A stretch of DNA of 64,000 nt, taken from positions 248,001 to 312,000 of the forward strand of contig JAHLTZ010000025.1 of the NCBI GenBank assembly GCA_025786725.1, in the 5' to 3' direction. Within the stretch, counting starts at the first letter, position 1; every line of letters begins with the position of its first letter. Under the pieces are notes generated by a model that worked only from the letters and a program-made list of their open reading frames with translations, was not told the DNA's origin and did no database searches. Made by a program: the position numbers and the translations under genes. Origin of the DNA: Syncephalis fuscata. Lineage: Eukaryota > Zoopagomycota > Zoopagomycetes > Zoopagales > Piptocephalidaceae. This document shows, one piece after another, positions 1-64,000 of the stretch.

Positions 1-1108
1 AGGCCATAGTGGATGGTACTAAGCCTCGCCGGTCAAATTCGTCAAATTTGTTCCGTGCCGCTACTGCGTTGCCAAACCTGGCATAGCCTCGCATAAGTTC
101 GCATAGTGTTACCACAGTCGGGCGTACATCATTGACGAGCATACGAGCAAAGGTGCGCTCGGCTTCGGCCATATCGCTACTATTGACATGGGCGTGGATC
201 AATTCGGTATAGATATAGGCATTGACCTGGACACCTTCGACACGCATTTGATAATAAATGGCCAGTGCATCGGTTATGCGTTGAGCCTTTACGTAAGTGT
301 GGATCAATGCTGCATAGATTACGCCATTAGGTTGACGGTTAAGACGCCGCATTTCTTTAACCACCTTCTCGGCACCTTCTATATCATCACGTCGCATATA
401 AACGGTAATTAAATTACCAAATGTACGTTTCCCCGGTGCCACATCATCTTTAAGCATTTGTTGGTACATCGTCCAAGCATTTTGTCGATCTGCCGGGTAA
501 ACAGAGCCATAAGCTTGCAACAGCAGATTATAAGCAAGTTGCGTCGGTGGACGTGGCTTATGGCGGTGTCGATGTTGACGAAATAACTTTTCCATGCGAC
601 GTAGGCTTTGCCATGGCAATGTACGTCGACGACCTGTATTCCACGAGTAAATGCCGCTTAAATGAGCGCGTAACATCAGCTCTAAGGTAAGATCATCCGG
701 CTTAACATTCTCGTTCTGTAATTGTCGATACACCTTTTCCGCTTCTTTGACGTCGTAGTTATGTGTTGCATTAAGAATATCAGTATGAAAGGGCTCTAGT
801 TCTGGTATTGATTGCGGTAATGGATCAGATCTTTGATACTTCCAGACCGTATCTGGCTGTTTCGCTAATGGACCGGCTACATGGCAGCATCTAGCTTGAT
901 CAACGGTCGGTGCAGAACAGTTTGACACCAGATCATTCCTGGTCTTGGTCGAGAAAGTAGACAAACTAGTGGATAGATAACAAACGCGACTATTTGCGTA
1001 TTTTAAAGATACAAAATAACTATATGCTTGGTGAAGTGAAGTAGGAAACGATTGATACTGAATGCTTGTATTAAAACGCGATGAAAACAGTATGTACCGC
1101 CGCAACAT
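1..1108 (-). CDS. Pentatricopeptide repeat (PPR) protein, C-terminus beyond window
   Basis: The frame is open from the ATG at 1108 to the window edge, giving 369 codons with no intron. The N-terminus (MLRRYILFSSRFNTS) is rich in Arg, Ser and aromatic residues and lacks acids, as in a mitochondrial presequence. From about residue 190 there are degenerate 35-residue helical hairpins of PPR type, for example AYNLLLQAYG, TFGNLITVYMRRDDIEGAE, IYAALIHTYVKAQRITDA and IYTELIHAHVNSSDMAEAE. PPR proteins bind organellar RNA, so a role in mitochondrial RNA processing or translation is inferred. The target is unknown. The C-terminal part lies outside the window. A second, larger PPR gene is at 26040-29345. 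Confidence 0.85.
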   Translation of the reverse strand, partial: MLRRYILFSSRFNTSIQYQSFPTSLHQAYSYFVSLKYANSRVCYLSTSLSTFSTKTRNDLVSNCSAPTVDQARCCHVAGPLAKQPDTVWKYQRSDPLPQSIPELEPFHTDILNATHNYDVKEAEKVYRQLQNENVKPDDLTLELMLRAHLSGIYSWNTGRRRTLPWQSLRRMEKLFRQHRHRHKPRPPTQLAYNLLLQAYGSVYPADRQNAWTMYQQMLKDDVAPGKRTFGNLITVYMRRDDIEGAEKVVKEMRRLNRQPNGVIYAALIHTYVKAQRITDALAIYYQMRVEGVQVNAYIYTELIHAHVNSSDMAEAERTFARMLVNDVRPTVVTLCELMRGYARFGNAVAARNKFDEFDRRGLVPSTMA

Positions 1109-2811
1109 GGCTAATTGAATTCATAAAAAGATAAGGAAATATGTAATGAATGAATATGTAGAAAAACTTTTATTTAAGTAATAAAATAGTTTGATTTATA
1201 TATAAATAATAATAATAATAATGGCTTGATAAAAGCTTGCCAATGTAAATAGTTTTAATAAAATTAGATTTGTAAAATATGTAAAACTGAAAACAATAGA
1301 TGACATGATGATCATTGGATTAAGCGTAACGCGTATACTGTAATCTAGTACCAAACTTGCAATACGATATTGAGTTGCAGTGTGATGGCAGTCAAAATAC
1401 ATTATTATACATATACTAGCAAAAAGTAATATGATAGTATTGTAATATATAGTAGCTAATAAATAAATCTTATTGTTTAGCTGCAAGCTATAATTCAAAT
1501 ATTTTTGTATTAATAATATAAATCAATCAATAAATAAAGTGCTATTAAAGAAATAGAATGTAGAGTAGGGTATAATGATTATGTGAATTATTCATGATTT
1601 ATTTTGTTAGAATGTATTAAACTTAATTTCTTTAAAAAAGTTTTTATTGTTTAATCAAAGTATAGTGGTATGAATAGAGCAGCAATATCAATGTCTTGAC
1701 TTTAAAACTATACGACATAAGAGCTATAAGAGTAGTAGCTAAACAAATGTAGATAGTTGGAGACAAAAAGTTAAAGCTTATTATTTAGTAGTTTAGTTAG
1801 GCAAAACAACAATTTGATGCTAATTTTAGTGCATTAGCAAGCAATTGAATAAAATGATAATCTATTCAATAATTGAGTGTACAAGAGGCTTTTTGAAATG
1901 ACACTATAAATATACGGTGTTTTGCATAATGCTATCCGTGTTTGTTGACAAAATGATTTATTGAATAAAATACAGTAATATTTGCTTAATGAATTGAAAT
2001 GGCGCGGTTTACATATAAGCCAATAGGATCTATTGCAAACCATCCTGTAATAATCCATCGCAAACGCCGGTGCTAGTCATAATACTAGACTAAGAAAAAC
2101 AGTGCAAAACAAGAAGGCCAGTACAATGCTGTACAAACAACGGTGCTTAAAAGTGAGTATTGATGGGTATAATTATTCAGAAGAAAAGCAATACAAAGAC
2201 ATAGTGTAGAAAGTGTTTGTACTTGACTAGTAGTCAGTCAATATATCAATATGTCGGTGCATCATAAAACAGATTAAGAATAAAAGTTATTTGACATAAA
2301 AATTACTCATTATCATAGAATATTTCATCAGTATGTGCCTTAACAGCTTCTACTACTGTGTGGGTAATTGATACAAACAAAAAATAAAACAATAAGCAGT
2401 AAGCAATCAACTATTAAATACATATATACTTATTAGAAAGTAAGAAATAAGTGTTTTTGTTGGATTGAATAAAAAACAAGTGTAGCATCAGGACTGTGTC
2501 TTTATTGCACTATTGCTGTCATTTCTACTACTACTATTACTGTTAATATTGGCGTATTGTATTTGCACGGCAAGTGTGATAAATGGATTTAAAATGGAAG
2601 AAAAAGATTAAAAATGCAACGATTAAATTCCACATGTCTTCTTTTCCTCTTTTACGACATTTTTGCTTTTTAAAGCACCCATAGTTGTTGGTGTTTACTT
2701 ACCGCCTCGTTATATCACTGGTTTACGCGTATCTGGACTTAAACAGCAGCATTCAGCGCTTTTCTTTTCACAAAGCGCTATAAATAACACTAATCCCGTA
2801 CAACATTGGAT
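1109..2811. other. AT-rich intergenic region with one dispersed-repeat copy
   Basis: No convincing coding frame is present. Short frames here have low-complexity AT-rich composition and no splice support. About 2185-2330 resembles 9886-10130 (described separately). The segment also contains the upstream region of the gene starting at 2812. Confidence 0.6.
2185..2330 (+). repeat. Dispersed repeat B, copy 1
   Basis: A diverged copy of the segment at 9886-10130. Shared landmarks in the same order are ACATAGTGTA, GTTTRTACTTGAC, AGTCAA and, further on, TTACTCATTATYATAGAA. No open frame or terminal repeat was seen, so the class of element is unknown. Confidence 0.5.
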
Positions 2812-3165
2812 ATGTCTAGCAATGATGCTTCGTCAGCACCAAATACATCCAATACGGAAGAACTGCTAGGACTACCTTCCGCTTCGGCTAGCAATGAATC
2901 TATCAATACTACAGCCCGCCTTGAAGCACTAGGTCCTGTTGGTAAGTATAATATGTGGAACAGTATAGTAAAGCATTATTAATGCACTCATATCATAGTT
3001 GTTAATGAAGATGGAAGTATCAGTCGCATTAATAACTGGAAAGAAATGACAGAGAATGAAAGAAAGATTCTGGAACGAGTTCTACTTAAAAGGAATGCTC
3101 AGCGATTGGCACTACTGCGTGGTCAAGATACCAACAACACAGAAAACAATAAAGATAATCAATAA
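2812..3165 (+). CDS. Small conserved eukaryotic protein, unknown function (98 aa)
   Basis: Two exons, 2812-2941 and 2999-3165, are joined across a 57-nt GTAAGT...TAG intron in phase 1. The 98-aa product has a Ser/Asn-rich N-terminus followed by a compact motif. That motif reads GPVVVNEDGSISRINNWKEM, then TENERK, then KRNAQRLALL. I associate this NxDGxxxRIxNWxxMTxxER...KRNxxRL pattern with a short family found in fungi and plants, but cannot attach a function. The clean frame across the junction supports the model. The start ATG has no upstream in-frame alternative. The tail is Asn/Lys-rich and probably disordered. Confidence 0.75.
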
Positions 3166-3678
3166 ACAGAATCACACCATTTGTTTTACTCAGTTTACAC
3201 TTAATAAATAACCCCTTTTCCCAAAAATACCATTAATGCTAAGCATGTCAGCTATCATCATGAATATGGTCAGTATCAGTAGTAATATTATATTGCTTAG
3301 CTATCTATATTTCTCCTGTGGAATAAATATCACGCATATGCTTTTGCGTATTAGTTGTCATAGGTTCCATCGCTTTCCTCGGCCCCTTTTTCTATTAGCC
3401 AACCTGTGCACTGCTTGTGTTGATATGTCTCATCTTTGTGTCAGCTGCTTGAATAAACAGAGTCTGTGGCCTGCATGGGCCAAGTGAGCACATTGTTGAT
3501 GCAGCCACTTAAACAAAACATGCGCGTGTTAGTCAGTTAAATACTTAGGGAGATGCTATTATGTTAAACAAATAAGCCTCTCCTTTTTACTGCTAATTCT
3601 TGGTTACTTAAGCTATCAGCGTGTATACTCGACTATCGTTGCTACAACAGTTATAGCTGTTCTTTATTACTATACACC
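3166..3678. other. Intergenic, nothing recognised
   Basis: This is a 513-bp AT-rich gap between two co-oriented genes. One 83-codon frame at 3236-3487 has no domain, no splice context and low-complexity composition. I treat it as chance. Confidence 0.6.
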
Positions 3679-4469
3679 ATGCCAAAGGACAAAAAAAGTA
3701 AGTAGCATGTATTTATGCTGTTTATTACTGACTACCAAGGCTATGTACGACCATCATTAGCAGGTGAGCGTCGTCTCTCGCCATATAATAAATTTATGAA
3801 GACGGAGCTGGCACGAGTCAAATCAGAGCATCCAGATATGAACCATCGTGATGCGTTTAAGCAGGCTGCCCATAATGTAAGCATGACAGCGATATCAGCT
3901 GATGTGATATTGATTCTAGGCTTATTGCTTAAATGTTAGTGGAAGAATTCACCGGATAATCCCAAGAACGGATCGAGTGATAGGCGCCGATCAATAGACC
4001 GGTCGTCACCCAATGCGGAACCTCCTCGGGCTGCCGTCGCTACTGATAATACGTCTACCGAAATCCATATGAGCACCAGCAACATCAGTCCTATACTCGT
4101 GCAGAAAAAGATCATAGTGAACAGGAGCCTATGTCGCAAAGATCGCACGAGACCATCGATACCTACTCGTCGTTGGCTCAGAATAAAGAAATATCCACGG
4201 CAGCAACAATGTCTACACATTCCGCACAGCGTATGTATGGCAGCCTTGGCCAGTCAAATTTATTGAGTAATAGTGGTGGCGGTGGTGGTACTGCTACTAC
4301 GACGGACATGATGAATAGCAGTGCTAGAAGTGACAGTGAAGACCACGAGCACAGCCACGAACCACCAATGCAATCATCCATGTCAACATCGGCACAGCAC
4401 CAAGCTCTTATGGCCTCCAAAATACACGTCCCTGGGGCTTTTAAATCGGTTTATCTAAATAAAAGTTAA
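3679..4469 (+). CDS. YABBY/HMG-box-like nuclear protein, frame broken in last exon
   Basis: Exons are 3679-3697, 3740-3876 and 3940-4469, with introns of 42 and 63 nt. The first two exons plus the start of the third read LSPYNKFMKTELARVKSEHP, then DMNHRDAFKQAAHNW. This is the YABBY-type HMG-like DNA-binding core, SxYNxFMKxEL...HREAFxxAAxNW. Fungal members are short nuclear proteins, so chromatin or DNA binding is likely. The third exon starts in frame, but the well-composed Ser/His/Gln-rich tail (frame from 4050, ending TAA 4467-4469) is offset. One extra base around the AAA at 4061-4063 would join them into a 228-aa protein. Without it the frame ends at about 4266. An unrecognised intron is possible but has no good splice sites. 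Confidence 0.65.
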
Positions 4470-5098
4470 ACGGCTTTGATGTTCTTTTATGAGCATTATA
4501 GTTATAGCGTCATATGGTATAGTGTATGTTTAGATTACATTATATATCCATTATAGATAGAGAAATAGCCATAAAAAATATTGAGGCAAATATGCAATCT
4601 ACATTGAACTAAACATCCGGCAATAATCATATCATAGTATATCATCAACTAATAGTAGAAGCAAATCAAAAGTTGCTCATAAACTAAGTATTATTTTGGA
4701 TAAAACCTTTTACTCGATACGCTATTAAGTTGATTATTTTAGGAAAGATTTGCATGCTGAATAAGTGAAGAAACAATATTTTTAATACCGTCTAATGATT
4801 ATTGCAGCAATTTATATAGCAACCAATTACATTAATAGTTTTATAGACTAATAGCAACAATTGTTTTATGATGCTATTGGCTATAGACTAGTAAAATTGT
4901 AACTATTAGTGTAGATGTAATAACACATAATCGATATGGTAGACTTGTATTTAGAAAACTATGTATTTATTGTAGATTTGGTTATAGGTGCTGTACAAAT
5001 AAATGTCAAATGTTTGGAATGTGGATTTCCAATTATCAGCACCAGTCTACGTTCTATATTGGTCGTTTATATTGTTACGCCATAGTATTTCAATTTAT
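4470..5098. other. Intergenic between convergent genes, nothing recognised
   Basis: This AT-rich 629-bp gap lies between the 3' ends of two convergent genes. No coding frame, repeat or RNA gene was seen. Confidence 0.6.
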
Positions 5099-6513
5099 TT
5101 ATTTGATCGATAAATTCTTGAACCATCCTGTAACTCCCAAAGATACTTTTACCCCCTTAGGATACTTTTGCAAATATTCCTCTGGTGTTGGTCTAAACTT
5201 GGGATCCGGATTTAAAAGAGTTCGTAGCATTTCTACAATTTCCACAGGTGGATATACCGTTTTATCTCCCTTTTCATTAGGGGTCAGCTTGCCTGTTTTT
5301 GCGTCGTATCCTAGCATTTCATCTAAATCGCTTTGCTTCATTGCTTTAAACATTGCAATATTTTTTTGGGCATCTTTAAATCGACGTATATAATTGCTGA
5401 AATTGGTATTGTATGCTGCGTTAAACAATAGCAATCCAATTGACCATGTGTCAGCTTTGCGCAAATCAATCAGAGCCATCGGTTCATATTGAGAATTTAA
5501 TGGATTCTGCACATATGCTTCGGGTGGTAGTTCGCCAAAAACATTAAATATGGTTTGCATTGGTTTTACCACGCCGTTTGACACGTATTCCAATTTTGCT
5601 GCTGCATGATATTGACTAATTTTTGGATATAGCCCATTGGATGGATCAGTCACCATCTGGACAGCTATACAATTGTCAGTAGATAGCTAAAATAAATATA
5701 TAGTATTGGCCTACCATGTAGATCAATTGAGCGATGAGCAATTCCGTTTCGATGCAGATAAGCAGCACCTAATTATATGGTTAACGATGGTAACTATAAT
5801 ATATTAGCAGCACATACCACTAATAACTTGTCTGATTGTGTTGTATATTGCTTGATATCCGGGTTCACTCATCAAAAATGTACCCATTGATTGTTTTGGT
5901 AAACGTTCGTCGCCGAAACAGGAATATTTCTTTCCTACTACTACTTTATGATCCAATTTAGCGACAAATTGTTGACCATCACTATTGCGATTTGGTGAGT
6001 TTTTCAAAGTCTATCAATCAATGTAAGCGAATATTAAGTAAACAATAAATTGTATTACCTCGCTGACCAAGTTCATACGTTTAATGTCTTCATTAAATGA
6101 AGTGCATTCAGTACTAATAATATTATTACCGTATTTGAAATATGTATCAGCTATATTCTGGCCGGCTACCTCGCTAACCGTAAACCACTGATACTTTGGA
6201 TTATCGATATTTTCATGGCCTGCTTCGAGGAGTGCTTGTAAGTTTCTTTTTAAGCGCTCAGCATTGTCGACAAGGTGCTTTTCTACATAAAATGGTAGGT
6301 TAGAGTAAAATATTTAAGTATAAAATCGCCATTGCTATAGTACTTACGAAAAGGCGACAATGCTCGCAATTGATCAGGGGTTAAAGAAGTTTCCTCTTTT
6401 AATAGTTTTTGCACCTGCACATCGGTTAAAGCATTACTGTTCTCTCCTACTGGTGATCCATGCACTGCAACAGCCAAGAGGCAAAGAGCGATAATCACTT
6501 TAGAGGTACACAT
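5099..6513 (-). CDS. Secreted protein-kinase-like pseudokinase (400 aa)
   Basis: Five exons, 6348-6513, 6059-6282, 5818-6010, 5715-5768 and 5099-5664, join with consistent phases into 400 aa. The ATG at 6513 begins a clear signal peptide (MCTSKVIIALCLLAVAVHGS). The rest has a kinase-like order: a VAxK-like FVAKL for the ATP lysine, then QVISGAAYLHRNGIAHRSID where HRDLKPEN should be, then ISQYHA where DFG should be. A C-lobe follows (ADTWSIGLLLF, MLRTLLNPDPKFRPTPEEYL). The catalytic Asp is Ser and the loop Lys is lost, so phosphotransfer is unlikely. With a signal peptide it should act outside the cell or in the secretory pathway. The related gene at 57948-59075 retains more of the catalytic loop. 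A TATA box lies about 112 nt upstream of the ATG. Confidence 0.8.
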
Positions 6514-8415
6514 AAGTCTATTGTCTAGGCAAGATATCGTCAAAAGGTGAATTTGTAGAAATTGAATGATTTAAGAAGGGTGGTAGAGAAGAATAGCAAG
6601 TAAACATTATTATCAAGTGGCGAGTTTTATAGCTGTGTGTTTAAACTCAGTTGTACCAATGTTGCATGTAGAATACCATATACGTCAAGGGGTATTGTTT
6701 CAGATCCTTTTTGGGATTACAAACATACTTTTACTAATTAGGCAAGCAAATGTTTATATTTGTAGATACATTGCCATATTAGCACATGGCATAGAAATTT
6801 GCCGTTTGACTGCCAATGTAAAGCCCAATTGTGGCAGAGATAAGTTTCAGAGCCACGTTAAATATACTTACTGGGTTTATTGATAGCAATACGGGTAATA
6901 TTGCCATTAAAGCGGTCTTTTTATTTTTTACAATTCCTAACAGCTTCATGCTGTTCTATTTTTATTCTACAGACAGCCAATAAACATAAATCGCTGTAAA
7001 TAGCTATGCTTAAATAGTGAAATATTCAGTTATTTATGTAGTCTGCAATCCAGAGTCAATTAAATGTTAAAACAAGCTACATATAGTCACTTGTATCTAA
7101 TAATCAATATCCAAATCTATATTTATTATTGTAATTAAGACGCAGTTATTTTACATTTGCTTAAGATTAATCATATGTTTATTTTGCACTTGGATGTAAT
7201 CAAGCAATATGCACCGCCTAAGCTAAATAGTCCGACTCGTACCATTTAGATCTATCGAATAGATGAAACAATCATCGTGTGTATTATCGGAAACTGTCTT
7301 TCCATTTATGTCTTGCCAATTGTTTTGGCAGTTATTTTTAATAGTTTAGTTAGTTAATTCGTTTCCAGCCAATTTAATGTCCAATGTTATCCCAATGTAA
7401 ATCATTGCTTGGCTATACAAGCAGTATGCATGCGTAGTGAATAACATGTTTATGTCTATTACAAATCTACTCAGCACAGCAGGAGCCACGCCTTTTGACT
7501 GAAACACACCACACAGTGTATCATGCACCCATTCTATCCTATAGGCTGGTGTAATAATGTTATAATGCAATGCTTACTTTGGCATTGCTATTTTTCTTAT
7601 TTTTTGCGGTAATCTAATAGACGTGTGCTTGCTCAAATAGATACCAGCTATTTTACCGGTAAAACTTTATTAGCTTCTTTTTTCGTATATGCATGCCATT
7701 TATCGTATAAGTGATTATTTTCATTGGTTCTTATTGCATGACACTTGCCACGTTCCTCATCATTGGCCATTCATCTTGAGACAAGAATATAGCAACTCAA
7801 CTTTGATGCTTCCCAATGTCACAATGGGCAGTAGCTGATTACATAGACATAGATTAACAATTAGACGAAATGTTCTCTATTGTTGTTTAAACGACTGTTT
7901 TACCGATATTTGTCTGCTACAAGTGATTAACAATCACAAAACTGAGAACATTAAATACAACAGCTTAATTATTTGTACAATCTCATTTATCATTTATTAA
8001 TTGTTTATTGTATGAAATGCAGTCTTTCATATTAAAATTGTGATACTTATATACACTTTATATATAAATATGAATATCCAGTATCATTCTTCGAGCATTA
8101 CTTTCTAGTTCTAATTTAATAGCTTTATTATTGACTATACCACAAACAGTCAATTTGATAACAATTCACCAACCAGTCCACATTACATAACATAATTTAA
8201 TACCATTATACTGTGACATAATGGCTATAGGAAATATGGCTCGATGAGTCATGGTTTATTTTTGTTTGATTGCGAAAAAAACGCGTTTATTTGCTCAGTT
8301 CACTTTTACTTTGCTTTTAGCTCTTTCTTTAACAATTACTATAGGTTGACTACACAAGGCATTGCTATTAACCAACGCGACTGTATACAACTGCTCCACG
8401 CTCTACACAAACAGC
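6514..8415. other. Divergent intergenic region, mostly featureless
   Basis: This 1.9-kb AT-rich region separates the divergent pseudokinase and MND1 genes. It contains the TATA box at 6625-6631. Two frames of 60-90 codons within it have no domain, signal or splice context. No repeat or RNA gene was recognised. Confidence 0.55.
6625..6631 (-). promoter_or_regulatory. TATA box of secreted pseudokinase gene
   Basis: TATAAAA on the minus strand, about 112 nt upstream of the ATG at 6513. The other three secreted-protein genes with similar spacing are noted in the findings. Confidence 0.45.
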
Positions 8416-9436
8416 ATGGTACGTAGTATGATCGACCTACTTGAACCAGTTACTGATGACCTTGTCAGTCTAAAAAACGCGGTGTCTCTGCTGAGGAAAA
8501 ACGGCAACGCATGCAGGACTATTTCCACGAAACAGTATGTTTATATTAATACAGTACTATGGTGGATAACAGTAATAAGAAAACGTTCTTTTACAAATAA
8601 CTATAGAGTGACGTTCTTCAATTGAAAGAATTGGAAAAGATTCTGCCTAAAGCAAAAGGCATAGGTATATTATCGCAACATAATGATAGCGTATTTATTT
8701 AACTAATGTATATGGACATTGATAGTCGCCCAGTCGGTTAAAGATGTTTTACAGGAACTTGTTAATGATAGTCTAGTCCACTGTGAAAAGATTGGCACTT
8801 CTAATTACTACTGGTCATTTCCAAGTGAGGGATTCCGCGCTGTAAGTACAAACAATAAACACATCAATGTTACTGACCACATTACTATGTAGAGAGAGCA
8901 AAAGTTAAATGACTTGAAAACAGAACAGGCACGCCTATCTGAAAAAAAGCTTGAGCTGGATGCAGCCATTAATGAAGCCAACCAACATCGTGTATCTTCG
9001 GTAACGTATCCAACTATTGTGCTATAGTAAACTATAACCTGGTAATAACTTAGGATCACCGAGATCAACTATTAGCCTCGCTGGCTGAAGCTGAAGTACA
9101 GAACAAAGCGTATCTAGAAGAACTGCAGCAATTTAAAGATAATGATCCAGAGATTATTGCAACTAAGCGTAAGGTTTATTATAACTACTAGTTGCGTACC
9201 CATTCTTATGTTTATACCACACTCTATTTGTTACTAGGTCAAGCAGCTGATATATCAAAACAAGCAGCTAATCGATGGACCGGTAAGTTGCTACAAGGAC
9301 TAGTATAGCATTTGACTGACCCATGACAGACAACATATTTGCTCTTCAGTCCTATTGTTCACGTAAATTCAACATCGAGCAACGTGATCTCCGAAAGCAC
9401 TTTAATATTCCAGATGATTTTGACAATGTGTCCTAG
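8416..9436 (+). CDS. MND1: Meiotic nuclear division protein 1 (MND1), ATG-only first exon
   Basis: Eight exons: 8416-8418, 8469-8534, 8607-8664, 8726-8841, 8893-9000, 9054-9168, 9238-9282 and 9330-9436. They give 205 aa, the usual MND1 size. Exon 1 is only the ATG. The product begins MSKKRGVSAEEKRQRM and continues LQLKELEKILPKAKGI, VAQSVKDVLQELVNDSLV and EKIGTSNYYWSFPSE, the MND1 winged-helix region. A coiled coil and a C-terminal RKHFNIPDDFD segment follow. MND1 pairs with HOP2 to stimulate Dmc1/Rad51 strand exchange in meiosis, so a sexual cycle is implied. All splice phases agree. The absence of frame damage suggests an active gene. Confidence 0.95.
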
Positions 9437-10414
9437 ACAGCATGATGCTATTTCCACGATAAAACGTGTACACTATAGAATAGCAATTTATTGACATGTG
9501 TCTATTCAGTTTATGATGTGTTTAATGATAGAACAAATGACATTTCTACTTGTTATATGATGTGTATACATTTATACCTTTATTGATCCTTTCCTTTCCT
9601 GAGCAAGTCTTCAATACCATACAGTGAAATCTACTACTGTTGCTATTGTATATGCTATTGCCAGCACGATCTATCGTAGTGATCTATAGCAAATCAAAGC
9701 ATATAGTATCTTTGGCAGCATATAATCGCTACATTTGTCGTACTGGCCGCTGTGCATATACAATAGTGCGATCTGCAATGATCCATAGCATAAACAAGCC
9801 AGGAATGCACTTACCATGTCAATAAAAGGGCCAAAAGCAATGGTCGAACTAATAACGATGGTTTGTAAAAAGAGGTTAGATTACAAAATAGCAATGCAAA
9901 TACATAGTGTAAAAGGTGTTTATACTTGACCAGTAGCTAGTCAACTACTGACACTATCTATGTAACATATATGGAGTGTACAAGTATATGCAATGGATAT
10001 ATGCTGTCAAGTGTGAAGAAAGAGAAAGGGAAATGTGGTGACGTAGATTGTATGATGTTAAAATATTAATGTCAATTAACACCAAAAGCTACTCATTATT
10101 ATAGAACGAGTTTATCAGTATTAATCAGTATATTAAAATAATTAAATTAATGCAATAAAGTTATTTGATCTCCAAAACTATTCATTATTATAGAACAATT
10201 AAAAGTGAAGCAATAGATGCAAACTAAACATTTTAAAAAGCTATTTATATATGCTGTCTATAAAATGCGTAGCAATAGATTTAACAAATCTCTGTTTTCT
10301 CCTTGAATTCCTTTTAATAATTTTATTCACCTTCTTTACTATTAAAGCATTTTTTCTCTGTGTAACTTTTCTTTTTTTTACGTTTATACGTCATTGCTTC
10401 AATCATTTAACGTA
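9437..10414. other. Intergenic, contains dispersed-repeat copy
   Basis: This AT-rich gap lies between MND1 and the NAPE-PLD-like gene. About 9886-10130 matches 2185-2330. The motif TACTCATTATTATAGAAC recurs within the copy and again near 10176. No gene was recognised. Confidence 0.55.
9886..10130 (+). repeat. Dispersed repeat B, copy 2
   Basis: Same orientation as the copy at 2185-2330 and diverged from it. It shares ACATAGTGTA, GTTTATACTTGACC and the distal TACTCATTATTATAGAAC. The spacer between landmarks is about 100 nt longer here. No coding capacity or terminal repeats were seen. Confidence 0.5.
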
Positions 10415-12316
10415 ATGTCGCTTAAAGACGGAGGAGGCAGTGGTGGGGGACTTGCACAGGTAGTAGTCTCCATGGTGGATTCCTTTCATGCTTGGGTTCA
10501 TCGTATAGTTAGTATCCCTACCATTGCGCCAGCAACTACCACGGCGACGACAACAACAACGACCGTTGGTATTGCTACAGTAGCGACGACCAAGCTGAAC
10601 AAACGTGGGCTACGGTCTGGCTTTTGGTTTACCGTGATTGGCACGACCACAGTAGTATTAGGCGTGGTAACTTATCTAAGCGTTAAGCGTCGCCGTCAAT
10701 TTCATCGTCGCCGTCGTCAACTACTCGAGCGTCGCCGAGACGAAGAGGCCAGTGCCCTCGAGTCGGGTCATGTACCACCCGAGCACTGGTCGTTATTCGT
10801 TGATGGCCAGTTTGTCAATCCATATCCAGGCTGGCATGACCATACACTATGGGACGTGTTACGATGGTGGTTTGGCCGTCCTACGCAGCATAAACCCAGC
10901 TCGGACAAGGTACACGTATTTATAAAGTAGATTTTTTAATAGTCTATTAAATTACTGCTCTATCTATTTATGATAGGAAGCAGTAGAGAATCTACCAATA
11001 ATGAGGCCCAACTTTGAATTAATGTATCCGAATGGACAGCGCTGCCAAACTCAGTATCCAGTAACGGTAACCTGGTTGGGCCAGTCCACTTGCTTGGTAC
11101 AGTTAGATGGTCTTAATATTCTAACTGATCCAATATTCAGGTAGATCAGCTATAGTATTTGCCATTAAATATCTAATGACTATGGCTGTATACAGTCGAT
11201 GCACGGTAAATCATTATCTAGGCCCACGTAGATTACGACCAACACCATGCCAATTATCTGAATTGAATGTGGATATTGTTTTAGTATCACATAACCATTT
11301 TGATCATTTGGATATTAATGTGGTTAAAGAATTGAATAATACTGTTCAATGGATTGTGCCACTTGGTCTACGTGACTGGTTTGCACGTCGAGGTGTTCAC
11401 CGAGTCATAGAACTTGATTGGTGGCAGGAGCATGCATTTGAAAATCATTTAGGATTTGTAGTAACAGCAACACCTTTACAGGTAAATAATTACTTGATCT
11501 GTTATTGTAGTATACTAATAACATAAAAGCACTGGAGTGGTCGATCTCTATTTGATGTCAATCAATCATTGTGGTGTGGATTTGTCATTAAAGGGCCGTC
11601 ATCATCATTCTTCCACTGGTAATGGTGCTATTGAATATTAATTGCGTACTAATTATTCATCGAATAGTGGTGATACCGGTTACTGTTCAGCATTTAAGGA
11701 AATTGGTCAACGACTCGGCCCCATCACGCTGGCCAGCATTCCTATCGGTAGTTATGCACCACGATGGTATATGGAACACCAACACATTGATCCAGGTAAA
11801 GAGAATTATATAATATCAATACAAAGCGAAGTAATATGTACACCTATCTATTAGATGATGCAGCCAAGATCCATAAAGATATTGGATCACAATTATCTAT
11901 TGGTGTCCATTGGGGCACATTTCTAATGTCAGATGAGGTGCGTTCTAATTCATTGTAATATAGCGACTAACAATAGATATAGCACTATATGGATCCACCC
12001 AAGCGATTGAAAGAAGCAGCCAGTGTCCATCAATTAGGTGACACCTTTATTACACTGCCATTGGGCGAGACACGTTGTATTATGCCAAGTGTGCCATCAA
12101 AAGAAACTAGTCAGGAACAACAGCTATGTCCACCCACTCAACCCGATGGTAAATAGCATATATATATTATGATTCAGTATTAACTAGTTAATTAACCAAT
12201 TAATTCCATTCTATTCTATTCTTTACCACATAGATCACACTTCTGGTTCAACGACACCTGATGCATTATTAGGCGAGAGTTTTCATCATCTTGATTCATG
12301 GACACCATCGGTATAA
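10415..12316 (+). CDS. NAPE-PLD-like metallo-beta-lactamase-fold phospholipase
   Basis: Eight exons: 10415-10909, 10977-11140, 11196-11481, 11530-11618, 11668-11795, 11855-11937, 11983-12148 and 12234-12316. They encode 497 aa. One hydrophobic segment ([19 protein letters not shown]) near residue 75 is followed by many Arg residues, suggesting an inner-membrane anchor as in yeast Fmp30. The enzyme core shows [16 protein letters not shown], the zinc motif SHNHFDHLD (HxHxDH, about residue 250), [18 protein letters not shown] and GVHWGTF. Together these are diagnostic of N-acylphosphatidylethanolamine phospholipase D, which releases N-acylethanolamines. Every splice phase agrees. A short Ser/Thr-rich tail extends past the family core. 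Activity is likely because all metal ligands are visible. Confidence 0.92.
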
Positions 12317-13147
12317 CCAATGATCACACAGAATTTGTTGTTGACCAGTATTAAAATAAAAAGAATAAAAGTTATTTTATTGCGTAAATAACAACTTCTT
12401 TGTTTCATATCAAGCACAGTATCGATGGGCATTGGCTGTGTATCGATGGTGCCTATCCATACTATGAGGCCTTTTTGCCTTTCATCGTGTAAACAATCAC
12501 CGCCATTTATTAGTCATCTTAGGTTGCATGTCTGGGGTAATGCATTGAAGTGCATGCGTGACGATAGCACAGCAGGGGTGTAATAAAGAAAGTAAGGCCT
12601 ACTATTGAAGTAGATGATCATATGATCTATCAGTGGCATTGTCAGATGGTGAATAGATAATGGCCATTAATAGCGTGCATTCTATATATTGTTAACAGAA
12701 ATGTGTAATAAACGTATGGTTTCAACCCATTCAGATAAAGTCAGCCATTTGATAGTAACACGTTGGTTGATTCAGCCACTGTAGATAATGACTACAAATG
12801 CGTGTTACCTATAGAATACGATACTATACAATGACTGTTCTATAGATAGTACACCCATTTAGCTTGTCGCCTTATACACATAGAAGGACACATACCTATA
12901 GACCATGCACTTGAACGCACGCACAGGTACACACACACCTGCACATTGTCTTCGCCTATATTGTCAAGGCGATATCCCTGACGAGTATTGCTCACACCTT
13001 GAACTACGTTTCTGTTCTTTGGTTACTTTTAATCTAATAGCATTCTATACAGCTTCTTTACAATTATTATTATTACGCTACTATTACTATTGCACTATTG
13101 TTACACTATTGTTACTATTACACTTATTGGTACTGGTATTTACACTC
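12317..13147. other. Intergenic, nothing recognised
   Basis: This 831-bp gap separates two co-oriented genes. A frame at 12905-13147 runs into the methyltransferase start codon in phase but has poor composition. I read it as 5' leader. Confidence 0.55.
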
Positions 13148-14774
13148 ATGGGACAAAGTATTTCAGTGCATGGCCAGTTGCCAGACACTAATAGAAAAAA
13201 GATACTATTGCGGCCACAGCTACGCCATAGACGGAGCTTGGCAACCACGAATATTGCCTCAGAGAAGCGAGTGATAAGGGCGAATTTTCGTCTCGGATCA
13301 GAGGATTCTAATAGGAGAGAGCGTAGTGCCAGTAGCGAGTTTGATAGTACTATGTCTATTGTGCCTATATCTGAGGAATCTACAAGTACAAGTACAACGA
13401 CAACGACAACGCCAACAATGTCACCGGCTAAATTAAGCCCACTAACTCGGTTGGCCCATCGAGTCATACTACGCTGTCGAGATAAATCATTTATAAACCA
13501 TATGATGGCAGTAATAGTAACAATATGAGTAGTAATAGCAATGGTAATAGTGTTAGTATAAGTAGTAAGAGTGGTGGCCAAGGCTATAGTTTGCATCAAA
13601 TTAGGCGTACACGGTCGATGAAAGTGCGATCCAATGCCCAAAAGACGCGGACGGATGCCAATATATATTCCGATGATCAATCAAGTAATACCAATATATT
13701 TAGATCGGTGCCGGCATCAATGCTTGACTATGAATCGGCTGAGCGGTAAGTAAGATGGTAGTAGATTTGGATGATAAATAATAGGATTGATAATAATTGT
13801 ATTAGAGCGGATTTAATGCATGAAATGGTTCATTATGTACAACGGCGTAATTTCATTGCCAATATCGATCAGCCAAAAAAAATACTCGATGTGGGCTGTG
13901 GTACTGGTCGTTGGGTCAAGTAATTGCTATTGCTATAAATATTAAAAACTATTATTAAATAGCTGTAATTTTATATAGGAAATGGCTCGTGATTTTCCTA
14001 AATCACGTATTACAGGATGTGAAATGTTACCCATATTCAGTACACAGGATATGCCTAAAAATGTTAAATTCGAACTAGGCAGCGTGTTACAAGGTAGTTA
14101 GCAAACAATTAAATAGACAGACTATATAGCTAAAAGTAAATCAATTTATTTAATTAGGACTGCCATTTCTAACTGGCTCCTTTGACTATGTACATATGCG
14201 TTTCTTTGGACTTGATGTACCGGCTGGTCGTTGGCCTTCGGTCATATCGGAACTATACCGGGTGTGCAAACCGGGCGGTATTATTGAAATATGCGAAACG
14301 GACGGTATTGTACGCCAACCAGCCCCAACATCCCACGTCGTTAACGGCTGGATGTCGGCCATGGCAGCAAGAAACGAAGTCGAACTCGGTTCTATTAGCA
14401 CCCTCGATGAGCCACTAAGTGATGTTGGGTTTATCGATATTGTACGTCGCGAGTTAAACTATCCACTGGGTGAATGGGCGGGTGCCGTCGGTACCATTCA
14501 GTATCGCGTGTATCGCAGTGTACTCGATTCGTGTCGCAGCCAAATTGTTTCTAACGGCAATTTGACCGACGAAGCATTAGACGAGATTCTAGAAGAGCAA
14601 ATGGATACACTCGAGCGATATCAATCACACGTTGTGCACTATGTATACACCGCACGGCGTCCCTCCGACGATATGTTAATGGAACATACCAGCAGCAATG
14701 GCAAGATACCCGGCCCAATGGGGGGCAGCAATAGCAATACGGGCATCAATATGGCCACCGGCCTTAAGTGGTAA
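13148..14774 (+). CDS. LaeA-like class I SAM methyltransferase, paralogue 1, with broken junctions
   Basis: The N-terminus MGQSIS fits an N-myristoylation signal (Gly2, Ser6). About 200 disordered residues follow, then LDYESAERADLMHEM and the SAM site ILDVGCGTGRWV. Later come EMARDFPKSRITGCEM, the FDYVHMRFF strand and LYRVCKPGGIIEICETDG. Introns at 13746-13805, around 13920-13978 and at 14094-14157 separate the conserved blocks. The fold is that of fungal LaeA/Umta-type methyltransferases, but the substrate is unknown. Two places do not join. Near 13490-13510 the N-terminal frame shifts; either one missing T at 13490-13492 or an intron 13511-13569 would fix it. At 13919 the donor reads AAG|TAATT where the paralogue has a normal CGG|GTAAG, so one G seems missing. 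If repaired the protein is about 481 aa. It may be a pseudogene if the lesions are real. Confidence 0.75.
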
Positions 14775-15438
14775 TCAATTATTATTGATTGCTATTTTTT
14801 GTATTATACCTATACCTACTACCACTATAGCAATAACCATAGCAGTATTGATACAAGTTTTCTGTATTCCTGTACTAATAGTTGTAACGGTTCCTTTTAA
14901 ATATCACCCTACTGACATCTCATCTATGGTGATAGCAATTTAAAGGATAGTTACGACAAAGAAATGCCAAAGATGATATCAATGGTCAAAGTGTGGATAG
15001 CCGATTCAATTTAACATTTAATGGAATTTGTTACTATATTTAACTATAAGTTAAATTATTTTGCGTTCCCTATTTTGAGTCTTTAAAGTAAAACTCGTTC
15101 CAATTGAAATCATGCCGTTGGTATACACATCACAATTATATCGTTTCCTATTAAAATTCCGTTAGTAAATTGATTTAAATAAAATAATGTAACATACTAT
15201 TTGATTTCTTTGAAGCATTTGAGGCTAACTATTGTTGCATTAATATCTACATGCTATTACCATTCCATTTTAACTTTAATTTGATGCTCGTTAATTGGGT
15301 TAAATAGACTGCATCATCATATAAATATTGTGTGCTATTTAACATTATTATACAATCTAATTGAATATTAGTCATTTAGTATGATTTAAACAGAATTGCT
15401 ATAGCACTGCTTCAACAAAAGCATTGTGGTCTATTTAT
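14775..15438. other. Intergenic between convergent genes, nothing recognised
   Basis: This 664-bp AT-rich gap lies between the 3' ends of the methyltransferase and NMA111 genes. No feature was found. Confidence 0.6.
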
Positions 15439-18818
<3,380 letters not shown>

Positions 18819-19325
18819 ACTGAACAATAATAACAACAAGTCGTCTATACCACACTGCTAGACGCAATCAATCGATGATAATGAGGTTGTCTATATACAA
18901 CGCTATCTGTTATTGATGAAATACACTTAGAAAAAGCAAATTGATAAGCTGTTAGTTGGTTAGTTGGTCAGTTGGTGGTTGAGATAAAGTAAATACAACT
19001 GATGAAAGAAAACTCAATCAGTTAATCAGTTAATCAGTCAATGAATAAATGAGTAAAATGTATTAGTCACCACATCATTTAGCGGAGAGTGTTAAAAATA
19101 AATAGAAATAATGATGAAAAATGTCACTGAACATAGTCATAGTTTCAGGTGAAACAGTAAAAAATTAGACTGTTTTAAGCCGGTTTCTGATGTCATAAGA
19201 AATCACATCATTTTACCAATAATAGTGATAGTAACACACAGTAGTGTTAATACATTTATTAATATTTATTTAGTAGACTATATAATTACATAGTAAGTGA
19301 TCATTGCTAGTATGTACTATTATTG
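18819..19325. other. Intergenic, nothing recognised
   Basis: This 507-bp AT-rich gap separates the NMA111 start from the 3' end of the CtIP/Sae2 gene. No feature was found apart from short GTTAGTTGGTTAGTTGG-like simple repeats near 18950-19050. Confidence 0.55.
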
Positions 19326-19695
19326 CTATTTTTGTCTTTGTGCTTCAATTTCCTCTGTACTTGGAAAAGTCGGATCCCAATAATCGGGAGGGCTGGAAGG
19401 TGGCGGTGATTGCTGGTCACGATGCCGTGATACCTTTTGTAACCGGGCTCGTCTTGCTGTTGAGCCTTGTTGATGCTTGCAGGCAGGCTGGTCTTTTTTA
19501 TTAAATGGCGAACCAAGCTCTTCAAATGGCATAATAGGTCCTACTGCTTTATGGAACTATTATGCATCAATTAACATTGTGTATGTATCAGTAGAATAAT
19601 ATAACTTACTTTATCGCAACTAACACATGTAGTGGCCGTTAAACTTTTACGGTCCTCTTTATTACGGACTACTTCTTTGTAGGCGTAGTTATTAC

Positions 19696-19743
<48 letters not shown>

Positions 19744-21461
19744 GTTCGCGTTGCTTTTTCTCGGCTTCATTAATAAGATGCGTTGCTCTGTAATATTAAT
19801 TCATTAGTTATACAATACTAAGTGTTGACTAATCACTCACTTTACAAATCCCTCTATGTTATCAGAGGGAGCGCGTTGCACTGCTGCCTTTTTATAATCC
19901 ACATAACTATGAATCATTCTACTGCTCTTTTGATTCAATAGTGGCATGCCTTGTTGGTTACGTGGAATAACTGCGCGACGCGGAGATCTTTTAGGCGATT
20001 GATTACTGCGCATTGCCGGCTTTATCACTTCTGATACACCATCAATAATAAGAATGACCGGATTTGGCTTTCTGGTAGGTGTGACGGCAGGTGGCGTTTG
20101 TTCTTTGCCAACTGGCGATACTTGAGCATCTACATCGATAGTACGAGATCGTTTGTTACTTTCTTTGCCCGTTTCACTAATAACTATTTCATCAATCTCA
20201 GCATCTAGTCCTGGTGTCTTGGTAGATGGTGTTGGAACCGTCTTTCGTTTACGTGGTGTTATATACTGATCACTTTGATCAAGTACTCGAGTGGATCGTT
20301 TTGGCGTGGTTACTGGAATAATCAATTGCTCATTATATATTATTTGTTGGCCTATTTGTTCATTATTTACAATTATATTCTGATGATTGTTTACAGCAGC
20401 TGTTGATGTTGTGGCAATATTAGCCGCCTTGTTAGATTCATCCACTATTTGCTGGCTTATAACATCAATAGCCATTTCCATAGATGAGGAATTATCAAAT
20501 GATATATCATAAATTGCCTCCTCTTTCCCATTTTCTTTTGATGTTTGTGATATTTGTTCTACAGATGGACAGGGCGGATGCGACGTCAACTGAGAACTTA
20601 GTAAATGATCACTGGTTCGTTTAGATGTTTTATGTTCTTTCTGTAGAGCGGTAAACCATTGACGCCAACGGTCCCACTCTTCATTTTTGCATCGATAACG
20701 TTTCTTAAGCTCATCTTTATCATGTTCTACACGCTTTGTCTTTCTTTTCTGCTTCTCCAAATCATGTCTTGCTTGTTCCAATGCTGTTTTATAGTGATGT
20801 TCTATTCGACGAACAATCTGTGCATCTTCCTTAGATAACCGATTTACAATTTGCTCGAATCTATTTATCGCTAATTAGTCGTAGTCTTGATCGGCAACAA
20901 AGCCATATTAATTACCTTTCGTGATCTGACAGTGAATTAATAACACTTTGGGATGCCATAGAATCGGCGGTGAATCGACTTAGCATGCTATTATTCTGAC
21001 CGGCCAAGTATTCAGCATGAGTGACACCTTGTTGAATTTCAAGTGTATAAATCTTCTCCTGAGCCTCCTTTAAATTATTTTCTAATAAACTATGTTCAGT
21101 GCGATATCGATCTTGATTGTCACCGAGTTCAGCTCGTAACTGTCGACATTCCTCCATGGCTGATTGTAGTTGTTGTTCTGTCGTTTGTTGTAATTGCCGT
21201 GTTTTTTCTAGTTTTGTTTGCCATTGTCGTGTTTGTTCTGCCAATAGTCTATCGTCAGTAACGATCTTAGTAAGCATGTACAATATAGTTACCATCGAGT
21301 TCATATTCGTGTGTGTGACCAAGTGTAGTTAGTAATTGCTGAAATGTACTTTGATTTCGCTCAAAGCTAATAATTGTTTTGTCTCTGCGACTTGGTTGAT
21401 TTAGCTGTGGCTCTGCATTTGCTAACAAGGTTCCAGCAACAAATTCGTCGAAAGATGCCAT
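19326..21461 (-). CDS. SAE2: CtIP/Sae2/Ctp1 DNA end-resection factor
   Basis: Five exons, 21293-21461, 20916-21237, 19841-20860, 19610-19787 and 19326-19556, encode 639 aa in consistent phase. The N-terminal third is coiled coil (QTRQWQTKLEKTRQLQQTTE). The middle is a long Ser/Thr-rich low-complexity region. The C-terminus carries the family signature: YAYKEVVRNKEDRKSL, the CVSC zinc-hook-like pair, KVSRHR, then PPSSPPDYWDPTFPSTEE. CtIP/Sae2 activates Mre11-Rad50 nuclease for resection of double-strand breaks and meiotic Spo11 ends, fitting the presence of MND1. Fifteen AAT codons in a row (19697-19741) give a poly-Asn tract just before the conserved domain. Confidence 0.92.
19691..19741. repeat. 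AAT trinucleotide tract coding poly-Asn
   Basis: Fifteen uninterrupted AAT codons on the minus strand (19697-19741), then one AGT and another AAT. The tract lies inside the CtIP/Sae2 reading frame and would vary in length without breaking it. Confidence 0.9.
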
Positions 21462-21950
21462 AATGGAGACAATAACAAATAGAAAGTTTATGATGGTGAA
21501 TGTATAGAGACTAAGTAAAATTAACACAAAATTATCTTTTTAATATAAAAATACAGAAATGATAGCCAAGTCACAATGCGTCACACGTTCACCATTATTA
21601 TCACTATGAGCACGTTATAAGCCATTGTATAACACTTGTATTGTGACACCTATTGTATTCGTCTAATTAATTATAGTCATATTTGAGTTTACAATCATTA
21701 TGATTGAGTGTTTGTCATAGCACGTTAGAGTGCAAGTCTAAAGGTTGCGACAAAAGATAAACCGAATATAAAATGATATTGACAATAGGCCATATTATTT
21801 TGAATTAGAAATGACATAGAACAACAAGGATGATAAGTAACAAGTTGTCTATCGTTATGCTACATGAAAAATAGAATGCGGTGAACAGATTGTGATAGAA
21901 ATGAATAAAGAAAAAAGACAGAGACAGAGTGTGTGTGTGTGCATGTTTGA
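21462..21950. other. Intergenic, nothing recognised
   Basis: This 489-bp AT-rich gap lies between the CtIP/Sae2 start and the methyltransferase 3' end. A short GT run is at 21929-21940. Confidence 0.6.
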
Positions 21951-23513
21951 TTATGGCCGTCTACCAGTAAAGCAGTAGATTTCCATGTAAGTTTGTCGTC
22001 GTTCTGTTTCTTCCAAAAAGCTATCTATCAATGCTTCGTACTGTGTATGATCGATAGAGTCACCGGCAAGTCGCACCACATCGTCGGCCAAGGAGCGCAT
22101 TAGCATTTCAGTAACACGCCGCATCAATGTGCCGGGTGCACCGCCCCAGTCACCGACAGGTAACGAAACGATACGTTGTCGTACATCGGTGAAGCCGGCC
22201 GCGCTTAACTCGTTGCCTATGCCGTGGATACTGTCGGCCGTTGCGCCATGTTCGGCAAATACCATGTTAATAAGATTGTCAAGACGTTCGCCACATGGCC
22301 CACGGCTTTGTAGACAACGATAGAGTTCAACAATTTCTATCCAGCCGTTGGATCGGCAAACTCGGAAGAGTTCGCGATAGTCGGGTATATGGCTACTATG
22401 TTGCATGTAAGAATAGGACACGCGATAATGTAGGTAGTCAAAGCTATTATCGGGAATGGAAGGCCGTGAGCTGGATTAGTAAATTGAAAAAATGCATTTT
22501 TAGGCATGTTATTCCACTTGACTAGATCAAGTACATCAACACCAACTACACGAGTTTTAGCAAATGCAGTGGCCATTTCCTATAAAAGTATAAAAGTGCA
22601 GTAATAATAAAGTAATAATAAAGTGATAATAACAATAATGTTAATACTTGTTTGTAATATAAGGGATTTATATTTGGCTTACCCGCACCCAGATACCGCT
22701 ACCGCTACCAATATCAAGAATAGCTCGTGGTTTGTGAAGTGGCACGAGATAGTTTCGCTTAAGTATATAATGTAGAATACCGTGGAATAAGTCCATTCTA
22801 AATAAAATAGAATTGGTTAGACTTGCTTGACTAATCGTTATCAAATGACCTTTCTACAGCGTAGTCATCAGCACGACTTGATTTTGCCCATTTCTGGAGT
22901 TCCGTGGATGGTCCAGTGGCATTGTTGCTTGTAGATGGGTGGTTTTATTGGTAAAAGAAAATCCAGCTGATTTTTGTTGTGGTGACTGTTGTAGTCGTGC
23001 CGCAGCACTTGTCTGGAAATAAAGAGCGAGTGGGCCGGTTGGAAATCCACGGCGCTGAGCTGGATGAGGTCGACCCGAATTGCTGCTGTTATAGCTGCGA
23101 TTGCTGCCTCCGCTATTAGGCGAGCGTACGGTCATATTAGTAATGCCACGACCATAAGTACTGCAGCCGGCTAGACTTTTAGGCAGTTCTGGTATGTCGC
23201 TACCACGTCTAGCGTACGGATAAGCATCGGCAGTTTCGGATGGTTGAGTGGCACTGGACGGCAAATGACGTGTGGTGCACTGCGAAGACGACGAAGACGA
23301 CGACACCGACGACGACGGTGGTGGCAATCGAGAGTCTTGACTAATACAGTTTCGTTCAAGAAGTGGCTCGGCCGGTAGAGCTGGTTCATTGCAGGTAGAC
23401 AGTTCGGGATAATAGTCTGAATGGACAGGCGCTGCATTGTCATGAAAATCGCCAACAGTATGCCGACGTTTAACGCGAGGATATTTGCATGGTTTTGGAT
23501 AGGCTTGTCCCAT
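21951..23513 (-). CDS. LaeA-like class I SAM methyltransferase, paralogue 2, with two frame breaks
   Basis: Three exons, 22850-23513, 22683-22797 and 21951-22579, give about 469 aa if two single-base gaps are repaired. A Ser/Pro-rich disordered N-terminus begins MGQAYP. Then come ADDYAVERMDLFHGILHYI, the SAM site AILDIGSGSGIWV, REMATAFAKTRVVGVDVLDL, the acidic strand PDNSFDYLHYR and ELFRVCRSNGWIEIVEL. Two breaks need one extra base each: a four-base run at 22943-22946 and a three-base run at 22452-22454, where LPFP must join DNSFDY. Two intron positions match paralogue 1 in place and phase. The 22798-22849 intron has the rare donor AG|GTCATT. The substrate is unknown. The 60-kDa-class LaeA/Umta family is the closest I recognise. 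Confidence 0.78.
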
Positions 23514-26039
23514 GACTATTTAAATAAAAAATAATGTTGGTGTTATTATTATTATTATTATCGTATATATATATCGGTATTTATTATATTCACCTAATGG
23601 TACTTGGCAGTTAGTGAACGCCACAGTGGGCGTGCACCATCAAATGGCCCCACCGAACTGCGTTTAGGGCGCTGGTAAGGCTACGCCGTTACTTTAAAAC
23701 AATATAGAATGGCGATAATTAATAGGCTAGCAACACAAATCTATACAAATGTTAGCTAGTCACGACAATAGTGGTTTCATTCAATAATTAGAATGATGTG
23801 GCAGATAGATAGTGCGATAAAATGGATAGACGAGACTGTGGACAACTAATAGAATAAACAAATTCTACACCCGACTATATTAGAATACGATCAAAAACAC
23901 TTATAAGATATTAATACGCTAAATGAAGCAATTATGGTCTTATAATGGTTATTAAATAATTGATAACTAAATAGGGGCACAAAGTTTAAAGATTAGTAGT
24001 AGATAAATAGAGAGACACACACACGCACACGCATACACAAATCAAATAAGAAAACGGCAGTCACCAGACAAGGCCGGCGAAATGAACCAAAAACAAATAG
24101 AGAAAAGATACAACAGCGGAATCAAAAGTGTGATATAGCACCAAATTATACGTGAATGAACAAGTACCGCTACAACAATATTTTGATTCTTTCCTTATTA
24201 CCATTGATGGTAATGCGGAATAAATGGATGAAGCGGTGGATAAGGATGAGTGTCTAGACACGCCCTTGTATATTGTATGTATGAGAACAAGGATGACTTG
24301 AAGTGGATGGCATGCATCAGACATTAACAACACCTGTACATATGCACATGCACCTGCACTGCAAGGATTAACGAATAACCAGTACGTCTATCATATGTGC
24401 AACCATAGGTGGCCCTACAAAGGCTGTAATTGATGCTGTACAACAACGGTAGTTTCTATATTGCATTACCGGACAAATATTCACTAAACATCAAGATTGT
24501 AGATAGGCGGGGACATGCCAGTATTTTCTCTTCAATGAGTTGGCATTAGAATAGGCCGTAGTCAACCATGCCTAATTAATTTTAAGGCATTGTGTTAAAC
24601 CCAGCTAACGTGCGGATAAATTACTCATGGACCGGCCCCGCATATGCAAATCTGCTACTGTGTTGTTAATAGATGTGCCATGCCTATACTCCCACGCAAC
24701 CATTAGCAAGTGGTAGTAGCGGTGCTAGCGGTGTAGCTGCATATGTACACGTGCTTGCGTATGCTTTCGGTGAATTGCGGAAAGTCTTAGTGGTCTGCTG
24801 CAACTGCAACTACTAGGACGGTAGCATGAGTTGTGCTGCAAAATAGATATTTTACACCATACACCTTGTAAATAAAGCCGGTTAAATTAAGCATGTTTAA
24901 TATAAAGCAACTCCATGCCTGTTACCATGCAATAACACCGTGGTACTGGCCGCGGTAAGACCATCCTGACAGTTTCATGGGTGTATGGTAGATAGGTAGG
25001 TAGGTAGTGTGCATTAAATTGACCCGACATGCAGCATTTGGTAAGTAGCTTGTATCTATGTTTATCTGCATGTGCTACGACTGCAGCATTGACCACTTGG
25101 CCCATAATCCGATGTTTTAATATATTCCCATGATAAATAAGCATTGCAGCTGCGCCATCATTGCCATGACATATAGGAAGACGCAGCTGCAGCAAGACAA
25201 AGGCCAACACTTTACCTGAACCGGCATATTATTGATAGCTATAATTAGCATTATGGCACACTAGAGATGACTGTCGTTATTTTATTATTTAGAAAACACA
25301 ATGAAGCAAATTAAGCCTTGGCCATTGTTAAACGTGCGCTGTAAAATAAAATATACATTGATTATTAATCCTCTTTTTTTAATAAAAGCCGACTATTATT
25401 AATAAAGATGTGTATTAATGTAATAGTTTTTATTGTTAAAAAGCAAAAATAATAATAGTAAATATTCATAATTACTACTAATTGCTATTACCATATTTAT
25501 TAATTGTAATCATTCAATCTTTCTATGCAAAATTGTAATTTACGCACTTTGTGCTACGTTCCAAACATTATATTTTACTTACGTAGAAAACATCTATATA
25601 GTTGATTAACCACTATTCACAGTAAAGATGAAACAGTACATGCTAATTCTTTTCTACATATTTGTATATGTAAATTTGTTAGACTTATTATATTTTTACA
25701 ATAATATTATACGATATTACATTAATCAACCATTAGCCGATACATCCATGATGTTCCATTACACTAGTGACTAATTCTTTTACAATTTATATCACGTGAT
25801 CAAACCACCGATTTCTCCCGAAATGTACCAATATGACTCAAGTGGAGATGGAACAAAAACTCCGTTGGAAAAACGCTATATTTTTCTTTATAACGCAAAT
25901 TTCTTACGTATTTCTTTTGATAGTGGACGTATTGTTGATTTAAACGTTTTATTGCATAATTGCCGTTGGTCACTTGCATTTTCGCTGCATTTTCGTCCGA
26001 TCTTTGCGCCTACATACATATCGGGGATCATTTACCGAC
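23514..26039. other. Long divergent intergenic region
   Basis: A 2.5-kb gap upstream of both flanking genes. It has a TTA/ATT microsatellite at about 23543-23562 and a GC-richer patch at 23605-23690. The 24060-25200 section is less AT-rich than most intergenic DNA here. Frames of 90-107 codons at 24061-24333 and 24887-25210 (-) show no domain, signal or splice pattern, and I do not call them genes. Confidence 0.5.
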
Positions 26040-29000
26040 ATGTATCGTGCAACTTCTCAAACACTCGGAAATCTAGCGCGTTACGCGCCAGCACGACAAT
26101 TTACACCAGCTGCTAAACAACAGCCCACTTTATTACAACATGTACAGACATGGCGGGCCGGCACCCAATCAACGGTCGTAGCCAACGGTAATAGCGCAAA
26201 CGATGGCCGCGATTACTCTAAATCGTATATGATCGCACCTGGCTATGGTCGCGATCAACGCTGGAAAGACTCTTCCTTTCACAGTGGTAAATCTGATCTT
26301 AATGGAGGCCGCGTTACTACGCTGCTACCTTCTGTAGCCATGCAGCTTGGTTCACGCGGCATGCAGCAGCAGCAACAGCGACGCACATTGACCGGTGCGG
26401 CCACCAACACTGCACTCGAGGGACAGGATGGTCAGCGTGATACGGCATCATTCAACGAACGCATTAAATCGTTGAAACGTGAATCCAATCTACTTGGTGT
26501 TGTGCGTGAATTCTCCCTAATGAAAAGTCTAGGTGTAGCACGCAATCTATTTACGTACAATTTGGTACTTGATGCATTTTCTGATCTGCGTCAAAAAAAG
26601 TCATCTGTCCGGCCAATGATGGATGTTTTTGATGAGCTGCTTAAAGAACCGTTTATTCAGCCTAGCAGCTATACCTACCGCGTAATTATCCGCGCACTAT
26701 GCATTCGTGATCTAGAGGTATGCAAGCAACGAACACAGTTGGAAACACGTATGCAATGGATTAAAGACGAGGGAGAAGAAGCGCGAATGGCTGCATTGGC
26801 TGCTGAAAATAACTTTAAGCAGGCTATGATGCTATTCGACCAAGCACGTACCGAATTTTCAGAACCTTTTGATTTAAATGCGTTGGATTTACTTCTATGG
26901 GCAGCCGCAGAAAATGCCGATACTGATGCATCACTACGTGTATTTGAAGCAATTGAGTCTTCATCTTCAATGGTGCCAACCTTTCAAACGTACGGTGCTC
27001 TTATTACTTCATTTGGTCGTGCTGGTGATATTGAAGCAGCTCGTGAATGCTTTCAAGTATTTTTAGAACAACGTCCGCAATTATTACTTTATGGCGCTCA
27101 TAAATCAACTCATGAACTTGTTCCATTCAACAGCATGGTATCTGCATTGGCCCGTTGCAATGAGATAGATGCAGCAGCCCGTCTGGTTGAAACAGAGATG
27201 GAAAGCTATGGTGCAAAGCCAGACGAGATTACCTACAACTCGTTAATAAGTGGATTTGCACAAGCTGGCAATCTAGAAGCAGCTGAACGTATATTCAAAA
27301 AGCTTAATGCTGATCCAGCACTTCCAAATGCAGGTCCATTATCGTACAATGTCATCATATCAGCAGCATGTAAACAAGATAAGACTGATGTTGCCTATCA
27401 ATACTTTAACATGATGAAAAGCCAAGAAATACCATTACGCTATGGCAATCTAATGTCCTATTTGGAACTGTGTGTACGGCAAGACAATGTTATGGAAGCC
27501 ATTGATGTTATTGTATTGATGGAACGTAACAAGGACTCGCCTGACGTACATTTCCGCCAACTAATACGATCATTATTGGAGAAGCAAACTATTTGTATTG
27601 AAGATAAAGTGCAACTATTAAAACGCTTTATTGAATCGCCATTAGATTACGGAGATCGGCATATTATGCTTCGTGATTTGACTGTATGTTTTATCGATGC
27701 ACATCCAGATAATTTTTCTGAACACATTGCCATATTACGACTATTGCATACGGCATCGCTTCGCTTAAAGACACGTCTTGCCGAGTCATATATGCGATCA
27801 TATCGTGCATATCGTAGTAGTCACGATATTACAGAAGTAGCACGCATTATGAGCCAGCGCGATTATGTTATTTTAATTGCATCATGGTTCGATAGAATGC
27901 AATTCAATACCAATCTTGAACAGCTACTAAACGATATCATTGAGCTAATGCGCGATATGAAGGCATGTAACTATCAAATAGATACTATCTTCTTCATCAA
28001 AATGGCCAAACGATTTGAGAATGCCGATCCAGAGGCATTAGCTCGTTGGACCAAAGCAGTAGCCGATATTTTTGGCGAGGATACAGTTAAATCGGCAATG
28101 TCACTTAATGGAAAGGTCCAGCAAGATGGCCGATCAACATTGCCAAAAATAGCTGGCCAGGACAACAAAGAAGTATGGAGCTTGTGCAACAAACTACGGG
28201 CTATTGCACGTATACCGGCCAGAATTGATGAAACAATGGTAAATGTGAATCAATTACTAAGATTAAACGTTATTATGCCACCAGATATTACACGCCATGT
28301 AATACAAGGCTATGCAAGTGCAGGAAAATTTGCTGAACTAAATCAGCTTATACCTCAAATACTTGCTACATACGATATAATCGACAATATACCGGAGCGT
28401 AACTCACTTCGACAACAAACTTTATCTGCAGCTATTTTGGCATATTCTAAAAATCAAGATGCTGCAGCAGCATGGGGTATTTACGACATCATACGCGCCG
28501 ATGGACATACTCCATCGCGCACTGCTTATAGTGAACTACTCCGTCTTTACAAAGGAGAAGACGACTTGGAGGAAGGTATGCGCATGTACGAGGAAATGGT
28601 TACAGTTCCTAGTGCCTATTTTGCCAATATTCTTCTTGGTAAAGTTATTCGTAAAAAAGGGTTTGCAGCAGCTGCAGAACTATTTGAAGAGATGCGCAAA
28701 CGTGATTTACAACCAACATCTGTTACGTATGGTACATTGATTAGTGCAGCATGCAAAGAAGATAATGAAGAAGCGGCAATACGCTATTTCAAAGAACTCT
28801 GTTTACGTCCAGAAAAAGAGAATAATCCAGCACCATTCCACGTTATGATGCAATATGCTTTGTCACGTAATGATCGTGCCTCAGTACTTCGTTACTTAAC
28901 GTCAATGCGCCGTCATTTAATCACGCCAGTGCCACACACCTACCGACTATTGATCGAATCGTATGTATACGTCGAGCCACGGGATATGTCACTGGCTGAA

Positions 29001-29345
29001 CAGTCATTACGCGATATGCTTAAAGCGAACCTACGTCCTACAGGTGCGCATTTTGCACCGCTATTCCATGGCTATGCCGATGAAGGCCGTATGGATCGTA
29101 TTGAATGGACATGGGAGGAAATGAAACTACAACCGCACTTGCCTGATGAAATTGCTTACTTGGCCGCCATTGCTGCAGCCGAGAAATGCAGCCATCAAGC
29201 ATTTGCGCAAAAACTACGTGATGAAATGTTTGCCTCTAATACGACGACTGCAGACCAGAAAAGCCAGCACCAGTCATCATCGCTAGCATCATCATCATCA
29301 TCATCATCATCAATGCCACGACCCCAGTTACAGCCACAGCAATAA
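26040..29345 (+). CDS. Large intronless mitochondrial PPR protein (1101 aa)
   Basis: A single 3306-nt exon runs from the ATG at 26040. The first ATG-initiated frame begins MYRATSQTLGNLARYAPARQ, an Arg/Ala/Thr-rich acid-free stretch typical of a mitochondrial presequence. PPR hairpins are spread over most of its length, for example FTYNLVLDAFSDL, PTFQTYGALITSFGRAGDIEAA, EITYNSLISGFAQAGNLEAA, LSYNVIISAACKQDKTDVA and SVTYGTLISAACKEDNEEAA. The C-terminus is Gln/Ser-rich with a Ser tract. It is likely a mitochondrial RNA-binding factor of the CBP1/PET309/Ppr type, but I cannot identify the orthologue. The lack of introns is unusual beside its intron-rich neighbours. Confidence 0.9.
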   Translation: MYRATSQTLGNLARYAPARQFTPAAKQQPTLLQHVQTWRAGTQSTVVANGNSANDGRDYSKSYMIAPGYGRDQRWKDSSFHSGKSDLNGGRVTTLLPSVAMQLGSRGMQQQQQRRTLTGAATNTALEGQDGQRDTASFNERIKSLKRESNLLGVVREFSLMKSLGVARNLFTYNLVLDAFSDLRQKKSSVRPMMDVFDELLKEPFIQPSSYTYRVIIRALCIRDLEVCKQRTQLETRMQWIKDEGEEARMAALAAENNFKQAMMLFDQARTEFSEPFDLNALDLLLWAAAENADTDASLRVFEAIESSSSMVPTFQTYGALITSFGRAGDIEAARECFQVFLEQRPQLLLYGAHKSTHELVPFNSMVSALARCNEIDAAARLVETEMESYGAKPDEITYNSLISGFAQAGNLEAAERIFKKLNADPALPNAGPLSYNVIISAACKQDKTDVAYQYFNMMKSQEIPLRYGNLMSYLELCVRQDNVMEAIDVIVLMERNKDSPDVHFRQLIRSLLEKQTICIEDKVQLLKRFIESPLDYGDRHIMLRDLTVCFIDAHPDNFSEHIAILRLLHTASLRLKTRLAESYMRSYRAYRSSHDITEVARIMSQRDYVILIASWFDRMQFNTNLEQLLNDIIELMRDMKACNYQIDTIFFIKMAKRFENADPEALARWTKAVADIFGEDTVKSAMSLNGKVQQDGRSTLPKIAGQDNKEVWSLCNKLRAIARIPARIDETMVNVNQLLRLNVIMPPDITRHVIQGYASAGKFAELNQLIPQILATYDIIDNIPERNSLRQQTLSAAILAYSKNQDAAAAWGIYDIIRADGHTPSRTAYSELLRLYKGEDDLEEGMRMYEEMVTVPSAYFANILLGKVIRKKGFAAAAELFEEMRKRDLQPTSVTYGTLISAACKEDNEEAAIRYFKELCLRPEKENNPAPFHVMMQYALSRNDRASVLRYLTSMRRHLITPVPHTYRLLIESYVYVEPRDMSLAEQSLRDMLKANLRPTGAHFAPLFHGYADEGRMDRIEWTWEEMKLQPHLPDEIAYLAAIAAAEKCSHQAFAQKLRDEMFASNTTTADQKSQHQSSSLASSSSSSSSMPRPQLQPQQ

Positions 29346-30051
29346 CGCACCGAATGCATTCTATCCGGCGATTAGATACCAACTTGCTTATGTCTGATAT
29401 ATTCTTTATTTTAAAATAAATTTAATAATTGGTTATAATAATGTGCAATTGATATGTTAAATATTAGTTAATTATTTAAATATACAGTATACAAATTATG
29501 GTTATATTATTTCCTTATTATATATATTAGATTTATAGCACTTTTTTATTATGCTACATTACTATAGATAGCATATTGTTTAATAGTATGTTTTAGTTTA
29601 CTTTATTAATTTATAATACTATATTATGCTTGAATTAGTATATTTTAAATTTATAATACTAGATTAAAACTCAACAAATCTTTTTAGTCTTTATTAAACG
29701 TTTTTAATCTATTAAATTGCTATAAATAATGGGTTATATATATTTTTTCATTTATAACTTGTTGTTACTATTGTTGTTACTAATACTATTAATATTGTTG
29801 TTGTTATTTGCTATTATGTTTGCTATAAAATATATGAATTAAATTTTATAGTGTTCCGATCCATCCCGATAAAAGTTGTTGTTTTTTTTGCTTTTTTTCC
29901 ACGAAACGTCTACGTATACCTTCTCGTTTTGTTCTTATTATTGATTACGACGATTGCAATAGTTACTCTCTTTCTTTTGTTGTTGTGTTACTACCAACAA
30001 GTAGACTGTTAGTTTCTGTTAATTGGACCAATCAGAACATAACGATACAGT
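29346..30051. other. Intergenic, very AT-rich
   Basis: This 706-bp gap precedes CLU1. The last 150 bp are T- and TTG-rich and probably form the CLU1 promoter and leader. No gene was seen. Confidence 0.6.
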
Positions 30052-33000
30052 ATGGCGAGAAAACAGACCCCTGCTTCTAACGATAAGCCAGCACCGGCTA
30101 CCAATGAAGTTAATACGGTGATACAAGGTGAATCAACAGTTGAAGAACAGAACCAACAACTGGAACAGGAACAACAGCCATCAGAGGTTGTATTGGAAGA
30201 GTGTATGTAGTAACAATAGCAATAACATAATATATATATATATATATTAGAACTAGACTAATACTAGAACTGATTAGCAACAATTCCAGTATTCATGCTT
30301 AATGTCAATTTACCATATAGTACAAAGCCATTCAGCGTTCAAGTAAGCACTCAAGAATGCGTACAAGATGTACGTCAAGCCATTATAGAATCGCCCGAGA
30401 CTTGCATCTATTCGTGTTTCTACCTTGCATTCAACGGTCAACGATTGAATGATTATACAGAATTAGGCGCTATCGAAGCATTCACGCCCGAGGATAGTCT
30501 AACATTAGTTGAAGGTAAGTAGCAACAAGTATTGGTTATTAATATGTGTTTAATAATATGCTATTTATTATTAGATAACTATACAGAACGTGAGGCCCGT
30601 ATTCATGTAGCACGTCTTCGTGATATGCTACAAGGACTGGCTCGTTCAAATGCACTTGCAGTCGGTGTGGATCCATCACTTGCTTGCTTCACTGCTGTCA
30701 CCGGTGATCCAAGTAAGTATATTGCCATAATAATAATAATAGTAGAAATATCAATATTTATTAATATAATAAACAGTCGTAGAGGATAAGCCAGTTGAAA
30801 AGAAAAAGTCTAATAAAAAGACGCCATCACCAGCAGCAGCAGTGAGCATTAAACCACATGCATTTGCTGACTATAATGTTGAAGCTTTACCAAGCGTGGA
30901 CCGAATTATACCGGCTAAAGTTCATGAAAGGCCTATTCCATGTCTTAATACATTGACATTATCTGGCTGGAATCCAATTCCACACGTTCGTCGTCTTCAA
31001 GGTAAATAAGCAGTATATACAACAGCTAGTATTGTTCTAACTTAATTGTATCTATTAAAATAGGCGATTTGCTTTATGTGTCTGCTGTAACACTTGAAGG
31101 AGAGGCCTTCTGTATTACAGCATCTATTGATGGATTCTACGTCAATAATTGTACAGATAAGACTTTTGATCCAACAGCCAATTCAAAATATAAATTGCAA
31201 CATTCGTTAGTCAAGTTATTGCAGTCTATTTCATCTAAATTCGCTACAGGATTTGAGAAGTTACAGGCACAAGTTGAACGTACACATATGCTTGAAACTG
31301 TCCCTGTAACAACTGCTTTACCGGCCTACCCATGGTGTGTCAAATCAGGCGAGCCTGTATTTGATGCAGGCCGTCCAGCTGACACTTATTTGAACTTTGG
31401 TGCTGATGCCGTTGATTCACTTCGTGATTGGAACGATGAATTGCAGTCAAGCCGCGAATTGCCACGTACCAACATGCAAGAGCGAGTACAGCGTGACCGT
31501 GCTCTTAACAAAGTGCTGGCTGACTTTTCGGAGGCTGCAGTACGTGGTGCAGTCTCTGTTGTGAATGGCAATGTACCCGCTATTAATCCTATGGATCCAC
31601 CTGAGGTTCAAATGTACATTTACAACAATATCTTCTTCAGTAAAGGATTCGATGGACGTGGTACGTTTGAACAGCTAGGTGGAGAGATGGCAGCACATGC
31701 TGCTACCGGTAAAGACTTGGAAGGTGTACGTATTTTGAATCAACTTGATGTAGAAGGACTTCATACGTTAGGCTGTGTTGTTGTTGACTATAAAGGACAG
31801 CGTGTAGTGGCGCAAAGTATTGTTCCAGGCATTTTCCGTCGACAAGATGAATCGTCGATTGTGTATGGTTCAATTGATGGTGGCCAGACTGTTTCAGCCG
31901 ATGAAGAGTTCCATAAATTGGCTGGTCAACTGGCTAAAAGTCTACACTATTCTGAACATACAGTTAAAGATGGCGACGATAAGGAGCACACATTGTACAC
32001 TTCACTTGAAACGAAGGGTCTTATGGGCGCTGATGGTCGTCGTTATCTTCTCGATCTCTACCGTCTATTGCCAACTGATGTGCTATTCCAAGAAGAAGAA
32101 TGTGACGAGGAAAAAGCCAAGGAAAAAGAACTACCTGTCTATCCACATAAATTAACACTACTACGTTCTGAACTAGTCGATCTAGTATGGGAACATCGAC
32201 TACGTGTATGGGTCAATGAACGAGTAGCGAAGATTAGAGCTGAAAAAGAAGCAAAAGATCCAAAAGCAGCATCTACTACTGATAAAGATACTGAAGAGGG
32301 AGACGATGAGGCACAAGAACTACAGGCTGATCCAAAGCCAGAAGCAGAAAAGCCAACCGACGATTCAGCAACTGCATCGAATAACAATGAAGAAGATGGT
32401 GCAAAGACCGAAGAAGATCCAAATCTAAAGATTGATGTTAACGACTTTGAGTTTAATCTAAATCCAGATGCCTTTACACCAGTACAACATTTAATTCAAT
32501 CAAGCCCAGAAGCTGATCAGAAGACTGAGAATGTTCGAGAAGCATCCAAGTTCCTTCGATCGCATATCATTCCATTGTTGGTTAATGATCTTACCAGTTA
32601 TCAAGTGACACCAATTGATGGCAATGCCCTTACTGTTGCCATGCATCGTCGTGGTATTAATATGCGCTATCTAGGCCGAGTTGTTACGGCTTTGGAGGAA
32701 GTGAACGATAAGCGTTTGGGCCATGTAAAGGCTATTGTAGTACAGGAGATGGTTGTACGTGCTGCTAAGCACATTTTACGCCGTCTACTTCAAACAGTCA
32801 CTTTACGATGGGAGGCTGATTGCATTGCTCATTTCTTGAACTGTTTGCTTGGACGTGAACTTAATCGTGCACCAAAGGCTAAATTCAACGGCAGTAACCC
32901 ACCTGCCTATGTCAGTTTGACACCTGCACTACTTGATGAACAAATTGGTCAAGAAGTAGCATTGCGATACCGCTATAAATTAGCCGATGTGACAAATACA

Positions 33001-34438
33001 ATTGAACAGGGAATACGTAAATTGCCTGTATTAAGAGAGATTTGTTTACGTGTTGGTGTTCAAATTGAGGCACGCAATTATGCATTTGATCATTATCAAC
33101 AATCATCGACGGCAAATAAATCACGAACTGCATCATCTTTAGTATTTACTCCAGCAGATATTATTAATATTCTGCCTGTAGTAAAGGAAGCACCATTAAA
33201 GGTAAGTAAATGAATAATATGAATTAAATGACAATTATTTATTCATTTGTTAAATAGAGTTTCTTTGTTGATGAAGCATTTGAAGCGGGCAAAGTGAGTC
33301 TATCACAAGGTAAGTTTGTATCTATGTAATGACTATAATATTTAGTTTGCTTTTGATAATAGGTAACAAGGAATTGGGCATAGAGCTATTGATGGAGTCA
33401 TTATCGCTACATGAACAAATCTATGGATTCTTGCACCCAGAAACAGCACGTTGTTATGCGGCACTAGCCTTGGTCTATCGTCAATTAGGCGATAATGATG
33501 CCGCTGAAGACTTCCAGCGACGTGCAGTTATTGTAGCAGAACGTGTCGTTGGTATTGACCACGCCGATACCATTAATTATTACATGAATCTTGGCTTATT
33601 CGAACATGCTTTGGGCAAGACTCAGCTTGCACTACGCTATCTTCGACGAGCCATGGATTGCTGGCGTGTTGTTTATGGTGACCATCATCCAGATTCTGCC
33701 ACCGCCGATGTAAGTAATTGGTTTATGAATATATATATCTATATATACGTTTATGTATACTAATAGATTGATTTATGATCATTTAGAATAATGTTGCCGT
33801 TATGCTACAATCGCTTAATGACTTTGCAGGCAGCTTAAATCTTTTCCAGCGGGCCCGTGATACTTATCAGCTAGTATTGGGTCCCAAGCATATTGTTACT
33901 ACTAACTGGTAAGTCTACAATGATATGGAATTAAAGCAAGTTATATTTATTTCTAATTAATATTAATATGTGTTAATAGCATCCATACGCTAGCTAAAGC
34001 ATATGCATTATCGGGTGACTTTAAATTGGCGTTGAAGACGGAAAAGACTGCCTATAATGCTTATCGTACAAAGTTGGGTGAAGAAGATCCACGTACTAAA
34101 GAAAGTGCTATGTGGCTTGAAGAATTTACAGCACGTGCTGTCGACTCGGTAAGAACAACAATGATAATAGTATTTTGTCATATATTAACATATATATATA
34201 TATATATATTGATTAATAGGCCCGCAAGGAAAAACAATCGAATGGCCGCTCGTTAACTGAACTGCTAAATGGCGATTTGTCTGAACCGACAACCGCTGGA
34301 CAATTATCATCAGGCAAGCCTGTTCATGGCGATTTGCCTATCGAAGATCTACTGGCGTATATTAATGAGCCAAATGGTCAACGTAAAAAGAAGAGCGGTA
34401 AAGGAAAGAAGCGTGACTCATCGACTAAACAACAGTAA
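30052..34438 (+). CDS. CLU1: Clustered mitochondria protein CLU1/TIF31
   Basis: Ten exons: 30052-30202, 30290-30514, 30575-30712, 30777-31001, 31064-33201, 33258-33309, 33363-33709, 33787-33908, 33980-34148 and 34220-34438. They give 1261 aa with all phases consistent. Order: an N-terminal ubiquitin-like region (YLAFNGQRLNDYTELGAI), the GSKIP-like TLSGWNPIPHVRRLQGDLLY, and the CLU core. The core includes WNDELQSSRELPR, YIYNNIFFSKGFDG, GRRYLLDLYRLLPTD and the GINMRYLGRV motif. TPR repeats follow (HPETARCYAALALVYRQLGD, HADTINYYMNLGLFE, HHPDSATADNNVAVMLQSL). The tail is basic. CLU proteins bind mRNAs of nuclear-encoded mitochondrial proteins and keep mitochondria dispersed. An acidic insert (KEAKDPKAAS...) sits between the core and the M-domain. 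No damage was seen. Confidence 0.97.
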
Positions 34439-35463
34439 TAATAACGATGATGTTCTAATGACGACGACGATGCTAATAATCATTATGTTGACAAAAATAA
34501 TAAAATTACTAAGAATAATAAATAAAAACATTTATTATTAACCAATTAAATAGACAATGCAAGTGTGTTAATGCGATTTATGTCATATATATATAATTTA
34601 AATTATATTAACAAATATTTACATAAATCGTGTTTTTGATTAACTTTTGTTGTAAAACCATTGTTCTAAATTATATACCAAACGGCACAACTAAGCATGG
34701 AGAATTTGAATCTAACCACAATTTTTCTGTATTTTACATAAGTTATAGATGGATTGTAGTAATGTTTTATTAATTAAATTATTGTCATTGTTTTTAATTT
34801 ACATTGCGGTGTCATGGATAAGCCAACCAATTAAATAATAAAATATAATAGAGTGAAGGTCAATACTTTGCTATAAGATAGGCAAATCATGTATGTATTT
34901 ATATTAAGCGTGTGATACACAGTTATCCAAATAAATAAATATATATGCCAAGCAATCTTTAAATTGTTACAATGACATTTAACATTATTTATAATTGACT
35001 TATTAATAATATCATTATCATTGTATATTCCTATTGTTATATAGCATTTTATCCCATATTGAACACATTCTATTCTACATAAACTCTAAACACCAATTGT
35101 TTTATTTATTGACTTTTATGTATTACAACTTTTTTAAAATTATGCTTAATATTTATATTGTTTATTAGCGATTTATACCACGATTTCTATGTAATAAACG
35201 ATACACAACACTTTTATATATTATTTTCCAAGACAATGTCTACTTTATCATGATATCATTTATTGATGTGATCATTCATACCACAACTATTGATCTGACA
35301 CATCCCATTAAAATGTATGCAAGATTATATATATTTAATAAACAGTTTATTATAAACAATTTAACCAATAGCCGTTTATGAATAGGCTATACATGGTTAT
35401 ATAAACAAGATCTGTCGATTGCTCTTTGTATAAACCGCTGTGACACCAGTATCTACTGGCTAT
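34439..35463. other. Intergenic between convergent genes, nothing recognised
   Basis: About 1 kb of AT-rich DNA lies between the 3' ends of CLU1 and the small secreted protein gene. No coding frame, RNA gene or repeat was recognised. Confidence 0.6.
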
Positions 35464-35652
35464 TTAGTATCTCCAGCCCCAGTTACCGGTACCGTCACCG
35501 TTGTCCTTGCATTCGAGATTGCCCACGGGTGCAGAACCAATAACACATGGAGAACCGTTGGTGGGTGGCTTGGTGAATCCTGGCTTAGCCTCGACCAAAA
35601 CGACGGCGACCAAGAGGGCGGCAGCAGCAATGATTACAGTGGCGAACTTCAT
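35464..35652 (-). CDS. Small secreted protein (62 aa, two Cys)
   Basis: A single exon from the ATG at 35652. The signal peptide is MKFATVIIAAAALLVAVVLV followed by EAKP. The mature part is about 40 residues, Gly/Asn/Pro-rich, with two cysteines (SPCVIG and LECKDN), and ends NWGWRY. No family was recognised. The signal region resembles the one in the micro-exon gene (V-D/E-A-K-P after the hydrophobic core). A TATA box lies 132 nt upstream of the ATG, and the leader is rich in CA and CT. A secreted, possibly abundant peptide is likely; a role as effector or wall protein is speculation. Confidence 0.75.
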   Translation of the reverse strand: MKFATVIIAAAALLVAVVLVEAKPGFTKPPTNGSPCVIGSAPVGNLECKDNGDGTGNWGWRY

Positions 35653-36755
35653 GTTGATTAGTTGGTAGTAGATTGAGTGGTGTATGTTGGATACAATTAG
35701 ATTAAGATAGTGAGTCAGACTAGATACTTGTGTGTGTGTGGTGTGGTGTGTGATGCGATAATTGACGTGCATATCAACTCGATTATTTATACTGTAATCC
35801 GTTGGCAGATCTAACTACAACCATACAGGTATTGGCCAATACAAGAGTACTCACGCTAACAATAGCAATTACTTAATTTAGAAGGCAGACTTGTTTACTG
35901 AGAAAATATCATTCGGCTATAAATTTAGTCAGTTCAGGCATCAGAAGATAGAATTATTATTTACTGGATTCGTATAAGACGTGAGAGTCTGTGTAACAAG
36001 ATTAAGCATGTAAAATTTTAGATGTTTTATTCATATAAATCACCAATATTATCTATCAGCCACTAGTATTAATGAATGTAATATCGGGCTGCTGTGCATT
36101 GCTATTAAAAAGAATACAACTGATTAAGTGATTAAATCAAATAGAGCCATTTGAGCGCGGGTTAAACATTGTGTATAAAGCTCACAGCTTTGCATATAAA
36201 GCCTTGTGTACAAAGGTCGGAGTGCCTATTTGTGATTACCTTATTGAGTATTAGCACTGCCTAAATAATCTAATTTAGTTTAATCCCGATATCTACAAAA
36301 ATACACTCATGAAAATCACCTGTGATTCATCAAATATAAACATAAGAATATTCTAATCGTTTAATTGTTATTTCGGCAAAAATAACAAAGATTATTCGAC
36401 ATAACATGCAGTAAATATGATGTTCCAAATACAGAAGTATCAATTAAACACAACTACTGCTTAGGCAGATCAATAATAAACGCAGTTTCAATAATAAATC
36501 ATACTAATAATCAAACCAAGTCAAATATACCATTGTATTATATGCGCATGTTTATTGATACTATCATATTAATAGCAAAAATAGAATTAATATAACAAAA
36601 TCTATAGATATGACCAAGCCATTATCAAATACAGGCTAAATACAAGTTTAATAAAGATAATAATTATTTTTATTAAATGTTAAAATTGACCCATTCCACA
36701 TAGTTGAACAACAACAATATACTTTTAAAAAGAGAGAAGGGCCTATAGATTTAAC

Positions 36756-36789
<34 letters not shown>

Positions 36790-36949
36790 GCGAATAAATG
36801 AATGATTATGTGCATGTCTAAGTAGATTAATATAATAACAGTCGCATAAAATAAACAATACACATAATCAATAACTAATGAAAACATGGCTATAGACACA
36901 CACACACACACACACACACCTATATATATACTATTATATATATACTATA
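35653..36949. other. Intergenic with simple repeats
   Basis: 1.3 kb of AT-rich DNA containing the promoter of the small secreted protein. A TAA microsatellite is at 36757-36789 and a CA microsatellite at 36897-36919. No further gene was seen. Confidence 0.6.
35784..35791 (-). promoter_or_regulatory. TATA box of small secreted protein gene
   Basis: GTATAAATA on the minus strand, about 132 nt upstream of the ATG at 35652, the same octamer as at 49112-49119. Confidence 0.6.
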
Positions 36950-39900
36950 TTATAGTGGCAGTTCTACTTTTCCTACTGGTGGTGGTGTTGTACTATCCAA
37001 ATCAACACTAGATAATGTCAATAATGACGACTTGATGGCATCAATAGCCTTCATCTTATGACTATTGCCATTACTATCTACAATATTATCATCATCATCA
37101 GATGTCTCTGATGGACTAGGTGGTAGCGGTATATCGTGAGGGGATACTTGGTGCTGTAATATCAACAATTCATCCAATGAAGTCGTGATTTTTAGGTTTT
37201 CCACCATTGATACTGAAGTTGTTATTTCAGTAACTTCTTCTTCCCCATCTACTTCTAATTGATCAGTAGACAATGCCACTTCTTCAATTACTGTTACTGG
37301 ATCATCAACTGGCGAATGAGATCGATGGAGTAGAGCTTTAAGTCGAGCTTCCATTTGGTCTACTTCTACTTCAGCCTTCTCAGTATCAGTGTCACTTATA
37401 CCATCATCGATCACCACGGTATTTGTTGGGGGATGGGCATTTGCCAATAAACTAAGCTTTTCCATAAATGATGAAGCAGGTGAAATACGTCCAGTAATCG
37501 GCTCATCAACATCACTTGGTACATCCGAGAATGTAGCATCATCTTCAAATTGATCCACTTTAAGCAAATCCATATTAGATGCACGGATATGAATGATCTT
37601 TTTGTTAACATCATCATCATCATCATCAAATGACAATGCCGGAGATGGTGGTGATATAATAGTACGTGTCATTGTGTAAACATCTGATTCTATAATGTCA
37701 TCTTCATCGTCATCATCTTCATTATCGGTATTGATATCTTCATCATGTTGATCTGATCGTTTAGATGAATAAGCGTTAATTAATTCATCTTCACTATCAG
37801 ATAAAGGAACATATGGATCACTGGAGATACTCATATTTAACAAGTTATTTGATAATGAAAAGCCGTCATTGTCCTCGTCTTCATTCTCGTAGTCATCTTC
37901 TTGTTCGCTGTCTGATTCAGGTAGTCGAGTATGAATAGCTTCTTGTTCAATAGCCAGCATATCTTCATCAGGGAAAGTAGGTGTGGGCATAAGAATAGCT
38001 TGTTCTTTAACAGTTGATATCTCTTCTTTTTCTACTATGATTGTTGTGGCTGCTGTGACAGTCTCTTCTGTTACTTCAATAGTAATATTAGATATCGATT
38101 CAGATGTAGTAGATCTTTCTTCTTCAATGACAATATCTGATGTTGTAATTATTTCTTTTACCGTTGATACTATCTCAGATTCATTAATAGTAGATTCCGA
38201 TAATGATTCTTTATCGTCTTCAATAACCGTAGTTGATGCTACAACTAATTCTTCTAATAAAGATGCAGATTCTTCTTCGATGATATTTTCTGATACTGCA
38301 ATGGCATTCTCTTCAATAACAGTTTCTGATGTTGTAATAACTTCATCAAGTACTGATGTTGATTCAGAATCTTCAATAGCAACTTCTGATACTGCAATAA
38401 CATCTTCAGCAATAGATTCTTCTTCAATAACAACACCTGATGTTGTAATGACTTCATCAAGTACTGATGTTGATTCAGAAGCTTCAATAGCAATGTCTGA
38501 TACTGCAATGGCATCTTCAGCAATAGATTCTTCTTCAATAACAACATCTGATGTTGTAATAAATTCATCAATTACTGATGTTGATTCAGAAGCTTCAATA
38601 ACAACTTCTGATACTGCAATAACATCTTCAGCAATTGATTTTTCTTCAATAACAACACCCGATGTTGTAATGACTTCATCAAGTACTGATGTTGATTCAG
38701 AAGCTTCAATAACAACTTCAGATACTGCAATAACATCTTCAGCAATAGATTCTTCTTCAATAACAACACCTGATGTTGTAATGACTTCATCAAGTACTGA
38801 TGTTGATTCAGAAGCTTCAATAACAACTTCTGATACTGCAATAACATCTTCAGCAATATATTCTTCTTCAATAACAACATCTGATGTTGTAATGACTTCA
38901 TCAAGTACTGATGTTGATTCAGAAGCTTCAATAACAACTTCTGATACTGCAATAACATCTTCAGCAATAGATTCTTCTTCAATAACAACATCTGATGTTG
39001 TAATGACTTCATCAAGTACTGATGTTGATTCAGAAGCTTCAATAGCAACTTCTGATACTGCAATAACATCTTCAGCAATATATTCTTCTTCAATAACAAC
39101 ACCTGATGTTGTAATGACTTCATCAAGTACTGATGTTGATTCAGAAGCTTCAATAACAACTTCTGATACTGCAATAACATCTTCAGCAATAGATTCTTCT
39201 TCAATAACAACATCTGATGTTGTAATGACTTCATCAAGTACTGATGTTGATTCAGAAGCTTCAATAGCAACTTCTGATACTGCAATAACATCTTCAGCAA
39301 TAGATTCTTCTTCAATAACAACACCTGATGTTGTAATGACTTCATCAAGTACTGATGTTGATTCAGAAGCTTCAATAACAACTTCTGATACTGCAATAAC
39401 ATCTTCAGCAATTGATTTTTCTTCAATAACAACACCCGATGTTGTAATGACTTCATCAAGTACTGATTTATCTTCTTCAATAGAGAGTTCCAATGCTGTC
39501 ATCACTTCATCTAGTGCTGCTACAGACTCTTTATCGATAATAGTAGTCGATGATGCGATAGTATCTTCTAATACAAACTCTTCATCAATAGAAATAGTAG
39601 ATGTGGTAGCTACCTCTTCAATCATTATTAATGGTGCTGTTACTTTTAATACTGCATTATCTTCAGATTCAATATGAGCTACACTAGCACCAATAATATC
39701 ATTCAATGTTAGTGTATCGTTCGCATCCTCTTCTTCTTCTTCAATCTCCATTAATTGACTCGATTGAATTGAATGTGAATGAACAATATCGACAGATCTG
39801 TCTAATTTAGTATCCAATTCAGTCTCACGATGAATACCGTAAACATTATTCTCTACTGAAGTAATAGCCGTTGTAACTGCTACTGTAACTACTTCATCAG

Positions 39901-42900
39901 CTACTTTATCAGCTTCCCGTTTAACTTCTTCATATGCTTCATCCATATCAAATAACACATCAGGGAATGATATTAACTTGCGCGGTATCACGTTAGGTGG
40001 TGGTTGCTGTTCTGTATCAGTAGATAAATTTACTTCATCAGTACTATTATTGTTGGATAATGTAATAATAGGCGCATCATCATCATCATCATCGTTATTG
40101 ATTTCTTTATCTGTAATAGCCACTGTGGTAGATACAGCTGATATTGATTTAATCGAATAAGTTGAAACAATGTTGTCACTATCACTGTCACTATCATATT
40201 CATATTCATATTCATCTTCATCTTCATCTTCTTGTTCAACCGTTGATTTGACCGTATCATTTAATATGATAGTGTCAGTTTTCATAACTACTTCTTCTAT
40301 AATATTGGTGACCATAGATTCAGAAATAGTATTTACCTCTTGTTCATTAATAGAACCGCTGATTAAAGGCCCAGACTTGCTAGATTGAGATAGATCACTA
40401 GTTGTGATATCAATAGTGTTATCTACTTGTTCAGTAAATAGAATCTCTCTATTTAATGATTCGGTAATTGTTGCTGTCTCCGTTATATCTACTGTCTGAA
40501 CTGTATCCACTGTCAGTTCACGTTCACAAACATCACTTGTAGTAATATCGATATCACGTAATCCATTTACATCAGTTGAATCTACTGGACTATCATTGGC
40601 ATCTACTTCATTAAGAGCCTTTTCCCTTAGTGTGTCTACAATAGCTTGAACGACTGGTTCAGCCTCTGATAATGAAGTGGCCGCACTATCTGGACTATCT
40701 TGACGAGCTACTATATCGGCAATTTCTGTTGTACTTTCCACATCCAATTCATCTTCTAAATCATCATCCTCTCCTGATTCACTATCAGAGAACCATAAGA
40801 TGGAAGATGCCGCCGATGATGTACGAACAAGTTCGGTAGATGGTGCTGTTGTATCAGGTAATTCATCATCGATATCATTCTCCTGATAGGCATCACCTTC
40901 TGGGTCAAAGTCCATATCTTCAATGTCACTATTGCTATTGCTATGATCAGGTTCGAATATAGTGAATTCCAATCGAGGTACTAATCCAGCACTAGTAGGT
41001 GTGAATTGCATGGCATTGAGTTCTTCCTCTTCGTAATTATTAACCGTAACTGCAATAGATGTATCAGCCATTTGAGTAGTATCGGCATCTTCATCGCCTT
41101 CTTCTTGCTGTTGTTGTTTATTCTGCATAGCTAAACGAGCCCGTTCATAAATACTGAATGTGGGTGATAAAACACTTTCTAATGGATTATGTGATTCTGA
41201 TTCACTTTCAGTCTCTGAGTCATTTTCACCATCATTATTGCTACGTGAATTACCAAATGATCCCATTAATGCGGCCAAGGCAGCTTCTCTGTTCTTTTGG
41301 CGTACTTCATCAGACTCATCATCGGATGAATTAGGTGATGGTTCTTCAAGAGATGATGGATCTTGTAAATGGTTGATGGCCACGGTGATAGAAGCAGCGG
41401 CAATGGCTGTACCAGCTATTACTTGTCCAGAATATGATTTTGGTGTAGTATTGCCATCCTTTGTATCTTCTTCATACTGATAACTATGCTCATTGCTATG
41501 TTCTTCATATTGATAGCTAATAGGGGATATTTCCCGACTAATAGGTTCTTCTGGATCATAATTGATGTCATTTTGGAATGAGTGGGCAGATTCACGACGT
41601 ATATCGGTTGATTCGTCAATAGTGGTCGTTTCAAGGCTCATTTCTTCAATGATACTACGGCTTTCTGGAATACTGGATAGCTGCGAACGTTGAACAGTTT
41701 CCGGTGAACTAAGATCGACATTAGTAAGTGAAATATCGCGTGCTTGTACCACAGGTAGACTAGCTTCAATATCCCGGTTACTATCACTGCTCATGCTTCG
41801 TTTAATGGCTACATCAGTTGTTGTAGTCGTTACTTCTGCTTCCATTTCCATAATACTGCTAGAGCTTACAGTATTAATCATAGCCACCATATCAAGTGAT
41901 TCAGTAGCTTGTGATTCAGTCATTTTAGATATCATTTCTTCGTTGTCTGAATCCCATGAAGTTGATACTGAATGGTTATCGCTATCATCGATGTCGACTG
42001 GCTCTGAACTGAGTAGCTCTTCAGTCAGCATATTAGATTCAGTGAATGAAGCATCATATGGACTACGAGTTGATTGTGTATCTGAATTGATAGAGCTACG
42101 GTCACTCATATGGCTGGCCACTGCTTCTTGAATACGTTTACGAACATTAGGGGCCAGTGTCGATAGATCTTGTGAATCACGATTTAAATTGTACTCGCTT
42201 AATGATACAATTGAATGGCGATGTGTAGGTGAAAAGATAAGTCTAAAGGCGGTGATTAAATCACGTACAAGTCGTTGTGGATGTCGGTCGTGGAAATTGA
42301 CGCGTGTCATATGTTCTGGTCGTAAGAAACTTGGACCCAGTGACATACCAAGTGAAGCTAGATATTCATCATCAGCCGATGTTGATAAGGCCAAACTAGA
42401 TAAATAAAATAGATTAGTTAATAAATAGATTATTAATTAGTAGCTGTTATATTATCATTATTAATTTACTATATTTACTTACTTGTATAAATGGCTTACA
42501 ATTCGATTTAATGTATGGAAGTTGGCTGTAGGCATAGTAGTTAACATACTACGTAATGCAACAAAACGTGCATCAATATTGTCGCCACTCTTGCGATAAA
42601 GTGCCTTTACGGGTTCATATAAATTATAGGTGCACAGGCATTCGGGCAGTTCCATTAAGTATAAACGCAATGCTCCCACAACCGTATTAAGATCAAATTG
42701 TCGTAATTGTTTAAGTGTAACTGGCTGGCCAGTATTAACACTGCCACGTAATCGATGAATAATTGGTAATTGTAAGGGTGCAATCCACATACGCTGTTTA
42801 GTTTCATCAGGTAGTGCGTGGAGCTCCTTTTCAATCAAACTTAAACATTTGGCCACAAATGGCGGAATCTTTGTCTGCGATACACGGGCCTGTTCTTCAA

Positions 42901-44316
42901 TGGATATACCGAATATCTGATCTGATGCAGGACTATGATAGTAGCTTTCATAGACCATAGGGCGTGGTGCATAGGGACCGGTACGGTATTGTTGTACAAA
43001 GTATTGCATGTCGAAATCTGTACGCATTGCTTCCAGATAGACGACCATACGATCACATACCGCTTGAGTGACGGTCATGACATTTGATAATGCTACGGCC
43101 AAATTAGTAAAAGCTGACCGTACTTCTTCAATACGTTCGCGTTCGGCATGGTTCATCGCATTATAGTAGGACATCAGACGCTGTTCCACTAGCATACGGG
43201 ACTGTTCAACGCGCGATACTGCTTGATGATAAACATCGTCGGCTTCATCGGCCACAGCCCGCAGTTTACGATGCTCTTCTTCGTCAGGATCAGCGGCCAA
43301 TCGACGCCACTGGTAGTAATAGTTGGGGCGGGCCTGGAAAGTGCCACCCATACCTACTACCTTTAAATAGCCATTATCAATCATGGCTTGGCCTACCTCT
43401 TCGGCTGCACGAAGTGTTTTTAAATGGTCACGGCAGGATTGCAGTAGCCATTGGGCAAGTAATTCGCCATTTACTGAATGCCGATATACGCCAAATAAAG
43501 AGTAGCGTACATCCTCCATTGGTATATTCTGTTGCAATCGACCTAGGAAGGCATCTAAATCGCGCTCAGTTGAAAAGCTAAGTGGTCCAAGACGAACAAA
43601 GGCCGTTCGTGGATTTTCAATCATATAGTCGACATCGTGAAGACGTGACTTCTCTGCCATGACCACGGACTCGGCATGATCGGCAACTTCACATTTATTT
43701 AAATAATCATCATGGGCTCTATCAAGTACATCAATCTAAATAATAATATAATATAGTTAATTAAATAATTAAATATTAAACAAATGTTAATTAAATAAAT
43801 TCAGCTTACCTGTTTCTCAAAATCACGCACTGATCCATTTAATTCCTCCATACCCACACGTACACGCCGTTGGTGATCTTCAGCAAACCTCATCAATGGC
43901 TGTAATACCATCACAGTAATATTGTCTGCTAATTGGCGATGGCAATGTCCCAATTGCTCGCTTTCTGATTTTACATTTTCAAATGTTCGCCGTAATGATG
44001 CACCATCATCACGACCAAATCCCTGAGGATTCAATTTAAGTGCACTCAATTCTTTAAGCTTGTTGGCATAGAGTTCTTCGATACCGATGCGCTGTCGAAG
44101 AAAGTCTGCAATATCTTCACATTCAATACAGCCCTGCTGCATTTTTTGATAAAGTACATCCAATCCCATACGGTAATCGGTTATATCGCCATCGTGAAGA
44201 CCGCCTGGTGACCAAAAGTTATCTTCAAAGCGATAAGAGGTTGGAAATGCCGTATACGATGAACCAAACGCCGGAGACGGCGGCACTGACTCGGCAATAC
44301 TGGCAGAACTCGACAT
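36950..44316 (-). CDS. F-BAR/DEP/RhoGAP protein with giant acidic repeat tail (2401 aa)
   Basis: Three exons, 43810-44316, 42483-43735 and 36950-42395, are joined in phase. The F-BAR starts at about residue 25 (FEDNFWSPGG, ECEDIADFLRQRIGIEELYA). It is interrupted by a DEP-like domain (about 220-305, RYSLFGVYRHSVNGELLAQW) and resumes as coiled coil. A RhoGAP domain spans about 447-650 (FGISIEEQ, LPIIHRLRGSV with the arginine finger, LPECLCTYNLYEP). This order matches the yeast Rgd2 group, which regulates Rho GTPases at membranes during polarity and cytokinesis. The last exon adds about 1750 acidic Ser/Thr/Glu/Asp-rich residues of unknown role, including ten 37-residue repeats (38354-39463). 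The tail is in phase with the RhoGAP domain, but whether the whole is one mRNA should be confirmed. Confidence 0.88.
38354..39463 (-). repeat. Ten 111-bp in-frame tandem repeats in RhoGAP tail
   Basis: Period is 111 bp, ten full copies plus a diverged partial copy to about 38290. The unit is 37 residues starting VLDEVITTS(G/D)VVIEE and ending EASESTS. Variation is limited mostly to G/D, S/Y, K/E and V/A at fixed sites. That pattern suggests recent expansion or homogenisation. Because 111 is divisible by three, long meaningless frames stay open on both strands. Confidence 0.95.
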
Positions 44317-46352
44317 GTTCACAATGGATACGTGGATCCGCCCAAATCACCCCGACGAATTAAGTGGCCGCTATTGTTCGTTATCACAGCTACTCCCCTA
44401 TAACTGGATAAACAAACTCTTGTTCACACTATTTAGCAGTGTGGCAATATCACGTGTGTACTTGCGCTGCTTTTGCGTGCACAACGTTTAGCTGCGTATC
44501 TATTGAACAAAGTTGTTAAATAAAATAGACAGTAAATAAAATCATACACTTACAAGATGGTATAAAGTAATTGCCACTGCTGAACAGTAAACAAAGGACG
44601 TTTAAATGTTTATCGTCACGCAACGGTACTACACACACAGGAATAGATAGAAGGATAGAAAGAAGAACACGGGTCACCTATTATCGATAAAAGATGATGA
44701 CCGTAGCAATAATAGTAGTGATGGACGTAGGCTTTAAAAGCAAAAATGAATATACGAGACTAATGAACACAAAGGTGCAGGGTCGATAGTGGTATAATAT
44801 ACCAGAGAACGGTCGTTGTTTTAAAGCAACTAAATATGAATAATAAGCAGAAGGGAAGGAAGGAGAGAGCTGAGCTTTGTTGAACCTATTTGCTCTGTAT
44901 AGTTTACATGTTATCGTTGTTGCTCTATTCAAAACAGGTTTTTTTACTATCTGGTAATTGATTGGTGCGTCGGAAGTTAATTACTATTTTTATTAATTCA
45001 ATCGATTCAAGCTTAGGGAACTTAATCGATCGAGCAATTGCTATTAAGGATTTATTGTTTACAGTTAATAAAAATAATCAGCTATTTATTATACATATTT
45101 AAAGTTAAAAAGCAACGTTGAATTAGCCAATAACAATTACATTAGTATTAGAGTTTGGCCAAGTATTATTATACAATATAAATTTATATCGTTTATAATA
45201 AGTTTGTAATTGTTACCACTATTACGCTCATGATATTATGCCCATATTATCCGGCTAATGTGATCCACAATTTAATTTTTGCTAATAGCCGTCAATTAGT
45301 TTTTAATACTGAGAAAGTATGGTTTATTGAGATAATGCTATGCCAACTTCACATAAATTAAACAAAGCTGAGCTGGTCCACATTATTTTCAGTGTTTGAT
45401 GTTTATTATTAGACATTAAGATTAAACAATGTTTTATGCTACAATAAAATATTATGTTTTAATTACTGTATTAACGCAACGGTGCCAATTTGCTTTCTTG
45501 AAGTAGGAAGGGGTGAATAATAAAAGGTATTGATGAGTTACTAGCTATTACACTGTATATATTGTGTATTTTCATATTGCCGTTAATAATAAACATGTTC
45601 TATACTAATAATTTGAATAATAAACCGTCAATTAGTTTTTAATACTGAGAATTACTATTTGTTGAGGCGGCGCTATATCAACTTCAATTGAATTGGCCAG
45701 TCTTAACCAATCAGCTCTATTTTTAATATCCAATATTAGCGTTAATAAATGTTATAATTTAATTATGATGGTAATGCAACAGTGTCAGTTTGCTTTCTTA
45801 TAATAATAGGTGGTAAGAAATTAGAAAGCCTTGGCTCACCACTGGCCATTGTACTGAATATACTGTGCATGTTTCTGCTGGCATTGACATTACATTGTTT
45901 ATTCATTCTTTTAAATTATTGGTTTATTGTTACATCTTCTAGAACATGACCATGTTTTATTACTTTAATAATAAACATGCTTTATGATAATGAGTAGTTT
46001 TTAATGTCAAATGACTTTTATTTTTAATGCATTTATTTATTTACTATTAATCTGTTCTATGATGTACCTACATGTTGGGTAGATTGACTTTTATTATTTA
46101 CACTCCATTTATTAATAAATTAAACTCGACTGTTTATAAATATTGACTGACAGGCTCAAGATATTGATATTGCTGCTCCTATTCATACCACTATATTTTG
46201 ATTCAAACAATAAAAACTTTTTTAAAGAAATTAAGTTTAATACGTTTTTAACAAAATAAATCATGAACAACATCACATAATCATGATACTCATACTCTAC
46301 ATTCTATTTACTATGATAATGAATTAATTTTTATTATTAAATGAGCAAACTG
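44317..46352. other. Intergenic, contains a diverged tandem duplication
   Basis: A 2-kb gap. The first 600 bp are the RhoGAP promoter region. A 336-bp segment at 45289-45624 is repeated with divergence at 45625-45960. No gene was recognised. Confidence 0.6.
45289..45960 (+). repeat. Two diverged 336-bp direct repeats (repeat C)
   Basis: Both copies start with CCGTCAATTAGTTTTTAATA, followed by CTGAGAA. They share GCAACRGTGYCARTTTGCTTTCTT about 190 nt later and an ATTRYACTGWATATAYTGTG stretch. They are immediately adjacent and co-oriented. They have no coding frame. Confidence 0.75.
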
Positions 46353-47360
46353 TTAGTTATCTGAATTGGCACTATCATCATCACTATCATCATCACTATA
46401 AGCGACTAACGACATCAGTGGATTATTTGGTACGGATTTAGATACTGTTGCTGCTGCTTTTTTTGTATTTGTTGATTCTGATGATGTTGGTATTTGTTTT
46501 GCTTGTTTAGTAGGTGGTTCATTTGTGGTTACCATAGATTTGCCCTCTTTCTTAGCCGACGTATCAGTATTTACGGCTGAAAAAGGTCGCTTACGTATAA
46601 CTGCTTTGCCTAATAGTTGTCGCTGTCGGTCAGATGAAATTATACGTGACTTATTATTTGGCATAGATGCCGTTGATTCCTTCTGTGTAGTCGATGGCAG
46701 TAAACTGGTCGTCTTTACCTGTTCTTTAGTATCTCTGACTGGCAGTATAGGCGCTATAGTATCTGTAGCTGTTGCTTGAGCCCTATAAGTTAACATATCA
46801 TAAGACATAATGACAAGTATTCTTAATAAATAAAACTTGCCTACGAAAGGCATCTAGCTCTACTTTCTCCTGTGCTCGTTTCTCTTGTTCTTTTGCGGTT
46901 TCCTCCGATTGAATTGATTGTAAAAAACCGATTTCCTCATCATCTAACCGATGTACCAGATTCGCTATTAACAAATAATCTATTAGCTGCCTAGTAGATT
47001 AAATGCTGTCCTGGTCGCAGATTACTGACCCAAACGTGTTGCCTCTTGAAAAGCATCCTCCTTTTTCTGTCGCTGCTCCTGTAGCTTTTCGTACAAAGGA
47101 CGCGGATCATATGGCGCCTCCTCCATCGGAGGAACTACGTATTACAAGAAAACGTACAGTCAGCTCATAGATTTTAGCGTGAAAGTAAGAATGACCCTTG
47201 CTGCATATTGTTCCAGTACCGACTGTATAATATAGTCTATTGCTTTACCTTCTCCGTCAGTAGCATGCACCTTGCGCCATTCCTCTTCTCTTGCCCGCCG
47301 CTGCTCATCCAATGTGTCTTGGGACACAAAGTTGCGTTGAATTGGTAAATCGCCTTCCAT
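46353..47360 (-). CDS. FAM192A: FAM192A/NIP30 N-terminal-domain protein (256 aa)
   Basis: Four exons, 47249-47360, 47030-47134, 46841-46964 and 46353-46782, all in phase. The N-terminal half matches NIP30 (FAM192A/PSME3-interacting) organisation: RNFVSQDTLDEQRRAREEEW, then YDPRPLYEKLQEQRQKKEDA and NLVHRLDDEEIGFLQSI. The C-terminal half is a Lys/Ser/Thr-rich disordered region ending in an Asp/Ser-rich tail (SDDDSDDDSANSDN), typical of the family. Metazoan members bind the nuclear proteasome activator PA28-gamma. The fungal role is unknown. Two introns have unusual donors, GTCAGT at 47029 and GCAAGT at 46840. Confidence 0.88.
46783..46840 (-). other. GC-AG intron in FAM192A homologue
   Basis: The 5' site is AG|GCAAGT and the 3' end TTATAG. 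Removing 58 nt joins ELDAFR to RAQATA in phase 2. Confidence 0.85.
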
Positions 47361-47640
47361 AGTAAGATAATTAGTGGCAAGAAAACAGTAAAAGCATTAC
47401 AGTTTGATATTTAATGTCATTCATCACCCATCATCATGCTCAATAAATTAAATATGATTAAAATAGTTATTTTAACCACAAATTATACTAAATGGCTAAT
47501 AAATTCAATTAAATTGTATAATAATGTTAAATCACACACAGTGTATTATATAATAATGCATTTTATTTAAATCAACTAGCAAGTATCAAAATTAAAAGTT
47601 AAAAATTAAATGGTACATATTATGTATATATTAATCCAAT

Positions 47641-47848
47641 AACAACGATTGCGGAACGATATGGAATTGCGATCATACGACTTTTATTAATATTCAATCA
47701 ATCTTTCTATGCATGGCCGACAACAACAACAATTAGCCTCAGATATTTCAATGAAATCAAACAGTATGTTGTGCATAACCGCATGACTTCAATTGGAACA
47801 AATTTTACTTTGAGGAATCAAAACGTGGAAGTCAAAGCAAAAATGACT
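47641..47848 (+). repeat. Dispersed repeat A, copy 1
   Basis: Similar, in the same orientation, to 60884-61150. Shared landmarks in order are AACAACRA, GATATGGAATTGC, AATCAATCTTTCTA, CAACAACAA, ATTTCAAWGAAATCAAA, GACTTCAATTRGAACAAAT and TCTACTTT/TTTACTTT. No terminal repeats or open frame were seen. Confidence 0.7.
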
Positions 47849-49111
47849 TGATTATATAAATATTACGCGCTCAATCCAATGGTATGTAAAAGATTACAAT
47901 GTGATTGTAAATATCTATTTGTACAAACAGCCAGAATTATAAGCTATAGTGACAATGATAAGTTATTTACAAACTAAACTTATTGATTCAATTTTATTTA
48001 CATCTCTCTGTTTAACGTTGCTGCTGTTCTGGCCGCATCAGCAACAGCCAACTCTTGATAAATACAGTTCAGCTTAGCATAACTATATTGATTTGCTATA
48101 GGTTAAACCAGTAAACCTTTGAGTTGCCAATTGTTTTCCATTGGTTTCTGCTTTGGCTTGTTCTTCTATATTCCATTTTGCTTGACTTGTCAGAAGTGGC
48201 TTCAGAAATGTGGGCAGCACAGGCCTTGGATGATTACCGGTTGATATGCGACTCATTGACATTATGCACTCGAAATTGGTGATATTTGGCTAAAGCTTCT
48301 ATTGTGTCTAGTCTAGTGTCTGCATATTGTATTTCGTGTAATTTATCTGAGGCAATATAGTTTACAACTGAAAAACCGATGACGAAAATAACATGTTGGA
48401 ATGTCCCATTGCTTAAAATGCCGTGATAAATCATCCTACAAATAGTACTTATTGTATAGTTAATTTCAGGCAATTTGAATTAGCCGCCATTTGAATGATG
48501 GCAGTTGCACAACATGTGGCATGATATGCCTAAATGTGATGCATTTGTAAATTCGAAACAATTGCTACCCTATGACAATAGGCATAGTGTCGAATGAAAT
48601 GTATACATGTACCAATCAGTACACTTTATAATTTAAAAATTACAGCTGATTTATGTATGGCAGTAGAAACCTGTATAAAATACCAGTTTGATACATTAAA
48701 CTTGTTTTGTATTAGTGTTGTGTGCTATTCTGTATGCATGCGGATATCGAAAACCGAGTCATTGAGTGGAAGTGACAGCAAAGACATCATTATCGTTTTA
48801 CAAAACCAAACAATTTACTTGTTTTCACCAAATAGCTAAACCGTGTAACAAAAAATACAGAATGATGCGCATGTCTCTATCGCATATGTACTGCTCGTTG
48901 GAATTTCCGCGTCATCTGTGTAAATGCCGAGAAGATTGAAGTAAAGGCTGGTCAGGTTAAAATCAAGACTAGAAAGTATGATGTCACACCATAAATTTAT
49001 TGGTACACGTACGTTTCAAACCATTATTTGAATTGCTTTATTGGTTCATATTACACATCAATGGTATATCTCGTATACTGCAGCATACTGGCATCTCAGC
49101 ATAGCTGTAAG

Positions 49112-49119
49112 TATAAATA
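49112..49119 (+). promoter_or_regulatory. TATA box of micro-exon gene
   Basis: GTATAAATA, 145 nt upstream of the ATG at 49257. The transcript leader after it is CA/CT-rich. Confidence 0.6.
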
Positions 49120-49256
49120 GCTTACAAAATATACACAACCAACTGCAGTATTATCATCACACTCTACTTCCTACTAAACACACACAACTCTCCACTCTAT
49201 ACCAACCACACTCTACTATTTCTTTTATTTGTTTGTCTTAACAAATCAATATCACC

Positions 49257-52127
49257 ATGAAGCTTTCTATTGCCGTCGTTTGCACCATTGTCGTGGCTCT
49301 TGTGGCCAATACAGCCGTGGTGGATGCTAAACCAGCTTTAGTTCGCCGTGGTATGTTGCAATAACAATAAATATACCATAATATTTTATTTACTAACAGC
49401 ATTTTTAAATAATAATTATAATAGATCGTAAGTTATATTGTATGCTAACTAATTACCCACTGATTATATACCATGTACTGTGTGCGTCAACAAATAAATA
49501 TCATAGCTGGTAGGTTGCATTACATATCAATAGAACATACACTAATTATGCACCATGTACTACATCCATTAACTAATTAACATTAGGTGAATGTAAGTTT
49601 ATTGTATATTAATTGATTACTCACTAATTGCATGTTATGCACTATGTGTATCAACAAATTAACACTAATAGGCCGTAAGTAATATTATATATTGTTAACT
49701 TAGACATTAATTATATACCGTGTATTATGTGTATCAACAATTCAATGCCATAGTTGGTAGGTTGTATTTTGCTTTAACTGATTATGAGCTAATTATATAC
49801 TATGCACCACGTATATCAATAACTTAAACTAATAGTGTGTAAGTTATATTTTACATTAATTGAACATTGATTAATTACATATCGTGTATCGTATATATCA
49901 ATAATTTAATAATAGGTGGTAAGTAGCATTGTATGTTGCTGATTTATAAATTAATTATATATCGTGTATTGTGTATATCAATAACTGGGTGGAATAGTTG
50001 GTAAGTGACATTGCATATTATTTTATTTTATTTTGAAAAGCTTGTGAGCCCCCGCTGCATATAATTAAATAATTTGCGCTGCTTCGCACTATATTTGGAC
50101 TTTTCCAAGCTTTTAACGGATGGAATGCCGCGTTTTTGCGCAAACCTAGTCCATATAGATTTTACACGGGGCCATCTTCTTTTAAATGGTGCTACACAGC
50201 ACTATTCCCTTAAAGTTGGCCCCAATTGCTTTTTCCTCGGCTATTCTAGCCAAAGTCTTGTTTCCAAACCTACTTATTGGGTTCTGGTTTGCAATTTGTT
50301 AACTAGAGAAAACTGGAGAGATTTTTCACTTAAGGATTGATTTAAACCTCAGTTTAAATCCGGAATCTTCAGCTTGGGAAACACTGCCTTACCTACCGGG
50401 CTAGCAACGTTTCCCGTGGAATTGTATATTAGCTGATTATACACTAATTATATCCATGTATTGCATGTGCATTAATAATTTGATATTAACAGAAAGTAAG
50501 TTATATTTTATATTAGTTATTTACTTACTAATCATATTCATGTACTATGTATAAACAAATATTAATAGAATGTAAGTAGCATTATATATTAATTGATTAC
50601 TGGTCAACTATATACCGTGTATTGTCTGTATTAATAATTTACTATTAATAGGCAGTAGGTGATATTGTACATTAATTAAATATGCGCTAATTATGTGTCG
50701 TATGCTGTGTGCATTTATAATTTAATATTAATAGAGAGTAAGTTGTATTGTATATAAATTGACTATACATTAACTATAATATTTACTGGTGGTATTAATT
50801 ATTTGATATTAATAGAGAGTAAGTGGCACTGTATATTAATTGACTATACATTAATAATGCTATTTATTGCTAATATCAATTATTTAATGTTAATAGATTG
50901 TAAGTGATATTGTATATTAATTGGATATACATTAACTATGCTATTTACTGATTGTATTGATTATTTAATATTAATAGGGAGTAAGTGGTGTTGTATATTA
51001 ACTAACTATACATTAACTATACTATTTACTGATTGTATCAATTATTTAATATTAATAGTGGGTAAGTTGTATTGTATATTAATTTACTATACATTAACCA
51101 TGCTATTTACCTATGATATTGCTTATTTAATATTAATAGGTCGTAAGTGATGTTTTATATTAATTAGCTATACATTAACTATGCTATTTACTAATGGTAT
51201 TAATTATTTAATATTAATAGCTGGTAAGTCATATTTTATATTAATCGACTATACATTAAATATGCTATTTACTGGGTGTATTGCTTATTTAATATTAATA
51301 GAACGTAAGCTATATTGTATATTAATTGGCTATACATTAACTATACTATTTACTGATTGTATTGCTTATTTAATATTAATAGCTGGTAAGCTATCTTGTA
51401 TATTAATCGGCTATATATTAACTATGCTATTTACTAATTATATTAATTATTTAATATTAATAGTGGGTAAGTTGTATTGTATATTAATTTACTATACATT
51501 AACCATGCTATTTATTGATTGTACCAATTATTTAATATTACCAGCTTGTAAGTGATGTCTTATATTATTTAATTATACATTAACTATGCTATTTACTGAC
51601 GGTATTGCTTATTTAATATTAATAGGTCGTAAGTGGTATTATATTATCTGATTATACATTAACTATGTTATTTACTGATGGTATTGATTATTTAACATTA
51701 ATAGGTTGTAAGTTGCATGATATATTATCTGATTATACATTAACTATGCTATTTATTGATTGTACCAATTGTTTAATAATAATAGTTGGTAAGTTATATT
51801 GTATATTAATTGGATATACATTAACTATATACTATGTATTGTGTATCAACAACTTAATATTAATAGAATGTAAGCTGTACTGCATATTAATTGATTACTC
51901 ACTAATTATATGTTATTTATTGGTTGCACTAATTATTTAATATAATAGGCGGCGGTAAGTGGTATTTTATATTAATTGGCTATGCATTAATTACATGCTG
52001 TCTATTATGTGTATTAATATATTAATATTAATAGTTCGTAAGTTGTACTGTGTATTAACTGACTTATACATTAACTATACGACATGTAATATCTTTATTT
52101 ATAAATGCAGCCAACCCACAATCATAA
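49257..52127 (+). CDS. Secreted cysteine-rich peptide encoded by 28 micro-exons
   Basis: Exon 1 (49257-49350) encodes a signal peptide (MKLSIAVVCTIVVALVANTA) and ends at a dibasic LVRR, phase 1. Micro-exons follow, given as start then sequence: 49425 ATC, 49507 CTG, 49587 GTGAAT, 49672 GCC, 49754 TTG, 49836 TGT, 49916 GTG, 49998 TTG, 50493 AAA, 50569 AAT, 50652 GCA, 50735 AGA, 50816 AGA, 50897 ATT, 50978 GGA, 51059 TGG, 51140 GTC, 51221 CTG, 51302 AAC, 51383 CTG, 51464 TGG, 51545 CTT, 51626 GTC, 51705 GTT, 51786 TTG, 51867 AAT, 51949 GCGGCG and 52035 TTC. The last exon starts at 52111 and reaches TAA at 52125-52127. Each micro-exon lies between an AG and GTAAGT, GTAAGC or GTAGGT. Joined, they give 66 aa. 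The mature part starts DPGEC and has five Cys spaced C-x2-C-x3-C-x11-C-x3-C. Function is unknown; a secreted effector or defence-like peptide is a guess. The 3' end is uncertain (see findings). Confidence 0.8.
49351..52110 (+). repeat. Array of 29 related phase-1 introns, about 81-bp period
   Basis: Intron lengths are 73-80 nt except intron 9 (492 nt, carrying an insertion). From 50738 to 51704 almost all are exactly 78 nt, so the intron plus one codon repeats every 81 bp. The common pattern is GTAAGT, then TATTGTATATTAATT, TATACATTAACTATGCTATT and finally TTATTTAATATTAATAG. Introns 1-8 are more diverged but keep the same start and end. The units at 51059 and 51464 (405 bp, five units apart) share private variants, showing block duplication inside the array. 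Confidence 0.9.
50035..50425. mobile_element. GC-richer insertion inside intron 9 of the micro-exon gene
   Basis: About 390 bp of clearly different composition interrupts an otherwise normal intron. It starts near GAAAAGCTTGTGAGCCCCCG and ends near CGGGCTAGCAACGTTTCCCG. Flanks ATTGCATATTA (left) and ATTGTATATTA (right) could be a near-perfect target duplication or two copies of the normal intron start. A 9-bp hairpin, GATTTAAAC/GTTTAAATC, lies at 50339-50360. The minus strand contains CAGTGTTTCCC, loosely like hAT-element ends. No transposase is present, so the class is unknown. Confidence 0.45.
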
Positions 52128-54139
52128 AAGCATTAACATTGGTAGTGCAATCGGATCATTATTCCAATACACTTTAGGTATATATTCGGTGAAATGCAAG
52201 ACTATTTGACAACTACGCCGTCCAGTCTATTTATATCAAGTTTTGGCCAATGCTCCGGTTTATCCAGTCTCTAATCAATGGAATCATTATTTTGCCAACA
52301 ACTTTGCATTTAGTTGTTCCTATTCAACTGTGCAAGTTTATAGTAATAAACTTATGGTTCCATCTTAATTATATACAATCAAATTGCTATATCTATAATT
52401 ATATCATGTAAGCTATAAACATAGATTGTTATGGATAGTAGCAAAGCTATCATTATCATATAGCCAAGTAATAGTATGCTGAAATTAGAATAAATACGCT
52501 TTTTAATAAAACACGACAATAAAGCATACGATATTATAAAACAAAATAAATAGACAAAACGAATACGTGAATAGTAATAACAAAACTATACTGTATGCAA
52601 TTAGCCAATAGTAATGAACGAAATGGATCAAGATCTGCTAAAAGAATACAGTTAGCAATGAACTTTTAGCTTTTATTAATATAATTTCTACAATTTACAA
52701 TATTAATGATATAGACGGACATATAGTATATGTATACAGGATAGATATGTACAGCACAATAATAATGATAAATAAATAGTTTAATAACCAATGACACTCA
52801 TCACTCAGTTTCATCTTTAATAAAATGAATATTTAGTTTAAATAGGTGGCTATTATAGCTATTTAACTGCCAAATCACATTAAACAACCAATAGTATGTT
52901 TAATATTGTCGAAAAGTTAGCTTTATTTAGCTAATAAAAGTATCATAAGATTTAATACAAATCAAGTGGTTTAAATGGTTTGTTACAGCACTTTTTTAAG
53001 CTTCTTTCACCATGCTCCATGGCTTTTCTAAATTAGAACATTAGAGCGACTACTACAACATTTAGAAATGGATGTTACAAGTAAATTGTTTTAGTTTATT
53101 AATGACAAATGTCATGTTGACGGTTTTATTTTGCATATCTTCACTCTTGCTTGATACACCAACTAATTAATTTAAGTTGATCAAAGCAATAACACTTTTA
53201 TGTAATTCGGAATTATTTAATTGCTATATCTGATATTCAAAATACTCTAAATCAATCTAATCTTATTTGTTGGTTAGATTTAAAATCTAAAATATTTATT
53301 AATTAAATAATTTTTGTTTGCATTACACTTTATTTATTTTGATAGTTGTTTCATTAGTAGTTTGTGTTTGTTCAATAAAAACGGTTATTTAACATCAACT
53401 ACTGTTTCAACACAATTAGTGCTAATTTCTACATAGCATATTTTTGTATTGTATTTTTTTGAGTTGCATTTGCCGCAAGTATATTATCGAAAGTCTTTTA
53501 ACAAATAAATGCGATTGACATTACTGTTAATATTGCTACAATGAACTAAATTATGTAAATAAGCAAAGTTTTATAATCTAATTCATTTTAATTTATTATC
53601 AAAATTTATACAATTGTAACTATTGTTATAAGTTAAAGCCATTTGATACTAATAAGTATTATTATTAAACTAATATTAAAACATCTAAGTAAGCTACTAT
53701 TTCTATTTCTTTTTCCTTTAGCTACTTGGTCAAAGTTACATAATTTTATTACTAGTGTTATAGCAATGCCACCCTTTTTTTAGCGAATCAAAAGCATACC
53801 AAATTTTGTAATGAGAAATAATTGCATCTATTGAGCTATTATAATTGCTAGTATGTATTAAATAATTAAATACGCATTTAATGCTTTTAACGTTGGATAA
53901 CCATTTATACAGATTTAAAGTGTTATCAATTTTGATGGTTTGGCTAAGTCTAAACAAATAGCCAATTGTTAATATCAAATAAAGCAAGGGGATACACATC
54001 CCTTACATATTTTGCTTAAATGAAATTAAGGAGATGTTTGTATTAAATAGATTAGCTGGCCAAATATGCCAATATTCATTATCTCTTTAAGTTTGCACAA
54101 ATATCTATTTTTTCAATACGACTATATAATTGCTTAAAA
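52128..54139. other. Intergenic, with an open frame just after the micro-exon gene
   Basis: 52128-52368 stays open in one frame apart from a single TGA (52207-52209), described under findings. The rest, about 52370-54139, is AT-rich with no recognised gene or repeat. Confidence 0.5.
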
Positions 54140-54796
54140 ATGCAAGTGTTACACTTTATGTTTATTGCAGTATGGTGGCTGTTTTTAACCACAAACGAAG
54201 GACTGGCTCATGAAAATGAAAACACTGTCGATTTAATGAGCATTCCATTAAATGAAAAATCTACAACTACGGCAGAACCACACACTGCTCCCAATGCCAC
54301 CACGGCTACAACTATGGCTGCACCACACAATGCTACCAATGTTGCTAATACTACTATGGCCATCGTAGCTACCGCTAATAATACTAAAAGTATCATTAAC
54401 ACCAATACTAAACCAGCAGCTACTAGTATCAATGGCGGTAGTGCAACAATAGCCGTTAGCAATAACACAGCACTTGCAGCCAATACTACAAGCAAAGTTG
54501 GACAAGTTGCTACAGGTAATAGCTCTGTTAGTAATAGATCTAGTAGTCATAATACAGATGAGCAATTCCTATTTCCTCTACCAACTCTGACTGCAGCTGA
54601 TACCAGTCCAGCAAGTGCACCTGACACCAAAAATCAAACAGACCACAAATCAATACCAACAAGTCGTAATGCTACACGTAGTCGTATACGTAACAATCGA
54701 CAAGACTTGAATGATGCCAATAAATTTATGACTTATTGGTTTACTTGTCTAATGGCTGTATTAACCTCTAGTGCAGTTATATATTGGCATAAATAA
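54140..54796 (+). CDS. Mucin-like secreted or surface glycoprotein (218 aa)
   Basis: A single exon from the ATG at 54140. The signal peptide is MQVLHFMFIAVWWLFLTTNE. The body is a Thr/Ala/Asn/Ser-rich low-complexity region with many N-glycosylation sequons (NAT, NTT, NNT, NTS, NSS, NRS, NQT) and two internal TTT/TTM clusters. A basic stretch (RSRIRNNRQD) precedes a C-terminal hydrophobic segment (FMTYWFTCLMAVLTSSAVIY) ending in WHK. This is a wall or cell-surface glycoprotein layout, anchored by a C-terminal membrane helix or possibly a GPI signal. No conserved domain was recognised. Its 3' end lies 51 bp from the convergent gene at 54848. Confidence 0.75.
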   Translation: MQVLHFMFIAVWWLFLTTNEGLAHENENTVDLMSIPLNEKSTTTAEPHTAPNATTATTMAAPHNATNVANTTMAIVATANNTKSIINTNTKPAATSINGGSATIAVSNNTALAANTTSKVGQVATGNSSVSNRSSSHNTDEQFLFPLPTLTAADTSPASAPDTKNQTDHKSIPTSRNATRSRIRNNRQDLNDANKFMTYWFTCLMAVLTSSAVIYWHK

Positions 54797-54847
54797 AATA
54801 TTTTATTCACTAGAGTTAAATAAATGACGAATAAATGTTTTATTGTT

Positions 54848-56152
54848 TTATATTGGCACTTGTTTCAGCGCTAGCATTGCACATCGCTCCTTTGCTTCCT
54901 CGGGATAAAAGTAAACAGTCGATCCAGTATCTACATATACCGCAACTCTTGGACTTCCTACAAAATACAGCTTAATGCTACAGCTGTACATGCCGTTGGT
55001 TGTTCGCGTTAAACTATAAACCGGTGGCGCATAATCTAAATCACTGCACCGTTCCTCTAGTATTTGACTATAGCTAAGGCTGTCGCTGTTATCTACGCCA
55101 TTAGAAAAGCTTGTTGCATCGCTCGACCCATATTGCTGGGCAGTGGACGAGTAACATGTAGTATGGTTGCTGCTGTCTACCGAATGTGCTGGCTCTTTGC
55201 CACTCACAGTACCAGAAGCAATTTGATTATACATTTGCAACGCACAGTCATTTAGTGCATCAATAATACGCAAATGACTTGCTCTACTAAAAGCAATAAT
55301 GCCATCTATTTCTTTCTCGTGGAGATGCATAATCGATGTAAATGAACGGCCACTCTGTTTGATGGTAAATTCAGCCACTTGCTTGAGAGTTTGAACCATT
55401 GCTATTACTACTTTCAGTGGCTGTTCTTCAAGTTGTGGTCGTAAATTTGACACACAATCCCCTTTAACAATGCCTTCAAGCTCGTCGCTATCCATGTAGG
55501 CCAGTGTTGTATAGGCCAGATAAGCGCATTGTTCGCGTCCTACCGTTGGATCACCCGCTTGATCTGGAAAAACGGTTGGATCGAATGTATCTACTAGAAA
55601 CTCGCATCGTCCAATTCTCAAGCTACTTTGATACTTGGCTAGCGATAAATTGGTGCATTTTGCAACCTCTAACGGTACTTTATTCGCTAAAGCATTATCC
55701 AGCTGTTGCGGATCGTCCAACACAAGGCGAAATATTATTATAAAGTTGTTAGAGACTGGGAATATTGCTTCAGAATTTACATCTGGTTGGCCATTCACTA
55801 GTCTGTGGCCGTAAGAGGGAAGAGCTGGGCTATGCGGTAAACGTTTGTATAGTACTTCATCTAACGCTGCGCTAAATGTAGCGTGGCCAGACGGTGGAAT
55901 CAGTACTGTTTCTTCTAATTCATCATCAGGCGCCAGCTGAACACTTTCCAACAGTTGGCAGGTTAGCTTGATGTGTTCAGTGCCGCTAGAACCAAGACTA
56001 GGCGCTGACAGCACAGCAAGGCCTACTTCTGGCGTTTCTAGCAGCGGCTCGAGTCGTATAGCACCAAGCTCATCAAGAAGAGCTTCAAGCGCATCAGATG
56101 AAGGCAATATAGCATCTTCAGCTTGTATGCTGTCGAAATCACTAATAGTCAT
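54848..56152 (-). CDS. dsRNA-binding-motif-like protein (434 aa)
   Basis: A single exon from the ATG at 56152 (MTISDFDSIQ). The C-terminal 70 residues look like a double-stranded RNA-binding fold. There is an N-terminal helix SYSQILEERCSDLDYAPPVY, three strands ending in VAVYVDTGSTVYF, then the helix PEEAKERCAMLALKQV. A similar but weaker pattern lies at about residues 165-235 (PLEVAKCTNLSLAKYQ ... GREQCAYLAYTTLA). No nuclease or deaminase motif was seen. An RNA-binding adaptor role is inferred. The N-terminal 150 residues are acidic and poorly conserved-looking. No introns. Confidence 0.65.
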   Translation of the reverse strand: MTISDFDSIQAEDAILPSSDALEALLDELGAIRLEPLLETPEVGLAVLSAPSLGSSGTEHIKLTCQLLESVQLAPDDELEETVLIPPSGHATFSAALDEVLYKRLPHSPALPSYGHRLVNGQPDVNSEAIFPVSNNFIIIFRLVLDDPQQLDNALANKVPLEVAKCTNLSLAKYQSSLRIGRCEFLVDTFDPTVFPDQAGDPTVGREQCAYLAYTTLAYMDSDELEGIVKGDCVSNLRPQLEEQPLKVVIAMVQTLKQVAEFTIKQSGRSFTSIMHLHEKEIDGIIAFSRASHLRIIDALNDCALQMYNQIASGTVSGKEPAHSVDSSNHTTCYSSTAQQYGSSDATSFSNGVDNSDSLSYSQILEERCSDLDYAPPVYSLTRTTNGMYSCSIKLYFVGSPRVAVYVDTGSTVYFYPEEAKERCAMLALKQVPI

Positions 56153-56271
56153 CGTGGATTCAAACAAAGAAAAGACATATATATTACAAAGGAGGTAAAG
56201 AAAGATGGTGGTAAATTTATTGCCATTACAAATTAAAAAATACTAAAACGTTCATTTAAATGGCATCTACA

Positions 56272-57357
56272 TTATGCTGACGCTGTCTTGACCCATAGCT
56301 TGTGTGCACTAAGCATGCCTGACAATAGACCGGTCAAAGCTGGCCATCCGTCGGAGAACTGCCAATGGAACATATCATATGTGCAGAATCCAAGATCACC
56401 TAAGAATTTACCGCATGAAACGCGTAGCCAATACTGCTTGTCATACAAAGTAGCCAGTGTCTTTTCGGCCACTTGGATTGTTCTATGATCGGCGTCGCCG
56501 TCTGTCACATCTTGTTGTAGCCGTTTAATCATAAGCTTCTGCGTATCAATCTTATCTTGCAATGCTAATTGATCCTTAGCATTGGCATACAAGTCAAACC
56601 ATATACCGGTAAACCAGAAGCGAAGTGACCATACTTCCGATGGATCTTCCATCCATTTTGGTAGACAGTTGATGCGACATAGGCAGTATATATCGTCAAG
56701 AAGATCATTCATAAAACCAACTATAGGTGGCACACCACCCCATAGCCAACGTAGTAGCATAGCCGTCGATATCTGCGGTGGATTCTTGCTACTTTGTCCG
56801 TCGGTCAATTTACGGCCTGGCATATCCGATAGCCACTCGACTATTTCATCGTAAGGTTCCAACCAGTGGCCAAGACGAATAATCTTGCGTGTTGTGCTAA
56901 ATGCCTTTGTCAATGCTGACAAACGTTCTCGTAACAATGCGTCCTTTGGGGTTTTAAGTGCTTTCCATAACAGTACTTTTAATAAATACTGTATCAACTT
57001 CATTGTTTTGTCCCGACCATCTGTCTGACGAACAAAACGTATATAAAGTGCTAATAAAGGTACACCGGGTTTAATGGCCTGCCTTGGCGTCGATAATGGC
57101 GCCGCAGCCATCGACTTGGCTAGAACTGGCGTACCATTAGATGTCATTGGATTACTTGCCAGTTTGCTCGTTGGCAACAAAGTATAAGTTTGATTTAACG
57201 CTTTGCTTGTTATTACTTGCGCATTAATTGGTGTGGTAGCCAAGGTATTACCACTAGAGTTATTATTATTATTATTATTACTGCTATTATCTCCAGCTAC
57301 TTGGCTATCGATTGTTATTGTTGCTGTTGTTGAATCTTCAATAAAGTGAGGCCCCAT
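56272..57357 (-). CDS. PEX11: Peroxisomal membrane division protein PEX11-like (361 aa)
   Basis: A single exon. An N-terminal Asn/Thr-rich extension of about 120 residues is followed by the PEX11 region: DKTMKLIQYLLKVLLWKAL, LTKAFSTTRKIIRLGHWLEP, LLRWLWGGVPPIVGFMNDLL, then WSLRFWFTGIWFDLYANAKD. A final membrane-associated helix lies near WPALTGLLSGMLSAHK. This is the PEX11 fold, closest to the PEX11C-like group, which elongates and divides peroxisomes. The N-terminal extension is longer than usual and contains a short Asn run encoded by AAT/AAC codons. Confidence 0.85.
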   Translation of the reverse strand: MGPHFIEDSTTATITIDSQVAGDNSSNNNNNNNSSGNTLATTPINAQVITSKALNQTYTLLPTSKLASNPMTSNGTPVLAKSMAAAPLSTPRQAIKPGVPLLALYIRFVRQTDGRDKTMKLIQYLLKVLLWKALKTPKDALLRERLSALTKAFSTTRKIIRLGHWLEPYDEIVEWLSDMPGRKLTDGQSSKNPPQISTAMLLRWLWGGVPPIVGFMNDLLDDIYCLCRINCLPKWMEDPSEVWSLRFWFTGIWFDLYANAKDQLALQDKIDTQKLMIKRLQQDVTDGDADHRTIQVAEKTLATLYDKQYWLRVSCGKFLGDLGFCTYDMFHWQFSDGWPALTGLLSGMLSAHKLWVKTASA

Positions 57358-57947
57358 GGTGCCACGTTGTACAAACGTACTGCAGATGAGTTGAAAAAAG
57401 TTTCAATTGAAGATGAGACTCTAACAACGAATTCAGTACTAGAGCTGAGACTGCCTCAATGTGAAAATAGAATCTAGGCTATGCAGCGAATATGGTATGT
57501 TAATGCAAAGAAGGAAAGAGCTGTGGTGAGTTTAGAGATTAGCAACCACGTGGTGTGAGTAGAGTGATAAGCAGGAGTGAAAGTGGTGAACAGTGCCAAT
57601 GGCAGAAAATGTAAAGAAGCGTTAAAAAGTTTGACGCATATCAGTAGACTAATTTATTACCTCACTTTTAATTGTTCTATGATAGTAAATGGTTTTAGTG
57701 GTCAAGCGACTTTACATTCTATTTACTATGATAATGTCATTTTATCCTATATTCTAATTTCTTCAGCTGCAATTTATCCATTTATTATATTATCTATCAG
57801 TGCATTGGCTACTCATTGCATAAAACTAATAAAACTGCTTATTTATTGATGGTTGTATTTGTTGTAAATAATGATTTATCCTCTGTTATGCACATTGTAA
57901 TCTCTTCACTGGTATTCAGGCACTTTCTCTTGCCCAATTATAGCATT
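57358..57947. other. Intergenic, nothing recognised
   Basis: This 590-bp gap lies between the PEX11 start and the 3' end of the second secreted kinase-like gene. A 90-codon frame on the plus strand has no supporting signal. Confidence 0.6.
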
Positions 57948-59075
57948 CTATGTTATTTTGCTTTTTTCTGACTCTAATTGTATCCGACTGATTGCATTTG
58001 TAAAGTCTTCTATTAATCCTGAATTTCTATTATAGTTATTTGAAGGGCCAAGATAATCAGAAAGATCATCCCACTTGTCTACATCTCCAGAACCATAAAG
58101 CTTTTTCGTTATCGCAACTTTTACATCGGCAGGAACAAGACGAAGACTTTCATTTGTGACAAACTCATTTGTTTCACGAATGCTAATAATTCCTTTTTCT
58201 ACTGGAATGGCATTATTGAAGTTGATGAAATATGGTACATATTCGCCAAGTTCATTCTTATCGATGCAAATATCTAGCAATGTCGTTAATATAAACATTA
58301 GTAATAAACATAATACCTGCCTTTAAAGTCCTTATGGGCATACCATCCCAATTTTTTAATAATATATAGACCTAATAGTAACTTAGTATACATCATATAG
58401 ACAATAAAAGCTCGTACCGTCTGCAATCTTCCGCCAGAGAGTTTCTATTTTTTCCAAATCCTTATCACTAATTAAAGTTAAAATAATGTATTTTATGTAA
58501 AATTAATATTGTTCGAGTTCAACATACCTGGTGAATACTTTAGTAAATTGTTTATATGTCTTTGCACATTGGCCTGGTAAGACATAGCATTTATTTCCAG
58601 AAAATGTGATAATTTCTTTAGGTATGGCAATCAAAGAGCTATATTTTTCTAATAATTTGGAATTTTCCTTTAAAGACTGTTGATAATGATATTTGTTAGT
58701 TTTTGCATATCTATGTTATGCAAAACTTGCCTGATATACTTTAAACGCGCTATTTTCTACAATTGTATCCGATTTACATGCAAGTGTAATAGGCCCTTTA
58801 TTCTGTGTTCCTTTGATATAATATACGCCATTGACTTTGTATGGCGTGTTGGTAAACTTGATATTTTTTTTGATAAACGGGCTATCTGTGTTTTTATTTT
58901 TCTGGCCCATAAAGGCTACATGAATATATGTTAGTAAAATAAAATGAATAACATGGAGTAGATACTTGCTAATGGTTTTGAATGGATTTATAATGTTAGT
59001 GGGCGTGGCATAAGTAGCTGATACTAGCATGCATGCAGTAGCAGCGATAGCGAGAATGGATTTTATCGTGACCAT
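57948..59075 (-). CDS. Secreted kinase-like protein with partly retained catalytic loop (306 aa)
   Basis: Exons 58731-59075, 58528-58676, 58418-58467, 58321-58371 and 57948-58273 join in phase. The signal peptide is MVTIKSILAIAATACMLVSA. A possible ATP-lysine strand (GPITLACKSD) is followed by LYIIKKLGWYAHKDFKGDIC with IDKN. This parallels the kinase HRDLKPxN-ILxD loop: Asp and Lys kept, Asn replaced by Asp. The DFG position reads INF. It is probably related to the secreted pseudokinase at 5099-6513. Two introns have GC donors (58730 and 58320). Exon 1 contains a 50-nt stretch, GTATCT...TACTAAC...ATGTAG, that looks like an intron but is open in frame. If spliced, a further frame change would be needed. 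The C-terminal 110 residues are not recognisably kinase. Confidence 0.68.
58274..58320 (-). other. GC-AG intron (GCAGGT donor) in second secreted kinase-like gene
   Basis: 47 nt between AAAG|GCAGGT and TTGCTAG|AT. Removal joins HKDFKG to DICIDKN in phase 1. Confidence 0.75.
58677..58730 (-). other. GC-AG intron (GCAAGT donor) in second secreted kinase-like gene
   Basis: 54 nt between CAG|GCAAGT and TCAACAG|TCT, phase 0. Without removal the frame stops four codons later. Confidence 0.8.
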
Positions 59076-59849
59076 GTTTATGTCAAGGTTCAGTCGTCAA
59101 ATAGAAGATGGTGCTTTCTATAAGATTAGTACGTAAAAAAAGTAATGTGATAGTTAGACAAATGAACATTTTAAAATGCAGATATTTATAGTAAATATAT
59201 CATGCAATGATCTTTGTATTTACTATGAGATTGGACAAGTACGAAATACATATTTCTGTGTAAAAAATGTGGAAGAGCACATGGAAATATACCGTAAACA
59301 ACTAATCTATACATCTCAATACAGCTACTGAAACTACAAATGTTTTAAAATAGCATTCTCGTTTTTATTTGTATATATTGAGTGATAAAACAAGTAAAAC
59401 AGCGACTCACTATAGTAATACAGGTGCGTTTGGTTTTATTCTTCAAGCGCCGATATTCGAAGCAAATTGCAAATTTGTTTGTAAACTCCGTAAATCAAAA
59501 TTACTACTTTTGTTAATACTAATTGGAACTCAGAAATGTCATAATTTAAACACAGATTCTAGCAATATACATTGTAATTAATCAACAATTTAATGGTTGT
59601 TTAGAACATATAAATAGTCACATAAACTGATATGCTGCGTTAATGATATATGATACAAACTATTTAAACTTTATTATTAGTTATGTTGACTATATAATAA
59701 TTTAATTAGCATTAATAAAATTCAAAAGTTTTTAGTTTATTAGCAAACCAATATTCGTTTACTTGAATTAAGCGGAATTGGCATAATGCTGCTTTAATAA
59801 ATAGCAGTAAAGACAGATGACGGTTTATTATTAAAAATTATAGGTTTAA
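59076..59849. other. Intergenic, promoter of secreted kinase-like gene
   Basis: This 774-bp AT-rich gap contains the TATA box at 59183-59190. A 70-codon plus-strand frame at 59369-59581 has no domain or signal peptide, and I do not call it. Confidence 0.55.
59183..59190 (-). promoter_or_regulatory. TATA box of second secreted kinase-like gene
   Basis: TATAAATA on the minus strand, about 108 nt upstream of the ATG at 59075. Confidence 0.5.
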
Positions 59850-60467
59850 TTATAATGTTTGTGAAGCACATTCGTCAAATATTTGAGCAACAATTTGCTC
59901 GGCATTTGGGCAGTGTTGTCGGGTCGATTCAGTGGCATGACGTAATGCACAAATACGCTGCTCGTGCCTTGATGGCATGTAGCTGCACTCCCCACGAAGA
60001 CTTGCTCGTACCTCACCGCAAGCCAAAGCATAACAACTTGTAGTACTGTATTGTTTAGCGTCATAGGCATGCACCAACTCATGTACAAGTGCACCTTCAA
60101 CTTCCCTCCTATCTTTTACTTTATCACTACAAATAACAACTCTAAACAACGACAACAATGACAATGATAATAATAAATACGCATATACACATTCTTATCT
60201 ATTTTAGTTACTTACCGTTGATAGTTTGAATCGTAATAAGCTATCGAGTTATTATCACGCGTTGTATTGCGACAAACACGACAAGTTACACCTCGTCGTA
60301 AACTATCTCGATTTTCGAAATAGATACGCGCAAGCAAGTGTCGCACGCGGGGTGACTCTACAATCTATAATAGATCCATTGAGCAATTGATTAATTTAAG
60401 CAATGGTTATGATTATGGTGACTATTCACACCTCAGCCAATGCACTGGTACACTCGTGCTCTTGCAT
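59850..60467 (-). CDS. ATP23: Mitochondrial inner-membrane metalloprotease ATP23
   Basis: Three exons, 60432-60467, 60216-60364 and 59850-60141, give 158 aa in phase. The M76 zinc protease motif is GALVHELVHAYDAKQY (HExxH). It is preceded by the paired cysteines CRVCRNT and followed by EVRASLRGECSYMPSRH, CALRHATEST and CPNAEQIVAQIFDEC, all typical of ATP23. ATP23 processes the ATP synthase subunit Atp6 precursor and acts as a chaperone in F0 assembly. The protein is shorter than yeast Atp23 (227 aa) at the N-terminus, as in many other eukaryotes. Confidence 0.93.
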
Positions 60468-61153
60468 AATGAATAATCAAAAGTGTTTAAAATAAAGAAG
60501 CTATTATACTTTAACTTTCATTTTTTATCCATTTCACCCATCTTAACACCTTTAGTCACAATTAAACACTTGTTCATTACTATAACATGTATAATATTAC
60601 ATCCAATATTAATTGATTGATGTGCAATTATCAATACAATAATGTAATTGATTAGTTATTTTTATTACTACTTCAATATATATATTGTCATTGTAATATT
60701 AATTGTTCAAATGCCATTTATTTAGTCAGATTGGCTATAAGAAAATTGCTGTTTAATAAACAACTTTTATAATAATTATATTAATCTTGAGTTTACATCA
60801 CAAATATGTCCAAAATGCAACAGTAGAATATTAGAAATAGAAGATACCATTCAAACGCAAGGATCCATGCGATACGTAGATGCAATAACAACAAATGCGA
60901 AATGATATGGAATTGCAATCATATGGTTTCTACTAATATTTAATCAATCTTTCTACACATGACTAACAACAACAATCGGTCTCAAATATTTCAAAGAAAT
61001 CAAATAGTATGTTACATTGCTTATTTAAATCAATTTATTAACAATATTTTAATAGGAGGTAATATAGCTATGTTGTGGATAACAGCACGACTTCAATTAG
61101 AACAAATTCTACTTTAGGGATCCAAAACGAGAAAGTTAAAGTAAAATTCGACT
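60468..61153. other. Intergenic with dispersed-repeat copy
   Basis: This 686-bp gap carries dispersed repeat A copy 2 over its second half (60884-61150), ending immediately beside the TFIIE-alpha stop codon. Nothing else was recognised. Confidence 0.6.
60884..61150 (+). repeat. Dispersed repeat A, copy 2
   Basis: Matches 47641-47848 in the same orientation and order. It carries about 60 extra nt (around 61012-61075) between the ATCAAAYAGTATGTT and GACTTCAATTRGAACAAAT landmarks. The extra piece contains TTTTAATAG followed by GAGGTAATA, which looks like a splice junction. Confidence 0.7.
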
Positions 61154-62887
61154 CTAATCCACCACTTCAAAATCATCCTCATCCTCATCCTCATTGACTA
61201 TTTCAGTAACCATATTAATTTCCATAGCTTGATTAGATCCAGCTGGTGTAGCTTCTGAATCTTCATTCGTCTCTTCGTCTAATCGAGCCTTTTTCCTAAA
61301 GCAGCCATAATCAGTGATTAAATTGTATTTTTGACAATAGCCTATACATACTTCGTTTCTTCATTTGCCGTATTATTATCCTGGTCTACCTCGACAAAGT
61401 CATCTTCATCGTCATCATCCTCGACTCCTTCAATATAATTGCCCTCTTCATGTAATTGAGCATAGTAGTTTTCGTAGTCTAATAGGAGAAATCGTTAGCG
61501 TTGATATCCAACACTATTTATATATCAGCTACTTACATGAATCGTGATCGATTGTGTTTCCATCGTGTGTGGCATCATTGGCATCATGGCCTGCATCCAA
61601 AGCATTTGCAGCAGCCGTGCTACCATGGGCTGCATTGCCTGTGCCAATTGCTCTACCTGTAACCGTACTATGTGTATGCCATACTGGCAAAGCATTCTGT
61701 AATCTATTTCATATCAATTTACACAAATGTTCAATAACCATAATCTAATCCATACGGTTCATTATTTGTACTAACCGTTTCTTCTCCTGCTCCATTGCCT
61801 TTTCACGTGCATTATCATCTTGAAAGAATACCACAATCTCTTCTTCATTCTGGCCTTCTTTATCCTTAGAGAATGCAATCTCGCCTCCTTCTACACCCGA
61901 TTCACGCATCTCTGCCTCTTCAGCCAACCGTGTCACGCGCTGTTCCATCTCTGGTGTATATCTATTCCACTATCATTAATATTACCGTTATATAAGCAAT
62001 CTATCAAACTTACGCAGGTAATATCATATTATCCGTCTGCTTTAATAAGTCAATAATTGGCTGTGTCTGTTCCGTCAATCTACATTGATAATGTACAGTA
62101 TTAATATACGCTTAAATAGCATAATATTTAACGCTTCTTACCGAGCCAGCTTATCATTTGCTTTTCGTAGTTTTTCAGAGTTATCGTTCTCTTCTAATGG
62201 CAAATTACACTGATCGCATAGAAATTGACAAGTATACGGATCAACGTTCTTACAAGCATCCAATGCATCAAATACACGATGACACATTGGACAGGCATAG
62301 CCTTTGTTTTCTTGTTCCTATAGCCATTATTAGATTTAATCATAACTAATACTTCTATTACTTACACCGCGTAGATCAGCCAACACACGTTTACGCATCT
62401 CATAAATTCGCCATTTAACAACATCCACAAATCGCTTATAATCAATCATATAATAGGTACGCCGAATCGTCAATCCCTCCACTTTTTTTGTATCATAGCG
62501 AAATGCACTAATATAACATAGCATTATTAAATACATCTGTTCTTATTTACTTGCCCCTCTAACTAGCCCAGCCCATTGACTTACCTACGAATCAGATATT
62601 CATCTCTTAATTTAGCACATATTTTGTGCACATTACTAGAAGAGAGTTTAGTCACTTTGGACAATTGCTCATCTCGATAACTAGGTAATGTATATATGAT
62701 TAATCTTTAATATACGAGTGGCAATATAACACAATAGTCGTACGTACGTCTCTACTCTGCAAAGTGCGTCTAAGATGACCGTCCATTTGGGGTCGTAAAA
62801 TGCGCGTGCTACTCTTGCTACCAATGTACGCAGTACTTGCTTTTCACTAGGCGTTAATTGCTTTGGTGCAACAATATGTGAGGCCAT
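61154..62887 (-). CDS. TFA1: Transcription initiation factor TFIIE alpha subunit
   Basis: Nine exons: 62748-62887, 62585-62680, 62366-62507, 62142-62317, 62014-62079, 61776-61961, 61537-61703, 61352-61478 and 61154-61295. They give 413 aa, all phases consistent. The N-terminal winged helix (LTPSEKQVLRTLVARVARAF, then YRDEQLSKVTKLSSSNVHKI) is followed by TYYMIDYKRFVDVVKWRIYE. The zinc ribbon is CPMC...CQFLCDQC. The C-terminus is acidic (DDDDEDDF, NEDEDEDDFEVVD). TFIIE-alpha recruits TFIIH to the pre-initiation complex. The gene is head-to-head with DPH4, only 185 bp apart, suggesting a shared promoter. Confidence 0.95.
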
Positions 62888-63072
62888 AATAGACAGTAGG
62901 CCAATCTAGTAGAATGATAGACTGAGGTTGTAGTATATGGATTCAGTAAATGCTCCACAGATGAAGTTGAAGAAATATTTTTTAGCCAACTCAGAACACC
63001 AAATAAATTTACCACGAATGATCACTGATTGGTCGATTTTAAACATTTTTTATTCATTTTAGTTTAAAGCCT

Positions 63073-63715
63073 ATGAATGATTCTTCGTTGTATAGCTTGC
63101 TGGGAGTAGCCGAAGACGCATCTCGCGACACTATTCGAAAGGAATACCAGCGTCAACTGCTATTGGTAAGATAGTGTTGCTATTGTGTTGAGGTTGTTAG
63201 ACTGATGATATCCGTTTAGTGCCATCCAGATAAACATGTAACAAAGCAAATAGATAACAATGAACACGAACTACGTATTCGGCTAGATACAATAAGACAA
63301 GCATGGGACGTACTAGGTGATGTTGTGAAACGCAAAGACTACGATAAAGAGCTGAAAGGTGATTTGATTATAATGGATTGGTTCAATTCTGTGTTTAACC
63401 ATAGTTGTTGTTGCTATTGCTGCTGCTATTGTTATTGTTTTAGCCGGTCGGCTACGCCAAACAGCGCCAATGGACATTGCCGTAGATTTGGACGACATGG
63501 TATTTACTGAAGGTATAAGTGGCTGGCCATGTACAAACGATGGCTTATATTAATTGTTGTAAATAGATACGGGCGTGTACACTTATGCTTGTCGTTGCAG
63601 CGGCGAATATCTATTAACTGAAGCAGATCTAGAGGCAGGCGCTGAGCTAGTTAATTGTTCGCAATGTTCATTGCGTATTCATGTTCTATATCAATGTATT
63701 GAAGAGATGGAGTGA
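63073..63715 (+). CDS. DPH4: DPH4/JJJ3 J-domain protein of diphthamide synthesis
   Basis: Four exons, 63073-63165, 63220-63358, 63444-63512 and 63567-63715, give 149 aa. The J-domain (LYSLLGVAEDASRDTIRKEY) has HPD in CHPDKH. A CSL zinc-binding domain follows (VDLDDMVFTEDTGVYTYACR, CSGEYLLTEADLE, CSQC). A J-domain plus CSL zinc finger defines DPH4, which supplies iron/electrons for the first step of diphthamide formation on EF2. The length and domain order match the family. Confidence 0.94.
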
Positions 63716-63895
63716 ACTGTAGGCGATGGCGGCAATGACTCACATTGACCTATAGGTCAATCACCAAATCTTTAATAAGAAATTGCTTTATTGATATGAA
63801 AACATAAGCTTCTTTCTCTTAAATAAATCGCATATTATTTTATTGTTATCAATTTTGATATTACAGTTGCTATTACAACAACTGCTAGGTTCAAC

Positions 63896-64000
63896 ATGAG
63901 TAGTGCATTCTTCTATGGATCTTTGATGCATCCCAAAGTGCTGACACGTGTTCTTTCAAAAAATGATTTGCCAGGTCCTGACGAAGGAGTACCAGCGGTG
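63896..64000 (+). CDS. Gamma-glutamylcyclotransferase/AIG2-like protein, 5' part only
   Basis: 35 codons from the ATG at 63896 to the window edge. The N-terminus MSSAFFYGSLMHPKVLTRVL is the substrate-loop start (YGSLxxPxVL) of the AIG2/GGACT-like cyclotransferase fold. The catalytic Glu would lie beyond the window. Only the first strand and helix are visible, so the exact subfamily is open. Confidence 0.75.
   Translation, partial: MSSAFFYGSLMHPKVLTRVLSKNDLPGPDEGVPAV

Follow-up and report, generated by a model that had tools for sequence, protein, structure and literature searches.

A Syncephalis fuscata gene whose mature peptide appears to be divided among exons of one or two codons

Micro-exon genes (MEGs) of Schistosoma code for secreted proteins and are split into numerous short exons whose lengths are mostly divisible by three, a structure that automatic annotation handles poorly (PMC10526429). 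That source describes 35 genes, with exons of 6-81 bp, mostly 15 (from 3 in the abstract), and introns of 0.1-5 kb. The bicycle genes of aphids form a large family of fast-evolving putative effectors with about 17 exons on average, nearly every internal exon starting at codon position 2 (PMC9168663). Splicing of exons no longer than one codon is described for isolated 3-nt and 1-nt exons of Ncam, troponin T, homothorax and plant APC11, and a plant example of two adjacent micro-exons has 5 and 12 nt (PMC7392893, PMC8831610, PMC8042270). Recursive splicing at zero-nucleotide sites proceeds stepwise in very long introns, with the acceptor beside the donor and zero nt retained (PMC13149111). Introner-like elements of fungi provide many similar introns in one genome (PMC4457414). 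No description of one-codon exon arrays was found in the literature searched, a scope outside which most subscription papers and bioRxiv preprints fell.

The window analysed here is the whole stretch of 64,000 nt of DNA from Syncephalis fuscata, a mycoparasite. With a probability of about 0.92, positions 49257-52350 hold a micro-exon-spliced member of a large S. fuscata family of secreted cysteine-rich peptides; its splicing, and the secretion and function of its product, we infer from sequence.

Layout of the window gene

Exon 1, 28 micro-exons (26 of 3 nt, two of 6 nt) and the last exon were re-joined, resulting in a frame of 66 residues (Table 1). Coordinates, number and sizes of the micro-exons, and phase 1 throughout, agreed with the original prediction. 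The frame it had described was reproduced, with no stop before the last exon, a terminator five residues into that exon, the cysteine spacing C-x2-C-x3-C-x11-C-x3-C and 42 G/C among the 90 micro-exon bases; the TACTAAC motif of intron 1 was found as well. The signal peptide of exon 1 was called by eye. The third unit likewise has 6 nt in 9 of the 11 other complete loci, and the acceptor region TTTATTTATAAATGCAG of the last exon was seen again in paralogs. Upstream of the gene lies TATAAATA, a TATA-box-like motif. The repeated element of about 404 nt has 41 genome matches longer than 300 nt, counting the copy of the window, and several of these sit in arrays. An Rfam search with window positions 48000-54000 gave no match.

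Table 1. Positions of the gene features in the window
Feature	Position	Strand	Remarks
TATAAATA, TATA-box-like	49112..49119	+	about 145 nt upstream of ATG
Exon 1	49257..49350	+	putative signal peptide followed by KPALVRR; phase-1 end, 1 nt beyond the Arg-Arg codons
TACTAAC, branch-site-like	49391..49397	+	intron 1
Micro-exon 1, ATC	49425..49427	+	
Micro-exon 2, CTG	49507..49509	+	
Micro-exon 3, GTGAAT	49587..49592	+	6 nt
Micro-exon 4, GCC	49672..49674	+	
Micro-exon 5, TTG	49754..49756	+	
Micro-exon 6, TGT	49836..49838	+	
Micro-exon 7, GTG	49916..49918	+	
Micro-exon 8, TTG	49998..50000	+	
Repeated element, about 404 nt	50022..50425	+	within 492-nt intron 50001-50492
Micro-exon 9, AAA	50493..50495	+	
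Micro-exon 10, AAT	50569..50571	+	
Tandem repeat, period 81	50627..52078	+	78-nt intron + 3-nt exon; 17.8 copies
Micro-exon 11, GCA	50652..50654	+	
Micro-exon 12, AGA	50735..50737	+	
Micro-exon 13, AGA	50816..50818	+	
Micro-exon 14, ATT	50897..50899	+	
Micro-exon 15, GGA	50978..50980	+	
Micro-exon 16, TGG	51059..51061	+	
Micro-exon 17, GTC	51140..51142	+	
Micro-exon 18, CTG	51221..51223	+	
Micro-exon 19, AAC	51302..51304	+	
Micro-exon 20, CTG	51383..51385	+	
Micro-exon 21, TGG	51464..51466	+	
Micro-exon 22, CTT	51545..51547	+	
Micro-exon 23, GTC	51626..51628	+	
Micro-exon 24, GTT	51705..51707	+	
Micro-exon 25, TTG	51786..51788	+	
Micro-exon 26, AAT	51867..51869	+	
Micro-exon 27, GCGGCG	51949..51954	+	6 nt
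Micro-exon 28, TTC	52035..52037	+	
Last exon with stop	52111..52127	+	homologous to 3' end of intronless genes L046/L047
3' untranslated region	52128..52350	+	AATAAA at 52345-52350; homologous to UTR of intronless paralogs

Exon 1 would code for a signal peptide plus a short pro-part, which closes with Arg-Arg as a likely Kex2 site; the mature part (35 residues in the window gene, 49 in the longest copy read) would be coded by tandem intron-codon cassettes in phase 1 throughout. Each cassette would begin with an intron about 78 nt long, whose donor is a near-perfect GTAAGT and whose acceptor is of the TAATAG type, and end with a codon-sized exon. The introns may be removed by the spliceosome through intron definition; neighbouring introns would not be handled at once, and removal would therefore be stepwise or alternate. 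The earlier claim that splicing must be sequential was overstated: should a 3-nt exon be unable to bind U1 and the 3' splice-site proteins together, only its two flanking introns would exclude each other, and every second intron could be spliced out at the same time. Other family members code for the same peptide scaffold without introns. Arrays would evolve as whole cassettes are gained, lost or exchanged, with the frame kept; codons change much faster than introns, and acceptors stay unchanged. The peptides probably interact with the host fungus.

Intronless paralogs and the joined peptide

Intronless paralogs are the strongest evidence for coding by the array. Signal peptide, 3' flank and cysteine-rich mature part of the array genes were found in common with 13 single-exon open reading frames. 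Uninterrupted paralogs continue in frame from the point at which exon 1 ends, and the 3' flank of the window matches L046/L047 from beside the start of the last exon. The like peptide of these paralogs, together with fitting first and last exon boundaries and phase, supports the proposal of a gene whose mature peptide would be encoded in exons of 3 and 6 nt.

The tblastn score of C35:122910 was 39.6 bits with exon 1 only and 56.3 bits with the spliced peptide. Against the 13 intronless mature parts, the spliced window peptide had a mean score of 35.5, compared to 18.7 when exon order was shuffled, and none of the 1000 shuffles scored as high. Six of the intronless genes (L053, L055-L059) had been picked via P0001, two (L061, L062) via the spliced window peptide, and five (L042, L046, L047, L050, L052), the only ones so chosen, by exon 1 alone. 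After removal of the spliced-peptide picks, the mean for the remaining 11 genes was 34.3. No shuffle scored as high: none of 1000 with exon order shuffled, none of the 300 that lack a stop and have five cysteines, and none of 1000 with residues shuffled. The five most independently chosen genes gave a weaker score of 29.2, reached by 4 of 1000, 18 of 300 and 17 of 1000 of these shuffles, respectively.

Not all uninterrupted members are cysteine-rich: L066, a short frame, has a mature part without cysteines, and the public model P0004 is not cysteine-rich either. Under the rule used, L064, L068 and L070 had no start; L063 contains the beginning of an array, and L065 has no array. The micro-exon peptides as read were present in none of the 15 public gene models, and P0002 runs into intron-like sequence.

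Plain retrocopies are not supported as the origin of the intronless members, since the homology of several copies to the 3' side of the window extends past AATAAA; cDNA-mediated replacement or intron gain remain. A tree of exon 1 and 3' UTR (23 rows; L040 and L041 were left out, as the UTR motif was not found) required four label changes (3-5 in bootstraps, against a shuffled mean of 7.7-7.8) and is compatible with either direction. With midpoint rooting, eight intronless rows were placed outside a supported group that joins all 10 array genes to five intronless ones.

Tentatively, and at somewhat less than even odds, the array may serve as a peptide-editing device. Its heritable unit would be one intron plus one codon and the intron repeats would act as recombination handles, so that duplication, deletion or exchange of one unit changes the peptide by one residue and never breaks the frame; skipping would create an in-frame library, and intronless members would be cDNA-frozen copies or ancestors. 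An unlikely alternative is that splicing of the micro-exons is for the most part incomplete, the functional product being the in-frame peptide mixture made by single-codon skipping. Donors and acceptors of the window units are nearly identical, and any skip keeps the frame because all window micro-exons have 3 or 6 nt, but the intronless paralogs have a similar cysteine content and similar C-x3-C motifs, and this suggests that it is the complete product that counts.

Reading frame, unit size and state of the arrays

For reading frame statistics, 31 runs from 16 of 17 sources were picked without a frame rule and pooled. In phase 1 they contained 1 stop in 287 codons, compared to 12.9 with exon order shuffled (0 of 2000 shuffles as low), and 43 cysteines compared to 26.6 (0 of 2000 as high). 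Phase 2 had 22 stops and 6 cysteines; phase 0 had 0 stops (4.9 expected by composition) and just 3 cysteines in 318. For the window alone, a stop-free order is not rare (16% of shuffles); no stop combined with at least five cysteines occurred in 0.48% of 20,000 exon-order shuffles, and the cysteine pattern, which was chosen post hoc, in 0 of 20,000. The phase-1 frame was open in 62 of 105 introns of 78 nt (11.5 shuffled), from which no inference was drawn, because the copies have a common consensus and the remaining frames are closed by splice motifs.

The pattern AG-N(k)-GTAAGT/C or GTAGGT was searched on the plus strand of the window. With k=3 it occurred at 26 places in the array and at none outside; a looser pattern added two plus-strand sites outside the array, each of which has GTAAGA, whereas the minus strand of the window had no site. 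Genome-wide, TATTAATAG-N(k)-GTAAGT was found 7, 1519 and 1 times for k=2, 3 and 4, and the reversed patterns 0, 0 and 1 times. Among 30 sources, which include the window and some overlapping or near-copies, k=3 was found 374 times, k=6 26 times, and each remaining k (0 to 9) at most four times. A mirrored-acceptor control on the 30 sources gave 7 at k=3 and 5 at k=6, and was not flat (31 at k=0, 99 at k=27) because the DNA is repetitive. Lengths of 68-82 nt were found for 352 of 354 array introns (introns >105 nt excluded).

Paired units suggest a large gene family of about 150 gene equivalents; some genome-wide units fall outside the 150 scored family matches. A long-motif pattern search of the genome gave no match. 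A protein-collection search returned 15 matches, all from S. fuscata, and no homology to schistosome MEGs; no family was found for four proteins in Pfam, and P0001 had no match in a PDB sequence search. The AlphaFold model of P0001 without alignment (pLDDT 66) was too weak for use.

Eight splice-model settings were run, with the first donor and last acceptor fixed by hand in five. All 28 window exons were recovered by three settings. Models trained on the commonest units missed weaker ones, two settings skipping two window exons; two settings chose another last acceptor, and a heavy penalty on long introns turned the 404-nt insert into exon. Over 26-49 internal exons, at least one splice model left the frame intact in 9 of the 12 complete loci, and one paralog yielded 49 single-codon exons under one setting. 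L037 was not open under a strong exon-length penalty (one acceptor misplaced) and open in the other model, the reverse holding for L038; L048 and L051 needed an acceptor chosen by eye. Not open were L035 (2-nt exon), L045 (4-nt exon) and L044 (in-frame stop).

In four of five related pairs, exons differed by 27.7-46.9% and introns by 6.6-14%, i.e., exons differed 3-4 times more, with 0 differences in the acceptor AG. In the near-identical pair L048/L051, exons differed less than introns (1.0% versus 3.1%). No differences were found at positions -4 to -1 and +1 to +3 around the exon in all five pairs. With a pattern that permitted only 3- or 6-nt exons, such exons were read in L069 between introns 54.6% identical to those of the window (51.2% shuffled, 68.8% within the window).

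The three loci that are not open and the 41 long matches to the repeated element, several of them inside arrays, would fit decaying relics, with the intronless members as the working genes. This is quite improbable, as the nine open loci, the unchanged positions around the exons and the intact cysteine scaffolds speak against it. It is hardly credible that the array is a non-coding minisatellite in one 2.76-kb intron, in which case exon 1 would be spliced straight onto the last exon and AG-NNN-GTAAGT would be mere repeat sequence: the period of 81 and the absence of the micro-exon peptides from the public gene models examined would fit, but three bases vary from unit to unit between nearly fixed flanks, phase 1 has fewer stops and more cysteines than shuffled exon orders give, the joined peptide is similar to uninterrupted paralogs, and L069 keeps 3- and 6-nt exons between introns no longer alike.

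Comparison with described systems

The original prediction had placed the locus beside schistosome micro-exon genes and aphid bicycle genes, a comparison judged to be fair. Bicycle genes have longer exons, and their introns are not known to form tandem repeats with a codon; the bicycle-type CYC motif was found in 0 of 17 S. fuscata family peptides (alignment A2). The window micro-exons also start at codon position 2, as almost all internal bicycle exons do (PMC9168663). A signal peptide followed by many small multiple-of-three exons is common to MEGs and the S. fuscata genes. However, exons of the latter are nearly all 3 nt, with tandem introns of about 78 nt and intronless members, in contrast to the mostly 15-bp exons and long introns of MEGs (PMC10526429). 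The isolated 3-nt and 1-nt exons are single cases in ordinary genes and not runs of 26-49. Zero-nucleotide recursive splicing differs in that S. fuscata has three bases between AG and GT, a codon that would be retained at every step, and short introns. Introner-like elements are dispersed across unrelated genes, whereas the S. fuscata introns examined, from the signal-peptide family only, stand in tandem within one family.

If spliced as proposed, the arrays would set a new limit of gene division, with up to 49 successive one-codon exons. Such an extreme of gene splitting would probe the lower size limit of exons and how densely they can be packed, and would be a natural test of how the spliceosome handles neighbouring sites three bases apart. 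Since both intron-rich and intronless forms coexist, they could serve as a system for intron multiplication and loss within a family, and for the diversification of secreted peptides by a mycoparasite. The results suggest that much of a large secreted family is absent from the public gene models of the S. fuscata genome.

The gene in the window and its family

The splice reading of the window (see table) reproduced the exon and micro-exon coordinates of the original prediction exactly to the base, and the gene-level interpretation, a peptide encoded by micro-exons, is very likely right. The coding sequence comprises 201 nt including the stop, and the predicted product 66 residues, MKLSIAVVCTIVVALVANTAVVDAKPALVRR followed by DPGECLVCVEKCKKNWMGPEPVACRFECGVPNPQS.

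Features of the micro-exon gene in the window
Feature	Position	Strand	Remark
Exon 1	49257-49350	+	splice reading of window
28 micro-exons	49425 to 52037	+	splice reading of window
Last exon	52111-52127	+	splice reading of window
TATA-like box	49112-49119		flanks gene upstream
AATAAA	52345-52350		flanks gene downstream

Array introns in the window measured 73-80 nt, with a single exception of 492 nt that carries a repeated element. The element (~404 nt, window 50022-50425) had 41 matches longer than 300 nt, and introns of the micro-exon family hold several of these. It was also found in introns of loci L040, L041, L044 and L048 and on other contigs, and seems to favour or tolerate introns of this family. 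The neighbourhood is ordinary: eight open frames scanned gave PPR, CLU, PEX11, RhoGAP/DEP, PDZ and weak methyltransferase matches, with no family for two of them. On the minus strand, an open frame of 1828 residues (36950-42436) is rich in Ser/Thr/Asp/Glu, and part of its span is open on the opposite strand as well; it contains a tandem repeat near SVLDEVITTSGVVIEEESIAEDVIAVSEVVIEASEST. The minus strand also carries the start of a further small protein (58716-59096), whose N-terminus resembles a signal peptide.

Matches in the protein collection came from Syncephalis fuscata only (4 of 4 in one search, 15 of 15 in another). Syncephalis is placed in Zoopagales and is described as mycoparasitic (PMC6784888). 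A search with the exon-1 peptide yielded 150 scored matches, every one with E <4e-7, among 333 first-look candidates. Paired units TAGNNNGTAAGT at a spacing of 60-90 occurred 1078 times on one strand and 1507 times on the other, and the reversed-pattern control gave 0. Because the 12 complete loci hold 16.8 paired units on average, these counts correspond roughly to 154 gene equivalents genome-wide, a figure in which near-identical contigs may be counted twice. Between contig C158 and the window there were 3 differences over the 1170 positions starting at the ATG and 12 over the 1400 upstream. On contig C2, micro-exon-like units at ~268002-276280, 520293-522464 and 537392-539571, among the places listed, lay apart from all 150 scored matches of the signal peptide, a hint of additional subfamilies. 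Some annotated proteins of the family are probably wrong, since the public models P0002 and P0010 appear to continue past exon 1 into sequence that resembles array introns (KLYC.., KLYCAL..).

Exon length, frame and order

Genome-wide, the pattern TATTAATAG-N(k)-GTAAGT was found 7 times at k=2, 1519 times at k=3 and once at k=4. A locus was counted as complete when exon 1 and the conserved last acceptor were both present; its two outermost splice sites, the first donor and the last acceptor, were set by hand. The complete loci contained 351 internal exons, counted under a single splice-model setting without a frame or stop rule: 323 of 3 nt, 22 of 6 nt, two of 10 nt, and one each of 2, 4, 55 and 57 nt. 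Both 10-nt exons belong to L038 and become 3-nt exons if a weak donor, GTAATT, is used. GC donors end some array exons; GCAAG was the sole GC form permitted in the splice model. Locus L067 apparently combines an ordinary exon with later micro-exons, as judged by eye. The arrays appear from sequence to be more than a repeat artefact, because the small exons of L069 sit between introns unlike those of the window (likeness 54.6% vs 51.2% for shuffled introns); this locus has 10 units, and the search pattern admitted exon lengths of 3 and 6 nt only.

The frame was assayed on 31 unit runs from 16 of 17 sources, picked without a frame rule. Phase 1 gave 1 stop and 43 cysteines in 287 codons, vs 12.9 stops (minimum 4) and 26.6 cysteines (maximum 38) in 2000 exon-order shuffles within runs; the near-copies L001/L020 and L048/L051 raise these numbers somewhat. 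Phase-1 codons span junctions, and the result therefore rests on neighbouring micro-exons joined in order. In phase 2, stops numbered 22 and cysteines 6. Phase 0, which is beyond the reach of exon-order shuffling, was free of stops, against 4.9 stop triplets expected from base composition, and had 3 cysteines among 318 codons.

Nine of the 12 complete loci were open under at least one splice model: the window, L036, L039, L040 and L041 under both of two settings, L037 only under the one used for the exon count above, L038 only under the one that prefers short exons, and L048 and L051 with one acceptor picked by eye. Under that setting L038 has 49 internal exons, all of 3 nt. The predicted spliced peptide of L048/L051, DARYDCLEQCVKRKNCGRPFRFICEYNCNKECQANP, has a layout near that of the uninterrupted L046, DYNNCMFECRMGCSYPDYGMICKTVCDRECRRANP. 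L035 (2-nt exon), L045 (4-nt exon) and L044 (in-frame stop) were not open and are probably dead or spliced otherwise. Among array introns of 78 nt in the 12 loci, 62 of 105 were open in the phase-1 frame, which was probably inherited from a shared repeat consensus.

Intronless paralogs and divergence

Thirteen fetched loci have one open frame each. They share the signal peptide of the window gene, and their mature parts are 33-43 residues long and rich in cysteine, mostly with C-x2/3-C-x3-C plus a later C-x3-C; the gene's 3' flank in the window could be aligned to all 13. Uninterrupted members that are not cysteine-rich also occur (L066, P0004). On going from exon 1 alone to the spliced peptide, tblastn bits rose at uninterrupted loci such as C35:122910 (39.6 to 56.3), C57:90394 (42.2 to 52.2) and C290:5960 (43.8 to 52.1), and showed no rise for the exon 1 that the window itself holds (49.2 to 48.4). 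The mature peptide read from the window scored a mean of 35.5 against the 13 paralogs, several of which are close copies of each other and eight of which were fetched as matches of protein model P0001 or of the spliced peptide. Exon-order shuffles scored 18.7 (sd 2.7); 0 of 1000 attained the mean and 1 of 1000 the best single score. Without the two paralogs found by the spliced peptide the mean was 34.3, attained by 0/1000 exon-order, 0/300 no-stop five-cysteine and 0/1000 residue shuffles. For the five selected by exon 1 alone it was 29.2, attained by 4/1000, 18/300 and 17/1000, respectively. The resemblance is thus real, but modest gene by gene. From 52113 onward the window matches L046 and L047 across the stop region and 3' UTR. 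L046 ends in GCT AAC CCA TAA, and the last exon of array gene L048 reads CT AAT CCA TAA after CAG; these ends fit the last acceptor and phase 1.

Micro-exons differed by 27.7% (L035/L036), 46.4% (L036/L037), 46.1% (L035/L037) and 46.9% (L040/L037), vs 6.6, 11.7, 10.5 and 14% for the intron bodies; L035 is not open, and part of its differences may be decay. Donor hexamers of aligned pairs differed by 1.7-3.7% and acceptor positions by 0. Three more pairs differed at 40/72, 54/75 and 39/72 exon bases vs 16.6, 27.1 and 21.5% in introns; the close pair L048/L051 differed by 1.0% in micro-exons and 3.1% in introns. Triplet positions 1-3 (codon positions 2, 3, 1) differed by 0.49, 0.39 and 0.59 in five related pairs pooled, lowest at the wobble position, and intron positions up to 40 nt away by 0.34 at most. 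L035/L036 shows two processes: some blocks have units gained, lost or exchanged, and the introns there differ too; at other places, units 29 and 30 for example, the triplets are changed and the adjoining introns have 0 or 1 mismatch. These patterns may reflect selection acting on the peptide while the introns are homogenised; a local mutation process is another possible reading. The codon series CAA ACC CAA ACC CAA in L037, where introns are up to 96.3% alike, suggests duplication of two-unit blocks.

Splicing and comparison with known systems

The ordinary spliceosome would remove the array introns by intron definition, as suggested by the near-perfect GTAAGT donors, the TAATAG acceptors and the intron length of ~78 nt. 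CTRAY motifs were present in 299 of 354 array introns and, measured from the 3' end, clustered at 27, 45 and 54-56 nt; 44 that lie just 4 nt from that end are unusable. Two introns flanking one 3-nt exon can hardly be committed simultaneously. The sequential splicing first proposed is plausible in a weaker form: strict order would not be required, since alternate introns can be committed together. Yield over 29 splicing steps would have to be an issue, and skipped units would leave the frame intact and give shorter peptides.

No description of single-codon exon runs or of the S. fuscata micro-exon family was found in the literature searched, and the words intron(s) and exon(s) are absent from the main text of two genome papers naming Syncephalis (PMC6784888, PMC10386755). 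Within that literature, the arrays are an extreme without earlier description. Functional micro-exons were described as new for filamentous fungi in 2024 (PMC11121469), and isolated 3-nt and 1-nt exons are known elsewhere (PMC7392893, PMC8042270, PMC8831610). Closest in kind among the systems described are the schistosome MEGs and the aphid bicycle genes (PMC10526429, PMC9168663), and the bicycle exons are reported to have the same phase as the array exons of S. fuscata (PMC9168663).
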